This document shows, in pieces, positions 1 through 47,655 of a DNA stretch of 47,655 nt. The position numbers were made by a program, and so were the translations under genes. The DNA comes from Deltaproteobacteria bacterium (GTDB lineage: Bacteria; Desulfobacterota; Desulfobulbia; Desulfobulbales; SURF-16). The stretch covers positions 25,331 to 72,985 of the forward strand of contig JAOZOY010000003.1 in assembly GCA_029933005.1 (NCBI GenBank), read 5' to 3'. The notes beneath the pieces are model-generated. The model saw only the letters and a list, made by a program, of their open reading frames with translations. It made no database searches and was not told the origin of the DNA. Position 1 is the stretch's first letter, and every line of letters begins with the position of its first letter.

Positions 1-80
1 ACTATCTATAGATATCAGAGAAAGAATAGTTCTTTTTCCTTGGATAGAGCCTGTGGAAATTACAAATTGAGGTATTATTT

Positions 81-515
81 ATGAAAGTTGATGATTTTTC
101 TCGAAAAAGGGTTTTTTCAGTTCTTGCATGTCTCACAATATCAATATTTCTCTCTTCCTGTGCCTCAGAGGGGCAGCGTATGATAAATGAGGGTGCGTCC
201 CCTGCTTATGGCCATGGCTATGATGCCGGCTGTAACAGTGGTAAAAAAGCTGCAGGCGATATATTCTCACAGTTTCACAAAAACGTTCAGCAGTATCAAC
301 ATAGTCAGGATTATAGACAGGGATGGGATGATGGCTATAATGAATGCAAAAGTGAATGGATCAGCATGAACCGTCAGCAGGAACTCGCCATAGAACAGCA
401 ACGGGCAGCCGACGAACACTCTTTAATAAAGAGTATGAAGAAGGATAATGATCAACAATATGTCCCTAAATTGAATGCACAGGAGGTGGAGGAACTGAAT
501 AAGCTAGGTCATTAA
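81..515 (+). CDS. Small lipoprotein of unknown function
   Basis: This is a 144-residue exported protein. It has a basic N-terminus, a hydrophobic stretch (about residues 11-24) and a lipobox LSSC ending at Cys27, so it is probably a lipoprotein. The mature part is hydrophilic, with two similar glycine/aromatic motifs, GYDAGCNSG (residues 46-54) and GWDDGYNECK (81-90), and a charged, Gln/Glu-rich C-terminus likely to form a helix. Cys51 and Cys89 fall in these two motifs and could pair. A GAGGT ribosome-binding site lies at a sensible distance before the ATG. I do not recognise the family. It converges on the next gene and is separated from it by a perfect stem-loop. Confidence 0.75.
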   Translation: MKVDDFSRKRVFSVLACLTISIFLSSCASEGQRMINEGASPAYGHGYDAGCNSGKKAAGDIFSQFHKNVQQYQHSQDYRQGWDDGYNECKSEWISMNRQQELAIEQQRAADEHSLIKSMKKDNDQQYVPKLNAQEVEELNKLGH

Positions 516-537
516 ATTCAGTACTCTCTGTCAGCTT

Positions 538-579
538 TAGCAAACTTTGTACGGAATATGTTCCGTACAAAGTTTGCTA
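538..579. terminator. Perfect 19-bp stem-loop between convergent genes
   Basis: The arms 538-556 and 561-579 are exact reverse complements around a TATG loop. The element sits between the stops of the lipoprotein gene and the convergent panE-like gene, so a bidirectional terminator is the simplest reading. Neither side has a T-run, so it is not a canonical intrinsic terminator. An mRNA 3'-end stabilising hairpin or a mobile repeat remains possible. Confidence 0.45.
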
Positions 580-597
580 GCGAATATGCAACGGTGG

Positions 598-1500
598 TTA
601 GGCCAATTTTTTGATCTGCCGTATCAACTCTTCATTCACTGGAACTGGAACGTTCAGTTTTCTTGCCTCTGCTGCCAACGCTCCGTTGATGGCCTCAATT
701 TCCGTTGTTTTTCCCCGCCGGACATCCTGCAACATGGATGAGATATTGGCCGCAGTATCACGGCAGACCTGCTGAGTCATGGCCACGGGGTCGGTCGGCA
801 GTTCGATTCCCAGGGCCTTGGCCACGGCCGCTCCTTCAAGGACAGCTTCAACCATTCTTGTCCGGGCCGGTTCTTTCAGCAGATCACCATTAGGACAGTT
901 CAGGATGGCGGTGAGAGCATTAATTCCCACATTGATCAGCAGTTTGGCCCAGATATGGGAGAGGATGTCCGGGCTTATTTCAGTTTTGAAACCGCATACG
1001 TTGAGAAGGTGTGCCGCATTATTTAACCTTTTTAAGGTGGGGCCGGATTGTGGTTCAAGAAAGCCTATTCTGGTCAGGCCGCTGCCGCCATGGCGGACAT
1101 GGCCTGGAGACAGCAGAGTTGCGCCTTGGGCTGTGACCCCGATAGCGACATGAAAAGGGAGGTCATGAAGGACATCGAGGTGGCGGATGCCGTTTTGAAA
1201 GGGGATAAGGAGAGTGTTTACGTTCAGAAGCGGCCGAGCCCGGACAAGGGCATCGGCCACGTCCGCTGATTTAACACAGAGCAGAACCAGATCGACAGGC
1301 CCGATGTTTCGGGCATCTGCAGTTATCCGCACCGGGCAGACAAGCTCCTGCCCGTTTTCATTAAGCAGAAGCTTGTTGTCAAGCCGGGCCGCCCGTTGGG
1401 CATCATGATCCAGCAGCCAGAGATCCTGATCTGCTGTGCGGTTGATCCCGGCTGCAAAGAGAGAGCCCAGAGCGCCGGGACCGATGACAGCAATTTTCAT
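598..1500 (-). CDS. panE: 2-dehydropantoate 2-reductase (ketopantoate reductase)
   Basis: This cytosolic NADPH-dependent enzyme reduces ketopantoate to pantoate in pantothenate/CoA synthesis. The 300-residue length matches the family. The N-terminus has the Rossmann fingerprint GPGALG (residues 7-12). The C-terminal all-helical domain keeps the catalytic-lysine segment AKLLINVGINALT and the substrate-binding glutamate segment TEIEAINGA. Some ApbA/PanE family members are annotated only as generic ketopantoate reductases, so the exact substrate is inferred. There is no clear Shine-Dalgarno: the start codon abuts the end of an intergenic inverted-repeat element (1501-1658), which may have displaced the native leader. 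No other pantothenate genes are nearby. Confidence 0.9.
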   Translation of the reverse strand: MKIAVIGPGALGSLFAAGINRTADQDLWLLDHDAQRAARLDNKLLLNENGQELVCPVRITADARNIGPVDLVLLCVKSADVADALVRARPLLNVNTLLIPFQNGIRHLDVLHDLPFHVAIGVTAQGATLLSPGHVRHGGSGLTRIGFLEPQSGPTLKRLNNAAHLLNVCGFKTEISPDILSHIWAKLLINVGINALTAILNCPNGDLLKEPARTRMVEAVLEGAAVAKALGIELPTDPVAMTQQVCRDTAANISSMLQDVRRGKTTEIEAINGALAAEARKLNVPVPVNEELIRQIKKLA

Positions 1501-1658
1501 AAATATTTAGTAAGTTCACCGGGGGCTATAAACCCTGGTAAACTCAGGGCTGTAATGGCTTATCAGTGCCTTAGATTCGTTCGTTTGGAGCCCCTCAATG
1601 TGAGGAGGCCAGGTAAGCGTAGACTCCGTGAGGTGCTGGTGAACTTACAGTATTTATT
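1501..1658. repeat. Intergenic inverted-repeat element, copy A
   Basis: The ends are inverted: TAAGTTCACC at 1511-1520 answers GGTGAACTTA at 1638-1647, and an A/T-rich ATAAATA tract flanks both. The interior GGGCTATAA...GGTAAACTC...CTGTAA segment (about 1523-1569) is clearly related to copy E at 20258-20428. The right half carries GGTAAGCGTAGACTCCG (1612-1628), shared with copies C, D, F and G. It lies between the panE start and the stop of the downstream lipoprotein gene. Confidence 0.7.
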
Positions 1659-2541
1659 CAACAACAGCTTCCTCGACAATGACCAGGTATTTGTAACCGG
1701 CTCCGAAGTCCTTGTCTTTGGCCACAATACCTTCAATTAAAACAGTGGACTGAACTTCAGGTGCGGCAGTCGTGGTGACAACCAGATCGTGGCTGTTCTT
1801 CATGGGATTTCCGGTGCCGTCCTGGATGTGCAGCCAGTTTTTCCCCATGATGTTGCGAGAAATTTTGACAATCTTGCCCCGGATTTTGACCTTTTTACCA
1901 TCAAGATCTGCGGCCTGGAGATAAATTTCTTCCACTGTCCGACCGTTTTTTCCTTCAGCCTTTTCAACCTCGAGTTCCTGAAAAGGAACAATAGCTTTGG
2001 AGCTGCCCGCGCTTACCGCTTCTTCAGGCGGCTGCGTGGCCATCCGGCCACCTTCGGATTTCATCGCACTGGCAAAATCACTCCCCATGCCACCCATTCC
2101 TTGGGGCTTCGTCATGGTCGCATGGGCTTCCGCAGCATCACCCTTGATCCCGCCTGAGAAAATGATTTTTTCAAAAGTTCGATCCAGGGAACGGCTGTAA
2201 AAATTTTGCATTACTGCGCCGCTTTTCAGGCTGACTTCATCGCCAACCGTGACCTTGGCCTGACTGATGGCGGCCCAGATTTTTTTACTGCCATTATCAA
2301 TCTGCAGGTAGGTATAGCCGCCGCTATCAAATGTTTCAACGATCGTGCCTTTTAATTCAACAGTCTCTTTCTGCTGGGCATCATGCGCCGCCACAGCTGT
2401 TTTCTCCGGCTGGGCCTGCTGGACCGTTTTTATTTCCTCGGGCTGGTTCTGTGATGTTTTGCTTTCTTCTTTAGAGCAGCCACTCAGGGCCAGGGCCAGG
2501 CTCAGGCCGGCGGCAAGATAAAATTTTTTCGTCAGTTTCAT
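1654..2541 (-). CDS. Lipoprotein with two predicted OB-fold-like domains
   Basis: This 295-residue exported protein has a lipobox ALSGC with Cys22 as the likely acylated residue. After a low-complexity Lys/Glu/Gln linker come two beta-rich repeats of the nucleic-acid-binding/OB-fold type. The first (about residues 63-132) contains GGYTYLQID and KIWAAIS. The second (about 205-292) contains IMGKNWLHIQDGTG and DFGAGYKYLVIVE. I recall this pattern from lipoproteins of Geobacter and sulfate reducers that are often annotated as DNA-binding or NrfJ-like, but the biochemical role is unknown. A strong GAGGAAAAC site precedes the ATG. It lies 47 bases downstream of clpA on the same strand and may be co-transcribed. 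Confidence 0.75.
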   Translation of the reverse strand: MKLTKKFYLAAGLSLALALSGCSKEESKTSQNQPEEIKTVQQAQPEKTAVAAHDAQQKETVELKGTIVETFDSGGYTYLQIDNGSKKIWAAISQAKVTVGDEVSLKSGAVMQNFYSRSLDRTFEKIIFSGGIKGDAAEAHATMTKPQGMGGMGSDFASAMKSEGGRMATQPPEEAVSAGSSKAIVPFQELEVEKAEGKNGRTVEEIYLQAADLDGKKVKIRGKIVKISRNIMGKNWLHIQDGTGNPMKNSHDLVVTTTAAPEVQSTVLIEGIVAKDKDFGAGYKYLVIVEEAVVE

Positions 2542-2588
2542 GTTTTCCTCAATTTAGTAAAACAGATGGTTTTTGAAAAGGTTAATCC

Positions 2589-4805
2589 TTATCTAGGTTG
2601 ATGGTTGAAAGTGAACTTATCCTTTTTACGGTCAATTACGGTGGTGCCGCCCCTGGTCAATTTTCCAAAAAGAATTTCTTCGGTGAGGGGGTCACCTATT
2701 TCATTCATGATGAGACGTTTCAGTGGCCTGGCGCCAAAATCAGGATCATATCCCTTGTCAGCCAGCCAGCGGCGGGCCTTGCCGGTCAGTTTGAGGGTTA
2801 CCTTGCGCTCGGCAAGCTGTTCCTGGATTTCATGGAGCATTTTGTCAACGATCAACTCCATAATCTCCGGTTTAAGGGAGTGAAAAGAAACAATTCCATC
2901 GAGTCGGTTTCTGAATTCCGGTGAAAAGAGATTTTTAATGGCCTTCTGGTCCCTGCCCTGTTTGTCGGAGACAAAGCCGATGGCCTGGACGCTCATTTCC
3001 CTGGCTCCGGCATTGGTGGTCATGAGGAGGATCACATTCCTGAAATCCGCCTTACGCCCGGCATTGTCGGTTAAGGTGGAATGATCCATGATCTGCAGCA
3101 GGATGCCGAAGATATCCGGATGGGCTTTTTCTATTTCGTCAAGGAGAAGAACACTATATGGATGTTTCTTGATTGCGTCGGTCAGGAGCCCCCCCTGGTC
3201 AAAACCCACATAACCCGGCGGCGCACCGATGAGCCGGGCCACCGCGTGTTTTTCCATATATTCACTCATGTCGAAGCGTTCAAGATGGATGGACAGGGAA
3301 GCAGCAAGCTGTCGGGCCACTTCGGTCTTTCCGACACCGGTGGGTCCGGCAAAAAGAAAGGCACCGGTGGGCCGCTGTGGATCTTTCAGCCCGGCCCGGC
3401 TTCGCTTGATTGCCGTTACCAGTGCTTCAATGACATGATCCTGGCCAAAGATAACACTTTTCATCCATTGATTAAGATGCTTGAGTTGCGTCACATCCGA
3501 GCCGGAAATATTTTTGGCCGGAATTCGGGCCATTCTGGCAATCACTGCTTCAACGTCCCGCACGGTTACGGTTTGACGCTTACGCCCCGTTGCCAGCCGG
3601 AAGGCCGCTCCGGTCTCGTCAAGCACGTCAATGGCCTTGTCCGGCAGGAAACGATCATTGATGTAGCGTCCGGCGAGCTCCGCCGTGATCTTAATGGCCG
3701 GCATGGAATATTTAACCCCGTGATGTTTTTCATAGCGGGATTTAAGGCCCTTCAGGATGGCAACCGTATCATCAACCGTGGGCTCTTCAATATCAATTTT
3801 TTGAAAACGACGGGACAGGGCCCGGTCCTTTTCAACATAATTTCTATATTCATCATAGGTGGTGGAACCAATACAGCGCAGGGTGCCGGCCTGCAGGGCC
3901 GGCTTCAATAGATTTGAGGCATCCATGCTGCCGCCGCTGGTGGCCCCGGCGCCGACAATGGTGTGCAGTTCATCTATCAGCAGGATGATATTGCCCTTGT
4001 CCTGCACCTCGTCAATGACGCCCTTGAGGCGTTGTTCAAAATCACCGCGGTACTTTGTTCCTGACAGCAGGGCGCCCATGTCCAGCTGGTGGATTTTCAA
4101 ATCCTGCAGAACGGGGGGGACACGTTTTTCGTGAATATGGAGGGCTAATCCTTCGGCAATGGCGGTCTTTCCCACACCGGGCTCTCCTACGAGGAGGGGG
4201 TTATTCTTCCTGCGTCGGCAGAGAATCTGCATCACCCGATCAAGTTCATGTCTGCGACCGATAAGAGGATCAATCAGTCCTTGCTCCGCTCTGTCGCTGA
4301 GATCCACGGTATATTTTTCCAGGGCTGTTTTGGCCGGCTCTTTTTGAGGCTCCTCTGTCTGGGGCTGGAGAGTGGGTTTTGATTCCATCTGATGGGAAAT
4401 GTATTCAACGAGTTCCAGGCGGTTCAATCCCTCGGATTGGAGAAAATAGACGGCAAAAGACTCGGGTTCGGAAAAAATTGCTGTGAGTACATCCCCGGAG
4501 TCCACTTCCTTTTTTCCGCAACTCTGTACATGGGCAATGGCTCGTTGTAGAACCCGGTTAAAGCCGATTGTCTGGCTGGGTTCCTGGCCGATTTGCTCGA
4601 AGATAGGCAGATTTTTATTAAAAAAGGTTTCCAGGCTGGACTTTAAATTATCAATATTGCCACCGCAATTATTGATAATTTCGGCTGCCATGTCGTCGTG
4701 CAGCAGTCCAAAGAGGATATGCTCCACCGTAACATGCTCATGCTGGCGGATTTTGGCTTCGCGGATGGCCATTACCAAGGCCTTTTCTACTTTATGGCTA
4801 ATCAT
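2589..4805 (-). CDS. clpA: ATP-dependent Clp protease ATP-binding subunit ClpA
   Basis: This is a cytosolic AAA+ unfoldase that feeds ClpP, including N-end-rule and tmRNA-tagged substrates. At 738 residues it is close to the usual 750-760. The N-terminal Clp-N repeats (about 1-140) start with SHKVEKALVMAIREA. The first AAA module has Walker A GEPGVGKT near residue 205 and LIDELHT. The second has GPTGVGKT near residue 487 and LLLDEIEKAHPD. There is no ClpB-type middle coiled coil, which supports ClpA over ClpB or ClpC. clpS lies immediately upstream (25-base gap), the standard arrangement. No clpP is visible in the window. Confidence 0.96.
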   Translation of the reverse strand: MISHKVEKALVMAIREAKIRQHEHVTVEHILFGLLHDDMAAEIINNCGGNIDNLKSSLETFFNKNLPIFEQIGQEPSQTIGFNRVLQRAIAHVQSCGKKEVDSGDVLTAIFSEPESFAVYFLQSEGLNRLELVEYISHQMESKPTLQPQTEEPQKEPAKTALEKYTVDLSDRAEQGLIDPLIGRRHELDRVMQILCRRRKNNPLLVGEPGVGKTAIAEGLALHIHEKRVPPVLQDLKIHQLDMGALLSGTKYRGDFEQRLKGVIDEVQDKGNIILLIDELHTIVGAGATSGGSMDASNLLKPALQAGTLRCIGSTTYDEYRNYVEKDRALSRRFQKIDIEEPTVDDTVAILKGLKSRYEKHHGVKYSMPAIKITAELAGRYINDRFLPDKAIDVLDETGAAFRLATGRKRQTVTVRDVEAVIARMARIPAKNISGSDVTQLKHLNQWMKSVIFGQDHVIEALVTAIKRSRAGLKDPQRPTGAFLFAGPTGVGKTEVARQLAASLSIHLERFDMSEYMEKHAVARLIGAPPGYVGFDQGGLLTDAIKKHPYSVLLLDEIEKAHPDIFGILLQIMDHSTLTDNAGRKADFRNVILLMTTNAGAREMSVQAIGFVSDKQGRDQKAIKNLFSPEFRNRLDGIVSFHSLKPEIMELIVDKMLHEIQEQLAERKVTLKLTGKARRWLADKGYDPDFGARPLKRLIMNEIGDPLTEEILFGKLTRGGTTVIDRKKDKFTFNHQPR

Positions 4806-4830
4806 GATTTCAATTGATAGTTTGCTGTTT

Positions 4831-5145
4831 TTATGATTTTTCCAGGGAACATTTTAAAGGAAATTCATTTTTGCGGGCCACGTCGTGGACGATGGCCACT
4901 TTGGTTTCCGCAATTTCACGGACATAAATGCCGGCCACGCCGATTCCCTGCTGGTGGACATTCAGCATAATCTTGGTGGCCTCGCCGGAATTTTTATGAA
5001 ACACGGTTTCCAGCACCATAATGACAAAATCCATAGTGGTATAATCATCATTATGGAGTAATACTTTATACAGAGACGGTTCTTCAATTTTTTGCTTTTT
5101 TTCAGTAGCAACACCGCCTTCATATTCTTGATCCACAGCACTCAT
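4831..5145 (-). CDS. clpS: ATP-dependent Clp protease adaptor ClpS
   Basis: This small cytosolic adaptor delivers N-degron substrates to ClpA. It has 104 residues, about the E. coli length. The core begins [17 protein letters not shown], which contains the Asn-Asp-Asp segment that lines the N-degron pocket. It is followed by the LETVFHK and [17 protein letters not shown] segments characteristic of the family. The acidic, flexible N-terminus (about residues 1-25) matches the ClpA-engaging extension. It lies directly upstream of clpA on the same strand. The Shine-Dalgarno is weak. The upstream gap (5146-5330) contains inverted-repeat copy B. Confidence 0.95.
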
Positions 5146-5213
5146 TATATTAAAGAACCCGGGTTATTGTCATTTGTTTAATCTTTGAATCGAATGGACA
5201 TAAATTAAGATAA

Positions 5214-5321
5214 TTATTCAGGTTGATTAGGCTGTAGACTAAAGGCTATTAGTTTCCGAAGCCGGTTTATACACTTTTCCTGCAGTCTAAATGTCTACAG
5301 CCTATCGACCTGAACAGTTAC
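5214..5321. repeat. Intergenic inverted-repeat element, copy B
   Basis: The left arm, ATTCAGGTTGATTAGGCTGTAGAC (about 5216-5239), is an imperfect inverted copy of the right arm, GTCTACAGCCTATCGACCTGAACAG (about 5293-5317). The outer ends ATTCAGG/CCTGAACAGTTAC match the termini of the other copies in this window. The interior, about 50 bases, is unlike the other copies. It fills most of the gap between clpS and holA. Confidence 0.6.
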
Positions 5322-5330
5322 AAATTAAGA

Positions 5331-6701
5331 TCAAATTGCAAAGGTTTTGTTCCGTTCAAGGAGAAAGTCAAACAGGAAATTTTCAAGAATAAGTGTATCC
5401 TCAACGCTTGAGCTTTTCAGGGATTGTTCTGCCTCAAGAAGCCGGGCCAGTCCCTTTTTTAACTTCTCCAGGTGAAAGTTTTCCGCCTGGAGGAAAGTTT
5501 TATAAACAACATATGGATGGCCGCCAAGCAGCGCGGGCCATTCTTCTTTTATCTCTTTGAGCTGCGACAGGTAGCCCTTCTGGAATGCTCCATAGGACAG
5601 ACCGCGGGCATAGACGGGATGCGGCTGTTCCTGAAAGGCGCGGGCCAGGAGCAGTTTACGGATGAAATTTCGTAAACCTGCTACAATTATCAGAGAATGG
5701 ATACCGTTTTCCCGTAAGAGGTGAAGGCTGAGCAGCGCCCCGGCAAGATTTGCTCCGGCAAAAGCTTCTGTGAATTCAAACAGGGCCTCGTTCCTGGTTC
5801 GGCCCACAATGGTATCCACATCAGATGCGGTGATGGATTCCCTTTCGCCGCAATAAAGAGCCAGCTTTTCTGTTTCATTGACAGCCGCCACCGGATGAAA
5901 ACCGATGCGTTCCAAGAGAAGCTGCAGGGCCCGGAGTTCGATTTTTTTATGAAAATCTTTCAGGGTTCTGTAAATAAGATCACGAACCACACTGTTCTGG
6001 TCTTTGCGGGCTGCTGCCGTGGCTCCGCTATCAACGGCCAGATCAATAACTACAGCGGTTTCTTTAATAAATTTATACAGTTTTTTCCTCTTGTCAACCG
6101 CTTCCGCGATAAGAATCAGGATATTTTGCGGCGCAATACCGTTTTTCATGACCTCTTCAACAAGATCAGCCCCGCTGCTCTGCCGGTCTTCTTCACCAGT
6201 GTCCGGAACAGCAATCTCCTTCAGCCAGCCGACATCCTGGGGTTTACTGAAAGCGAAAAGTTTTTTCCAGCGGGAAGCCGGCAGGTTCATAATGTCATCA
6301 TCGGCCGTCAGGCCTGCAAGCCCGTACATCCGGCTCAAATAACGAGCCGCCAGTTCAGGATTTTTTGCTTCCCACGCCTTGACGGCTTTACCCCAGAAAG
6401 ATTTTGCTACATTTTTGGAAAAAAAAAGCCTGGAATCCATGACCCGAAATATCCGGCGGCCGGCAAATAGGCTGTAGCTTTTCAGCAGATTCATGGTGTG
6501 AGCCGGATTTTCCCGGTCCCCGTCGATCTCCGTGATATTATTTGCGCGTTGTCTCTCATCGGGCAGCATGGCGCGGATGATCGAGTCCGCCACATCGCGG
6601 CAGAGAAAGCGATCACCGAAGAGCAGATAAACTGGATACACTTCATCCTTTTTGATGGCCTGGATGAGACGGGGAACATCTTTTCTTTTAAAAAGCGGCA
6701 T
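5331..6701 (-). CDS. holA: DNA polymerase III subunit delta
   Basis: This is a clamp-loader subunit that opens the beta sliding clamp. The N-terminus (PVYLLFGDRFLCRDVAD...) is the degenerate AAA+ start typical of HolA. The C-terminal third, with helical segments such as ALLSLHLLRENGIHSLIIVAGLRNFIRKLLLAR, matches the delta collar domain. At 456 residues it is about 110 longer than E. coli delta. The extra length appears to sit between about residues 90 and 180, including AARYLSRMYGLAGLTADDDI, in the middle of the AAA+ region. The assignment is sound, but the insertion is unusual. It stands alone, divergent from nfo with about 100 bases between the starts. Confidence 0.82.
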   Translation of the reverse strand: MPLFKRKDVPRLIQAIKKDEVYPVYLLFGDRFLCRDVADSIIRAMLPDERQRANNITEIDGDRENPAHTMNLLKSYSLFAGRRIFRVMDSRLFFSKNVAKSFWGKAVKAWEAKNPELAARYLSRMYGLAGLTADDDIMNLPASRWKKLFAFSKPQDVGWLKEIAVPDTGEEDRQSSGADLVEEVMKNGIAPQNILILIAEAVDKRKKLYKFIKETAVVIDLAVDSGATAAARKDQNSVVRDLIYRTLKDFHKKIELRALQLLLERIGFHPVAAVNETEKLALYCGERESITASDVDTIVGRTRNEALFEFTEAFAGANLAGALLSLHLLRENGIHSLIIVAGLRNFIRKLLLARAFQEQPHPVYARGLSYGAFQKGYLSQLKEIKEEWPALLGGHPYVVYKTFLQAENFHLEKLKKGLARLLEAEQSLKSSSVEDTLILENFLFDFLLERNKTFAI

Positions 6702-6803
6702 AACAGATTAAGGATTAAAATTGAATTATGTTTCGACAATGGTCAATATGGCATATTTGTTGATATTTGCAAGAGAGAGTGAAAAAATCAGGGAGGAAAA
6801 ATT

Positions 6804-7658
6804 ATGCCGATTGGAGCGCATATGTCCATCAGTGGCGGACTGGAACTGGCTTTTAAGCGAATTCGCCGGGTGGGCGGCAAGGCTCTGCAGATTTTTACAA
6901 GAAATCAGCGACAATGGACGGCAAAACCAATTTCAGAGGAAGAGGCCCGAAGTTTCGCCGCCGCATGGCGGGAGTGGGGAGAATATATCGTTGCCAGCCA
7001 TGACTCCTATTTGATTAATCTCGCATCGCCCAAAGCGGAGACGGTGAAAAAATCAGTGACTACCCTTGCTCTGGAACTGGAGAGGTCGGAGATGCTTGGC
7101 ATTCCTTATGTTGTCATGCATCCCGGCGCCCACCTCGGTGAAGGCGTGGAGGCCGGGTTGAAACGTTTTGTGGCAAATCTCGATGAGGTTTTTTATCGCG
7201 CCCGGGATGGAAAGAAGGTGATGATTCTCATTGAGACCACAGCCGGACAGGGAACCTCTCTGGGGGCAAAATTTGAGGAGATTGCTTTTATTCTGCGTGA
7301 ATCATCCCATTCCGACCGCCTGGGAGTTTGTCTGGATACATGCCATATTTTTGCTGCCGGCTACGATTTTAGAACTCCGGAAACCTACCGGCGGACTTTT
7401 ACCGATTTCGATGAGATCATTGGTCTGGATCGGCTCAAATTTTTTCATCTCAATGATTCGAAAAAGGGGCTGGGAAGCCGGGTGGACCGTCATGAACATA
7501 TCGGTCAAGGCAAAATCGGCCTGGCCGGATTTAGACTGTTGCTGAAAGACCCTCGTTTCGAGGATCATCCAATGATATTAGAAACGCCGAAGTCCCAGGA
7601 TCTTCATGAAGATGTGGAAAATTTAAGGGTGTTGAGGGAACTCAGGCTTGCTGGATGA
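6804..7658 (+). CDS. nfo: Endonuclease IV (AP endonuclease)
   Basis: This cytosolic zinc-dependent apurinic/apyrimidinic endonuclease acts in base-excision repair. Its 284 residues match the family. The TIM-barrel signatures are all present: GAHMSISGG at the start, HDSYLINLAS, HPGAHLGEG, ETTAGQGTSLG, VCLDTCHIFAAGYD, and the C-terminal FHLNDSKKGLGSRVDRHEHIG with its zinc-ligand histidines. GGGAGGA lies just before the ATG and fixes the start. It is divergent from holA and convergent with the desulforedoxin-like gene, with an inverted repeat in between. Confidence 0.97.
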   Translation: MPIGAHMSISGGLELAFKRIRRVGGKALQIFTRNQRQWTAKPISEEEARSFAAAWREWGEYIVASHDSYLINLASPKAETVKKSVTTLALELERSEMLGIPYVVMHPGAHLGEGVEAGLKRFVANLDEVFYRARDGKKVMILIETTAGQGTSLGAKFEEIAFILRESSHSDRLGVCLDTCHIFAAGYDFRTPETYRRTFTDFDEIIGLDRLKFFHLNDSKKGLGSRVDRHEHIGQGKIGLAGFRLLLKDPRFEDHPMILETPKSQDLHEDVENLRVLRELRLAG

Positions 7659-7703
7659 TCGGACGAAGAATAGAATTGTGCCGGCAATCAAGAAAATTGA
7701 ATA

Positions 7704-7805
7704 TTGAATGTCGAACATAGAATTTTGAATGCGGAGGTAAGGTACTTTCTTAGATGAAATATCTTCCACACTTCATCACTACATCATTCTTTGTTCGATA
7801 TTCAT
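7704..7805. repeat. Inverted repeat between convergent genes
   Basis: The segment TTGAATGTCGAACATAGAA (from 7704) is an imperfect inverted copy of TTCTTTGTTCGATATTCA (up to about 7804). The spacer is about 55 bases and A/T rich. It lies between the nfo stop and the stop of the convergent gene, so it may end transcripts or be a mobile repeat remnant. It is unrelated in sequence to the GTAACTGTTCAG family. Confidence 0.5.
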
Positions 7806-7815
7806 TCTCTGTTGG

Positions 7816-8145
7816 TTAATCCATTGCTTCCATTTCGCGGCCGCAGCACAGGGGTACTTCCTTGCCCTTGGCCACATTCATGTATTTGTTGCAGATTGTG
7901 CAGACATAGGTGCAGTCTTCATTGGCTGTATGATCCGAAGAGTACACGGTTTTGCCGCCGGGAACGCCTTCGATGACAAAACGGGCCAGATTTTCTTTGA
8001 TGGGAATATATTCGCCAATGGCCGTCATTTTTTTATTTTCCTTGGCACAGTCAACGATAACTCGCCAAAGTGTTTCCATGGAAGCGGTTTCCTGCTCATT
8101 CTCCGGTAAAAATTCCACCACATTTCTGTCAACATTTATTTTCAT
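7816..8145 (-). CDS. Small protein with C-terminal desulforedoxin-type metal site
   Basis: This is a 109-residue protein when started at the ATG at 8145, which AGGAAG precedes at the right distance. An upstream in-frame ATG at 8199 has no such site. The C-terminus has Cys82-X2-Cys85...Cys100-Cys101 followed by Gly, the spacing of a desulforedoxin/desulfoferrodoxin Fe(Cys)4 centre. The first 70 residues (FLPENEQETASMETLWRVIV and onward) are not the desulfoferrodoxin catalytic domain and contain none of its His ligands, so superoxide reductase activity is not supported. It may be an electron-transfer, metal-sensing or zinc-ribbon protein. The upstream region has a TAATAATTATTA palindrome (8204-8215). 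Confidence 0.75.
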   Translation of the reverse strand: MKINVDRNVVEFLPENEQETASMETLWRVIVDCAKENKKMTAIGEYIPIKENLARFVIEGVPGGKTVYSSDHTANEDCTYVCTICNKYMNVAKGKEVPLCCGREMEAMD

Positions 8146-8215
8146 GATAATCTTCCTTTGCGTAGATGTTAGAAGTTTGCTTAAATACAAACATTTCATT
8201 TTTTAATAATTATTA

Positions 8216-8586
8216 CGATTTAAGACAGAAAACAAATCCTGTCAAGAACCTAAGGGTTCGCTCAGAAATAAGTTGGCATTTTGAGGAGGGCAATGTGACG
8301 CAGATTACAGCAGGCTTGGGCTGGCAAAACCACACCGTAGCAGGCTACGTGAGGATTTTGACAGAATAAGACCGCTGTTAAATGTGTTACAGTGTCACCT
8401 CTAAAAAGTGAATTTATTTTTGAGCCAGCTCTAAGCCGCCGTTGGCGGAATTAAAAATTAGAAATTGACCCTTTTCCGGTTTTGCTCAAAAACGAAATGA
8501 GCTTCAGCTACCATCTATGTTAATAATCGTAGATAGTATGGATAAAGAGTCTAATCTCCCCATTTCAAAAAATCAGGAAACAGGTC
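8216..8586. other. Non-coding gap upstream of ddl with small hairpins
   Basis: I find no credible gene here. Direct structure includes GAACC-TAA-GGTTC-like and CGTAGC-AG-GCTACG (8336-8349) hairpins, and a loose inverted pair ATCTATG...CGTAGAT near 8512-8537. An open + frame runs across 8166-8369, but it has no ribosome-binding site and its N-terminal half is A/T-rich non-protein-like sequence. The segment may hold the ddl promoter, a repeat relic or a small RNA. Confidence 0.4.
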
Positions 8587-9525
8587 ATGAAAGAAAAAAT
8601 CAGGATTGCGCTGCTGGCCGGAGGGAAATCAGCAGAACGAGAAGTCTCCTTAAATGGTGCTGTCGGAGTTGAAGCTGCAGTTGACCGGGAAAAATATGAG
8701 ATCCGTCGCTATGATCCGGCCACGGATCTGGCAAAATTAGCAGTTGATGCGCCGGAGCTCGATGTGGCCTTTATTCTCCTCCATGGCCCTCTGGGTGAAG
8801 ACGGGACCATGCAGGGATTTCTTGATCTACTGGAATTGCCCTACCAGGGTTCCGGGGTGCTGGGCAGCGCTCTGGCAATGAACAAAAATCTGGCCAAGAT
8901 CCTGTACCGCCAAGCCGGACTGAAGGTAGCGGACTGGCTCATGGTTTCACCCGGAGATGAAAATCAGCTTGATCCTCTGCTGGAAAAGATAAGCCTGCCC
9001 CTGGTTATTAAACCAGTGCATCAGGGATCAAGTGTGGGCATGAGTATCGCCCGGACGCCCGGAGAGTTGAAAACAGGCCTTGATAAAGCGTTTACTTATG
9101 ACCGGGAGGTTATGCTCGAAGAATATATTCAGGGCCGGGAAATTACCGGCGGGGTGCTCGGTAATGATGACTTGACCGCCTTGCCGCTTGTTGAGATTAT
9201 TCCGGGATCTGATCATCCTTTCTTCGACTATGAGGCAAAATATACGGAAGGTGCCAGCCGCGAAATCTGTCCGGCTGATCTGGCCGACGATATCACCGCC
9301 AGGGCGAGGCAATATGCGGTTAAGGCCCATGAAGTGCTGCAGTTGCGGGGATACAGCAGAACGGATATGATGGTTTCTCAAAACGATGAAATTTTTATCA
9401 TTGAGACAAATACAATTCCAGGCATGACCCCTACCAGTCTTTTGCCCCAGGCCGCCCAGGCTCATGGCCTTTCTTTTTCTGAACTTCTGGACAGGCTGCT
9501 TTCACTGGCTTTGGAAAAAAAATAA
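8587..9525 (+). CDS. ddl: D-alanine--D-alanine ligase
   Basis: This cytosolic ATP-grasp enzyme joins two D-alanines for peptidoglycan precursors. Its 312 residues match the DdlB size. Visible signatures are LLAGGKSAEREVSL at the start, LHGPLGEDGTMQGFLDLL, GSGVLGSALAMNK, KPVHQGSSVGMS (ATP-grasp), and the C-terminal metal-binding IIETNTIPGMTPTSLLPQAA. The usual EVNT is IETNT here, a mild variation. AGGAAACAGG precedes the ATG. The cls gene starts 14 bases after its stop, so the two are probably one transcription unit. Confidence 0.96.
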   Translation: MKEKIRIALLAGGKSAEREVSLNGAVGVEAAVDREKYEIRRYDPATDLAKLAVDAPELDVAFILLHGPLGEDGTMQGFLDLLELPYQGSGVLGSALAMNKNLAKILYRQAGLKVADWLMVSPGDENQLDPLLEKISLPLVIKPVHQGSSVGMSIARTPGELKTGLDKAFTYDREVMLEEYIQGREITGGVLGNDDLTALPLVEIIPGSDHPFFDYEAKYTEGASREICPADLADDITARARQYAVKAHEVLQLRGYSRTDMMVSQNDEIFIIETNTIPGMTPTSLLPQAAQAHGLSFSELLDRLLSLALEKK

Positions 9526-9539
9526 AATAAAGGTAGACG

Positions 9540-10922
9540 ATGCTTATCTGGTTTGAAACGCATTTTGCCGTCCTGCTGGGTATGATTCTGGCCCTTGTCG
9601 CCATTGCAAATCTGCTTCGGAAGCGTCGTTCTCCGACGAGCCTGATTGCCTGGCTGCTGGTCATTGTTTTGCTCCCTTATATTGGTGTGCCCCTCTTCCT
9701 GATGCTGGGCGGCCGGAAAATGAAACGGATTGCCGAAAGCAAAAGCAAGATCAAGCTCAATGAAAGGCAGATTCTCCCCCTGGAAAGGGCTTCGATCATT
9801 GACCGGGGTCTGCGGGCCTGCGGTATTCCAGCGGCCACGAGCGGCAATCGCATGGAACTTTGCCTCACGGGAGAAGATGCTTACCGTAAATTAGTGGAAA
9901 TGATTGAGGGGGCGAAAAGATCGATTTATATCGCTATTTTTATTTTTGCAGAAGATGAGGTGGGCTTTAATATTCTCGAGCGTCTCTGCAGAAAGGCTTC
10001 CCAGGGGATCAAGGTTCGTCTTCTTCTTGACGGTGTGGGTTCTCTGAAAACCAGCTATACTTTTCTTGAACCCCTGGTGTCATGCGGCGGGCGCTATGAA
10101 TTTTTTATGCCGGTTTTCCGTCGGCCGCTGCGGGGCAGGACAAATCTGCGTAATCATCGAAAAATTGTGATTATTGATGAATGCCGGGCCTGGGCCGGGG
10201 GACAGAATATTGCCGATGAATATATCGGCCCGGTGCCGAAAGATGAACGATGGAAAGACCTTTCCTTTGTCGTCCAGGGGCCGGCAGTTGTTTCATTTAT
10301 GGAGCTTTTCCGTTCGGACTGGCTTTTTGCCAGCGATGAAGATCTTCCCCTGCATCCTGAAGCGGTCTGCGCAAATTTAGACGACAATGGAGTGCTTCAG
10401 GTCGTGCCGTCAGGACCGGATCTTGTCCATGATGGTCTGTACGAGGCCATTTTGTCCTCGGTTTTTGCCGCCCGGAAGAGAATGTGGCTTGCAACGCCTT
10501 ATTTTGTTCCTGATGAAGCTCTGAACCAGAGCCTGGTTATTGCCGCCCATCGTGGGGTGGATGTGCGGATTATTGTTCCGGAAAAATCAAATCATCCCAT
10601 GGCCGATGTGGTGCGGTCCGGCTATTTGCGGGAAATTCAGGCCGCCGGTGGTACCATTATGATGTATACGGGAGAGATGCTGCATGCCAAGGTCATGTTG
10701 ATGGATGATACATTGGCCATGATCGGGTCGGCAAATTTTGATTTACGCAGCCTCTTCTTAAACTATGAAGTTGCTACTTTTATTTATTCGACTCAGGAAA
10801 TCATGGCCATAAAAAAATGGCTGGAAAATATTTCGGACAATACGGTGCTGGGTATTAAAAAGGCCGGCATGTTGCGCAGTTTATTCGAGGGTGTGGCCCA
10901 GATTATCTCTCCGCAGGTCTGA
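9540..10922 (+). CDS. cls: Cardiolipin synthase (phospholipase D family)
   Basis: This inner-membrane enzyme condenses two phosphatidylglycerols to cardiolipin. The 460-residue protein begins with two hydrophobic segments (about 7-24 and 35-57), as in bacterial ClsA. It then has two HxKx4D catalytic motifs, HRKIVIID at His206 and HAKVMLMD at His382, each followed by the family's G-[GS]-x-N signature (GGQNIADEY and GSANFDLRS). AAGGTAGACG precedes the ATG. It follows ddl closely and both serve envelope synthesis. The sequence does not say which Cls subtype, but the two membrane segments favour ClsA. Confidence 0.93.
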   Translation: MLIWFETHFAVLLGMILALVAIANLLRKRRSPTSLIAWLLVIVLLPYIGVPLFLMLGGRKMKRIAESKSKIKLNERQILPLERASIIDRGLRACGIPAATSGNRMELCLTGEDAYRKLVEMIEGAKRSIYIAIFIFAEDEVGFNILERLCRKASQGIKVRLLLDGVGSLKTSYTFLEPLVSCGGRYEFFMPVFRRPLRGRTNLRNHRKIVIIDECRAWAGGQNIADEYIGPVPKDERWKDLSFVVQGPAVVSFMELFRSDWLFASDEDLPLHPEAVCANLDDNGVLQVVPSGPDLVHDGLYEAILSSVFAARKRMWLATPYFVPDEALNQSLVIAAHRGVDVRIIVPEKSNHPMADVVRSGYLREIQAAGGTIMMYTGEMLHAKVMLMDDTLAMIGSANFDLRSLFLNYEVATFIYSTQEIMAIKKWLENISDNTVLGIKKAGMLRSLFEGVAQIISPQV

Positions 10923-11030
10923 GATCCTGACTCGGTGTCTGAAACGGCTCTTTTCCAGGAAATAATTTATCTCCCATCAAATGTATGTTAAACAATGTCA
11001 GTGATTTAAGGACTTCTTCGGTAATTTTTT

Positions 11031-11115
11031 AATAAGTGATGGCATCTCGACAACCTCAATCCCCCTTAGAAAAGGGGATTGAGGGAGATTTGTTTATAGG
11101 CTGCCATTCCTTATT
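11031..11115. repeat. Second repeat family (CCCCCTTAG-AAAGGGG hairpin), copy 1
   Basis: The nested structure has outer arms AATAAGTGATGGCA (11031-11044) and TGCCATTCCTTATT (11102-11115). Inside them is a strong hairpin, CTCAATCCCC...GGGGATTGAG, around CTTAGAAAA. A related element with the same plan lies at 46378-46440. It sits in the 243-base gap between cls and lgt and could also end the ddl-cls transcript, although no long T-run follows. Confidence 0.6.
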
Positions 11116-11165
11116 GAAGTTATATGGATTACCTCAATTTCTATTGATATGAACAAGGTTATCTT

Positions 11166-11969
11166 TTGCTTTCCTTTCCCGATATAGATCCGGTCTTATT
11201 CAGAATGGGTCCGCTCCAGATCCGCTGGTACGGCCTGATGTACGTTCTGGGCTTTATGGCGTCTTTTTTTCTGGTCCGTTTTCAGATTAAAAAAATCGGT
11301 TGTCGGAAACTGGCGGATCATTTTGAAAACCTTAATTTTATTCTTATCATCTCCCTGGTTCTCGGCGGTCGTCTGGGCTATGTTTTCTTTTATAATTTCA
11401 GCTATTATCTCCAGCATCCCCTGGAAATTATGGCCACCTGGCAGGGGGGAATGTCTTTTCACGGCGCTCTTCTTGGCGTGATAGCCGGGGGCTGGCTTTT
11501 TTGTAGGAAAAATGGGCTGAATTTTTTTGAGAGCGCCGACATTTACGTAGTAACCATTCCCATTGGCCTCGGGTTGGGCAGAATCGGTAATTTTATGAAT
11601 GGCGAACTTTTCGGCCGGCCAAGCCATGTTCCCTGGGCCATGATTTTTCCGGGCGGTGGACTGGTCCCCAGGCATCCGTCACAGTTGTACGAGTGTCTGC
11701 TGGAAGGTTTTTTGCTTTTTGTCATTCTCTGGCTGCTGAAGGATTGTAAGCGATCACGTAACTGGCCGGACGGCTCCATACTGGCGTTTTTTCTGATCTT
11801 CTACGGAGTGTTACGCTCCTTTGCTGAATTGTTTCGGGAGCCTGACGCGCATATCGGCTATATCCTCGAATATTTCACCAGGGGCCAGCTGCTGAGCGGG
11901 CTTATGATCCTGGCCGGTCTGCTTCTTTTTTTATTGATTCGTAGAAAAACAACCGGGCTGACAGCTTGA
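11166..11969 (+). CDS. lgt: Prolipoprotein diacylglyceryl transferase
   Basis: This polytopic inner-membrane enzyme transfers diacylglyceryl from phosphatidylglycerol to the lipobox cysteine of prolipoproteins. At 267 residues with several hydrophobic segments it is the normal size. The family signature GRIGNFMNGELFGRP, followed by HPSQLYECLLEG, is intact, as is the N-terminal IRWYGLMYVLGF segment. The start is a TTG (LSFPDIDPV) with AAGG about eight bases upstream. No earlier ATG is in frame. Its substrates in this window would include the lipoproteins at 81 and 1654 and the MltF-like protein. Confidence 0.96.
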   Translation: MLSFPDIDPVLFRMGPLQIRWYGLMYVLGFMASFFLVRFQIKKIGCRKLADHFENLNFILIISLVLGGRLGYVFFYNFSYYLQHPLEIMATWQGGMSFHGALLGVIAGGWLFCRKNGLNFFESADIYVVTIPIGLGLGRIGNFMNGELFGRPSHVPWAMIFPGGGLVPRHPSQLYECLLEGFLLFVILWLLKDCKRSRNWPDGSILAFFLIFYGVLRSFAELFREPDAHIGYILEYFTRGQLLSGLMILAGLLLFLLIRRKTTGLTA

Positions 11970-12018
11970 CTCGTAGCTATTCAGGTATATGCAAAAAAAC
12001 TTTAATTAATCTCAGAAT

Positions 12019-12220
12019 GTAACTGTTCAGCAGTGTACCCCAGGGGCACTCTAAGTCTACGCTTATCTCCTGCGGGGCGCTCCAGATGAGCACCCTAAAG
12101 GACATAAACTCCAGCAGGCTGGAGATGACACCGCTTCGCTGTTACAGTTCTATGTGAACCACAACCTGATCGCGTGCGGGTAAGCGTAGACTCCGGATGG
12201 AGTGCTGCTTAATAGTTGCC
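12019..12220. repeat. Intergenic inverted-repeat element, copy C
   Basis: The terminus GTAACTGTTCAGCAGTG (12019-12035) answers GAGTGCTGCTTAATAGTTGCC (12200-12220). A nested exact 12-bp inverted repeat joins AGTCTACGCTTA (12054-12065) and TAAGCGTAGACT (12181-12192). This is the longest copy seen, about 200 bases. It occupies most of the 336-base gap between lgt and the M16 peptidase gene. I see nothing else certain in that gap. Confidence 0.7.
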
Positions 12221-12305
12221 TTGACTCCAGCCGGACGAATCGTTATTGTTGCCGCAGAAAGCAGATTGAAGCCTTAGCTTAAAAAAATATAATGAGACTG
12301 CACTA

Positions 12306-14969
12306 ATGAAAATTCATTCTTTTTTGATCATTCTCAGTTTACTTGTGACCATGATGACAACCCAAAATCTTGCCGCCAAGGAACTTGCTCCCCATCTTCA
12401 TAAAACAACATTGGACAACAAACTGACTGTGCTGGTCAAAGAGACGCCCGGAACCAAGATTGCCACCGTACAGATTTGGGTCAAGGCCGGCAGTGTTTAT
12501 GAAGATGAAAATGAAGCAGGGATTACCCATCTTATTGAACATATGATCTTCAAGGGGACGCCTACCCGCGGTCCTGGCGTAATCGCCGGAGACATTGAGG
12601 AAAAGGGCGGTATGATCAACGCTTATACCTCATTTGAGCAAACCGTGTATCATGCCACTCTCTCATCGCGCTACTGGGCCACAGCACTGGATGTGCTGGT
12701 TGATGCCGTTCTTCATTCCAGCTTTGACCCGGAAGAGCTGGAGCGTGAAAAAAAAGTGGTGCTTGAAGAAATCCATATGCGCAATGATCGTCCAACGACA
12801 AAACTCTTTCAGGATATGCTCTCCACAGCCTATATCGTCCATCCTTATCGACTGCCGGTGATCGGCAGTGAGGAAAGCGTCTCTGGTTTCAGCCGTGACG
12901 ATATCCTGGCCTACATGGGTAAACATTATCATCCGGAAAATTTTATCGTTGTCGTAGTTGGTGATGTCCGCTATGGCGAGGTGGTGGCCAGGGTTAAGGA
13001 AATGATGGGAGAGCTGAAGAATCTTGACAACCACGCCCTTGATCGGAAAAGTGAGCCCCTCCAGGAGAGTCCCCGTCTTTTTACCCTTGAAGAGGATGTC
13101 GCGCAGAGCCATCTGGCCCTGGCCTTTCCCATCGTGCCCTTTGTTCATCCTGATTCCCCCACTCTGGATGTCATTGCCTCCCTGCTTGGCCAAGGAGACA
13201 CCTGCCGGCTTTTCCATGAACTGCGTGATAAAAAAGGGCTGGTTTACCGTATCAATGCCTCTGCCTTTACGCCTGGGGATCCCGGTCTGCTTGAGGTGAC
13301 GGCCATACTGGAGGCGGAACAGGTTGTCCCGGCTCTGGAAGCCGCTTTGGAGGAGGTTTTCAAGCTGAAATATCTTCTGGTCAGTGATGAGGAACTGAAC
13401 CGGATTAAAAGAAGTCTGGAAAGCGATTTTGTTTTTAACCTGGAAGGGGTTGAAGGTCAGGCCCGGATCCTCGGTTCCTTTGAACTTCTCTCCGGTGATC
13501 CAAGGGAGGATGATTATCTGAATCAAATCAGAGGAGTTTCCAGGGAGGATATCCAGCTGGTGGCCCGGAAATATTTTGCCCCGGAAAAGGTTACAGCTGG
13601 TTATCTTGTTCCTCTTGGCACTGATCCGGCTCTTAACCAAAAGGAGTTGCTGGAAATCATCAACAGGGCGGATAACAAGGCCAGGCATGCCATTCCCCCT
13701 TCCCAAGTTACGGAAGCTTTTCTCGCCAATGTCCATCATTTTACCCTTGAAAACGGCATCAGTCTGTTGGTCAGGGAGGATCCCGCCGTGCCCACTGTGG
13801 CCATGCGAGCGGTGTTTCCCGGCGGTCTGCGAGGGGAAACCGAGAATACCAACGGCGCCTTTGCCTTTATCAGCGAACTGCAGCCCACCGCCACCAGGAA
13901 GATGACAGTCAGGGAGCTTTCACTGAAAATTGCCGACATGGCAGGTTCCATTTCTGGTTTTAACGGTAAAAACACCTTTGGGCTCAAAGCTGATTTTCTC
14001 TCTCGATTCTTTGAACCCGGCCTGGCTCTGCTTTCGGAAATTATACTTCAACCTGACTTTGATGCGGAAGAGGCGGAAAAGATCAGAGCCGAACTTCTGG
14101 CCCAGCTCAAACAGCAGCAGGATTCTCTGCCGTCTCTGGCTTTCCTGGAATTTAACAGGATCATTTTTCAGGGCCATCCGTACAGCCTGAATGCGGCAGG
14201 CTCGGAAGAAGCCATTAAGCGTTTTACTCCGGCTGAACTTAAGTCTGTTTATGAAAGATATGCCAGCCCCGGGAACATGGTGCTGGCTGTTGCCGGCGAT
14301 GTCAAGGCGGAAGAGGTCAGGGATCTGGTTGAGCAGTATTTTGGCAACTGGATCGTGGAAAACGGCCCGGACGCTCAGGCCGGCGAGGAAAGTTTTCTGC
14401 CTCCGGGTCTACCGGCAACCCCGGAAATTTATACTATTGATCGGGACAAAGAGCAGGTCCATATCATTATTGGTTTTTTAGGCGCCAGCCTTACCGGCGA
14501 GGGACGCTATGCCCAGGAGATTCTTGAAACAGTCCTCTCCGGCCAGAGTGGCCGGTTGTTTTCTCAACTCCGGGATAAGCAGAGTTTGGCCTATAGTCTT
14601 TCCTCTTTTTCTATGTTCGGCCTTGATACCGGTTCGTTTGGTATTTATATCGGCACCAGTCCGGATAAAAAGAATCAGGTTATCCAGGCGGTCTGGAGAG
14701 AGCTGTATCGAATCCAGGAGGAACCGATCAGCCAGGAAGAGCTGACCAAGGCAAAAAATCAGTTGATCAGTCATTATGAGATGAGTTTGCAGACCCACGG
14801 CTCCCAAGCCATGGAAATGGCCTTGAATGAAACCTATGATCTGGGTCAGGATTTCGGTAACCGGTATATTGAGGAAATCGAAAAAATTGACGCTGAACAG
14901 ATCCTTGAAGCAGCAAGAAAATTTATTCAGCCGGATCACTATGTTATGGTGAGTGTCGGAGCGAAATAG
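12306..14969 (+). CDS. M16 family zinc peptidase, two-domain, exported
   Basis: This 887-residue pitrilysin-family protein has an N-terminal signal peptide (about 1-24, cleavage near LAAKE). The first half has the inverted zinc motif HLIEH (His75, Glu78, His79) and the downstream helix EELEREKKVVLEEIHMR that supplies the third ligand. The second half (from about residue 465) repeats the fold but has GAFAFISEL where HxxEH would be, so it is catalytically silent. It keeps the RLFSQLRDKQSLAYSL segment with the conserved Arg and Tyr used for substrate binding. The overall plan resembles periplasmic PqqL-like peptidases. Substrate unknown. The Shine-Dalgarno is weak. Confidence 0.9.
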   Translation: MKIHSFLIILSLLVTMMTTQNLAAKELAPHLHKTTLDNKLTVLVKETPGTKIATVQIWVKAGSVYEDENEAGITHLIEHMIFKGTPTRGPGVIAGDIEEKGGMINAYTSFEQTVYHATLSSRYWATALDVLVDAVLHSSFDPEELEREKKVVLEEIHMRNDRPTTKLFQDMLSTAYIVHPYRLPVIGSEESVSGFSRDDILAYMGKHYHPENFIVVVVGDVRYGEVVARVKEMMGELKNLDNHALDRKSEPLQESPRLFTLEEDVAQSHLALAFPIVPFVHPDSPTLDVIASLLGQGDTCRLFHELRDKKGLVYRINASAFTPGDPGLLEVTAILEAEQVVPALEAALEEVFKLKYLLVSDEELNRIKRSLESDFVFNLEGVEGQARILGSFELLSGDPREDDYLNQIRGVSREDIQLVARKYFAPEKVTAGYLVPLGTDPALNQKELLEIINRADNKARHAIPPSQVTEAFLANVHHFTLENGISLLVREDPAVPTVAMRAVFPGGLRGETENTNGAFAFISELQPTATRKMTVRELSLKIADMAGSISGFNGKNTFGLKADFLSRFFEPGLALLSEIILQPDFDAEEAEKIRAELLAQLKQQQDSLPSLAFLEFNRIIFQGHPYSLNAAGSEEAIKRFTPAELKSVYERYASPGNMVLAVAGDVKAEEVRDLVEQYFGNWIVENGPDAQAGEESFLPPGLPATPEIYTIDRDKEQVHIIIGFLGASLTGEGRYAQEILETVLSGQSGRLFSQLRDKQSLAYSLSSFSMFGLDTGSFGIYIGTSPDKKNQVIQAVWRELYRIQEEPISQEELTKAKNQLISHYEMSLQTHGSQAMEMALNETYDLGQDFGNRYIEEIEKIDAEQILEAARKFIQPDHYVMVSVGAK

Positions 14970-14978
14970 TAGGAAAAA

Positions 14979-15129
14979 GGCAACTATTCAGTAGCATCTC
15001 ATCTTTGCCCATTTCGGAATATACGCTTACCTGGCCTTCTCGAATAGCGCTAGTATGCTTCGAAGTCCCAGGTAAGCGAGGAACGAGACTCCGAATGAAC
15101 GAATTTAAGGCGCTACTGAACAGTTACGG
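14979..15129. repeat. Intergenic inverted-repeat element, copy D
   Basis: The ends GGCAACTATTCAGTAGC (14979-14995) and GCTACTGAACAGTTACGG (15112-15129) are inverted. The core, from ACGCTTACCTGGCC to CCCAGGTAAGCG (about 15022-15078), is itself palindromic and nearly identical, in the opposite orientation, to copy F near 34160-34210. A further solitary terminus, CCTGAATAGTTACGG, lies at 15159-15173, just before the rpe start, so rpe reads out of the element. Confidence 0.75.
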
Positions 15130-15178
15130 TTCAGAGTTAAGGGTAATTTATCCCTCCACCTGAATAGTTACGGAAAAA

Positions 15179-15847
15179 GTGACAAAAATGAACAAAGATA
15201 ATATGATTGCGCCGTCGATTCTGTCGGCGGATTTTGCCAGGCTGGGAGAGGAGATTGACGCCGTGGCCAAGGCCGGGGCAGATGTCATTCATCTGGATGT
15301 AATGGATGGCCATTTTGTCCCCAACCTGACCTTTGGGCCGCCGATCATCAAGGCGGTCCGTAAGGTTTGTGACCTGCCTTTTGATGTTCATCTGATGATC
15401 GAGAATCCTGACAAATACCTTGAAGCCTATGCTGACGTCGGGGCCGACTGGATCACCGTTCATGTCGAGACCTGCACCCATCTGCACCGGACAATTCATC
15501 GGATTAAAGAATTGGGGAAAAAGGCCGGCGTCGTGTTGAACCCGGCTACTTCTCTCAGTACGCTGGATTATATCCTGGAAGATGTGGATCTGGTCATGCT
15601 GATGAGTGTGAATCCTGGTTTTGGCGGCCAGTCATTCATTCCCTCGACACTGGATAAAACCCGGGCCTTGAAAGCCAGGATTGATGAAAGGGGCCTGAAC
15701 GTGGGGATCGAGATTGATGGTGGCGTCAGCCCGAAAACAATCAGTGCTATTGCCTCTGCCGGGGCCAATATTTTTGTCGCCGGCTCAGCCGTGTTCGGAG
15801 CCCCGGATTATGGATGGGCAATCAGCGCGATGAAAGAGCAGTTATAA
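15179..15847 (+). CDS. rpe: Ribulose-phosphate 3-epimerase
   Basis: This cytosolic TIM-barrel enzyme interconverts ribulose 5-phosphate and xylulose 5-phosphate in the pentose phosphate pathway. The 222-residue protein has all the signatures: [33 protein letters not shown] (metal ligands His and Asp), [14 protein letters not shown] and [11 protein letters not shown]. The start given is GTG at 15179, with GGA five bases upstream inside the solitary repeat terminus. ATG codons at 15188 and 15203 are alternatives and would shorten it by 3 or 8 residues. It converges on the acidic membrane protein gene, with only nine bases between the stops. Confidence 0.96.
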
Positions 15848-15856
15848 ACTCTTTAA

Positions 15857-17929
15857 TCAATCTTCATATGGCCAGGGGAGCATTCTCCCATCCAGGGCCG
15901 GATCTCCGGCCACGCCGCCGTTAACGCCTCGCCACAGTGCGGCCTGACGTCGGGAAAGAGTGACCAGCTTGATATTGCGGCTAGTGCTTTTTCCTGTCTC
16001 ATCGACCGCGGTCAGCCGCAGAACAGGTCCGGGATTGGGGCCGCTGTAAAATGTGGACGGCATGACAAAGGAGATCATCGAACCTTCGTCATTCAAGTTT
16101 TTTATCCTGACAGGCACACCGCTGACTTGTTGCCAGCTGAAATCAAGGGTATTGCGGTTCTCATCCCGTGTCGGGCCAGCATCAAGAATCACGGTCTCGC
16201 CAACGCTATAGCCTTTTGCCAGTTGTTTCAAGTTGATTTCCGGTGGCGGACTGCCAAGCTTAACCTTGATGTTTACCCTTTGCACCGGTGAACTTAATCC
16301 TCCTTGTTTAAAACGATATCTGATGACATCCTGACCGGAAAAGAAGTTGTCGGGAATATACTGGGACTGGCCATTACTCATTTTGATCAGGCGACCATGC
16401 AGGCCGGCTGTCTGTTGGTCTACATAGATCTTGTCATGAAAAGGAGTCCCGTTGATTGCCTGCCAGATTTCGGCCCAGTCTATAATGATTGTATCCGTGC
16501 TTGTAACCAGCAGAGCGACTTCTGCGGCGGCAATGGCCGGCGCGTCAGGTGTGAGGAGCACAGTCTCTGTTTCTGCCCCTTTCTTTTCTTCTGCCTTGGC
16601 GAGAAGAGCCAGGTTCGGCCCTGTAATAATAATGGTTGCCGGAGCGCTTTCCGACTTGCCGTCTCCTACCTTGAATTTAAGGTAATCCTCTCCGGGAAAG
16701 CTCTTATTCGGCAGATAGGTCAATTCGGGAGGATCACCGGATAAAATACCAAATTCAGGCTGGCGGATGATTTCGAAAACAAGTGGGTCATTATCTTCAT
16801 CTTCAGCCTTTAAAACAATGGCAATCTCTCCACCTTTTTCGTCCATCAGCAGGACATTATTTTCGGCAGCTGGAATTGAGTTTGTCTTAGCCGATTTTTC
16901 AATTTGAACAAAAAGGTTATCCTCTGACAAGGGAATCGGCGGAAGTTTTTCATCGTCTCCCAAGAAAAGAAACAGGGAAACGCTGACCAGCAGCAGGAGG
17001 CAAGCCGCCACAGCTGATAACAGTTTTCGGTTCATTGATGCCAGAAAAGCAGGCAGGACAAACCCGCTTCCTTCGTTCTTTTTTTCGCCCTCCTGTCCCT
17101 CAGACATGACTTGGGCAATTTCATCGTCGCCCATGCCGACCGTATTCTCGCCGCTGTCTTTTTTCTCTACGGCAGCCGATTTCGGTTCTTCAGCACCCGG
17201 ATCCTCTGCATCTTCCTCATCATCCGCCAGCATGGCGCTGAAATCCAGATCTTCCGATTGAAAGGGATCCTCGTTGTTGTCATCCTCGTCAAGATCGGAA
17301 AAAAAGTTATCCATATCATCCAGTTCGGAGACAAAATCTTCTTCTGTTGCGGATGCCTCATCCGCCATTTCCTGTTCCAGTTCGGAAGGCTTATCTGTCT
17401 CTTCGGCGGGAACCTCTTTGTCTCCGGCCTGCAATTCGTTGTTATCTTTCTGGTCAGTCCCACCATTTTTTTTCACATCTTCTTCCGGCGCTGCTGCATC
17501 AGTCTGGGCTGTATCCTCATCATTGCTGCCGAATAATTCATCGATGCCGGCCTGATCGAGCTCTTCAAAAACATCCGTGTCGCTACTTTTTTCTTCGGCT
17601 GGGGTCTCAACCTCCTGCTCTTTTTTCTGATCGCCTAAAAGGGCATCAATATTATCCTGGTCCAACTCATCTGAATCGTCCTCTTCCGCAGACTCTTCGA
17701 TATCCGTATCGTCAATCTTCCGCTCTTTTTCCTGATTGCCCAAAAGGGCATCAATCCCATCTTGATCAAGCTCGCTCTCATCTTCCTCCGGGGAGTCGCC
17801 ACTCTTTGCGTCCTGATCAAGTAGATCGTTAATATCTGACGGGTCAAGATCATCTGCATCAAATTCTTCATCCTCGATATCGTCCAGCCAGTCATCTATT
17901 TCAGAATTAATTAGTTTTTCGTCAGTCAT
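15857..17929 (-). CDS. Bitopic membrane protein: acidic IDALL-repeat cytoplasmic tail plus Ig/PKD-like periplasmic domains
   Basis: This 690-residue protein is of a kind I cannot name. Residues 1-300 are extremely acidic and contain repeated LDQxxIDxLLG motifs at residues 54-64, 89-99 and 124-134, spaced exactly 35 residues apart. More diverged versions are SEIDDWL (9-15) and DPSDINDLL (29-37). The motif resembles the FliM/FliY N-terminal CheY-binding peptide (SQDEIDALL). One transmembrane helix follows (about 303-323). The outer part has two cadherin/tandem-95-like beta domains (about 355-437, with EDNDPLVFEI, and about 455-557) and a PKD/REJ-like domain (about 562-657, with LDAGPTRDEN and FSWQQVSG). 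There is no clear signal peptide, so the N-terminus is likely cytoplasmic. It is the last gene of a leftward cluster with two FlgO-like proteins. The Shine-Dalgarno is weak. Confidence 0.8.
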   Translation of the reverse strand: MTDEKLINSEIDDWLDDIEDEEFDADDLDPSDINDLLDQDAKSGDSPEEDESELDQDGIDALLGNQEKERKIDDTDIEESAEEDDSDELDQDNIDALLGDQKKEQEVETPAEEKSSDTDVFEELDQAGIDELFGSNDEDTAQTDAAAPEEDVKKNGGTDQKDNNELQAGDKEVPAEETDKPSELEQEMADEASATEEDFVSELDDMDNFFSDLDEDDNNEDPFQSEDLDFSAMLADDEEDAEDPGAEEPKSAAVEKKDSGENTVGMGDDEIAQVMSEGQEGEKKNEGSGFVLPAFLASMNRKLLSAVAACLLLLVSVSLFLFLGDDEKLPPIPLSEDNLFVQIEKSAKTNSIPAAENNVLLMDEKGGEIAIVLKAEDEDNDPLVFEIIRQPEFGILSGDPPELTYLPNKSFPGEDYLKFKVGDGKSESAPATIIITGPNLALLAKAEEKKGAETETVLLTPDAPAIAAAEVALLVTSTDTIIIDWAEIWQAINGTPFHDKIYVDQQTAGLHGRLIKMSNGQSQYIPDNFFSGQDVIRYRFKQGGLSSPVQRVNIKVKLGSPPPEINLKQLAKGYSVGETVILDAGPTRDENRNTLDFSWQQVSGVPVRIKNLNDEGSMISFVMPSTFYSGPNPGPVLRLTAVDETGKSTSRNIKLVTLSRRQAALWRGVNGGVAGDPALDGRMLPWPYED

Positions 17930-17955
17930 GATTTTATACCAGATTGGTGGTTACA

Positions 17956-18492
17956 CTAATAACTTTCAGCATAGCTGTGGAGAGCCCGGTAAATTGGCTC
18001 CGACATTTCCACATTTGCGACATAGGCCCGTCTTTCTCCATACGCATTGCGGCCATGGATATGGATTCGTAAAAAACCATCCATCTCCTCCAGCATGCCT
18101 CCGACGATCTGTTCATGATTGTCTTCGGCGGGGACCTGAGAAACGGAACAGCAGTTAATCATGGCTGCCATCTGGTCGGCCAGGGTAATGCCGAGAATGG
18201 TCACTTTTTTTATCCGGTAATCACTGATGACGTTAAAAGGGCGCACTTTAATCACTGATGATCCGAAGAATTCATCAAACTGCCGGCTTGCGTCATCACA
18301 AATCATGGCAACCAGTTCGGACAGATTGGCATAGCTGTTTAAGCTGAACTGTTGGGGTACCTGCTCTTTTTCAAAAAGATCGGCACTTGATTCTTCCAAG
18401 GCCAGGGAGAGTGTGGGAAACCCAGGGCATAAAATTATCAAAATCAGCCAGCAAATCATACTGCCACGCTTCTGTTTTAATATGTTTTTCAT
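17956..18492 (-). CDS. Small exported protein of FlgO-like cluster
   Basis: This is a 178-residue protein with a signal peptide (hydrophobic about 13-30, cleavage near LSLA). The mature region has a predicted helix followed by SSVIKVRPFNVISDYRIKKVTILGITLADQMAAMIN. That order, a helix and strand followed by a helix rich in A/M, is reminiscent of the FlgO fold in its two neighbours, but the similarity is weak and I treat the family as unknown. The C-terminus ends SEPIYRALHSYAESY. AAGGAAAAC precedes the ATG. It lies between the IDALL-repeat membrane protein (26-base gap) and a FlgO-domain protein (24-base gap), so all are probably co-transcribed. Confidence 0.7.
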   Translation of the reverse strand: MKNILKQKRGSMICWLILIILCPGFPTLSLALEESSADLFEKEQVPQQFSLNSYANLSELVAMICDDASRQFDEFFGSSVIKVRPFNVISDYRIKKVTILGITLADQMAAMINCCSVSQVPAEDNHEQIVGGMLEEMDGFLRIHIHGRNAYGERRAYVANVEMSEPIYRALHSYAESY

Positions 18493-18516
18493 ATTTGTTT
18501 TCCTTAAAGATCCGAC

Positions 18517-19356
18517 TTAGTCGTTCATCCCTTTAACGGCAATGGTAAATGGCTGCTGGTCTATGGTATGGAAAAGGCCGAGAAGTTCACGGTTCAACGG
18601 CATGGTGTAACGCCAGGAGGTTTTAACCAGGCCATTTTGCAGATTGACCAGTCGCCCTTGGACGATCAGGGTTTTTCTGGTATTGGTAAAGGTTGAGACC
18701 ACGACATAATTCACTTGCGGAGAACTATTGGCAAGCTCGCCGATATTTCTGGACAAAATAAATTCACCGCTCTGGGCCATGATGTTGATTTCTTTTCCCA
18801 GCCTCAATTCCGTCACCTTCAACCCCCGGTCGGCAATATCGGTAAGGAGAAATTCCGCCATAATGCGACCGAACTCAGTTTCCCGCTTCAGATCGGACAG
18901 GGGAACAGCGCCGACAACAGCCACGGTGGAGGTTAAGTTTTTCTCTCCATCATCCTTGAGCTGATAAAAAATCTTGCCGGCAACATCACGCGATATATCC
19001 GAAAGTCTGCTTTCCATTCCCTGGGACTTGGAAGCCTCGGGCATATAATGATAGATTTGGTAACTTGAAGATCTGCAGGGTGGGGTTCTCTGAACCTGGG
19101 GTGCTTTTTCGTCCGCTTTTTCTTCAATTTCAAGATAGGCGCTCGGCAGCCGGGAAGAAGGAGGAGCGACAGATTTTTCTTTGACAGGAGGCTCAGCCGG
19201 CGGTTGTTGAACAACTGCGGCCTGTATCTGTGGTACCTGAACTTCAACCATGGGTTTTTGCGGCTCGGGTTGTGATGGGTTCTCCATCGACGCACAGGCA
19301 AAACAGGTCGAGGACAGCATTAAACAGCCCATGAGACAGATTATCTCCCTTTTCAT
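18517..19356 (-). CDS. FlgO-domain exported protein (1)
   Basis: This 279-residue protein starts at the ATG at 19356, which GGGAGAAAAAAG precedes. An in-frame upstream start at 19392 lacks a site. The N-terminal signal sequence ends near CFACAS. The cysteine there could be lipidated, but the lipobox is not canonical. A Pro/Gln/Glu-rich linker (about 28-95) leads to a C-terminal FlgO-type domain. Its marks are VAVVGAVPLSDLKRETEFGRIMAEFL, RGLKVTELRLGKEINI, GEFILSRNIGEL, and the final strand pattern VQGRLVNLQNGLV. FlgO in Vibrio is an outer-membrane protein needed for flagellar stability. Whether this homologue acts in motility is not shown here, since no flagellar genes are in the window. Confidence 0.8.
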   Translation of the reverse strand: MKREIICLMGCLMLSSTCFACASMENPSQPEPQKPMVEVQVPQIQAAVVQQPPAEPPVKEKSVAPPSSRLPSAYLEIEEKADEKAPQVQRTPPCRSSSYQIYHYMPEASKSQGMESRLSDISRDVAGKIFYQLKDDGEKNLTSTVAVVGAVPLSDLKRETEFGRIMAEFLLTDIADRGLKVTELRLGKEINIMAQSGEFILSRNIGELANSSPQVNYVVVSTFTNTRKTLIVQGRLVNLQNGLVKTSWRYTMPLNRELLGLFHTIDQQPFTIAVKGMND

Positions 19357-19515
19357 CTTTTTTCTCCCTGGAATATGGTGGTCACCTGTCAAAGCAGGAA
19401 TTGGACCTGGGTTTTAATTTTTTTATGGACAGCGCATGCGTATCTGTTGATTGTTCAGCAATCATTCAGAGTCTTCATCCTATTTGCCTAATTTGCTGCA
19501 ACTGTACGATTCTCA

Positions 19516-20196
19516 TCACAGTTCAAGTTTTTTTAGATACATAAATTCCTGCGGTTGTGTCCGCGCCGATGCTGAATCAGCCAGTAGCTGCCGGGTAAGC
19601 TGATTTTTTGGAAACAGGACTGTGGCGCTGGACAGCAGGGACGATGTTCTGTTGTCCAGAATTCTTGCATTAACAATAATATGATTTTTTCCGTCCAGAT
19701 AGGTCCCGGTAAGCATGGCGCCGGTGGTGATGTCTTCGGCAATTTCGTCCGGATTCCTGGAGAGGCCGTATTCGCCCCGTTTCTGCTGTACATGGATGGA
19801 GAGACTTTTCTGGATATCGTGAACGGTAAAAGAGCGTTGCTGGAATTCACTCATCAGCTGTCCGGCCAGATAACGGCCAAACGATGAGGTGCGGGAAAGC
19901 TTGTTGTTGTCGACAAAGGTGCAGACCACCAAACCATCGGCAAGAACACCAACCTGGGGGTCTCTGTCTTCAAGGTGAGTATAAAGACGGTCAGCCATAT
20001 CCCTGATTTGAAGGATCAGATCACAATCCTGATTTTGGCAGTTCTGCTTCGCTTGCTGCAAAAAAACAGGCCCTTGGAAAGGCGGTGGGCTGAACTGATC
20101 GGAATACGATTGAAAACCGAGGCCATTCACCGGCAGAAACAGAAATGATGGAAGCAAAAAAATCCACAGACAGTTCCGTAAGCTGAATTGATCCAT
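19516..20196 (-). CDS. FlgO-domain exported protein (2)
   Basis: This 226-residue protein has a signal peptide (hydrophobic about 10-27). The FlgO-type domain covers most of the mature chain. Marks include MADRLYTHL, VVCTFVDNNKLSRTSSFGRYLAGQLMSEF, RSFTVHDIQKSLSIHV, GEYGLSRNPDEIAEDI, GAMLTGTYLDGKNHIIVNARI and LLSSATVLF. AAGGAAAAAA precedes the ATG, as in the next two genes, suggesting a common operon. There are 159 bases between its stop and the start of the next FlgO-like gene. It has no lipobox, unlike Vibrio FlgO. It heads the four-gene leftward cluster. Upstream lies repeat copy E. Confidence 0.82.
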   Translation of the reverse strand: MDQFSLRNCLWIFLLPSFLFLPVNGLGFQSYSDQFSPPPFQGPVFLQQAKQNCQNQDCDLILQIRDMADRLYTHLEDRDPQVGVLADGLVVCTFVDNNKLSRTSSFGRYLAGQLMSEFQQRSFTVHDIQKSLSIHVQQKRGEYGLSRNPDEIAEDITTGAMLTGTYLDGKNHIIVNARILDNRTSSLLSSATVLFPKNQLTRQLLADSASARTQPQEFMYLKKLEL

Positions 20197-20257
20197 TTTT
20201 TTTCCTTAAAAAACATGGCGTCTGATGGAAAGCATCCGGACGACCGAATTAAAAAAA

Positions 20258-20428
20258 CGTAACTGTTCACCAAGGGCTATAATCCTTAGGGAAACTCCGT
20301 ACTGTAAGGGTTTACCAGTGACCCAGATGTGTGCAGATAAGTGTAGATTCAAGCAGGCTGGCCAACGATAGTAAGCCTGTGTGAGCCGGTCTGATCGTGC
20401 ACAGATGGGGTGCTGGTAAACTTTTACG
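20258..20428. repeat. Intergenic inverted-repeat element, copy E
   Basis: It begins CGTAACTGTTCACCAAGG (20258-20275) and ends GGTGCTGGTAAACTTTTACG (20409-20428). The left interior GGGCTATAATCCTTAGGGAAACTC...CTGTAAGGGTTTACCAGTG matches copy A (1523-1569) in the same order with scattered changes. It lies just upstream of the FlgO-like cluster and is likely to include or displace its promoter. Confidence 0.65.
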
Positions 20429-20816
20429 AAACAACAGGGTTTGTCTTTTTACATCGGTAAGATATGAAAATGTCTTAAATAGAAAATAACCGAGAAGGAG
20501 ATTTTTAAGGGATAAAGGGGTAGAGGGACAAAGGGACAGAGGGGAGGAGGCCACAGAGGAATTTATTTTATTTGTTAAAATATGGTCTCGTCAAAAGCTC
20601 CTGATTCATCAAAAATCTAGAGGGCTTTTTAGTTCTTTGATAGTAACGCTTTTCACTGTATGTTAGGCATCACACCAGTTCCGGTTGAGCCAAATAAAAT
20701 CGAGATATCATAACCAGGCCAATTCAGCCGACGCAAAAAACAGCGCGGCGTTTCTACCGTGAGAGGCGGTCTTACGGCTGTCGATAAATTTCACACCAAA
20801 CAAAGAAGACTATCAA
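20429..20816. other. Gap upstream of SpoIIAA-like gene, no gene found
   Basis: This stretch follows repeat copy E. It starts A/T-rich, then has a purine-rich patch (GGGATAAAGGGGTAGAGGGACAAAG at about 20509-20533), and then about 180 bases of mixed composition that look different from the flanking genome. It contains a GTTAGGC at about 20661, but no paired inverse core, so I do not call an attC site. No open frame with a ribosome-binding site is visible. Confidence 0.4.
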
Positions 20817-21179
20817 ATGATCGAGAAGATACCTGATCTACCAGGCAACGCACTCGGCTTCACAGCGAAAGGGACGGTAACCGCAAGTGACTACGAGTCC
20901 GTCATAATTCCAGCGGTGGAGGAACTGTTCTCTCACCAGAGTAAGATTCGTATCCTCTACCACCTCGGCGAAGACTTCATGGGATTCGAAGCCGCTGCCA
21001 TTTGGGATGATACAAAATTGGTCCTGAAGCATTTCACGGGCTGGGAGAGAATGGCAGTCGTATCGGATATCGAGTGGATACGGACAGCCATCAAATTTTT
21101 TGGACTTGGGATCCCAGGGCATGTTCGTGTATTTCATAACAGCGAACTCGCCGAAGCAACACAGTGGATCAGCGAGTAG
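20817..21179 (+). CDS. SpoIIAA-like (STAS-related) protein
   Basis: This is a 120-residue cytosolic protein of the SpoIIAA-like family, a STAS-fold group found widely outside sporulation. Typical segments are the N-terminal GNALGFTAKGTVTASDYESVI, RILYHLGEDFMGFEAAAIWDD, the FTGWERMAVVSDIEWIRTAIKFFG stretch and the end PGHVRVFHNSELAEATQWI. The family's function is unclear; lipid binding and regulatory roles have been suggested for relatives. AAGAAGAC before the ATG is a modest ribosome-binding site. By eye its codon use (ATA, CTA, CGG-poor) differs from its neighbours, which could reflect transfer. It stands alone between two non-coding gaps. Confidence 0.85.
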   Translation: MIEKIPDLPGNALGFTAKGTVTASDYESVIIPAVEELFSHQSKIRILYHLGEDFMGFEAAAIWDDTKLVLKHFTGWERMAVVSDIEWIRTAIKFFGLGIPGHVRVFHNSELAEATQWISE

Positions 21180-21269
21180 ATGTCCTTTGCTTTTTTGATG
21201 GATAAAGGCTTTTGGATAAAATTCAAACACGTCTCTTCTGTATAGTTGGCAACCACGCCACTGCGGGCA

Positions 21270-21302
21270 GGTGATTTCGGTCGATTGGGCTTGGAAATCA
21301 CC
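21270..21302. terminator. Stem-loop downstream of SpoIIAA-like gene
   Basis: GGTGATTTC (21270-21278) pairs exactly with GAAATCACC (21294-21302) around a 15-base loop. There is no T-run after it, so it may be a 3'-end hairpin or part of the polA leader. Confidence 0.3.
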
Positions 21303-21378
21303 AACAGTGCGGATCACCTCTTAAAACCCTCATTTCTCCCGATTGCCAAAATATACCACACCTGTTACACTCGCCGGC

Positions 21379-24054
21379 ATGAACATGGAACCTGTTTACC
21401 TCATTGACGGTAGCGCTTACATTTATCGGGCCTATCATGCGATAACCCCCCTTTCAAATAAGAAGGGACTGCCTACCCATGCCGTTCTCGGTTTTACTAA
21501 TATTCTGCGTCGAATCATGCGCGACAGGGAAGCCAAGTTCATGGCCGTGGCCTTTGATGTTAAAGGGCCGGTCTTCCGCCATGATATTTTTCCGGACTAC
21601 AAGGCCAATCGTCCCCCCATGCCGGATGATCTGGCCTGTCAGATTCCCTGGGTCAAAAAGATTGTTCAGGCCCACAATATTCTTTGTCTTGAACAACAGG
21701 GCGTTGAGGCGGATGACTTGATTGCTTCGGCGGCCCGACTTCTGGAACGGGCTGGCATTCCGGTCGTCATTGTCTCCGGCGACAAAGACTTTTTCCAGCT
21801 TGTCTCGGACAAGGTGAGTTGCTGGGAGCCCATGAATGATAAAATCATGACTCCGGCCGGGGTCAAAAAAAAATACAATGTTGTTCCATCCCAGCTGAAT
21901 GATCTTTTCGGACTCATGGGGGATAAAGCCGATAATATCCCTGGTGTGCCAGGTGTTGGACCAAAGACTGCTGAAAAGCTGATCAACGAGTTTGGCTCGA
22001 TGGCCGATCTTTTCTCTCATCTTGATCAGATGAAAAAGTCAAAATTGAAGGAAAAATTAATCGAGTTTCAAGATCAGGCCCTGCTGTCAAAAAAATTGAT
22101 AGGGATGAAAGAGGATCTCGATGTCCCCGGCACACGCAACGACTACCTGTTGCCCGAACCTGACAGGGAGACATTGCACGGGATCTATACGGAGCTCGAT
22201 TTTACCCGCCTGATGAATACCGAGAAACATCCGGAAAAGATGAGCCACCAGGGCTTTCGTCTCGTGCGCACGGAAGAAGAGCTTGATCATCTGATTGATG
22301 ATCTGCAGCAGGCGGAAATCCTTGTCCTTGACACCGAGACCACATCCCTTGACTCTTTGAGCGCCGGGTTAGTCGGCATTTCGCTCTGTACCGGTCCGGA
22401 TATCGCTTATTATATTCCCCTTGGTCACCTTCAGGACGGAACGGATCTCTGTTCCGGTCAGCTTGATCTGAAGTGTGTTGCAGACAGACTGCGCCCTTTT
22501 TTCAGCCGGCCAGATCTGCCCAAGCTGGCTCATAATATGAAATATGATTATGAAGTGCTGAAGCAGCATGACCTGTCTCTAAGCACTACTCTGCTAGACT
22601 CCATGATTGCCTCCTACCTGCTTGATCCCTCTCGCCGGGCCCATAACCTCGATGGTCTCTGCCTGGATTATCTGCAGCAGCGTCTCACTACATTTGCCGA
22701 AGTCACGGGCAAGGATAAAAGACCTGACGCCTTTGCTCATGTTGCGCCGGAAGAGGCTGGAGAGTATGCCTGTGAGGACGTGCGGGCCAGCCTGCTTCTC
22801 TGGCAGCTTTTTGAGCCGCAACTTCGGAAATTACAGCTTTGGAGTCTTTTCTGCGATGTTGAAATGAAACTGGTACCGATTCTGGCCAAGATGGAAGAGA
22901 ACGGTATCCTTGTGGATGTAGAAAAGTTGCGGGAACTGTCCATTGAGTTTGCCGATCAGATCAGTGAACTGGAAGAAAAAATATATGATCTGGCCGGGGA
23001 GACATTTAATATCAATTCGCCCAGGCAGCTTGGGACAATTTTTTTTGATAAACTGGGCCTTCCCCACGGCCGCAAAACAAAGACGGGTTATTCCACCGAT
23101 ATCAAGGTACTGGAAAAGCTGTCCGCCTATCACGATCTGCCGGCCGAGATCATCGCCCATCGAACTTTAAGCAAGCTGAAATACACATATGTTGACAAGC
23201 TGACTGGACAGATCAATCCGGTAACCGGCCGCATCCATACTTCCTTTAACCAGACCGTGACGGCCACCGGCCGGTTGAGCAGTAGTAATCCGAATCTGCA
23301 GAATATTCCAATTCGGACACCCGAGGGGCAACGCATCAGGGAGGCGTTTATTCCAGCGCCGGGGTCCCTTTTTCTGGCGGCGGATTATTCACAGATTGAT
23401 CTTCGCGTTCTGGCCCATTACTCCGGTGATGAGGCTCTGCTTGAGGCTTTCCGTGCCGGCCGGGATATTCATAACCAGACGGCCGGGGAGATCTTTCGCG
23501 TCAATCCGAATCTGGTCACCAAAAAAATGCGCCGGGTAGCCAAAACCATTAACTTCGGGATTGTCTACGGGATGAGCGCCTTTGGTCTGGCCAGTCAGCT
23601 GAGCATCAGCCGCAAAGAAGCTCAAACTTTTATTAACCGTTATTTTGATCATTATCGAGGGGTTAAGCAGTTCATGGTTGATATTGTCGTCCAAGCTGGA
23701 GAGGACGGTTATGTCACTACCCTGCTGCATCGGAGAAGATTGCTGCCCGATATCAAAAGCCCTAATAAAACCCGAAGAGAGTTTGCCGAACGGACTGCCA
23801 TCAATACGCCAATCCAGGGAACGGCGGCGGATATTATCAAGCTGGCCACCCTGAAAACAGACGAGCTCCTGCAGAAAGCCGAATTGAATGCCAAACTTCT
23901 TCTGCAGATTCATGACGAACTCATTTTTGAGGTCCCGGAAGAGGAAATTGATAAGACATCCTCATTGGTCAAGGAAGCCATGGAATCGGTTCTTGAGCTG
24001 GATGTTCCACTGGTGGTGAATCTTTCCGTAGGGCAAAATTTGGCCAAAACATGA
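21379..24054 (+). CDS. polA: DNA polymerase I
   Basis: This is the cytosolic repair and lagging-strand polymerase. The N-terminal 5'-nuclease has YLIDGSAYIYRAYHA, GVEADDLIA, VSGDKDFFQLV and GDKADNIPGVPGVGPKTA. The 3'-5' exonuclease appears active, with LVLDTETTSLD keeping Asp-x-Glu. The polymerase domain has motif A DYSQIDLRVLAHYSGD, motif B with KTINFGIVYGMS, and motif C LQIHDELIFEVP. The start given is the ATG at 21379 (MNMEPVYLIDGS), closest to the family's usual start; 891 residues result. A TTG at 21343 would add 12 residues and an ATG at 21385 would remove two. None has a strong ribosome-binding site. Confidence 0.96.
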   Translation: MNMEPVYLIDGSAYIYRAYHAITPLSNKKGLPTHAVLGFTNILRRIMRDREAKFMAVAFDVKGPVFRHDIFPDYKANRPPMPDDLACQIPWVKKIVQAHNILCLEQQGVEADDLIASAARLLERAGIPVVIVSGDKDFFQLVSDKVSCWEPMNDKIMTPAGVKKKYNVVPSQLNDLFGLMGDKADNIPGVPGVGPKTAEKLINEFGSMADLFSHLDQMKKSKLKEKLIEFQDQALLSKKLIGMKEDLDVPGTRNDYLLPEPDRETLHGIYTELDFTRLMNTEKHPEKMSHQGFRLVRTEEELDHLIDDLQQAEILVLDTETTSLDSLSAGLVGISLCTGPDIAYYIPLGHLQDGTDLCSGQLDLKCVADRLRPFFSRPDLPKLAHNMKYDYEVLKQHDLSLSTTLLDSMIASYLLDPSRRAHNLDGLCLDYLQQRLTTFAEVTGKDKRPDAFAHVAPEEAGEYACEDVRASLLLWQLFEPQLRKLQLWSLFCDVEMKLVPILAKMEENGILVDVEKLRELSIEFADQISELEEKIYDLAGETFNINSPRQLGTIFFDKLGLPHGRKTKTGYSTDIKVLEKLSAYHDLPAEIIAHRTLSKLKYTYVDKLTGQINPVTGRIHTSFNQTVTATGRLSSSNPNLQNIPIRTPEGQRIREAFIPAPGSLFLAADYSQIDLRVLAHYSGDEALLEAFRAGRDIHNQTAGEIFRVNPNLVTKKMRRVAKTINFGIVYGMSAFGLASQLSISRKEAQTFINRYFDHYRGVKQFMVDIVVQAGEDGYVTTLLHRRRLLPDIKSPNKTRREFAERTAINTPIQGTAADIIKLATLKTDELLQKAELNAKLLLQIHDELIFEVPEEEIDKTSSLVKEAMESVLELDVPLVVNLSVGQNLAKT

Positions 24055-24098
24055 TTTTATTTTGTTAAACTGGTTTGAATTGATTATAAAATGTATTT

Positions 24099-24120
24099 GT
24101 TAACTGTTTAGCAAGGCACC
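24099..24120. repeat. Solitary terminus of the GTAACTGTTCAG repeat family
   Basis: GTTAACTGTTTAGCAAGGCACC resembles the left terminus of copy C. No matching right end was found in the 227-base gap between polA and ppiD, so it is a decayed or partial copy at best. Confidence 0.3.
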
Positions 24121-24281
24121 CGGAATGACGGTGGTGGATAATTTTAATTTATCATCCTGATTCTACGATTTTTATACAGGCTACTCGATATCTTGTTACT
24201 GAAAAGAGCGATAGGCTTTAGGTATGTTTAATGTTTGGCTAGACCTTTAAGTATTATTATTAAATAACAGGAGAACAACAT

Positions 24282-26156
24282 ATGCTGGGTTTACTACGCC
24301 GCAAGGCGCAATCGCCATATCTGCAGGCTACCGTGGTTATCATTATCCTGGTTTTTATATTTTGGGGTGTGGGAACAAACCAGGGCGGCGGCAGAAATGC
24401 CATTGCCACGGTGGATGACCAGTCAATAAGCTACATGGAATTTGATCAGGCCCTGGAGCGCACCATTGACCAATATAAGGATCAATTCGGTGGCAGTTTG
24501 CCTGCGGATTTTGTCGAGACTTTCGGTCTGAAAAGACAGGTGCTTGATCAGCTCATTCAGCAGGCCCTGATTCGTAAGGGTGCCATTGACATGGAGTTGT
24601 ATGTAAGTAATGAAGAGGTGCAGGACAATATTAAAACAATGGCTGTCTTTCTTAATAACGGTGTTTTTGATGTGGATCGATACAATGAGGTCCTGAGAAG
24701 CTCCCGTTTGACGCCAAAGAAATACGAAAAAAGTGTCAGGATTGATATTCTTGGCAGGAAAGCGGCAAGCCAGGTGGCCTCTTTCGGTCATGTCCTTGAA
24801 AGTGAACTGCTGAGCTGGTTCCGCTATGAAAATGAAGAACGTCAACTGGAATATGTTGTTTTCAAGGCCGAGGATTTTCAGGATCAGGTGGAAGTAAGCG
24901 AGGAAAAACTGGCAGCCTTTTTTAAAGAGCATCAGGACAATTACCGTACGCTGCCTCAGATCAAACTAAAATATATCTCTTTTCTTTTCAAGGATGAAAT
25001 CGATAAGCTTACCATCGACGAAGCGGAACTTGAAAGTTATTATCAGCAGCATCTTGAGCAATATTCTCAGCCGGAAACAAGACATGCCCGGCATATTCTT
25101 TTAAAGAGCGAAAATAATGATTCTGAAAAAGTAGAGCAAAAGATGCAGAAAATTCTGGCTCAGGCCAGAGGTGGTGAGGATTTTGCCAAATTGGCTGAAG
25201 AGTTTTCCGAAGACAGCACTGCGGACAAGGGCGGTGATCTTGGTTTTTTTGGCCGGGGACAGATGGTGAAAATTTTCGAAGATACGGCCTTTGGACTGAA
25301 GGAAGGTGAGATCAGCGATATTGTCCGCAGCCGTTTTGGTTTTCATATTATCAAACTTGAGGCAATCCGGCCAGCCACGACACAAACATTTGCCGAGGTC
25401 AGGGAGTCGATAGAAAACAAGCTGACACAGGAAAAGGCTAAGACCGAAACCTTTAAAACAGCCAACGCAACCTATGAAAAAATTATCCTTTCCGGCAGCC
25501 TGGAAAAATATGCTGAAAGCGGGGAGATTGCAATTGTTGAGACCGATTTTTTTAACAAAAATACTCCTCCGGCAGAAATCAGCGCTGACAGAAGCCTGAT
25601 CGATGTTGCTTTCAGCCTGAAAAAAGGCGAGCTGAGTTCCCTCATTGAAAGTGCCAAGGGATATTTTATTGTTTTTATTGCTGATTCTCAGGGCCCTGTT
25701 GTGCCGCCCATTGCTGATGTGAAAGAGGCGGTAACAGCTGATTTCCTTGCGGCAGGATCTCTGGATCTTGCCAGCCAGGCGGCGGAGAAATTGCTGACTG
25801 CAGCCAGGGAAGGAGATTTCCAAACAGTTTGTCAGGAGCAGGGAGTAAGCAGAATGGAATCAGGCTTTTTTTCCCGCACTAAACAGACAGACAAGGCTTT
25901 GCCGGTCCCGGTGATCAAAGAAGCTTTTCAGTTGACGGAAAAACAACCCTTGCCAAAAGAGGTTAAAGCGGAGGGAAACAGTTTTTATGTGTTTCGTTTA
26001 AAAGAGGTAAAAAATCCCTCGGACGATGAATTTGCCAAGGTCAGAGAGGAGCTGAAAAAGAGGATTGAAAGGGAAAACCAGATGAATATCATGTCGGCCT
26101 GGATGAAGCATCTGAAAAGCAGTGCGAAAATCAGCATTAATAAAAAATTTCTGTAG
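24282..26156 (+). CDS. ppiD: PpiD-like peptidylprolyl isomerase / chaperone
   Basis: This periplasmic folding factor is anchored in the inner membrane. The 624-residue protein starts MLGLLRRKAQSPYLQATVVIIILVF with one transmembrane segment (about 16-36), as in E. coli PpiD. A SurA-like N-terminal helical domain follows. A parvulin-type PPIase domain runs from about residue 268 (RHARHILLK) to 364, with DKGGDLGFFGRGQM and FGFHIIKLE. The remaining C-terminal third contains a second, degenerate parvulin-like repeat (SLKKGELSSLIESAKGYFIV). AGGAG precedes the ATG. The murein hydrolase gene downstream follows in the same direction after 72 bases. Confidence 0.9.
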   Translation: MLGLLRRKAQSPYLQATVVIIILVFIFWGVGTNQGGGRNAIATVDDQSISYMEFDQALERTIDQYKDQFGGSLPADFVETFGLKRQVLDQLIQQALIRKGAIDMELYVSNEEVQDNIKTMAVFLNNGVFDVDRYNEVLRSSRLTPKKYEKSVRIDILGRKAASQVASFGHVLESELLSWFRYENEERQLEYVVFKAEDFQDQVEVSEEKLAAFFKEHQDNYRTLPQIKLKYISFLFKDEIDKLTIDEAELESYYQQHLEQYSQPETRHARHILLKSENNDSEKVEQKMQKILAQARGGEDFAKLAEEFSEDSTADKGGDLGFFGRGQMVKIFEDTAFGLKEGEISDIVRSRFGFHIIKLEAIRPATTQTFAEVRESIENKLTQEKAKTETFKTANATYEKIILSGSLEKYAESGEIAIVETDFFNKNTPPAEISADRSLIDVAFSLKKGELSSLIESAKGYFIVFIADSQGPVVPPIADVKEAVTADFLAAGSLDLASQAAEKLLTAAREGDFQTVCQEQGVSRMESGFFSRTKQTDKALPVPVIKEAFQLTEKQPLPKEVKAEGNSFYVFRLKEVKNPSDDEFAKVREELKKRIERENQMNIMSAWMKHLKSSAKISINKKFL

Positions 26157-26228
26157 AAGGAACAAGTAGAGACAATCCGGCAGTTTTTATTCAGTTTGTT
26201 TTATTCTGTTTCAGGCTGACCTGAATTT

Positions 26229-27626
26229 ATGCCGGATTTCAAATTTATGCGTAGCCCAACTCTCGCCCTGATTTGTGTGGTAGGCTTTTTTTTTGTTTCC
26301 TGTGATGGGAATTTTTTCTGGGGAAAAAAAGACCTGCTTACACAAATCCTTGATAAAGGTGAGCTGATTGTCCTGACGACAAACGAGCCCACCACCTATT
26401 ACTTTGACCGTGATAATAATCCCGCCGGTCCTGAATACGAGATGACTCGATCATTCGCGGAAAGCATAGGGGTTGTTGTCAGGTATCGTGTTTACTCCTC
26501 AGTGCAGGAAATTATCCAAGCTTTGCGTGACGGAGAAGGCGATATTGCCGCTGCCGGAATTACCGTTACCGAAGACAGGCTGGCTGAGTTTGATTTTGGT
26601 GCAGTCTACCAGACGGTAAGTGAACAGCTTGTCTGTCATCGTAATGGAAAATATATTATCAGGCCTGAAGATCTGCAGAAACTTGAGATCGTTGTTCCCG
26701 CCTCATCAAGCTATATTGATACCTTGACCGGTTATCTGGAGGCTTATCCGGATCTTACCTGGAAAGTTGATGAGCATCTGTTATCGGCACAGCTCATGGA
26801 GAAAGTGTGGAACGGTGAAATCGAATGTACCGTCTGTGATTCCACGGTTGTTGACATCAATCGCCGTTATTTTCCTGAACTCGCTGTGAAATATTCCCTG
26901 GCCGAAGGATCGCGGCTGGCCTGGATGTTTCAAAAACAGAATGGGCTGTTGCAGGCCGCAATTGAAAAATGGATTACCGGCTTTAAAGAGAGCGGTGCAT
27001 TCGCCCTGATGCAGGAAAAGTATTACGGCTACATCGAGGTTTTTGATTATGTCGATGTGCGGGCTTTCAGAAGGCGTATAAAACAACGCTATCTCAAGTA
27101 TAAGGATATGTTTATGGATGCGGCGCAAGCCAATGACCTTCCTCTATCTTTGCTGGCGGCGTTAAGTTATCAGGAGTCACACTGGAATCCCAGGGCCAAA
27201 AGTCCCACCGGTGTTCGGGGCATGATGATGCTGACGCAACCCGTGGCCAAATCTTATGGGGTGACGAGTCGTTTGGATCCGGAGTCCAATATCCATGCTG
27301 GAGCGAAACATTTCAGCAGAATGAAACAGCTGATAGGCCCCGATGTCCCGGAGCCGATTCGAACCTGGCTTGCGCTCGCCGCCTATAATGTCGGCCTCGG
27401 GCATTTCCGGGACGCCCAGAGGCTGGCTGAGCGTCAAGGAAAAAATCCGAATTGTTGGGTCACCCTGAAGGAGATTTTGCCTCAGCTCAGCGAGAAGGAA
27501 TATTACTCCACGCTTCGATATGGTTATGCGCGGGGCAATGAGCCTGTTCGCTACGTCACACGAGTGCGTGATTATCGTGATATGTTTGAACAGTTTATTA
27601 TTGATGATGAGCTGGAAGAAGAATAA
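26229..27626 (+). CDS. mltF: Membrane-bound lytic murein transglycosylase F-like lipoprotein
   Basis: This outer-membrane lipoprotein cleaves peptidoglycan glycan strands. The 465-residue protein has a signal peptide ending at FFFVSC, with Cys25 the likely acyl site. It then has a family 3 solute-binding domain (about 38-268, with GELIVLTTNEPTTYYF and GDIAAAGITVTEDR), and a C-terminal SLT domain. The catalytic glutamate is in QESHWNPRA (Glu316), followed by SPTGVRGMMMLT, LAAYNVGLGHF and the final YVTRVRDYR. This two-domain order is diagnostic of MltF. It converges on the amidase gene. Confidence 0.94.
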   Translation: MPDFKFMRSPTLALICVVGFFFVSCDGNFFWGKKDLLTQILDKGELIVLTTNEPTTYYFDRDNNPAGPEYEMTRSFAESIGVVVRYRVYSSVQEIIQALRDGEGDIAAAGITVTEDRLAEFDFGAVYQTVSEQLVCHRNGKYIIRPEDLQKLEIVVPASSSYIDTLTGYLEAYPDLTWKVDEHLLSAQLMEKVWNGEIECTVCDSTVVDINRRYFPELAVKYSLAEGSRLAWMFQKQNGLLQAAIEKWITGFKESGAFALMQEKYYGYIEVFDYVDVRAFRRRIKQRYLKYKDMFMDAAQANDLPLSLLAALSYQESHWNPRAKSPTGVRGMMMLTQPVAKSYGVTSRLDPESNIHAGAKHFSRMKQLIGPDVPEPIRTWLALAAYNVGLGHFRDAQRLAERQGKNPNCWVTLKEILPQLSEKEYYSTLRYGYARGNEPVRYVTRVRDYRDMFEQFIIDDELEEE

Positions 27627-27651
27627 TGCAGTACCGCGATCGTTTCCATTT

Positions 27652-29280
27652 TTACAGCGCCGCACTCATTCCTTTTGAACTGTAGTTTAGTATCCCTTCC
27701 ACAAGTTGTTCGGCAATATCGGAGAGATAGCGGTCATCTCTTAAGTCTTTTCCTTCGATCGGATTGCTGATAAAGCCAATTTCCGCAAGAATTGCCGGCA
27801 TTCTGGCGCCGATGAGGACCACAAAGGGCGCTTTTTTGACACCCAGACCATGAACGTGATATTTTCTCTCAAGTCCATTGACCATCTGTGTCTGCACCGC
27901 CGTGGCCAGGTTGGACGATTCTTCAATTTTGCTGTTCCGCATGAGATCCTGGAGAATGGCCTGCAGGTCACTGAGCTGGCGGGCCGAGGCGGCGTTTTCC
28001 CTGGCCGCGGCCCTCATCTCTTCCTTGCTGGTTGCCAGGCTGAGGAAATAGGTCTCAATTCCTCTGGCCTTTTTATTCGGGGCTGAATTAGCGTGGATGG
28101 AGACAAAAAGATCAGCACCTTTGGAGTTGGCAATCGCGGTTCTCTCTTCCAGGGGAATATACACATCCGTACTCCGGGTCAGGATCACCTCAAAACCGGA
28201 TTTATCGGCCAGTTTGGCGGCCACTTTTTTTGCTACCTTGAGAACAACATCCTTTTCTTTCAGGCCGCTGAAGTTGACGGCTCCCGGATCCCTGCCGCCA
28301 TGACCGGGATCAATGACCACTCTTTTGACCTCAAGGCCGAGCTGCTGGGCCAGGGTGGGAAGCTTGCCTGATGCGGATTTTTCACCGGTGACATCAATAA
28401 TTACCCGGAACGGATCAGTCAGGCTGAACAGCTTGTAGTCGGATAATGATTCCGTATCGAGCACCACGCGCACCGTATCCGGGCTGAACTGGGCGCTACG
28501 CACCTGTTTGAGCAGGCCGTCCCGGATTGGAATCGGATCCTGATGTTTTTTGTCAATGCTGGAGTCAAAAAGATCCACATAGAACCTCCCGGGTCGGCCA
28601 GCGGACGGTCTCAAAGTGTTTCCTTTATACTGAACCGGCCCCGAGGTTTCAATGACCACCCGGGTGTAATCCCTGGTTGACCAATGGCGGATACGGTTGA
28701 TTCTGGCCCTTGATCTTTTCGAAATAGAAACTTTTTTGTTAACCGTTTCCTGCTGTCTGATTTTTCTGAGATACCTGCTTGCGGCTCCGGCCATGTCGCC
28801 ATTTGGGCAAAGAATAATGATTTTGGCGAAGATCGTGGCAGCTTTGTCCGGATCGTTGAATTTGTCCTGATAAATACGGCCGGATTCAAAAAGAGAGTCG
28901 TCCGTCAATCGGTGGCCGGGAAAATGGGAGGCAAGCTCCTGGTAATAATGGATTGCCTGGGTCAGATCAGATTTCCGGCCAAAACGATTTCCCATCTGTT
29001 GATAGATCCGCGCTGTCATGTAAAGGGCGGAAGCGGCCTGTTGATGGTTGGGAGAATGCTCGTAGGTTGCAAGAAAATTCCGGGCTCCGATCAGCCATTG
29101 ATCCCGTGTTGCCGTGGATCCGGGCTGGGTCGAAAGATTATGATAATAGGCTGTAGACTGTTTATAGCGCTTGGTGGTCAGGTCGGGGAAATGGGTTCCC
29201 GCCGCCGGGGCCGGACCAGCCATAAGGCAGCCCGTGCTGATGAAGGAGAGGATGAGAAGGAGGATGGAAAGCTTTTTCAA
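27652..29280 (-). CDS. amiC: N-acetylmuramoyl-L-alanine amidase with TPR and AMIN domains
   Basis: This exported enzyme cuts the amide bond between MurNAc and the peptide stem, typically at division. The 542-residue protein starts with a signal peptide (hydrophobic about 4-20; LSFISTGC could be a lipobox). TPR-like helices follow (about 35-175), then an AMIN localisation domain (about 193-295), then a zinc-dependent Amidase_3 domain. The latter has DPGHGG (His327), LKEKDVVL, SIHANSAP (His396) and AEIGFISNP (Glu500). The start is TTG, since the signal peptide begins there and no ATG is in frame. It lies six bases after the mutS stop on the same strand. The symbol follows domain order only. Confidence 0.92.
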   Translation of the reverse strand: MKKLSILLLILSFISTGCLMAGPAPAAGTHFPDLTTKRYKQSTAYYHNLSTQPGSTATRDQWLIGARNFLATYEHSPNHQQAASALYMTARIYQQMGNRFGRKSDLTQAIHYYQELASHFPGHRLTDDSLFESGRIYQDKFNDPDKAATIFAKIIILCPNGDMAGAASRYLRKIRQQETVNKKVSISKRSRARINRIRHWSTRDYTRVVIETSGPVQYKGNTLRPSAGRPGRFYVDLFDSSIDKKHQDPIPIRDGLLKQVRSAQFSPDTVRVVLDTESLSDYKLFSLTDPFRVIIDVTGEKSASGKLPTLAQQLGLEVKRVVIDPGHGGRDPGAVNFSGLKEKDVVLKVAKKVAAKLADKSGFEVILTRSTDVYIPLEERTAIANSKGADLFVSIHANSAPNKKARGIETYFLSLATSKEEMRAAARENAASARQLSDLQAILQDLMRNSKIEESSNLATAVQTQMVNGLERKYHVHGLGVKKAPFVVLIGARMPAILAEIGFISNPIEGKDLRDDRYLSDIAEQLVEGILNYSSKGMSAAL

Positions 29281-29286
29281 AACGGT

Positions 29287-31980
29287 TTATTTTGTTTCCG
29301 GAGCTGAAATTTTCTTCATTTCATAAAGGATCGTCAGAGCTTCGAGAGGCGTAAGACGGTCAATGTCAACCTGATGTAGCCGTTTGCGGACAGGATCATC
29401 TTCATGGCTGAAAAGAGAGAGCTGATTTGGCCCTTCATCTTTCTCGCCGGAGCCGAGTGGAGAAATGCGAGGGTGACCCTGATCGTCAAATTCATCTTTT
29501 TCAATATTATGCAATAATTCTTCAGCTCTGACAACCACCCGTTTCGGCACTCCGGCCAACGCCGCCACCTGAATGCCGTAACTGCGGCTTGCTCCGCCTT
29601 TCATCAATTTATGCAGGAAGATGATGGAGTCGTTCCATTCCCGCACCGCAATATTGAAATTCTGGATGCGCTGATGGCTTCGGGCCAGTTCGGTCAGTTC
29701 ATGATAATGGGTGGCAAAGATGGTTTTAACGCCTTTCCCATTTTTGTTCAGTAGATCCTCGGTAACGGCCCAGGCAATGGAGAGGCCGTCAAAAGTGCTG
29801 GTGCCGCGGCCTATTTCATCCAGGATCACCAGGCTTTTTTCCGTGGCATTATTGAGGATATTGGCGGTCTCGTTCATCTCCACCATGAAGGTGGATTGCC
29901 CCCGGCGTAGATCGTCCATGGCCCCGACCCTGGTGAAGATTCGGTCCACCACGCCGATTCTGGCCGAGGCCGCCGGCACAAAGGAGCCCATCTGGGCCAT
30001 GAGGACAATCAGAGCGGTCTGACGCAGCACCGTGGATTTTCCAGACATATTCGGCCCGGTAACAATGAGGATCTCGTTTTTTTTCTGGTCCAACCGCACA
30101 TCATTGGGCACAAAACGTCCTGGAGGCAGGGCCCGTTCGATCACCGGATGACGGCCTTCTTTAATGACGATCTCCTCCCCGGCATTGATCGTGGGTCGAA
30201 CATAGTGATAACGCTCAGCTGCCTCGGCCAATGATGTGAAAAAATCAATCCAGGCGATGAAGGCCGCGGCCCGCAGAATCCTGGAACTGGCCTCGGCAAC
30301 CTGACTGCGAATTTTAGTAAAGAGTCGGTATTCCAGTTCCAGCCTTTTTTCTTCAGCCCCCATGACCTTGTTTTCAAACTCTTTTAACTCTGGCGTAATA
30401 AAGCGCTCGGCATTGACCAAGGTCTGTTTCCGTATATAATTTTCCGGCACATTGGCCTGCTGGGCCCGACTGACCTCAAGGAAATAACCAAAGACCCTGT
30501 TGTAGCCGATTTTAAGTTTGGAAATTCCTGTCCTCTGTCGTTCCTGTTCCTCCAGGGCCAGAATGAGCTGCTTGCCATCGGTCATAATGGACATCAGCTC
30601 ATCAAGGGCCGGATCATGGCCTTTTTTGATCAATTTGCCTTCCCGCAGGCCCACCGGCGCGTCGTCCCGGATGGTCTTTTCCACAAGATCATGCAGATCA
30701 TGCAGATCATCGAGATCAAGGGCCTGCTCGTTGAGCAGTCCCTTGCTTTGCAGGGCCAGCTCCCGCAGACGGGGAAGCAGGGCCAGGGAGGTTTTCAGGG
30801 CAGTGAGATCCCTGGCATTGGCGCTGCCCAGCACCACCCGGCTGTTTAGCCGTTCCAGGTCATAGACGTTGGCCAGGAGTTCGCGGAATTCCTGCTTGAG
30901 GAGGATTGGGTCGGGCTCATCCGCAGCCGTACCGATTTCAAGATGCCTGGGACGTGCGCCAGAGAAGAATTCAACTGTTCCCAGGCGGAGGTTGATTGCG
31001 GCTGGATCCTGCAGAGGAAAGAGAAGATTGTGCTTCAACAGCCGGGCGCCCATTGGTGTCCGGCTGAGATCCAGAATTGCCAGCAGGGAGCCGTCCCGCC
31101 GACCGCCGACAATAGTCTGGCTCAGCTCCAGGTTGCGGCGGGTCGAATCGTCAAGGATCAGGATATCATCAAGTTCAATGACCCGCAGACGTTCAATGTG
31201 GGCGCAATTTGTTTTCTGGGTTTCCTGAACATAGGCAAGGAGTGCTCCGGCGGCGCAGATGGCGGCTCGCATCCCTTCACAGCCGAAACCGGCCAGATTC
31301 ATCACCTGGAAATGATCCAGCAGGGTTTCCCTGGCAAGCTCATGAACAAAAAGAGAATCCGTCCGTCGGGTGACGCAGAGATCAGGCAGCAGGGCCGAGA
31401 GGCCTTCAATGACCTCTTTATCATCCTCGCGCTCAGCTGTCAGTAGCTCGGCAGGCGCCATCCGGGCCAGTTCATCCAGGGTGGCAGCTTCGTCCTGCCG
31501 TTCGGCCAGCAGGAACTCGCCGGTTGAGATGTCTAGAAAGGCAAGGCCCCAGCGTTCTTTTTTACAGATTCCGGCCAGATAGCGGTTGGTCCTGTTGTCA
31601 AGCACCTGATCCTCGGTGACCACGCCCGGACTGACTACCCGCACCACTTCCCGCTTGACCACGCCTTTAGCCTTTTTCGGGTCCTCAACCTGCTCGCAGA
31701 CCGCCACCCGGAAACCGGCGTTAACCAGCTTGGCCAGATAGGAGGCTGCGGCATGGTGAGGTACACCGCAGAGGGGCACCTTGTTCTTGTCGTCCTTATT
31801 GTTTCGCGAGGTTAGCGTGATACCCAGAACGCGGGAGGCGGTAATCGCGTCATCAAAAAACATCTCGTAAAAATCACCGAGCCGGTAGAAGAGAATGGCG
31901 TCTGGATGCTGCTCTTTAATCGCCAGGTACTGGCGCAGCATTGGAGTGATTTTCCGGGCCGGTTTGATGTTGGCGGTCAA
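29287..31980 (-). CDS. mutS: DNA mismatch repair protein MutS
   Basis: This cytosolic mismatch-recognition ATPase has 897 residues, the usual MutS1 size. The mismatch-binding N-terminus has KITPMLRQYLAIKEQHPDAILFYRLGDFYEMF, with the Phe-x-Glu-type wedge (FYEMF). The core and clamp domains are followed by the ATPase: GPNMSGKST near residue 641, ILDEIGRGTSTFDGLSIAWAV, and ATHYHELTEL. The start given is TTG at 31980. The first ATG (31941) falls inside the conserved KITPM segment and would truncate it, so the TTG is preferred. No mutL is visible. amiC follows with a six-base gap. Confidence 0.97.
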   Translation of the reverse strand: MTANIKPARKITPMLRQYLAIKEQHPDAILFYRLGDFYEMFFDDAITASRVLGITLTSRNNKDDKNKVPLCGVPHHAAASYLAKLVNAGFRVAVCEQVEDPKKAKGVVKREVVRVVSPGVVTEDQVLDNRTNRYLAGICKKERWGLAFLDISTGEFLLAERQDEAATLDELARMAPAELLTAEREDDKEVIEGLSALLPDLCVTRRTDSLFVHELARETLLDHFQVMNLAGFGCEGMRAAICAAGALLAYVQETQKTNCAHIERLRVIELDDILILDDSTRRNLELSQTIVGGRRDGSLLAILDLSRTPMGARLLKHNLLFPLQDPAAINLRLGTVEFFSGARPRHLEIGTAADEPDPILLKQEFRELLANVYDLERLNSRVVLGSANARDLTALKTSLALLPRLRELALQSKGLLNEQALDLDDLHDLHDLVEKTIRDDAPVGLREGKLIKKGHDPALDELMSIMTDGKQLILALEEQERQRTGISKLKIGYNRVFGYFLEVSRAQQANVPENYIRKQTLVNAERFITPELKEFENKVMGAEEKRLELEYRLFTKIRSQVAEASSRILRAAAFIAWIDFFTSLAEAAERYHYVRPTINAGEEIVIKEGRHPVIERALPPGRFVPNDVRLDQKKNEILIVTGPNMSGKSTVLRQTALIVLMAQMGSFVPAASARIGVVDRIFTRVGAMDDLRRGQSTFMVEMNETANILNNATEKSLVILDEIGRGTSTFDGLSIAWAVTEDLLNKNGKGVKTIFATHYHELTELARSHQRIQNFNIAVREWNDSIIFLHKLMKGGASRSYGIQVAALAGVPKRVVVRAEELLHNIEKDEFDDQGHPRISPLGSGEKDEGPNQLSLFSHEDDPVRKRLHQVDIDRLTPLEALTILYEMKKISAPETK

Positions 31981-32058
31981 AACTGGAGACTCGTTTTTTT
32001 AGGAGTTTAGGTTGAAGGCTGAGGATAGATACACAACTAAGAATCTATCGATTTGGTC

Positions 32059-32310
32059 TTATTTTTTTAAAGCACGACATAAAAACTCAAGTGCTTCCGA
32101 ATCAACGAGACCATGTTCAGCTGAAATCAACACATCCATTTTTTTATCGGCAAACCACCATCTCCGCCCTGGCTTGCCGTGAATAAACAGCTTTCGTCTG
32201 TTGTTGATGGAGATCAGTCCCAGTTTCTTGGCCATTTTACGAATTTTTTTGTTTAATTTTTCAAAATCCTTACTGGCTGACTTGATTTTTTCTTCACATT
32301 GTTTACTCAT
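32059..32310 (-). CDS. Small hypothetical protein
   Basis: This is an 83-residue basic protein I do not recognise. It has a predicted helical N-terminus with many lysines (KSASKDFEKLNKKIRKMAKK), a short strand region NNRRKLFIHGKPGRRWWFADKK and a final helix SEALEFLCRAL. AAGGAGAACGAC precedes the ATG at the ideal distance, which supports expression. The aromatic pair WW and the basic patch suggest nucleic-acid contact, but this is only a guess. It lies between a phosphodiesterase gene and mutS, all leftward. Confidence 0.6.
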   Translation of the reverse strand: MSKQCEEKIKSASKDFEKLNKKIRKMAKKLGLISINNRRKLFIHGKPGRRWWFADKKMDVLISAEHGLVDSEALEFLCRALKK

Positions 32311-32411
32311 GTCGTTCTCCTTGGGTTGGAATAAAATCAGCCTGGAAGGCTGTTCGAGAATGCCTTTTTTCCCTATGCCATGCGCCAGCAGCCTTTTTTA
32401 ACAGGTGGCTA

Positions 32412-32906
32412 TCACAGACCGGGAACTTCAAAAAATTTGCATGAAAGATTGTCATTGACCTCAAGGACAGCGTAGCTCCCGGGCGCGCCATAACGACCAG
32501 TGCCATGGAAGCTGCCCGGATTGATAAACAGGATGTCACCGAGTCGGTGGCAGTCCGCTATATGGGTGTGGCCGGAGATAATACAATCCACCTGTTCAAA
32601 TTCTTTTAACAGACAGTTTTCAATATCATAACGGCAGTTCATGCCGTGAATCAGGCCGATATGAAAGTTGCCCACTGTGATGATTTTTTTTGTTGGCAGA
32701 CTGTTCCTCGACGAGCCATGACACATGTTGCCGTGGACGGCATGAACTTTTTTGTCGGCAAACACATCAAGAACCGAAAGGTCGGTGAGGTCTCCGGCAT
32801 GGAAAATCATCTCCACATCAGTAAAACATGCGGCTGCTTGTCTGCGAAAATGATTATCCGGCCTGACAAGATGGGTATCGGAAAGAATGCCGATTTTTAC
32901 AGTCAT
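32412..32906 (-). CDS. YfcE/MJ0936-type metallophosphoesterase
   Basis: This small cytosolic calcineurin-like phosphodiesterase has 164 residues, the typical size of this family. All metal-ligand motifs are visible in order: GILSDTH, FHAGDLTD, VHGNMCHG, GLIHGMNCR and ISGHTHI. Relatives hydrolyse phosphodiesters in vitro; the natural substrate is unknown. The Shine-Dalgarno is weak. The gene follows the YggU-type gene with a 31-base gap, and both probably belong to the divIVA transcription unit. Confidence 0.9.
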   Translation of the reverse strand: MTVKIGILSDTHLVRPDNHFRRQAAACFTDVEMIFHAGDLTDLSVLDVFADKKVHAVHGNMCHGSSRNSLPTKKIITVGNFHIGLIHGMNCRYDIENCLLKEFEQVDCIISGHTHIADCHRLGDILFINPGSFHGTGRYGAPGSYAVLEVNDNLSCKFFEVPGL

Positions 32907-32937
32907 GGCTTTTTTATAACTTGCTTTTGCGGCAGCA

Positions 32938-33237
32938 TCAAGAATTCAATACAATATCAATTTTTTCCCGGGCCTCCGCAAGGCTGATACCGGAAAGCAG
33001 AATCCGTTTTTTTCGGCTCTGCAGGCCGGTCTTAATGATGATTCCTTTTTTGGGGATTGAGAAAAAGTCAGCCAGAAATTTGATAACGGCCTTGTTGGCT
33101 TTGCCGTCAGCCGGCGGGGCAGTAACAGCCAGTTTCAAATTTTCACCATGGAGGCCGACAATCCTATTTTTTGAGGCCCTGGGTTGGATATGGAGAGCCA
33201 GGGAAAGAGAGCCCTTTTCTTCCCTGAGAAAGGTCAT
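32938..33237 (-). CDS. DUF167/YggU family protein
   Basis: This is a 99-residue protein of the UPF0235 (YggU) family. The family hallmark PRASKNRIVGLHGENLKLAVTAPPADGKANKAVIKFLADFF is clear, followed by IIKTGLQSRKKRILLSG. Function is unknown. Its ATG overlaps the divIVA stop by four bases (ATGA), so translation is likely coupled. YggU commonly sits next to YggT and DivIVA, as here. Confidence 0.93.
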   Translation of the reverse strand: MTFLREEKGSLSLALHIQPRASKNRIVGLHGENLKLAVTAPPADGKANKAVIKFLADFFSIPKKGIIIKTGLQSRKKRILLSGISLAEAREKIDIVLNS

Positions 33238-34052
33238 TTCTTCTCGTCGTTATCTTTTTCGCCGTCACTTTCTTCGTCATCATCAACAACAACGGCAGGC
33301 TCATGTTCCTGATCCAGGGGGTCCGCCAGGCTGAAAAGCATGTCGCCATCAAGATCAGGCATGGTTGGCTGGTCCTTGTTGTTTTCATCCTGATCATCAG
33401 AAGGCGAATCAAAAAGCGAGGTGTTGAGGTTCACCACGTCTTCAACAGGCTCCTCCTGCTCTTCCTGATCATGATCGGCTGGATCATCCAGGTCTGGAAG
33501 CTCGATTTTCCGGTAAAGATCATCGAGGTCATCATCTGTCTCTGTTCTGGCTTTTTCGGTTTCACTCTCCTCTTCTTTGACCTGGGATTGAAAAGTATAC
33601 GGATTGGCGTCCTCTTTGCCATCGATAGCGTCAAGTTGGAACTGCAGAAACTGGCGGAGTTCACCCAGAATATCGTCTTTTTTCCCCTGGAGCCGCTCAA
33701 TCTCTTCCTCGAGGGAGGCGACCTTCTCCTCGGCTTCAGTCTGGATTCGTTCTGCTTCCTTGCGACTTGAATCGAGAAGATCATCGGCTTCCTGTTTGCT
33801 TTTATCCTGCATTTCATCGGCAATTTTCTGGGCGGAGAGGAAGGCATTCTGGAAGGTTTTTTCCTGGTTTTTGAACTGGGTCATCTCCTCCTCGAACGTA
33901 TCAATTCTCTCCTGAAGCTTTTTATTGTCCGTGGAGAGCAGCAGGTAGTGTTCGGCAACCTTTTCCAGAAAAGCATCGACTTCATCAACATCAAAACCAC
34001 GAAATCGGGCATGAAATTGCTGAGTCTGTATTTCTTCAGCCGTTAATGTCAT
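33234..34052 (-). CDS. divIVA: DivIVA domain-containing protein
   Basis: This coiled-coil scaffold recognises membrane curvature at poles and septa. The start is the ATG at 34052, with GGAGG eight bases upstream. An upstream in-frame start at 34106 has no site and lies in the repeat region. The N-terminus TLTAEEIQTQQFHARFRGFDVDEVDAFLEKVAEHY is the DivIVA lipid-binding motif. A coiled coil extends to about residue 145. The tail (about 150-272) is very acidic and low complexity, ending in repeated Asp/Glu runs. At 272 residues it is longer than B. subtilis DivIVA because of this tail. The neighbours YggT and YggU match the conserved cell-division cluster. Confidence 0.9.
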   Translation of the reverse strand: MTLTAEEIQTQQFHARFRGFDVDEVDAFLEKVAEHYLLLSTDNKKLQERIDTFEEEMTQFKNQEKTFQNAFLSAQKIADEMQDKSKQEADDLLDSSRKEAERIQTEAEEKVASLEEEIERLQGKKDDILGELRQFLQFQLDAIDGKEDANPYTFQSQVKEEESETEKARTETDDDLDDLYRKIELPDLDDPADHDQEEQEEPVEDVVNLNTSLFDSPSDDQDENNKDQPTMPDLDGDMLFSLADPLDQEHEPAVVVDDDEESDGEKDNDEKK

Positions 34053-34082
34053 TGTCAGCCTCCGTTTATTGTTTGTTTTATT

Positions 34083-34244
34083 GTAACTATTCAGGTGAGC
34101 CACCAAATTGACCTAACCACCGTTCCGTAACTGTTCAGGAGTGCTCCATATCGGAGTCTGCGCTTACCTGGGCCTTTGAAGCATACTTGTGCTATTCGAG
34201 AAGGCCAGGTATGGGACAAGATGGGGTACTCCTGAATAGTTACG
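34083..34244. repeat. Intergenic inverted-repeat element, copy F
   Basis: A terminus GTAACTATTCAGG (34083-34095) is followed by a full element from CGTAACTGTTCAGGAGTGCTCC (34126-34147) to GGGGTACTCCTGAATAGTTACG (34223-34244). Its interior contains the inverse of GGTAAGCG...AGACTCCG. The central part, read on the minus strand, matches copy D almost base for base from TACCTGGCCTTCTCGAATAGC onward. It separates divIVA from yggT. Confidence 0.75.
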
Positions 34245-34272
34245 TTTTATTTAAATATTTATAAGAAAAAAA

Positions 34273-34575
34273 CTATCCCAGAGAAAAAGCCAGGCGTTGT
34301 AGAGTCGGAACCAGAAAACTCCGTAAAAAGAGAATAGCCATAATTAGAATCATGGGTGAAAAATCAATCCCTCCGATCGCGCTGAAAGGGATGAGCCGCC
34401 TGATCTTATATAAAAGCGGGTCCGTCACTTCATGAAGAAAGCGGACAATGGGGTTATGGGGATCGGGATTGACCCAGGAAAGAATGGCCCTGCCAACGAT
34501 AATCCACATATAGGCGCCCAGGACAAAATCGACAAGAGTAGCAAAGGCGTTTAAAAAATTACTGAAAACAAACAT
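34273..34575 (-). CDS. YggT family membrane protein
   Basis: This 100-residue inner-membrane protein has two hydrophobic segments (about 8-28 and 70-92). The conserved SWVNPDPHNPIVRFLHEVTDPLL and RRLIPFSAIGGIDFSPMI identify the YggT/YlmG family. It is the single-repeat form, half the length of E. coli YggT. YlmG relatives act near cell division sites, and this gene is followed by divIVA and yggU. AAGGAG precedes the ATG. It starts nine bases after the stop of the FlhG-like ATPase gene. Confidence 0.93.
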   Translation of the reverse strand: MFVFSNFLNAFATLVDFVLGAYMWIIVGRAILSWVNPDPHNPIVRFLHEVTDPLLYKIRRLIPFSAIGGIDFSPMILIMAILFLRSFLVPTLQRLAFSLG

Positions 34576-34584
34576 TTTTTCTCC

Positions 34585-35331
34585 TTATATTGAGAGGATC
34601 TGGGAACTGATTTGCATGACAGCCCGGCTGGCTCTGGAGTCGGGCGAGATTTCCACGAACGGTTTCTGGCTTCTGATTGCCCTGACGACAGCGCTGTCCT
34701 GGGGAATGGCACCAAGATAGTCAGGCGAAATCTGCAGAAATTTTTTCAGCACAATTTTCATGTTGTTAAAAATCTGCCTTCCTTCCTTTTTGCTTTTGAC
34801 ATTGTTAATCAGCAGATGAAACCGGTTTTTGCCGAAACGGTGAAAAAGAACTTTGATCAGGGCGTAGGCGTCGGTCATGGCAGTCGGATCAGGTGACAGG
34901 ATGATAATATTGTCATCCGCCCAGTTGTTAAACCAGAGAACCGCGTCGCCGATTCCGGCGGCCGAGTCCACCAGGACGTAGTCAAATTTGTCAATGATAT
35001 TCTCCAGCGCATTGATCAGAAAGGCCTGTTCCTCGTATGAGATGTTGGCCATTTCCGGTACACCGGAGCTTGCCGGCAGAACCTTGAAGCCCGGCTCGAT
35101 TTCCACCAGGATGGAGGACAAAGGTCTTTCCTCATCAATTGTTTCCTGGAGAGTATGATGCATATTCAGCCCGAGGAGTACATCAACATTGGCCAACCCC
35201 AGATCGCCGTCAACCAGAAGAACTTTTTGTTTCTGGCGGGCGAGGGAACAGGCTATGTTGACGGAAAAAGAGGTCTTGCCCACTCCGCCCTTGCCGCTGC
35301 TGACACAGATTATTTTTGGAGAATTGGTCAT
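34585..35331 (-). CDS. MinD/FlhG-type P-loop ATPase
   Basis: This is a cytosolic, membrane-associating ParA-superfamily ATPase. It has 248 residues when started at the ATG at 35331 (MTNSPKIICVSSGKGG). A GTG at 35418 would add 29 residues that look non-conserved. The deviant Walker A GKGGVGKTS lies at about 13-21. LLVDGDLGLANVDVLLGL and FDYVLVDSAAGIGDAV are typical of the FlhG/YlxH branch rather than MinD. A C-terminal amphipathic helix is suggested by the final residues AVMQISSQILSI. FlhG controls flagellar number, yet flhF and flagellar genes are absent here. The gene sits upstream of yggT in a run of division genes. Confidence 0.85.
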   Translation of the reverse strand: MTNSPKIICVSSGKGGVGKTSFSVNIACSLARQKQKVLLVDGDLGLANVDVLLGLNMHHTLQETIDEERPLSSILVEIEPGFKVLPASSGVPEMANISYEEQAFLINALENIIDKFDYVLVDSAAGIGDAVLWFNNWADDNIIILSPDPTAMTDAYALIKVLFHRFGKNRFHLLINNVKSKKEGRQIFNNMKIVLKKFLQISPDYLGAIPQDSAVVRAIRSQKPFVEISPDSRASRAVMQISSQILSI

Positions 35332-35478
35332 ATTTTTAAGTTCTCGTTTCGTCTGTTCATGTCGATAGACCGTAGGGGAAATGAGCTTGTTACACCAGAG
35401 AGCAATGCAACGAAACACACGCAGACTTCGAAAGCTGACAGCCTTTAGCTTACAGTTTAAATAATCTGAATTTTTCCT

Positions 35479-35790
35479 TCAATTATTAAGAAAGGCGAAA
35501 AGCTGAGCCCGTTCCTCAACCGTTACCTGGCATGACTCCCTGGACCCTTGATGTAGATCCTGTTCCGGCATTGGGCAGACTTGGGAATCTTTTTGAAAGG
35601 ATTGGTTTTCGCCTATTTTTGTTGCAATTTTTTTTATTTTTTCTTTGTCAAGGCAGGCATCAAAAAGGATTATACCCACCAGTCGTTTCCGTTCATCTTC
35701 AACCGCAACGGTCTGGATACCATTTCGACAGGCCCGTTGCCAAAGATCCTGAAAAAAAGATTTGTTTTTATTAAATTGAACCGCAGCCAT
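35479..35790 (-). CDS. Hypothetical protein downstream of metG
   Basis: This is a 103-residue protein I do not recognise. It starts seven bases after the metG stop, and codes AAVQFNKNKSFFQDLWQRACRNG, then a strand-turn-strand TVAVEDERKRLVGIILFDACLD, then a charged tail with CPMPEQ and a final helix VEERAQLFAFLNN. The tight spacing implies co-transcription with metG and the FlhG-like gene. No catalytic motif is visible. The ribosome-binding site is weak. Confidence 0.6.
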   Translation of the reverse strand: MAAVQFNKNKSFFQDLWQRACRNGIQTVAVEDERKRLVGIILFDACLDKEKIKKIATKIGENQSFQKDSQVCPMPEQDLHQGSRESCQVTVEERAQLFAFLNN

Positions 35791-35796
35791 GGGGAA

Positions 35797-37713
35797 TCAG
35801 GAAACTTTGCTGCCGGCGGCGACAGGAGCCGAGACTGCCGACAGAACGAGCTTACCGTTGTCTTTGGCGGCCAGCACCATGCCCTGGGATTGGACTCCCA
35901 TCAGTTTCACCGGTTTCAGGTTGGCGACAATAATAACCTGTCTGCCGATAACATCTTCAGGTTCGTAATGTTCGGCAATGCCGGCCACCACGGTACGTTC
36001 TTCCGGAGCTTTGATGGTGAGCTTCAGAAGACGGTCTGATTTCTTGATTTTTTCAGCCGCTATGATCTCGCCAATCCGTAAATCGAGTTTCAAAAAATCA
36101 TCAAAGCTGATCAGGGCGTCGTCCTCCGTCGGTTTCTCTTTTTTTGCCTTTGTTTTGGCAGAGGTGGCTGCGCTGTTTTTCTTTTTTTTCTTTTTGCCGC
36201 TGTCAAGCCGGGGAAACAGTGCGGCAATCATGCTGATTTCAGTTCCCGGTTCAAGAAGACCCCATTGGGACTGACCGTCCAGCGCAGGCGCAATCTTCAC
36301 GCCCAGTGCCTCCCTGATCTTTGCCGATGTTGCCGGCATGATGGGCTCCAGGGCCAGGCCTATGAGGCGGAGGGATTCAAGCAGGGTATAGAGAACTGTT
36401 TGCAGGCGGCCGTCCAGAGCAGGATCCTTGGCCAGTTCCCAAGGGGCATTGCTGACAATGTATTTGTTGGCACGACTGATGACTGCCCAGATGATCTGCA
36501 GAGCCTTGTTAAAGGCAAAATTATTCATATGGACTGCGTAGTCGGTCACCATGGCCGTGGCGGCCTCGGCTAATTCTTGGTCTTCAGCGGTCAAGTCCGT
36601 CGGTACAGGAACCTTAGCATGGCCGAATTTACCGACCATGGTCAGTGAACGGCTGAACAAGTTGCCAAGATCGTTGGCCAGGTCTGAATTCTGCCGCGCC
36701 ACCAGGGCCTTAGCACTGAAAGAGGAATCCAGGCCGAACGACATCTCCCTCAGGAGAAAATAGCGTACCGCATCAACTCCGTATTTATCAACCAGATCGG
36801 CGGGACGAACCACGTTGCCGATGCTTTTCGACATCTTTGTATCTTCTACGTTCCAGTAACCATGTACATGCAGTTTTCGATAGGGCGCAATACCGATGGA
36901 TTTCAGCATGGTGGGCCAGTAAATGGCGTGGGGCTTAAGAATGTCCTTGGCAATAATATGTTCGGATGTCTGCCAGTACCTGTTAAAATCAACTCCATCA
37001 GGATAACCGATGCCTGTGAGATAATTGATCAGGGCATCAAACCAGACATAGGTGACAAAATTTTTGTCAAAGGGTAAGGGCACGCCCCAAGTTAAGCGAG
37101 AGGTGGGCCTCGAGATGCAGAGATCCTCCAGAGGTTCTTTCAGGAAGGAAAGAACTTCATTTTTATAGCGCTCCGGGCTGATGAAATCCGGATTTGTTTT
37201 GATATGATCAATGAGCCAGTCCTGATATTTACTCATCCTGAAAAAATAATTCTCTTCGGAAATTTTGTCAGGCACGGTGAGATGATCAGGACATTTGCCG
37301 TCCACCAGTTCTTTTTCGGTCAGGAATCGTTCACAGCCCTTGCAGTAGAGGCCGGTATACTGACTGAAATAGATGTCATCCTGGTCGTAGACTTTTTGCA
37401 GAATGCCCTGCACCGTGTCAATGTGGTTTTTGTCGGTGGTGCGGATGAAGTTGTCCGGCTTAATGGCGAGAAGTGGCCAGGCCTCTCTGAACATTCCGCT
37501 GATTTGGTCAACATACTGTTTAGGCGAAACGCCGGCGTCATCCGCAGCCTGAACAATCTTGTCGCCATGCTCATCCGTACCGGTCTGAAAGCGGACATCG
37601 TCGCCGTTGAGCCGTTTGAACCGGCAGTAGACGTCCGCCACAAGAGTTGAGTAGGCGTGACCCAGATGGGGCTGGGCATTAACGTAAAAAATGGGTGTAG
37701 TGATATAAGTCAT
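35797..37713 (-). CDS. metG: Methionyl-tRNA synthetase
   Basis: This cytosolic class I aminoacyl-tRNA synthetase charges tRNA-Met. The 638-residue protein has the HIGH-type motif HLGHAYS, and KMSKS in DTKMSKSIGN near residue 295. A zinc knuckle CKGCERFLTEKELVDGKCPDH uses three Cys and one His, the variant common outside enterics. After the anticodon-binding domain, a Lys/Ala-rich linker (about 512-530) leads to a C-terminal EMAP-II/OB tRNA-binding domain (about 540-638, with KLDLRIGEIIAAEKI). Its place directly downstream of the ricT and holB genes is a conserved neighbourhood also known from Firmicutes. Confidence 0.97.
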   Translation of the reverse strand: MTYITTPIFYVNAQPHLGHAYSTLVADVYCRFKRLNGDDVRFQTGTDEHGDKIVQAADDAGVSPKQYVDQISGMFREAWPLLAIKPDNFIRTTDKNHIDTVQGILQKVYDQDDIYFSQYTGLYCKGCERFLTEKELVDGKCPDHLTVPDKISEENYFFRMSKYQDWLIDHIKTNPDFISPERYKNEVLSFLKEPLEDLCISRPTSRLTWGVPLPFDKNFVTYVWFDALINYLTGIGYPDGVDFNRYWQTSEHIIAKDILKPHAIYWPTMLKSIGIAPYRKLHVHGYWNVEDTKMSKSIGNVVRPADLVDKYGVDAVRYFLLREMSFGLDSSFSAKALVARQNSDLANDLGNLFSRSLTMVGKFGHAKVPVPTDLTAEDQELAEAATAMVTDYAVHMNNFAFNKALQIIWAVISRANKYIVSNAPWELAKDPALDGRLQTVLYTLLESLRLIGLALEPIMPATSAKIREALGVKIAPALDGQSQWGLLEPGTEISMIAALFPRLDSGKKKKKKNSAATSAKTKAKKEKPTEDDALISFDDFLKLDLRIGEIIAAEKIKKSDRLLKLTIKAPEERTVVAGIAEHYEPEDVIGRQVIIVANLKPVKLMGVQSQGMVLAAKDNGKLVLSAVSAPVAAGSKVS

Positions 37714-37759
37714 TTGTAATTTTTCAGTAAGGGTAGATAATTTAGCTAAGCGTCTAACT

Positions 37760-37820
37760 GTAACTGTTCAGAGGTAAGCGAGAAACGAGACTCCGGATGA
37801 AATACTGCTGAACAGTTACG
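37760..37820. repeat. Intergenic inverted-repeat element, copy G (minimal)
   Basis: It is a 61-base version with the exact terminal pair GTAACTGTTCAG (37760-37771) and CTGAACAGTTAC (37808-37819), plus a shared right module GGTAAGCGAGAAACGAGACTCCGGATG. It lacks the central block of copies C, D and F, and it abuts the ricT stop codon. Confidence 0.75.
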
Positions 37821-38858
37821 TCATTTTTTTCTTGATTTTGCAGATCGAGATTGATGTTTTTGCTTGCCACCCCTGGGTGACGGTGATTTCTTCTTTTGCC
37901 GGTTCCGGGCGGCCTGCCATTCGGTTTTGGTCAACAATATTGGTTGTTTCGGATCCTGCGGGTCAATGACAGTGATCGTCTCCCTGAGGACATTTCTATG
38001 CACGACCTTAAGGGTTTTGCCGTCAAGAGTAATTGAGCGGCCCGGCCTGGGCATACCTTTTTTCATTTCTTTATAAAGCGGGTATTCATAGGTCAGACAG
38101 CAGAGAAGACGGTTGCAGATTCCGGAAATTTTGGCAGGATTCAACGGCAAATCCTGCTCTTTTGCCATCTTGATGGAGACCGGAGCAAAATTCGTGATGT
38201 AGGCGGAGCAACAGAGATCCCGGCCGCAGCAGCCAAGTCCGCCAATCATTTTTGTCTCGTGACGGACGCCGACCTGACGCATTTCAACCCGGGTACGGAA
38301 TTCCTGTACCAGATCCTTGACCAGACCACGGAAATCCACTCTTTTGTCAGCGGTAAAATAAAAAATGATCTTGCTGCCGTTAAAAAAACGCTCCACCTTG
38401 ATCAATTTCATATGCAGCCGGTGTTTGCTAATCAGGGTCAGGCAGAGCTGAAAGGCCTCCTGTTCCCGCTCAATCAGTCGCTTATACTTGTCTATTTCTT
38501 CCTGTTTTACCCTACGCTCCACCTGATATTTACGGAATGGTTTCCTGCGTTTTTCCGTTTTTCCGTGACCGGAAGACTTGGCTTTATCGTTTTTAGCCTC
38601 CGGATTTTTTTCGGCCGGAAGTTCAAATTGAGGACCGTATCCCAAAATACGGCAGGGTTCCAGACCATGGTCTGTCTGCGTCAGGACCACTTCGTCTTTC
38701 TTCAGATCTAAAATGCGGGATTTTGCCGTATGAACATGCTCACATCTGCGAAACTGAATTAAATATTTTTTCGTCTTCACGTCCTGCTGTTGAGGTGAAG
38801 GACTTGTCTGCACGTTCTCTGTTTGCGAGGATGTCTTGGCGCTGCTGTTTGAAGCCAT
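37821..38858 (-). CDS. ricT: PSP1 domain protein RicT (YaaT)
   Basis: This is a cytosolic PSP1-family protein. In B. subtilis RicT is part of a complex with YlbF and YmcA that carries iron-sulfur clusters and affects RNase Y-dependent mRNA processing. The 345-residue chain has a Ser/Thr/Gln-rich start, the PSP1 core (about 30-300) with KVERFFNGSKIIFYFTADKRVDFRGLV, and the Cys clusters GLGCCGRDLCC (near 208-218) and GICNRLLCCLTYE. The C-terminus is a Lys/Arg-rich tail. It lies 107 bases downstream of holB, matching the conserved holB-ricT pairing. The partner proteins are not in view. Confidence 0.93.
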   Translation of the reverse strand: MASNSSAKTSSQTENVQTSPSPQQQDVKTKKYLIQFRRCEHVHTAKSRILDLKKDEVVLTQTDHGLEPCRILGYGPQFELPAEKNPEAKNDKAKSSGHGKTEKRRKPFRKYQVERRVKQEEIDKYKRLIEREQEAFQLCLTLISKHRLHMKLIKVERFFNGSKIIFYFTADKRVDFRGLVKDLVQEFRTRVEMRQVGVRHETKMIGGLGCCGRDLCCSAYITNFAPVSIKMAKEQDLPLNPAKISGICNRLLCCLTYEYPLYKEMKKGMPRPGRSITLDGKTLKVVHRNVLRETITVIDPQDPKQPILLTKTEWQAARNRQKKKSPSPRGGKQKHQSRSAKSRKK

Positions 38859-38965
38859 AGTCGGATTACTGTCGTGGGGGGTATGAATGATGCCAATCTT
38901 TATACAAAAAAAACAAATAGTTAAAAACGAGTTTCTCTCAAAAAAATGAATTGTTCATTATACCA

Positions 38966-39949
38966 TCAAAGAAGCCCAAAGAAAAGCACTTCAAAAACCA
39001 GGGAACGATTACAGTTTCGTAATAGCTGTTTCCTGGCCTCCTCAAGGAGGCATAAATGATGAAAGATGGTTTCCTGTGGCCAGCGTTGACGAGCCAATGG
39101 CAGGAGAGGCGCCAGATCCTGACTGATGATCAGGTTAGAGGAGCCTTTTTTGTAGAGAATCAGATCCCGCAGCCAGATTGTCAGCAGGTCAAGAAGTTCA
39201 TTCAGATTATCTTTGTTCTTCACCGCCTTTTCCGCCAGTTTAAAAACGGTTTCCACGGCCATGGGATGATCGGCCTTGACTTTAATTAAATTTTCCACAA
39301 TGTCGCGGCGGAGTGAAAGGAGATCCTGTTCCTGGAGAGTTCGGGCCCGGCCAAGGCTGCCCTCGGCGACCGCAGCCAGAGTGCGGGCAGACTCCGGATT
39401 CATGTCTTTTTCCAGAAGTTCAGCCACCTTTTCATAGGAAAGCGCGAAAAAAGGAATAATCTGACAGCGGGAAAGAATGGTCGGCAGGATATTGCCGGCC
39501 TCATCGCCGGTCAGGATCAACACGGTGTTTGGCGGCGGTTCTTCAAGGGTTTTGAGAAGACTGTTGGCCACCTCGGCTCGACTCAGGTTGGCGTGAATAT
39601 TCGGAATTAAAACAGTCCGGTATTTGGCCTCAAAAGGCGGAAAGGCCAGTTTTTTTTTCAGTTCGCGGATCTGGTCTATTTTGATTTGCGCCCCGGCGGG
39701 TTCAATGAAGAAAAAATCAGGATGGTTTCCGGAACGGTATTTGATGCAGGAGCGGCATTGACCGCAGATATCTCCATTAACGGGCGACAGACAGTTCACA
39801 TAGGCGGCAAAGGCCCGAGCCATGCTTTTCTTGCCGACTCCGGCCGGACCACGGAAGAGATAGGCATGTCCCATCCGTTGGCCGATCCCCCGGTGCAGTA
39901 ATGTTTTGGCCTTTTCCTGGCCTATGATGGAGTGAAAGGATGTGAGCAT
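38966..39949 (-). CDS. holB: DNA polymerase III subunit delta prime
   Basis: This clamp-loader stator subunit has 327 residues, the usual size. The AAA+ start has GPAGVGKKS (34-42), a modified Walker A. A zinc module follows with Cys53, Cys62, Cys65 and Cys68. Sensor segments LLKTLEEPPPNTVLILTG and LSRCQIIPF (the SRC motif) identify delta prime. The remaining helical part fits the collar domain. An ACAGAGA site precedes the ATG. It starts eight bases after the stop of the HD-domain gene, so the two are coupled. The other holo-enzyme gene in the window is holA. Confidence 0.94.
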   Translation of the reverse strand: MLTSFHSIIGQEKAKTLLHRGIGQRMGHAYLFRGPAGVGKKSMARAFAAYVNCLSPVNGDICGQCRSCIKYRSGNHPDFFFIEPAGAQIKIDQIRELKKKLAFPPFEAKYRTVLIPNIHANLSRAEVANSLLKTLEEPPPNTVLILTGDEAGNILPTILSRCQIIPFFALSYEKVAELLEKDMNPESARTLAAVAEGSLGRARTLQEQDLLSLRRDIVENLIKVKADHPMAVETVFKLAEKAVKNKDNLNELLDLLTIWLRDLILYKKGSSNLIISQDLAPLLPLARQRWPQETIFHHLCLLEEARKQLLRNCNRSLVFEVLFFGLL

Positions 39950-39957
39950 TCTCTGTA

Positions 39958-41001
39958 TTATTTTGTTTTTGCCGGCAGATCCCAGAGAGTGGGCGGCCGG
40001 GGAACCTCATCCTTGACTTTTGGTTCCGGTTGGCTTTCCTCCTGTTCTTTGTGGCCGCGCAGAAACAGGAAACGCTCCAGGTTCCGCTGGTATTCGCTCC
40101 ACTGATAGCCTTCTTCTTTGACCTGGCTGCTCAGTCTTTCCATGTAATTGATCTTGGCATCCATATCGTCAATGAAATTCAGGATAAAGGCCTCGTGAAG
40201 CATGGGCAGTGATGGAGCGCCGAATTCATATCTTCCATGATGACTGAGAATGAGATGTTTGAGCCTGACCCCGGTTTCAGCCGGGAAATTTTTAATTTTA
40301 CTGATCCGGGCCTGGACCATTTCAACACCGATAACCATGTGGCCCATCAACCTCCCCTGGTCCGAGTAGTCAAAGGGATGGGTGGCAAAAGAAAATTCCT
40401 TAACCTTGCCTATATCGTGGAGCATGGCCCCAGACAGGAGCAGGGAACGATCCACCGAAGGATAGAGTGCCGCCACCTGGTCGGCCAGCCTTGTGACATG
40501 CAGGGTATGTTCCAGCAGGCCACCGAGATAAGCATGATGCATGAATTTTGCGGCCGGCGCTTTTTGAAACAGGAGAAGGAAATTTTTGTCCTGAAAAAAT
40601 TTGAGCAGCAGTTTTCGCAAGAACTCATCGTCGACACTGCGGGCAAATTTCAGGAGCTCTTTCGTCATTTCCTCTATATCTTCGGAGGTGGATGGCACAA
40701 AAAGGGCCATGTCAACCTCATCTTCGGAGACAGCCTGCAGGGAGTTGATTTTAAGCTGGAGAATGTTCTTATAGGACTGGGCCTGGGCGGACAGGGACAC
40801 AATCCGGCCCACTGCGCATTGTTCCAGCCAGTGGTCGGCGTCATCCCATATCCGGCCGGCGATCTCGCCGCTTTTATCCATCACTTTCAAGGTCAGATAA
40901 GGTTTGCCGGCCCGGGTCTCGGCCCGCCTTACCTCTCTGATGAGGAAAAGATCCTTAACCTGCTGGCCGTCGGTGATATCGGAAATAAAAAGATTTTTCA
41001 T
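39958..41001 (-). CDS. OB-fold plus HD-domain hydrolase (YhaM-like)
   Basis: This 347-residue cytosolic protein has an N-terminal OB-fold (about 1-95, with KPYLTLKVMDKSGEIAGRIWDDA), as in the YhaM/CBF1 3'-5' exoribonuclease family. An HD metal-dependent phosphohydrolase domain follows, with HHAYLGGLLEHTLHVTRLAD (from about 155) and MLHDIGKVKEF (His-Asp near 196). The final Lys/Pro-rich tail is short. YhaM-type proteins act on RNA and DNA 3' ends; substrate here is inferred from domain order. No ribosome-binding site precedes the ATG, but a 27-codon frame ends 13 bases upstream, so translation may be coupled. holB is directly downstream. Confidence 0.88.
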   Translation of the reverse strand: MKNLFISDITDGQQVKDLFLIREVRRAETRAGKPYLTLKVMDKSGEIAGRIWDDADHWLEQCAVGRIVSLSAQAQSYKNILQLKINSLQAVSEDEVDMALFVPSTSEDIEEMTKELLKFARSVDDEFLRKLLLKFFQDKNFLLLFQKAPAAKFMHHAYLGGLLEHTLHVTRLADQVAALYPSVDRSLLLSGAMLHDIGKVKEFSFATHPFDYSDQGRLMGHMVIGVEMVQARISKIKNFPAETGVRLKHLILSHHGRYEFGAPSLPMLHEAFILNFIDDMDAKINYMERLSSQVKEEGYQWSEYQRNLERFLFLRGHKEQEESQPEPKVKDEVPRPPTLWDLPAKTK

Positions 41002-41014
41002 ACGGAATTCGCCA

Positions 41015-41098
41015 TCAGTGTCGTTCTTCCTCGATCATTTCACGAATCGAAAGGTCGTCAAGACGATGCTGACGACGAAATTTATGTAATTGATCCAT
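41015..41098 (-). CDS. Possible 27-residue upstream ORF
   Basis: A short open frame, MDQLHKFRRQHRLDDLSIREMIEEERH, ends 13 bases before the start of the HD-domain gene on the same strand. Its composition is protein-like, with the C-terminal LSIREMIEEERH resembling the tail of small antitoxins or regulatory proteins. There is no clear Shine-Dalgarno, and it may equally be the eroded end of a lost gene or a translational leader. Confidence 0.3.
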   Translation of the reverse strand: MDQLHKFRRQHRLDDLSIREMIEEERH

Positions 41099-41270
41099 AA
41101 TTTTTCTGGTCGGGTATTTTTGGCTTGCCTTCGCGCCTGTTATGATAGATATTTTATGCTTCATTGTTTTCTTTGCCGGTTAGCTAACATTGGGCATGAG
41201 GCATATATACTAAAAAGGTACCAGGTCTTGAAAAGTCAGTACTTTCCGGTGAATCTTTTACTAAAGACTG

Positions 41271-44261
41271 CTAAAAATCCAGGGTCTGCTGCCAGGCCTC
41301 TTTCAACTCGGCCAGAGGCTCGGACAAGACAGTCTTACCGGAAAACCCAATGCCATTCATGATCGGTTCGGCAGTGATTTTGCCGATTTTTGCCCAGCCG
41401 GTATCAGCCATTGTTTTTTCGAAATCTCCAGCCTTGTCCGGGGCAACGGTAACCACGAAACGGCTCTGGGATTCGGAAAAGAGCAGGACATCTTCCCGGT
41501 CAATATCATGGGCCGGAATCTTGCTAAGATTAAATTCCAGACCAAGTCCACCGCTAAAAGCTGTTTCCGCCAGAGCCACGCCCAGGCCGCCATCGGAGCA
41601 GTCATGGCAGGAGGCAACCAGATCCTGTTTCATGGCCTGTTCCAGGGCGTGGTAACGGGGAAGACTCTCATTTTCCCTGACATGAGGCACGCTGTTGCCG
41701 GTGGCGCCATGCTGGATCGCGTATTCCGAGGCTCCGAGCTCGGCATAGGTTGTGCCGAGAATATACACCAGATCACCGGCCTGCTTGGCATCCATGGTCA
41801 CGGCCAGGCGGACATCGTCGATTTTGGCAATGACTGAAAAAAGCAGGGTGGGCGGGATGGAGATCTTGGTGCCGGCCATCATATAATCGTTTTTCATGGA
41901 ATCTTTGCCGGAGATGCAGGGCACGCCATAGGCCCTGGCATAATGGGCCAGGGCGCGGTTGGCCCGGACCAGCTGGGCCAGCTTATAATGGCCGTCCGGA
42001 GTTTTCTCGGACTGGATCGGATCGCACCAGCAGAAATTATCCAGGCCTGCCATCACCTCCATGGAGCCTCCCACGCAGATCGCGTTTCTGATCGCCTCGT
42101 CCATGGCGCAGGCCACCATGTGATAGGTGTCGATGTCGGAATAGCGCGGGCAGACACCTTGAGAAATGACCAGCCCGTCAAAGGAGTCAAGAACCGGCCG
42201 GATGACAGCTGCGTCACTGGGCCCATCGTTTTTCACGCCGGTGAGCGGCTTGACGACGCTACCCCCCTGCACTTCATGATCATACTGGCGTACCACGTAT
42301 TCCTTGGAACATATGTTGAGACGGCCAAGCAGTGTTTTAAGTTCTTCGCCAAGGACGGGAGACTCGGGCAGGGCCGGCTCGGCAAAATTTTTCTGCTGCC
42401 ATTTTGCCTGCATCTCCATGGGTGGCAGGGCCTTGTAAACAAAGTCCATGTCCAGGAAAGCCACGGTTTTACCGTCATACAAACAGTGAAATTTGCCGGT
42501 GTCGGTAAAGGTGCCTAAAATAGTGGCCTCTACATCCATTTTTTCACACAGGGCCATGAATTCATCGATCGTCTCCGCTGACACTGCTAAAGTCATGCGC
42601 TCCTGGGCCTCTGAAAGAAAAATCTCCCAGGGTTGCAGCCCGGCATATTTCAGAGGCGCCCGGTCAAGATGGAGCTCAAAGCCGTTGGTGAACTCGCCCA
42701 TCTCTCCTACGGATGAAGAAAGGCCGCCGGCGCCGTTATCGGTGATACAGCGGTAAAGCCCCATGTCCCGGGCTTTGAGCAGGCAGTCGAACATCTTTTT
42801 CTGGGTGATGGGATCGCCGATTTGCACGGCCGTGGCCGGGGAATTTTCATTAAGCTCCTCCGATGAAAAGGTGGCGCCGTGGATACCATCTTTGCCGATG
42901 CGACCACCGGTCATGACAATGAGATCGCCGGGCAGGGCGATTTTGTTCTCGGAGGGCTTGCCCCCTATCTCTTTGGGCATGATTCCGACGGTGCCGCAGA
43001 AAACAAGGGGTTTTCCCGCATAACGGTCGTCGAAATAAAGGGAACCGTTCACCGTAGGGATGCCGGACTTGTTGCCGCCATGTTCCACCCCTTCCCGGAC
43101 TCCTTCAAAAATCCTTTTCGGATGCAGCAGGCGGGCCGGGATCTCTTTATCGTAAAACGGGGTGGCAAAGCAGAACATATTGGTGTTGCAGATGAGCTTG
43201 GCTCCCATGCCGGTGCCAAAGGGATCGCGGTTCACCCCGACAATGCCGGTGAGAGCGCCGCCGTATGGATCAAGGGCCGAGGGGCTGTTGTGGGTCTCCA
43301 CTTTAAAAACAACATTCCAGTTGTCGTCAAAGCGAATTACGCCTGCGTTATCTTTGAAAACGGACAGACACCAGTCGTTTTCGCCCATTTTGGCGCGGAT
43401 ATCCCTGGTGGGCTGCTGGATGCAGGAGCCAAACAGATCGCTGACCTGCTCGCGCGTTCCTTTGTCCAAATCTTCATAATCAATATTGCCGGAGAAAATC
43501 TTATGTTTGCAATGCTCGGACCAGGTCTGGGCCAGAGCCTCGAGCTCCACGTCAGCCACTTTTTCAGAAAGACCCAGCTCTTTACGCTGGGCAATGATCT
43601 CCGGTTTTGCCAGATAACTTCTGATAAACTTCATTTCGTCCAGAGTGAGGGCCAGCACCCCTTCTTTACTGATCCTCATCAGCTCGTCATCACTGACATC
43701 AAGATCAATCTCCATCATTCTGGCCTGGCTTTCATCCATGACCTTGGCAGCAAAGGGTTTCAGGCCGCCAGCTTTGACAAAATCATCATTGTTGATAATG
43801 GTAAATCGCTGGATCAGTTCGTTGGCCAGTGATTTTCTGGCGATATTTTCACAATCTTCAGCATCAATGCTGCCGGAAATCAGATACTGGACCGAAGTGT
43901 AGACCGCTTCTTCCCGGTTTAACTTACGGCCGATGAGCAGCTCAAGGGCCTGGGCAGCGGTGCGGCCTTCATTATCGGTGACACCGGGGCGGAAACCCAC
44001 CTCGATGAGCCAGTCAAAATCAAGTTTCCAGTCCAGGGCAAGGGGGCCAAGGGAATAATCCTGGGTCACCGGATCGGAAAACGGGCCGCCGGCTGCCTCC
44101 TTCATCTGTTTGGCGGAGATATCCGCCTCTACCGTAAACACCTTGATGGTGCGGACGGAATGGATCTTAAGACCGAGATCCGCCTGGATTTTCTTCAGGG
44201 TCTGATTCCCAAACGAATCAGTAAAAGTGGGCTTTAAGCCGACTTGAATGCGTGAAAGCAT
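41271..44261 (-). CDS. purL: Phosphoribosylformylglycinamidine synthase, PurS-PurL type
   Basis: This cytosolic enzyme converts FGAR to FGAM in purine synthesis. It starts at the ATG at 44261, with AAGGAG just upstream; the in-frame ATG at 44300 has no site. The 996-residue chain begins with two PurS-like repeats (about 1-75 and 85-165, LIEVGFRPGVTDNEGRTAAQALE), then two AIR-synthase-like halves. Signatures include LAQTWSEHCKHKIF, VETHNSPSALDPYGGA, GRIGKDGIHGATFSS, CITDNGAGGLSSSVGEMGE, ISGKDSMKN and CHDCSDGGLGVALAE. There is no C-terminal glutaminase, so a separate PurQ must supply ammonia. No other purine genes are in the window. Confidence 0.94.
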   Translation of the reverse strand: MLSRIQVGLKPTFTDSFGNQTLKKIQADLGLKIHSVRTIKVFTVEADISAKQMKEAAGGPFSDPVTQDYSLGPLALDWKLDFDWLIEVGFRPGVTDNEGRTAAQALELLIGRKLNREEAVYTSVQYLISGSIDAEDCENIARKSLANELIQRFTIINNDDFVKAGGLKPFAAKVMDESQARMMEIDLDVSDDELMRISKEGVLALTLDEMKFIRSYLAKPEIIAQRKELGLSEKVADVELEALAQTWSEHCKHKIFSGNIDYEDLDKGTREQVSDLFGSCIQQPTRDIRAKMGENDWCLSVFKDNAGVIRFDDNWNVVFKVETHNSPSALDPYGGALTGIVGVNRDPFGTGMGAKLICNTNMFCFATPFYDKEIPARLLHPKRIFEGVREGVEHGGNKSGIPTVNGSLYFDDRYAGKPLVFCGTVGIMPKEIGGKPSENKIALPGDLIVMTGGRIGKDGIHGATFSSEELNENSPATAVQIGDPITQKKMFDCLLKARDMGLYRCITDNGAGGLSSSVGEMGEFTNGFELHLDRAPLKYAGLQPWEIFLSEAQERMTLAVSAETIDEFMALCEKMDVEATILGTFTDTGKFHCLYDGKTVAFLDMDFVYKALPPMEMQAKWQQKNFAEPALPESPVLGEELKTLLGRLNICSKEYVVRQYDHEVQGGSVVKPLTGVKNDGPSDAAVIRPVLDSFDGLVISQGVCPRYSDIDTYHMVACAMDEAIRNAICVGGSMEVMAGLDNFCWCDPIQSEKTPDGHYKLAQLVRANRALAHYARAYGVPCISGKDSMKNDYMMAGTKISIPPTLLFSVIAKIDDVRLAVTMDAKQAGDLVYILGTTYAELGASEYAIQHGATGNSVPHVRENESLPRYHALEQAMKQDLVASCHDCSDGGLGVALAETAFSGGLGLEFNLSKIPAHDIDREDVLLFSESQSRFVVTVAPDKAGDFEKTMADTGWAKIGKITAEPIMNGIGFSGKTVLSEPLAELKEAWQQTLDF

Positions 44262-44282
44262 GAATGACTCCTTTAAATAGTT

Positions 44283-44390
44283 GTAAATATTCGGCAGCAC
44301 TCCACAGAAAGGCGATCAGGCTGCCCAGCATACCGATGCATAGCCGATCAGCCTGCTTCCCTCCCTGTGAAGCACTGCCAAACATTTACA
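44283..44390. repeat. Intergenic inverted-repeat element, copy H
   Basis: GTAAATATTCGGCAGCACTCC (44283-44303) is mirrored by GAAGCACTGCCAAACATTTAC (about 44369-44389). Its left end resembles the terminus of copy F with several changes. The 20-base segment TTAAATAGTTGT-AATATT at its left edge recurs at about 44436, and a separate TATTTAGTA...TACTAAATA pair lies at 44451-44476. It lies between the divergent starts of purL and the GspE-type ATPase. Confidence 0.55.
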
Positions 44391-44450
44391 AAGTGGAGGT
44401 TTTCGTTATTTTCCGGCATCAAGACAAATATTTACTTAAATAGTTGTCAA

Positions 44451-44476
44451 TATTTAGTAAAATTATATACTAAATA
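44451..44476. promoter_or_regulatory. Inverted repeat in divergent intergenic region
   Basis: TATTTAGTA (44451-44459) and TACTAAATA (44468-44476) are exact inverse copies around an 8-base A/T-rich spacer, between purL and the GspE-type ATPase, which diverge. The size and position suit an operator or a hairpin. It could also be repeat-family debris, since ATATTTAGTAA occurs at the end of copy A. Confidence 0.3.
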
Positions 44477-44559
44477 AGCCTGCTTTTTGAAATGGGGATT
44501 ATCTCTTTTTTTGCAAAAGTGGCTATTTCCCTGCAATCAGCCTATGGAATTCCGGTAAT

Positions 44560-46356
44560 ATGCAATTTCTCAACAACGATAAACTGATTGATCTTCTGTT
44601 CAAAAAAGATTTGCTCTCTCCGGAGCAGCGGAAGATGATCGGTCTCAATAAGCAAAAACAGCGCCAGAAACTCATTCGCCTTCAACGGGATAAAGGTGGG
44701 GTGTCGCTTGAAGAGGCGACCAGGAATATTGATCTGGTTGATGTGATTGTTTCGTTTCATCTTGAGTTGCCGGGCAGGGCGGGAGATTTTTTGACCGAGG
44801 AAATCGTCATGCGCCTTGTTGCCCGCAACCAGGGATTGCCGTTTAAAAAGCTTGATCCTCTGGAACTTGATCTTGACGTGGTGACCAAGACCATCCCGCA
44901 ATCCTTTGCCGTCAAACATCTCCTCCTGCCATTTGCGGTCAAAAACGGTGTACTCCAGGTAGCCATGCATGATCCCGGCAACCGGGTTGTGCTGGAAGAG
45001 GTTGAGCGGGCTAATCAGACCAAGGTGCAGCCCTTTCTCAGCACCAAGTCGGATATTCGCCGCATGCTGGCGGAGTTTTTCGGCTTTCAGTCCTCTATTT
45101 CCGCAGCGGAAACCCGTCTTGGGCGGCCCATGGTTGACTTGGGCGATCTTGAGCAGTATGTCAGAATTTCTTCATCAAAGGAGATTACCTCCTCTGATCA
45201 AAATATCAAGGCGGCAGTGGAGCATCTTTTTAATTATGCTTTTGAAGAACGGGCCAGTGATATCCATATTGAGCCGAAAAGAAAGGTCTCCCGGGTCAGG
45301 CTGCGCATTGATGGCGTCCTGCATACGATTTACGAATTGCCCAAGGTTGTCCACGCTGCCATTCTTTCTCGCATCAAAACTTTGTCCAGGCTTGATATCG
45401 CTGAAAAAAGGCGGCCCCAGGACGGCCGGATCAAGGTGGAACACGGCGGTACTGAATCTGAGATCAGGGTGTCGACCATTCCGGTTGCTTTTGGCGAAAA
45501 AGCGGTTTTACGTATTTTAAATGCCGAGGTCGTCTTTCAGGATGTGCAAAAGATCGGTTTTTCAGAGCGGGATTTTGATGTCTACAAGTCGTTTTTCGAG
45601 TCGCCCCATGGCATTGTCCTGGTGACCGGCCCCACCGGCAGCGGCAAATCCACCACTCTGTATTCCACCTTGAAACACATCTCTACACCGAGAATGAATA
45701 TTGTCACGGTGGAAGACCCGGTGGAAATGGTTCATGAAGATTTCAACCAGATTGCTGTCCAGCCCCAGATTGATGTCACCTTTTCGACAATTCTGCGAAA
45801 TATTTTGCGTCAGGACCCGGATGTGATTATGATTGGTGAGATTCGTGATCTTGATACGGCTACCAACGCCATCCAGGCCGCGCTGACCGGCCATCTTGTT
45901 TTCTCGACCCTGCATACCAATGATGCTATCTCATCCATCAGCCGTCTGCAGGATCTGGGCGTCCAACCTTTCCTGATCAGCTCCACCCTGCTTGGGGCCA
46001 TGGCCCAACGGCTGGTGCGAACAATCTGTCCCCATTGCGCCGAGCCGGTTCTTGTTAAGAGTTCTGTGCTGGCTCCACTTGGTTTTCCCGTGCCGGATAA
46101 GGACTTGACCCTGCGGCATGGCAAAGGCTGCCGAAAATGCAGGGGGACCGGATATCTTGGCCGCTGTGGCATCTTTGAGATTTTCCCCATGTCCGATCAG
46201 TTAAAGGTCATGTTGAACCGGGGAGACTCGATAACGGAGATTGCTGAAAAGGCCAGGGATGAAGGGATGTCCACCCTGAAGCAGGATGCCTGGAACAAAG
46301 TGACGCAAGGAGTAACTACCTTTGAAGAGGCGATCCGGGTAACCGGCACTGCATAA
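44560..46356 (+). CDS. PilB/GspE-type secretion/pilus ATPase
   Basis: This is a cytosolic hexameric ATPase of the type II secretion/type IV pilus family. The 598-residue protein has an N-terminal MshEN-like region (about 1-165), a linker, the C-terminal ATPase core with Walker A GPTGSGKST (357-365), the Asp box and Walker B DPDVIMIGEIRD (near 420-432), and the His box GHLVFSTLHTND. A zinc-binding module has Cys490, Cys493, Cys524 and Cys527. The final Leu/Lys-rich helix is typical. No pilin, GspD/F/G or PilC gene is near, so it is an orphan here and the machine it powers is unknown. Confidence 0.92.
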   Translation: MQFLNNDKLIDLLFKKDLLSPEQRKMIGLNKQKQRQKLIRLQRDKGGVSLEEATRNIDLVDVIVSFHLELPGRAGDFLTEEIVMRLVARNQGLPFKKLDPLELDLDVVTKTIPQSFAVKHLLLPFAVKNGVLQVAMHDPGNRVVLEEVERANQTKVQPFLSTKSDIRRMLAEFFGFQSSISAAETRLGRPMVDLGDLEQYVRISSSKEITSSDQNIKAAVEHLFNYAFEERASDIHIEPKRKVSRVRLRIDGVLHTIYELPKVVHAAILSRIKTLSRLDIAEKRRPQDGRIKVEHGGTESEIRVSTIPVAFGEKAVLRILNAEVVFQDVQKIGFSERDFDVYKSFFESPHGIVLVTGPTGSGKSTTLYSTLKHISTPRMNIVTVEDPVEMVHEDFNQIAVQPQIDVTFSTILRNILRQDPDVIMIGEIRDLDTATNAIQAALTGHLVFSTLHTNDAISSISRLQDLGVQPFLISSTLLGAMAQRLVRTICPHCAEPVLVKSSVLAPLGFPVPDKDLTLRHGKGCRKCRGTGYLGRCGIFEIFPMSDQLKVMLNRGDSITEIAEKARDEGMSTLKQDAWNKVTQGVTTFEEAIRVTGTA

Positions 46357-46377
46357 AAATTATCGTAATTTCACATT

Positions 46378-46440
46378 AAGTAGTGGCATACCAATAACCT
46401 TCCCCCTTAGCAAAGGGGGGTTATTTCCGTTGCCGCTATT
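46378..46440. repeat. Second repeat family (CCCCCTTAG-AAAGGGG hairpin), copy 2
   Basis: The outer arms AAGTAGTGGCA (46378-46388) and TGCCGCTATT (46431-46440) enclose a hairpin of AACCTTCCCCCTT and AAGGGGGGTT around AGCA. The plan and core match copy 1 at 11031-11115. It lies between the GspE-type gene and smpB, and may serve as a terminator for the former. Confidence 0.6.
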
Positions 46441-46472
46441 TTTTGAGAAATTACAAATTATTGAACAAAAAA

Positions 46473-46928
46473 ATGTCTGGAAAAGTGGTCGCCACCAATA
46501 AAAAGGCGTATCATAATTATCATATCGACTCGATCATAGAGACCGGCATGGTTTTGAAGGGAGCGGAGGTGAAATCTCTGCGTGCCGGTCGCGCCAACCT
46601 GCGAGATGGATATGCCGCAATCAAAAATGGTGAAGTCTGGCTCTACAATGTCCATATCTCCGCCTATAAATTTGCTACTCATGAAGCCCCAAATCCACTT
46701 CGGGTGCGCAAATTACTGCTAAACAGGCGAGAAATTAAAAGATTGATTCGTAAAACCCAGGATAAAGGATTTGCCTTAATTCCGATTAAGATTTATTTTA
46801 ACCGACAAGGCAAAGCAAAGCTCGGCCTGGGACTTTGTAAAGGAAAAACTCTTTATGATAAACGCCAGTCGTTAAAGAAAAAAGAGTCCGATCGGGAGAT
46901 GAACCGGTTAAGAAAAGATTACAGGTAA
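46473..46928 (+). CDS. smpB: SsrA-binding protein SmpB
   Basis: This small RNA-binding protein delivers tmRNA to stalled ribosomes. Starting at the ATG at 46473 (MSGKVVATNKKAYHNYHI) it has 151 residues, the family's size; TTG codons at 46443 and 46461 are possible but less likely. Marks are VVATNKKAYHNYHI, GMVLKGAEVKSLRAGRANLRDGYAAI, HEAPNPLRVRKLLLNRREIKRLI, GLGLCKGKTLYDKRQSLKKKESDREMNRLRKDY. No strong ribosome-binding site is visible. Its RNA partner ssrA begins 133 bases after its stop, the classic pairing. Confidence 0.96.
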   Translation: MSGKVVATNKKAYHNYHIDSIIETGMVLKGAEVKSLRAGRANLRDGYAAIKNGEVWLYNVHISAYKFATHEAPNPLRVRKLLLNRREIKRLIRKTQDKGFALIPIKIYFNRQGKAKLGLGLCKGKTLYDKRQSLKKKESDREMNRLRKDYR

Positions 46929-47061
46929 AAAAACAGTGAACTTTTTTATTTCATCAGCAGTCTTCTATGGTAGACTTGCTATTCTGCGTTACATGTATTT
47001 TACATGAAACTGCTGGCTTCAGGCTCAGCGCAGAATTGTTAGATTCAAAACAAAAAACAAA

Positions 47062-47421
47062 GGGGGCGAAACGGGTTCGACGGGGATATATAAGCTCGAG
47101 TTGCATGCCGAGGTTTCTATCAACCTCGTAAAACAGGTAGAATTTTAAATATAGTCGCAGATGACTATGCATATGCTGTAGCAGCATAAATAAGCTACTG
47201 TCCTTCCCGGTTATTCCTGCGGACCGGGACAGGGCATCGACTAGCGGGATAGCTTCCAGGGTTCTCCGGTGGGCCTGGCAGCGAAATAAAACAGCGGATA
47301 GCGCCGAACGTTTCTTGTTCTGGAGGAGCCAGGGCGCGATAAGCCTTAAACAGGACTAAGCATGTAGATACTTGAAGGGGAGTATTTTCGGACGCGGGTT
47401 CAACTCCCGCCGCCTCCACCA
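47062..47421 (+). ncRNA. ssrA: tmRNA (transfer-messenger RNA)
   Basis: This is a ribosome-rescue RNA. The 5' end GGGGGCGAAACGGGUUCGACGGGGAU-type sequence (47062 on) pairs with the 3' CGCCUCC (47411-47417), and the 3' end is A-CCA at 47418-47421, with CCA encoded. The T-arm GCGGGTTCAACTCCCGC lies at 47394-47410. The open reading frame resumes at GCA (47157) and encodes ADDYAYAVAA, then TAA at 47187-47189; tagged proteins would gain an alanine first. The tag ends AVAA, an LAA-type degron suitable for ClpXP/ClpAP. The total is 360 nt, normal for a one-piece tmRNA. smpB lies directly upstream. Confidence 0.97.
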
Positions 47422-47435
47422 TTTTTGAATTGAAG

Positions 47436-47488
47436 ACGAACCGGTCCGGTTGCCGCAAGCGGCATATCGGGGAGGTTCGTTTTTTTTG
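47436..47488 (+). terminator. Intrinsic terminator of ssrA
   Basis: ACGAACC (47436-47442) pairs exactly with GGTTCGT (47474-47480), and an inner hairpin TGCCGC-AA-GCGGCA (47451-47464) stacks inside. The right arm is followed by a run of T. It lies 14 bases after the tmRNA 3' end. Confidence 0.75.
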
Positions 47489-47547
47489 GTAGCAAGGGAT
47501 TACAGCGTTTCTTGTTACCGCTGATTGTCCTAGCCGTTGCCCGGTTT

Positions 47548-47655
47548 TTAGAAAATCCCGGTAATTTTCTTTCTCTTTTCCACCTTTATTCTCCGTTTCC
47601 TCTGGTCTTCCTTTCGGACCTCGTCCGGTCCGAGATATCTTTTCCTGTAGCCTTT
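47548..47655 (-). CDS. Possible 3' end of a truncated ORF at the window edge
   Basis: A minus-strand frame is open from the window edge to a TAA at 47548-47550. It reads as a very basic 35-residue C-terminus including GYRKRYLGPDEVRKEDQ. The opposite strand is also open and hydrophobic, so direction is uncertain. A basic protein downstream of ssrA could belong to an integrated element, but this short tail cannot show it. Confidence 0.25.
   Translation of the reverse strand, partial: KGYRKRYLGPDEVRKEDQRKRRIKVEKRKKITGIF

Follow-up and report, generated by a model that had tools for sequence, protein, structure and literature searches.

A cluster of four genes found in the window (the whole stretch of DNA analysed, 47,655 nucleotides) probably encodes a late flagellar accessory module, in which an outer-membrane FlgO ring would be joined by an inner-membrane tether bearing multivalent docking sites similar to the FliM N-terminus. 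The genes, here called FLGO1, FLGO2, SML and BIG, encode two exported FlgO-domain proteins, a small exported protein and a large bitopic protein. Sequence comparison gave good support for their membership in the flagellar system, since three separate lines (the promoter, the co-occurrence with flagellar genes and a FliM-like motif) point to it.

Organization and conservation of the gene cluster

An ORF call on the window returned FLGO1, FLGO2, SML and BIG on the minus strand at the coordinates listed in Table 1, in agreement with the first-pass annotation, which had described four leftward ORFs in a row from the sequence alone. It had also attributed ribosome-binding sites of the AAGGA or GGGAG type to three of the four genes, and these were seen for FLGO1 (AAGGA), FLGO2 (GGGAG) and SML (AAGGA); no obvious site was present upstream of the BIG start. 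The longest ORF of FLGO2 (18517–19392) encodes 291 residues from a TTG, but the ATG at 19356 is most likely the start rather than the TTG at 19392, because it neighbours the GGGAG site. The cluster has rpe, an M16 peptidase gene, lgt, polA and a SurA-like gene as neighbours. The source genome is a draft of 3.07 Mb.

Table 1. Features of the four-gene cluster (positions in the window).
Feature	Position	Strand	Description	Support or remark
Promoter box	20453..20478	-	sigma-28-type, TTAAG-N16-CCGAT	lies 282 bp upstream of the FLGO1 start codon (ATG)
FLGO1	19516..20196	-	exported FlgO-domain protein, 226 aa	PF17680, 1.9e-29
FLGO2	18517..19356	-	second FlgO-domain protein, 279 aa, Cys near signal-sequence end	PF17680, 1.6e-25
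SML	17956..18492	-	small exported protein of 178 aa with an alpha/beta fold, without Pfam family	20 invariant columns in orthologue alignment
BIG	15857..17929	-	bitopic protein, 690 aa	cytoplasmic tail acidic and disordered, one TM helix, then three periplasmic domains of Ig/cadherin/PKD-like type
BIG repeat 1	17819..17851	-	DLDPSDINDLL, degenerate	sole cytoplasmic segment modelled as helix, residues 31–37
BIG repeat 2	17738..17773	-	ELDQDGIDALLG, FliM-N-like	
BIG repeat 3	17633..17668	-	ELDQDNIDALLG	
BIG repeat 4	17528..17563	-	ELDQAGIDELFG	
BIG transmembrane helix	16961..17029	-	residues 301–323	hydropathy peak 2.7; AF2 helix 301–322
BIG periplasmic part	15965..16882	-	residues 350–655, three beta-sandwich domains, the first Big_9	pLDDT mostly >90

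Relatives of BIG were sought in 146 genomes of the order Desulfobulbales and were present in many families, and 40 loci were then taken for comparison. The order FLGO1-FLGO2-SML-BIG was intact on one strand in 38 of them; of the two exceptions, one is a contig that ends within the cluster and the other a locus without a recognisable SML. The median intergenic gaps (53, 14 and 33 bp) fit the expectation for an operon, and rpe, the M16 peptidase gene and lgt often flank the cluster in orthologous loci as well. The cluster is no local oddity, and the conserved four-gene trans-envelope module that had been proposed, with recurrence of the gene order in relatives as its check, exists by gene order in these 38 loci and by the FlgO matches of both proteins (see below). 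Among 395 genomes sampled from the phylum, neither full-length BIG nor SML was found outside Desulfobulbales; the BIG matches outside the order consisted of stretches of the Ig-like part or of the repeat region alone.

A sigma-28-type promoter box precedes the cluster

The pattern T[ACT]AAG-N16-CCGAT, a sigma-28-type promoter box as on flagellin genes, was present upstream of FLGO1 on the coding strand in 33 of 37 loci (shuffle mean 0.04); elsewhere in the same loci, 1.2 Mb of strand contained just four more matches. A strict sigma-28 scan with N14–N15 spacing returned nothing upstream of FLGO1; when spacings of 10–22 bp between the half-sites were scanned, a peak appeared at N16 and no other spacing was enriched. 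The sequence of the N16 spacer was not conserved between distant loci. Matching half-sites occurred upstream of the flagellin gene in 9 of 14 genomes, about 180–300 bp from the start codon, eight of them with N15 and one with N16, so that the spacing of the cluster box differs from that of most flagellins; the source genome's own flagellin (L179) had no box at the stringency used. Genome-wide, the N16 pattern was above control in two genomes (G071 and G005, the latter complete in one contig and carrying the module), whereas the source genome had 9 matches against 8 for the reversed-pattern control, and the box alone therefore does not define a regulon there. Sigma-54-type boxes were seen near fliM in several genomes, which is consistent with a putative sigma-54/sigma-28 hierarchy. 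A sigma-54 promoter upstream of FLGO1 itself was rejected (score 7.38 versus 7.54 in shuffles).

The cluster co-occurs with one of two FliM types

None of the window proteins scanned is encoded by a flagellar gene. The earlier statement that there is no flagellar gene here holds for these proteins. It does not hold for the genome, in which Pfam identified fliM and fliN, clustered with genes for FlhA/FlhB-type export proteins; candidates for flhF, flhG (MinD-like), fliA and cheY were recognised by eye from sequence in the same flagellar cluster. That no flagellar genes lie nearby does not make the module non-flagellar, and the genome is a flagellated one. FliM proteins of the 146 Desulfobulbales genomes fell into two score classes: 67 genomes have type 1, and type 2 occurs in 41 genomes belonging to families f3, f11 and f12. 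In 38 genomes no FliM was detected. BIG was present in 64 of the 67 type-1 genomes, in none of the 41 type-2 genomes and in 5 of the 38 without detected FliM (Fisher P = 1e-18 for BIG and type-1 FliM with type-2 genomes excluded, uncorrected for ancestry). To the question raised by the first-pass annotation, whether the cluster co-occurs with flagellar genes, the answer is that it tracks one FliM type. The split between the types mostly follows families, which leaves few independent events.

Three type-1 genomes (G007, G011 and G017) lack BIG, indicating that it is not essential for the type-1 motor. Of the five genomes with BIG but without detected FliM, four are 73–86% complete and one (G047) is 93% complete. 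Families that are otherwise of type 1 hold genomes without both FliM and BIG (G106 in f1 and several genomes of f15), which points in the same direction as the co-occurrence. The number of FlgO domain copies per genome is typically four in type-1 and one in type-2 genomes, and mostly zero in genomes without flagella.

FLGO1, FLGO2 and SML

The prediction of two FlgO-domain proteins was borne out by the search against PF17680, in which FLGO1 (102.6 bits) and FLGO2 (89.9 bits) scored far above the cut-off of 22.6 bits and covered nearly the whole domain. The FLGO1 orthologue profile matched solved chains named 'FlgO domain-containing protein' (9yfg/9yds, 2e-21), and the FLGO2 profile matched 9yfg at 3e-6. 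Under a loose rule, a lipobox-like pattern was found in 7 of 40 FLGO1 and 17 of 40 FLGO2 orthologues.

SML had been described as a small exported protein with weak FlgO-like features; export was upheld, and the likeness to FlgO proved weak. SML had no match in Pfam or NCBIfam, and profile-profile comparison (hhalign) gave probabilities of 44% against FLGO1 and 12% against FLGO2, so that SML was not accepted as a member of the FlgO family. A PDB sequence search with SML returned nothing meaningful. Its AF2 model is an alpha/beta domain (pLDDT 79.7) resembling the LpoB/TolB-N type; the best PDB fold was the LpoB C-terminal domain, but at an E value of only 0.009 and TM scores of 0.38/0.47, and without a Pfam sequence match to LpoB. 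A likeness to LpoB was also seen in a neighbour of FlgO at the second FlgO locus.

In Vibrio the H-ring consists of FlgO, FlgP and FlgT (PMC7990780, PMC6375700). The cluster is similar to this system in its exported FlgO-domain proteins, in the match of FLGO1 and FLGO2 to solved FlgO-domain chains and in its flagellar association by promoter box and co-occurrence, but differs from it in combining two FlgO paralogues, an LpoB-like protein and an inner-membrane protein in one operon. Pfam searches found neither FlgP nor FlgT in the operon or at the second FlgO locus.

BIG is a bitopic protein with FliM-like cytoplasmic repeats

In accordance with the earlier description of a 690-residue bitopic protein with Ig/PKD-like periplasmic domains, BIG has a single transmembrane helix, followed in the AF2 model by three confident Ig/cadherin-like beta domains; its Pfam content is confined to Big_9/cadherin-type matches (Big_9 at residues 350–436, 5e-15) and weak PKD-like ones. 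The N-terminal 300 residues were modelled as disordered with low confidence. HubP is a large bitopic protein with an acidic, repetitive cytoplasmic part. BIG shares this build with the polar landmark proteins HubP, FimV and TspA, but its order is opposite (cytoplasmic N-terminus, periplasmic C-terminus), it has Ig-like domains, and Pfam detected neither a LysM domain nor a FimV-type C-terminus in it. A working analogy is offered by PflA/PflB and the basal disk scaffold of C. jejuni, in which a single-TM inner-membrane component is likewise found with outer-membrane disk components (PMC7990780), although PflA and PflB are TPR proteins and BIG is Ig-like.

Repeats in the cytoplasmic part (Table 1; an example as a peptide is SELDQDGIDALLGN) were counted in 39 full-length BIG orthologues with the pattern Q..[IVLM]D.[LIMF][LFIM], by which Q and D are fixed. 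The pattern matched 178 times before the transmembrane helix, against 0.3 matches expected by shuffling, and not once after it, so that the IDALL repeats noticed at first pass are no product of chance. All 39 orthologues had at least one such Q..IDxLL-type motif, comparable to the FliM-N core [LI]SQxE[IV]DALL, before the transmembrane helix, and 37 had two or more (range 1–8, median 4). The consensus E-L-D-Q-x-[ND]-I-D-A-L-[LF]-G, that is (E)LDQxxIDALLG, closely resembles the N-terminal motif ILSQDEVDALLKG of FliM from the same genome, which starts MEQILSQDEVDALLKG; the residue preceding Q is D in BIG but S in FliM. The CheY-docking-like motif that had been suspected in the acidic cytoplasmic region is real and matches the FliM N-terminus of the same genome. 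Over the 178 repeats, residues were biased to L (71%) at position -2, which lies outside the pattern, to I (89%) at +3 and to A (51%) at +5. Unlike FliM, BIG carries the motif in repeated copies and anchored to the membrane, without FliM/SpoA domains.

In this N-terminal stretch four further type-1 FliM proteins have the same sequence, and one more departs from it by nothing but an Ala insertion, while the type-2 FliM proteins, from genomes without BIG, have a degenerate motif (EIAELL or QIEELL). In other bacteria, EIDALL of FliM is the site for CheY-P (PMC9126983, PMC6946799). A PDB sequence search with the BIG repeat region gave no match. IDALL-like repeats were also present in several unrelated Desulfobacterota proteins away from flagellar genes, and no flagellar genes were recognised beside two such proteins of other Desulfobacterota; in one outside repeat protein Pfam gave a match to Pup, which overlaps with the repeats and is likely to be spurious.

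A proposed role for the module and alternative explanations

We propose that the cluster is a late-class (sigma-28/FliA) operon with an accessory role for one flagellar motor type in Desulfobulbales. The exported proteins FLGO1 and FLGO2, probably together with SML, would build or adorn a ring that surrounds the flagellar basal body close to the outer membrane, a part played by FlgO in the H-ring of Vibrio. BIG would be the inner-membrane partner, with its three Ig-like domains reaching into the periplasm, where they may contact the FlgO proteins, and with its acidic disordered tail presenting several FliM N-terminal docking motifs beside the C-ring. Most likely the tail would serve to capture CheY-P and act on the switch as a local, multivalent antenna or buffer, and FlhG would be an alternative ligand. 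CheY-P appears the likelier of the two because expression looks late. It is conceivable, though somewhat less likely than not, that BIG imitates the FliM N-terminus in a multivalent, membrane-anchored form, gathers CheY-P (or FlhG) around the switch and is mechanically tied through its Ig-like domains to the outer-membrane FlgO ring.

Two alternatives concern the repeats within a flagellar operon. It is fairly unlikely that they bind FlhG and not CheY-P, with BIG as a membrane sink or landmark that sets flagellar place and number and is anchored to the finished motor by the FlgO proteins, similar to HubP/FimV with inverted topology. The acidic, bitopic and repetitive build of BIG, which it has in common with HubP, would suit such a role, as would the MinD-like FlhG candidate and the FlhF candidate in the flagellar cluster of the genome. 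In polar flagellates, moreover, the FliM N-terminus is a binding site for FlhG (PMC12826062). Late sigma-28-type expression, however, suits the finished motor better than control of assembly, and the missing LysM domain and FimV-type C-terminus argue against a landmark. It is unlikely that the acidic repeats are a flexible charged spacer in which IDALL-like sequence reflects low-complexity, helix-forming repeats without docking: this would agree with the modelled disorder, with the occurrence of IDALL-type repeats in several unrelated proteins and with the widely varying copy number, but the strong bias of positions other than Q and D to the residues of FliM-N was counted against it, and genomes with the degenerate FliM motif lack BIG.

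That the module belongs to another envelope structure (a type IV pilus, an adhesin or envelope maintenance), with an incidental likeness to FlgO and IDALL, is very improbable. The flagellar genes do not adjoin the cluster, its neighbours being those named above, and both SML and the protein beside FlgO at the second locus are similar to LpoB, which activates a peptidoglycan synthase; against this, the flagellin-type promoter box, the co-occurrence with one FliM type and the FlgO copy number that tracks motor type led us to set a non-flagellar module aside.

FlgO rings and the FliM motif are already known. No membrane-anchored protein with tandem FliM-N-like motifs encoded together with FlgO proteins was found in the literature searched, largely without subscription journals, and BIG is probably the one component that is new to description. 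Accessory rings have been described for the motors of Vibrio, Campylobacter and a few other bacteria, and none for Desulfobulbales was found in the same literature. Because BIG goes with one of the two FliM types of Desulfobulbales, and because the FliM motif itself differs between these types, a sharp test is possible, and the variation of the repeat count between species from one to eight provides a natural dose series. Should BIG display numerous FliM-N sites at the motor, switch sensitivity would be tuned in a new way, through the capture of CheY-P by a protein that is anchored in the envelope and does not rotate, and BIG would be a motor part that couples the capture of the chemotactic signal to an envelope scaffold.

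Sigma-28-type box upstream of FLGO1

The sigma-28-type box lies 282 bp from FLGO1, the first FlgO-domain gene of the cluster, in the window versus 106 bp in a genus-mate (L046), so that about 175 bp of extra DNA separates box and gene in the window. Beyond FLGO1, matches to the pattern TTHAAG-N16-CCGAT in loci L143–L167 include one in genome G071 (L144), where a flagellar rod/hook-like ORF follows 52 bp downstream, and one in the window's source genome (L163) that overlaps the start of a flgJ-like ORF, which is located upstream of flgN- and flgK-like ORFs. Among the other genes in the window (see table), the DivIVA-domain protein and the ParA/MinD-type ATPase are possibly polarity factors.

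Features in the window and in other loci
Feature	Position	Remarks
Box-to-FLGO1 interval	20197-20452	window
SpoIIAA-like protein	20817-21179	divergent from FLGO1, upstream of polA
DivIVA-domain protein	33234-34106	window; close to ATPase
ParA/MinD-type ATPase	34585-35418	window
P0001, 316-aa acidic bitopic protein	L086:782-1732	source genome; flagellar cluster, adjoins CheY-like gene
DUF3999 proteins with repeats	L132:4300-7173, L133:5923-9006	DUF3999 periplasmic domain, TM, repeat-bearing cytoplasmic tail
Apparently soluble repeat proteins	L130:5828-7120, L131:6615-7832, L134:5940-7190	GQDDLDALL-type repeats
Second FlgO locus	L005:8285-10783	source genome, contig C95; FlgO, small lipoprotein-like protein, FlgO, LpoB-like protein

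Proteins resembling BIG

P0001 is laid out like BIG, the bitopic IDALL-repeat protein of the cluster, with an acidic N-terminus followed by a TM and a periplasmic domain; a Pfam search with its 316 residues gave no match. The two DUF3999 proteins, from another family of the phylum, carry many LNQDDLDALL-type repeats in the cytoplasmic tail, a motif similar to that of BIG but in the opposite topology. The Ala/Pro-rich, apparently soluble repeat proteins also come from another family, and the neighbours of the gene in L130 are valS-like and enolase-like rather than flagellar.

FlgO genes elsewhere and FliM types

The second FlgO locus has the dnaJ/galT region on one side and the purA region on the other. 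In G005 a related arrangement adjoins purA, dnaJ and galT, and G071 contains it in part. The distance from fliM to the FlgO matches was about 11–16 kb in four genomes (G065, G071, G005 and G027). In part of the order, namely families f3, f11 and f12 (L138, L139 and L140), FliM belongs to a divergent type whose EIDALL motif is degenerate, which suggests that there are two lineages of flagellar motor.
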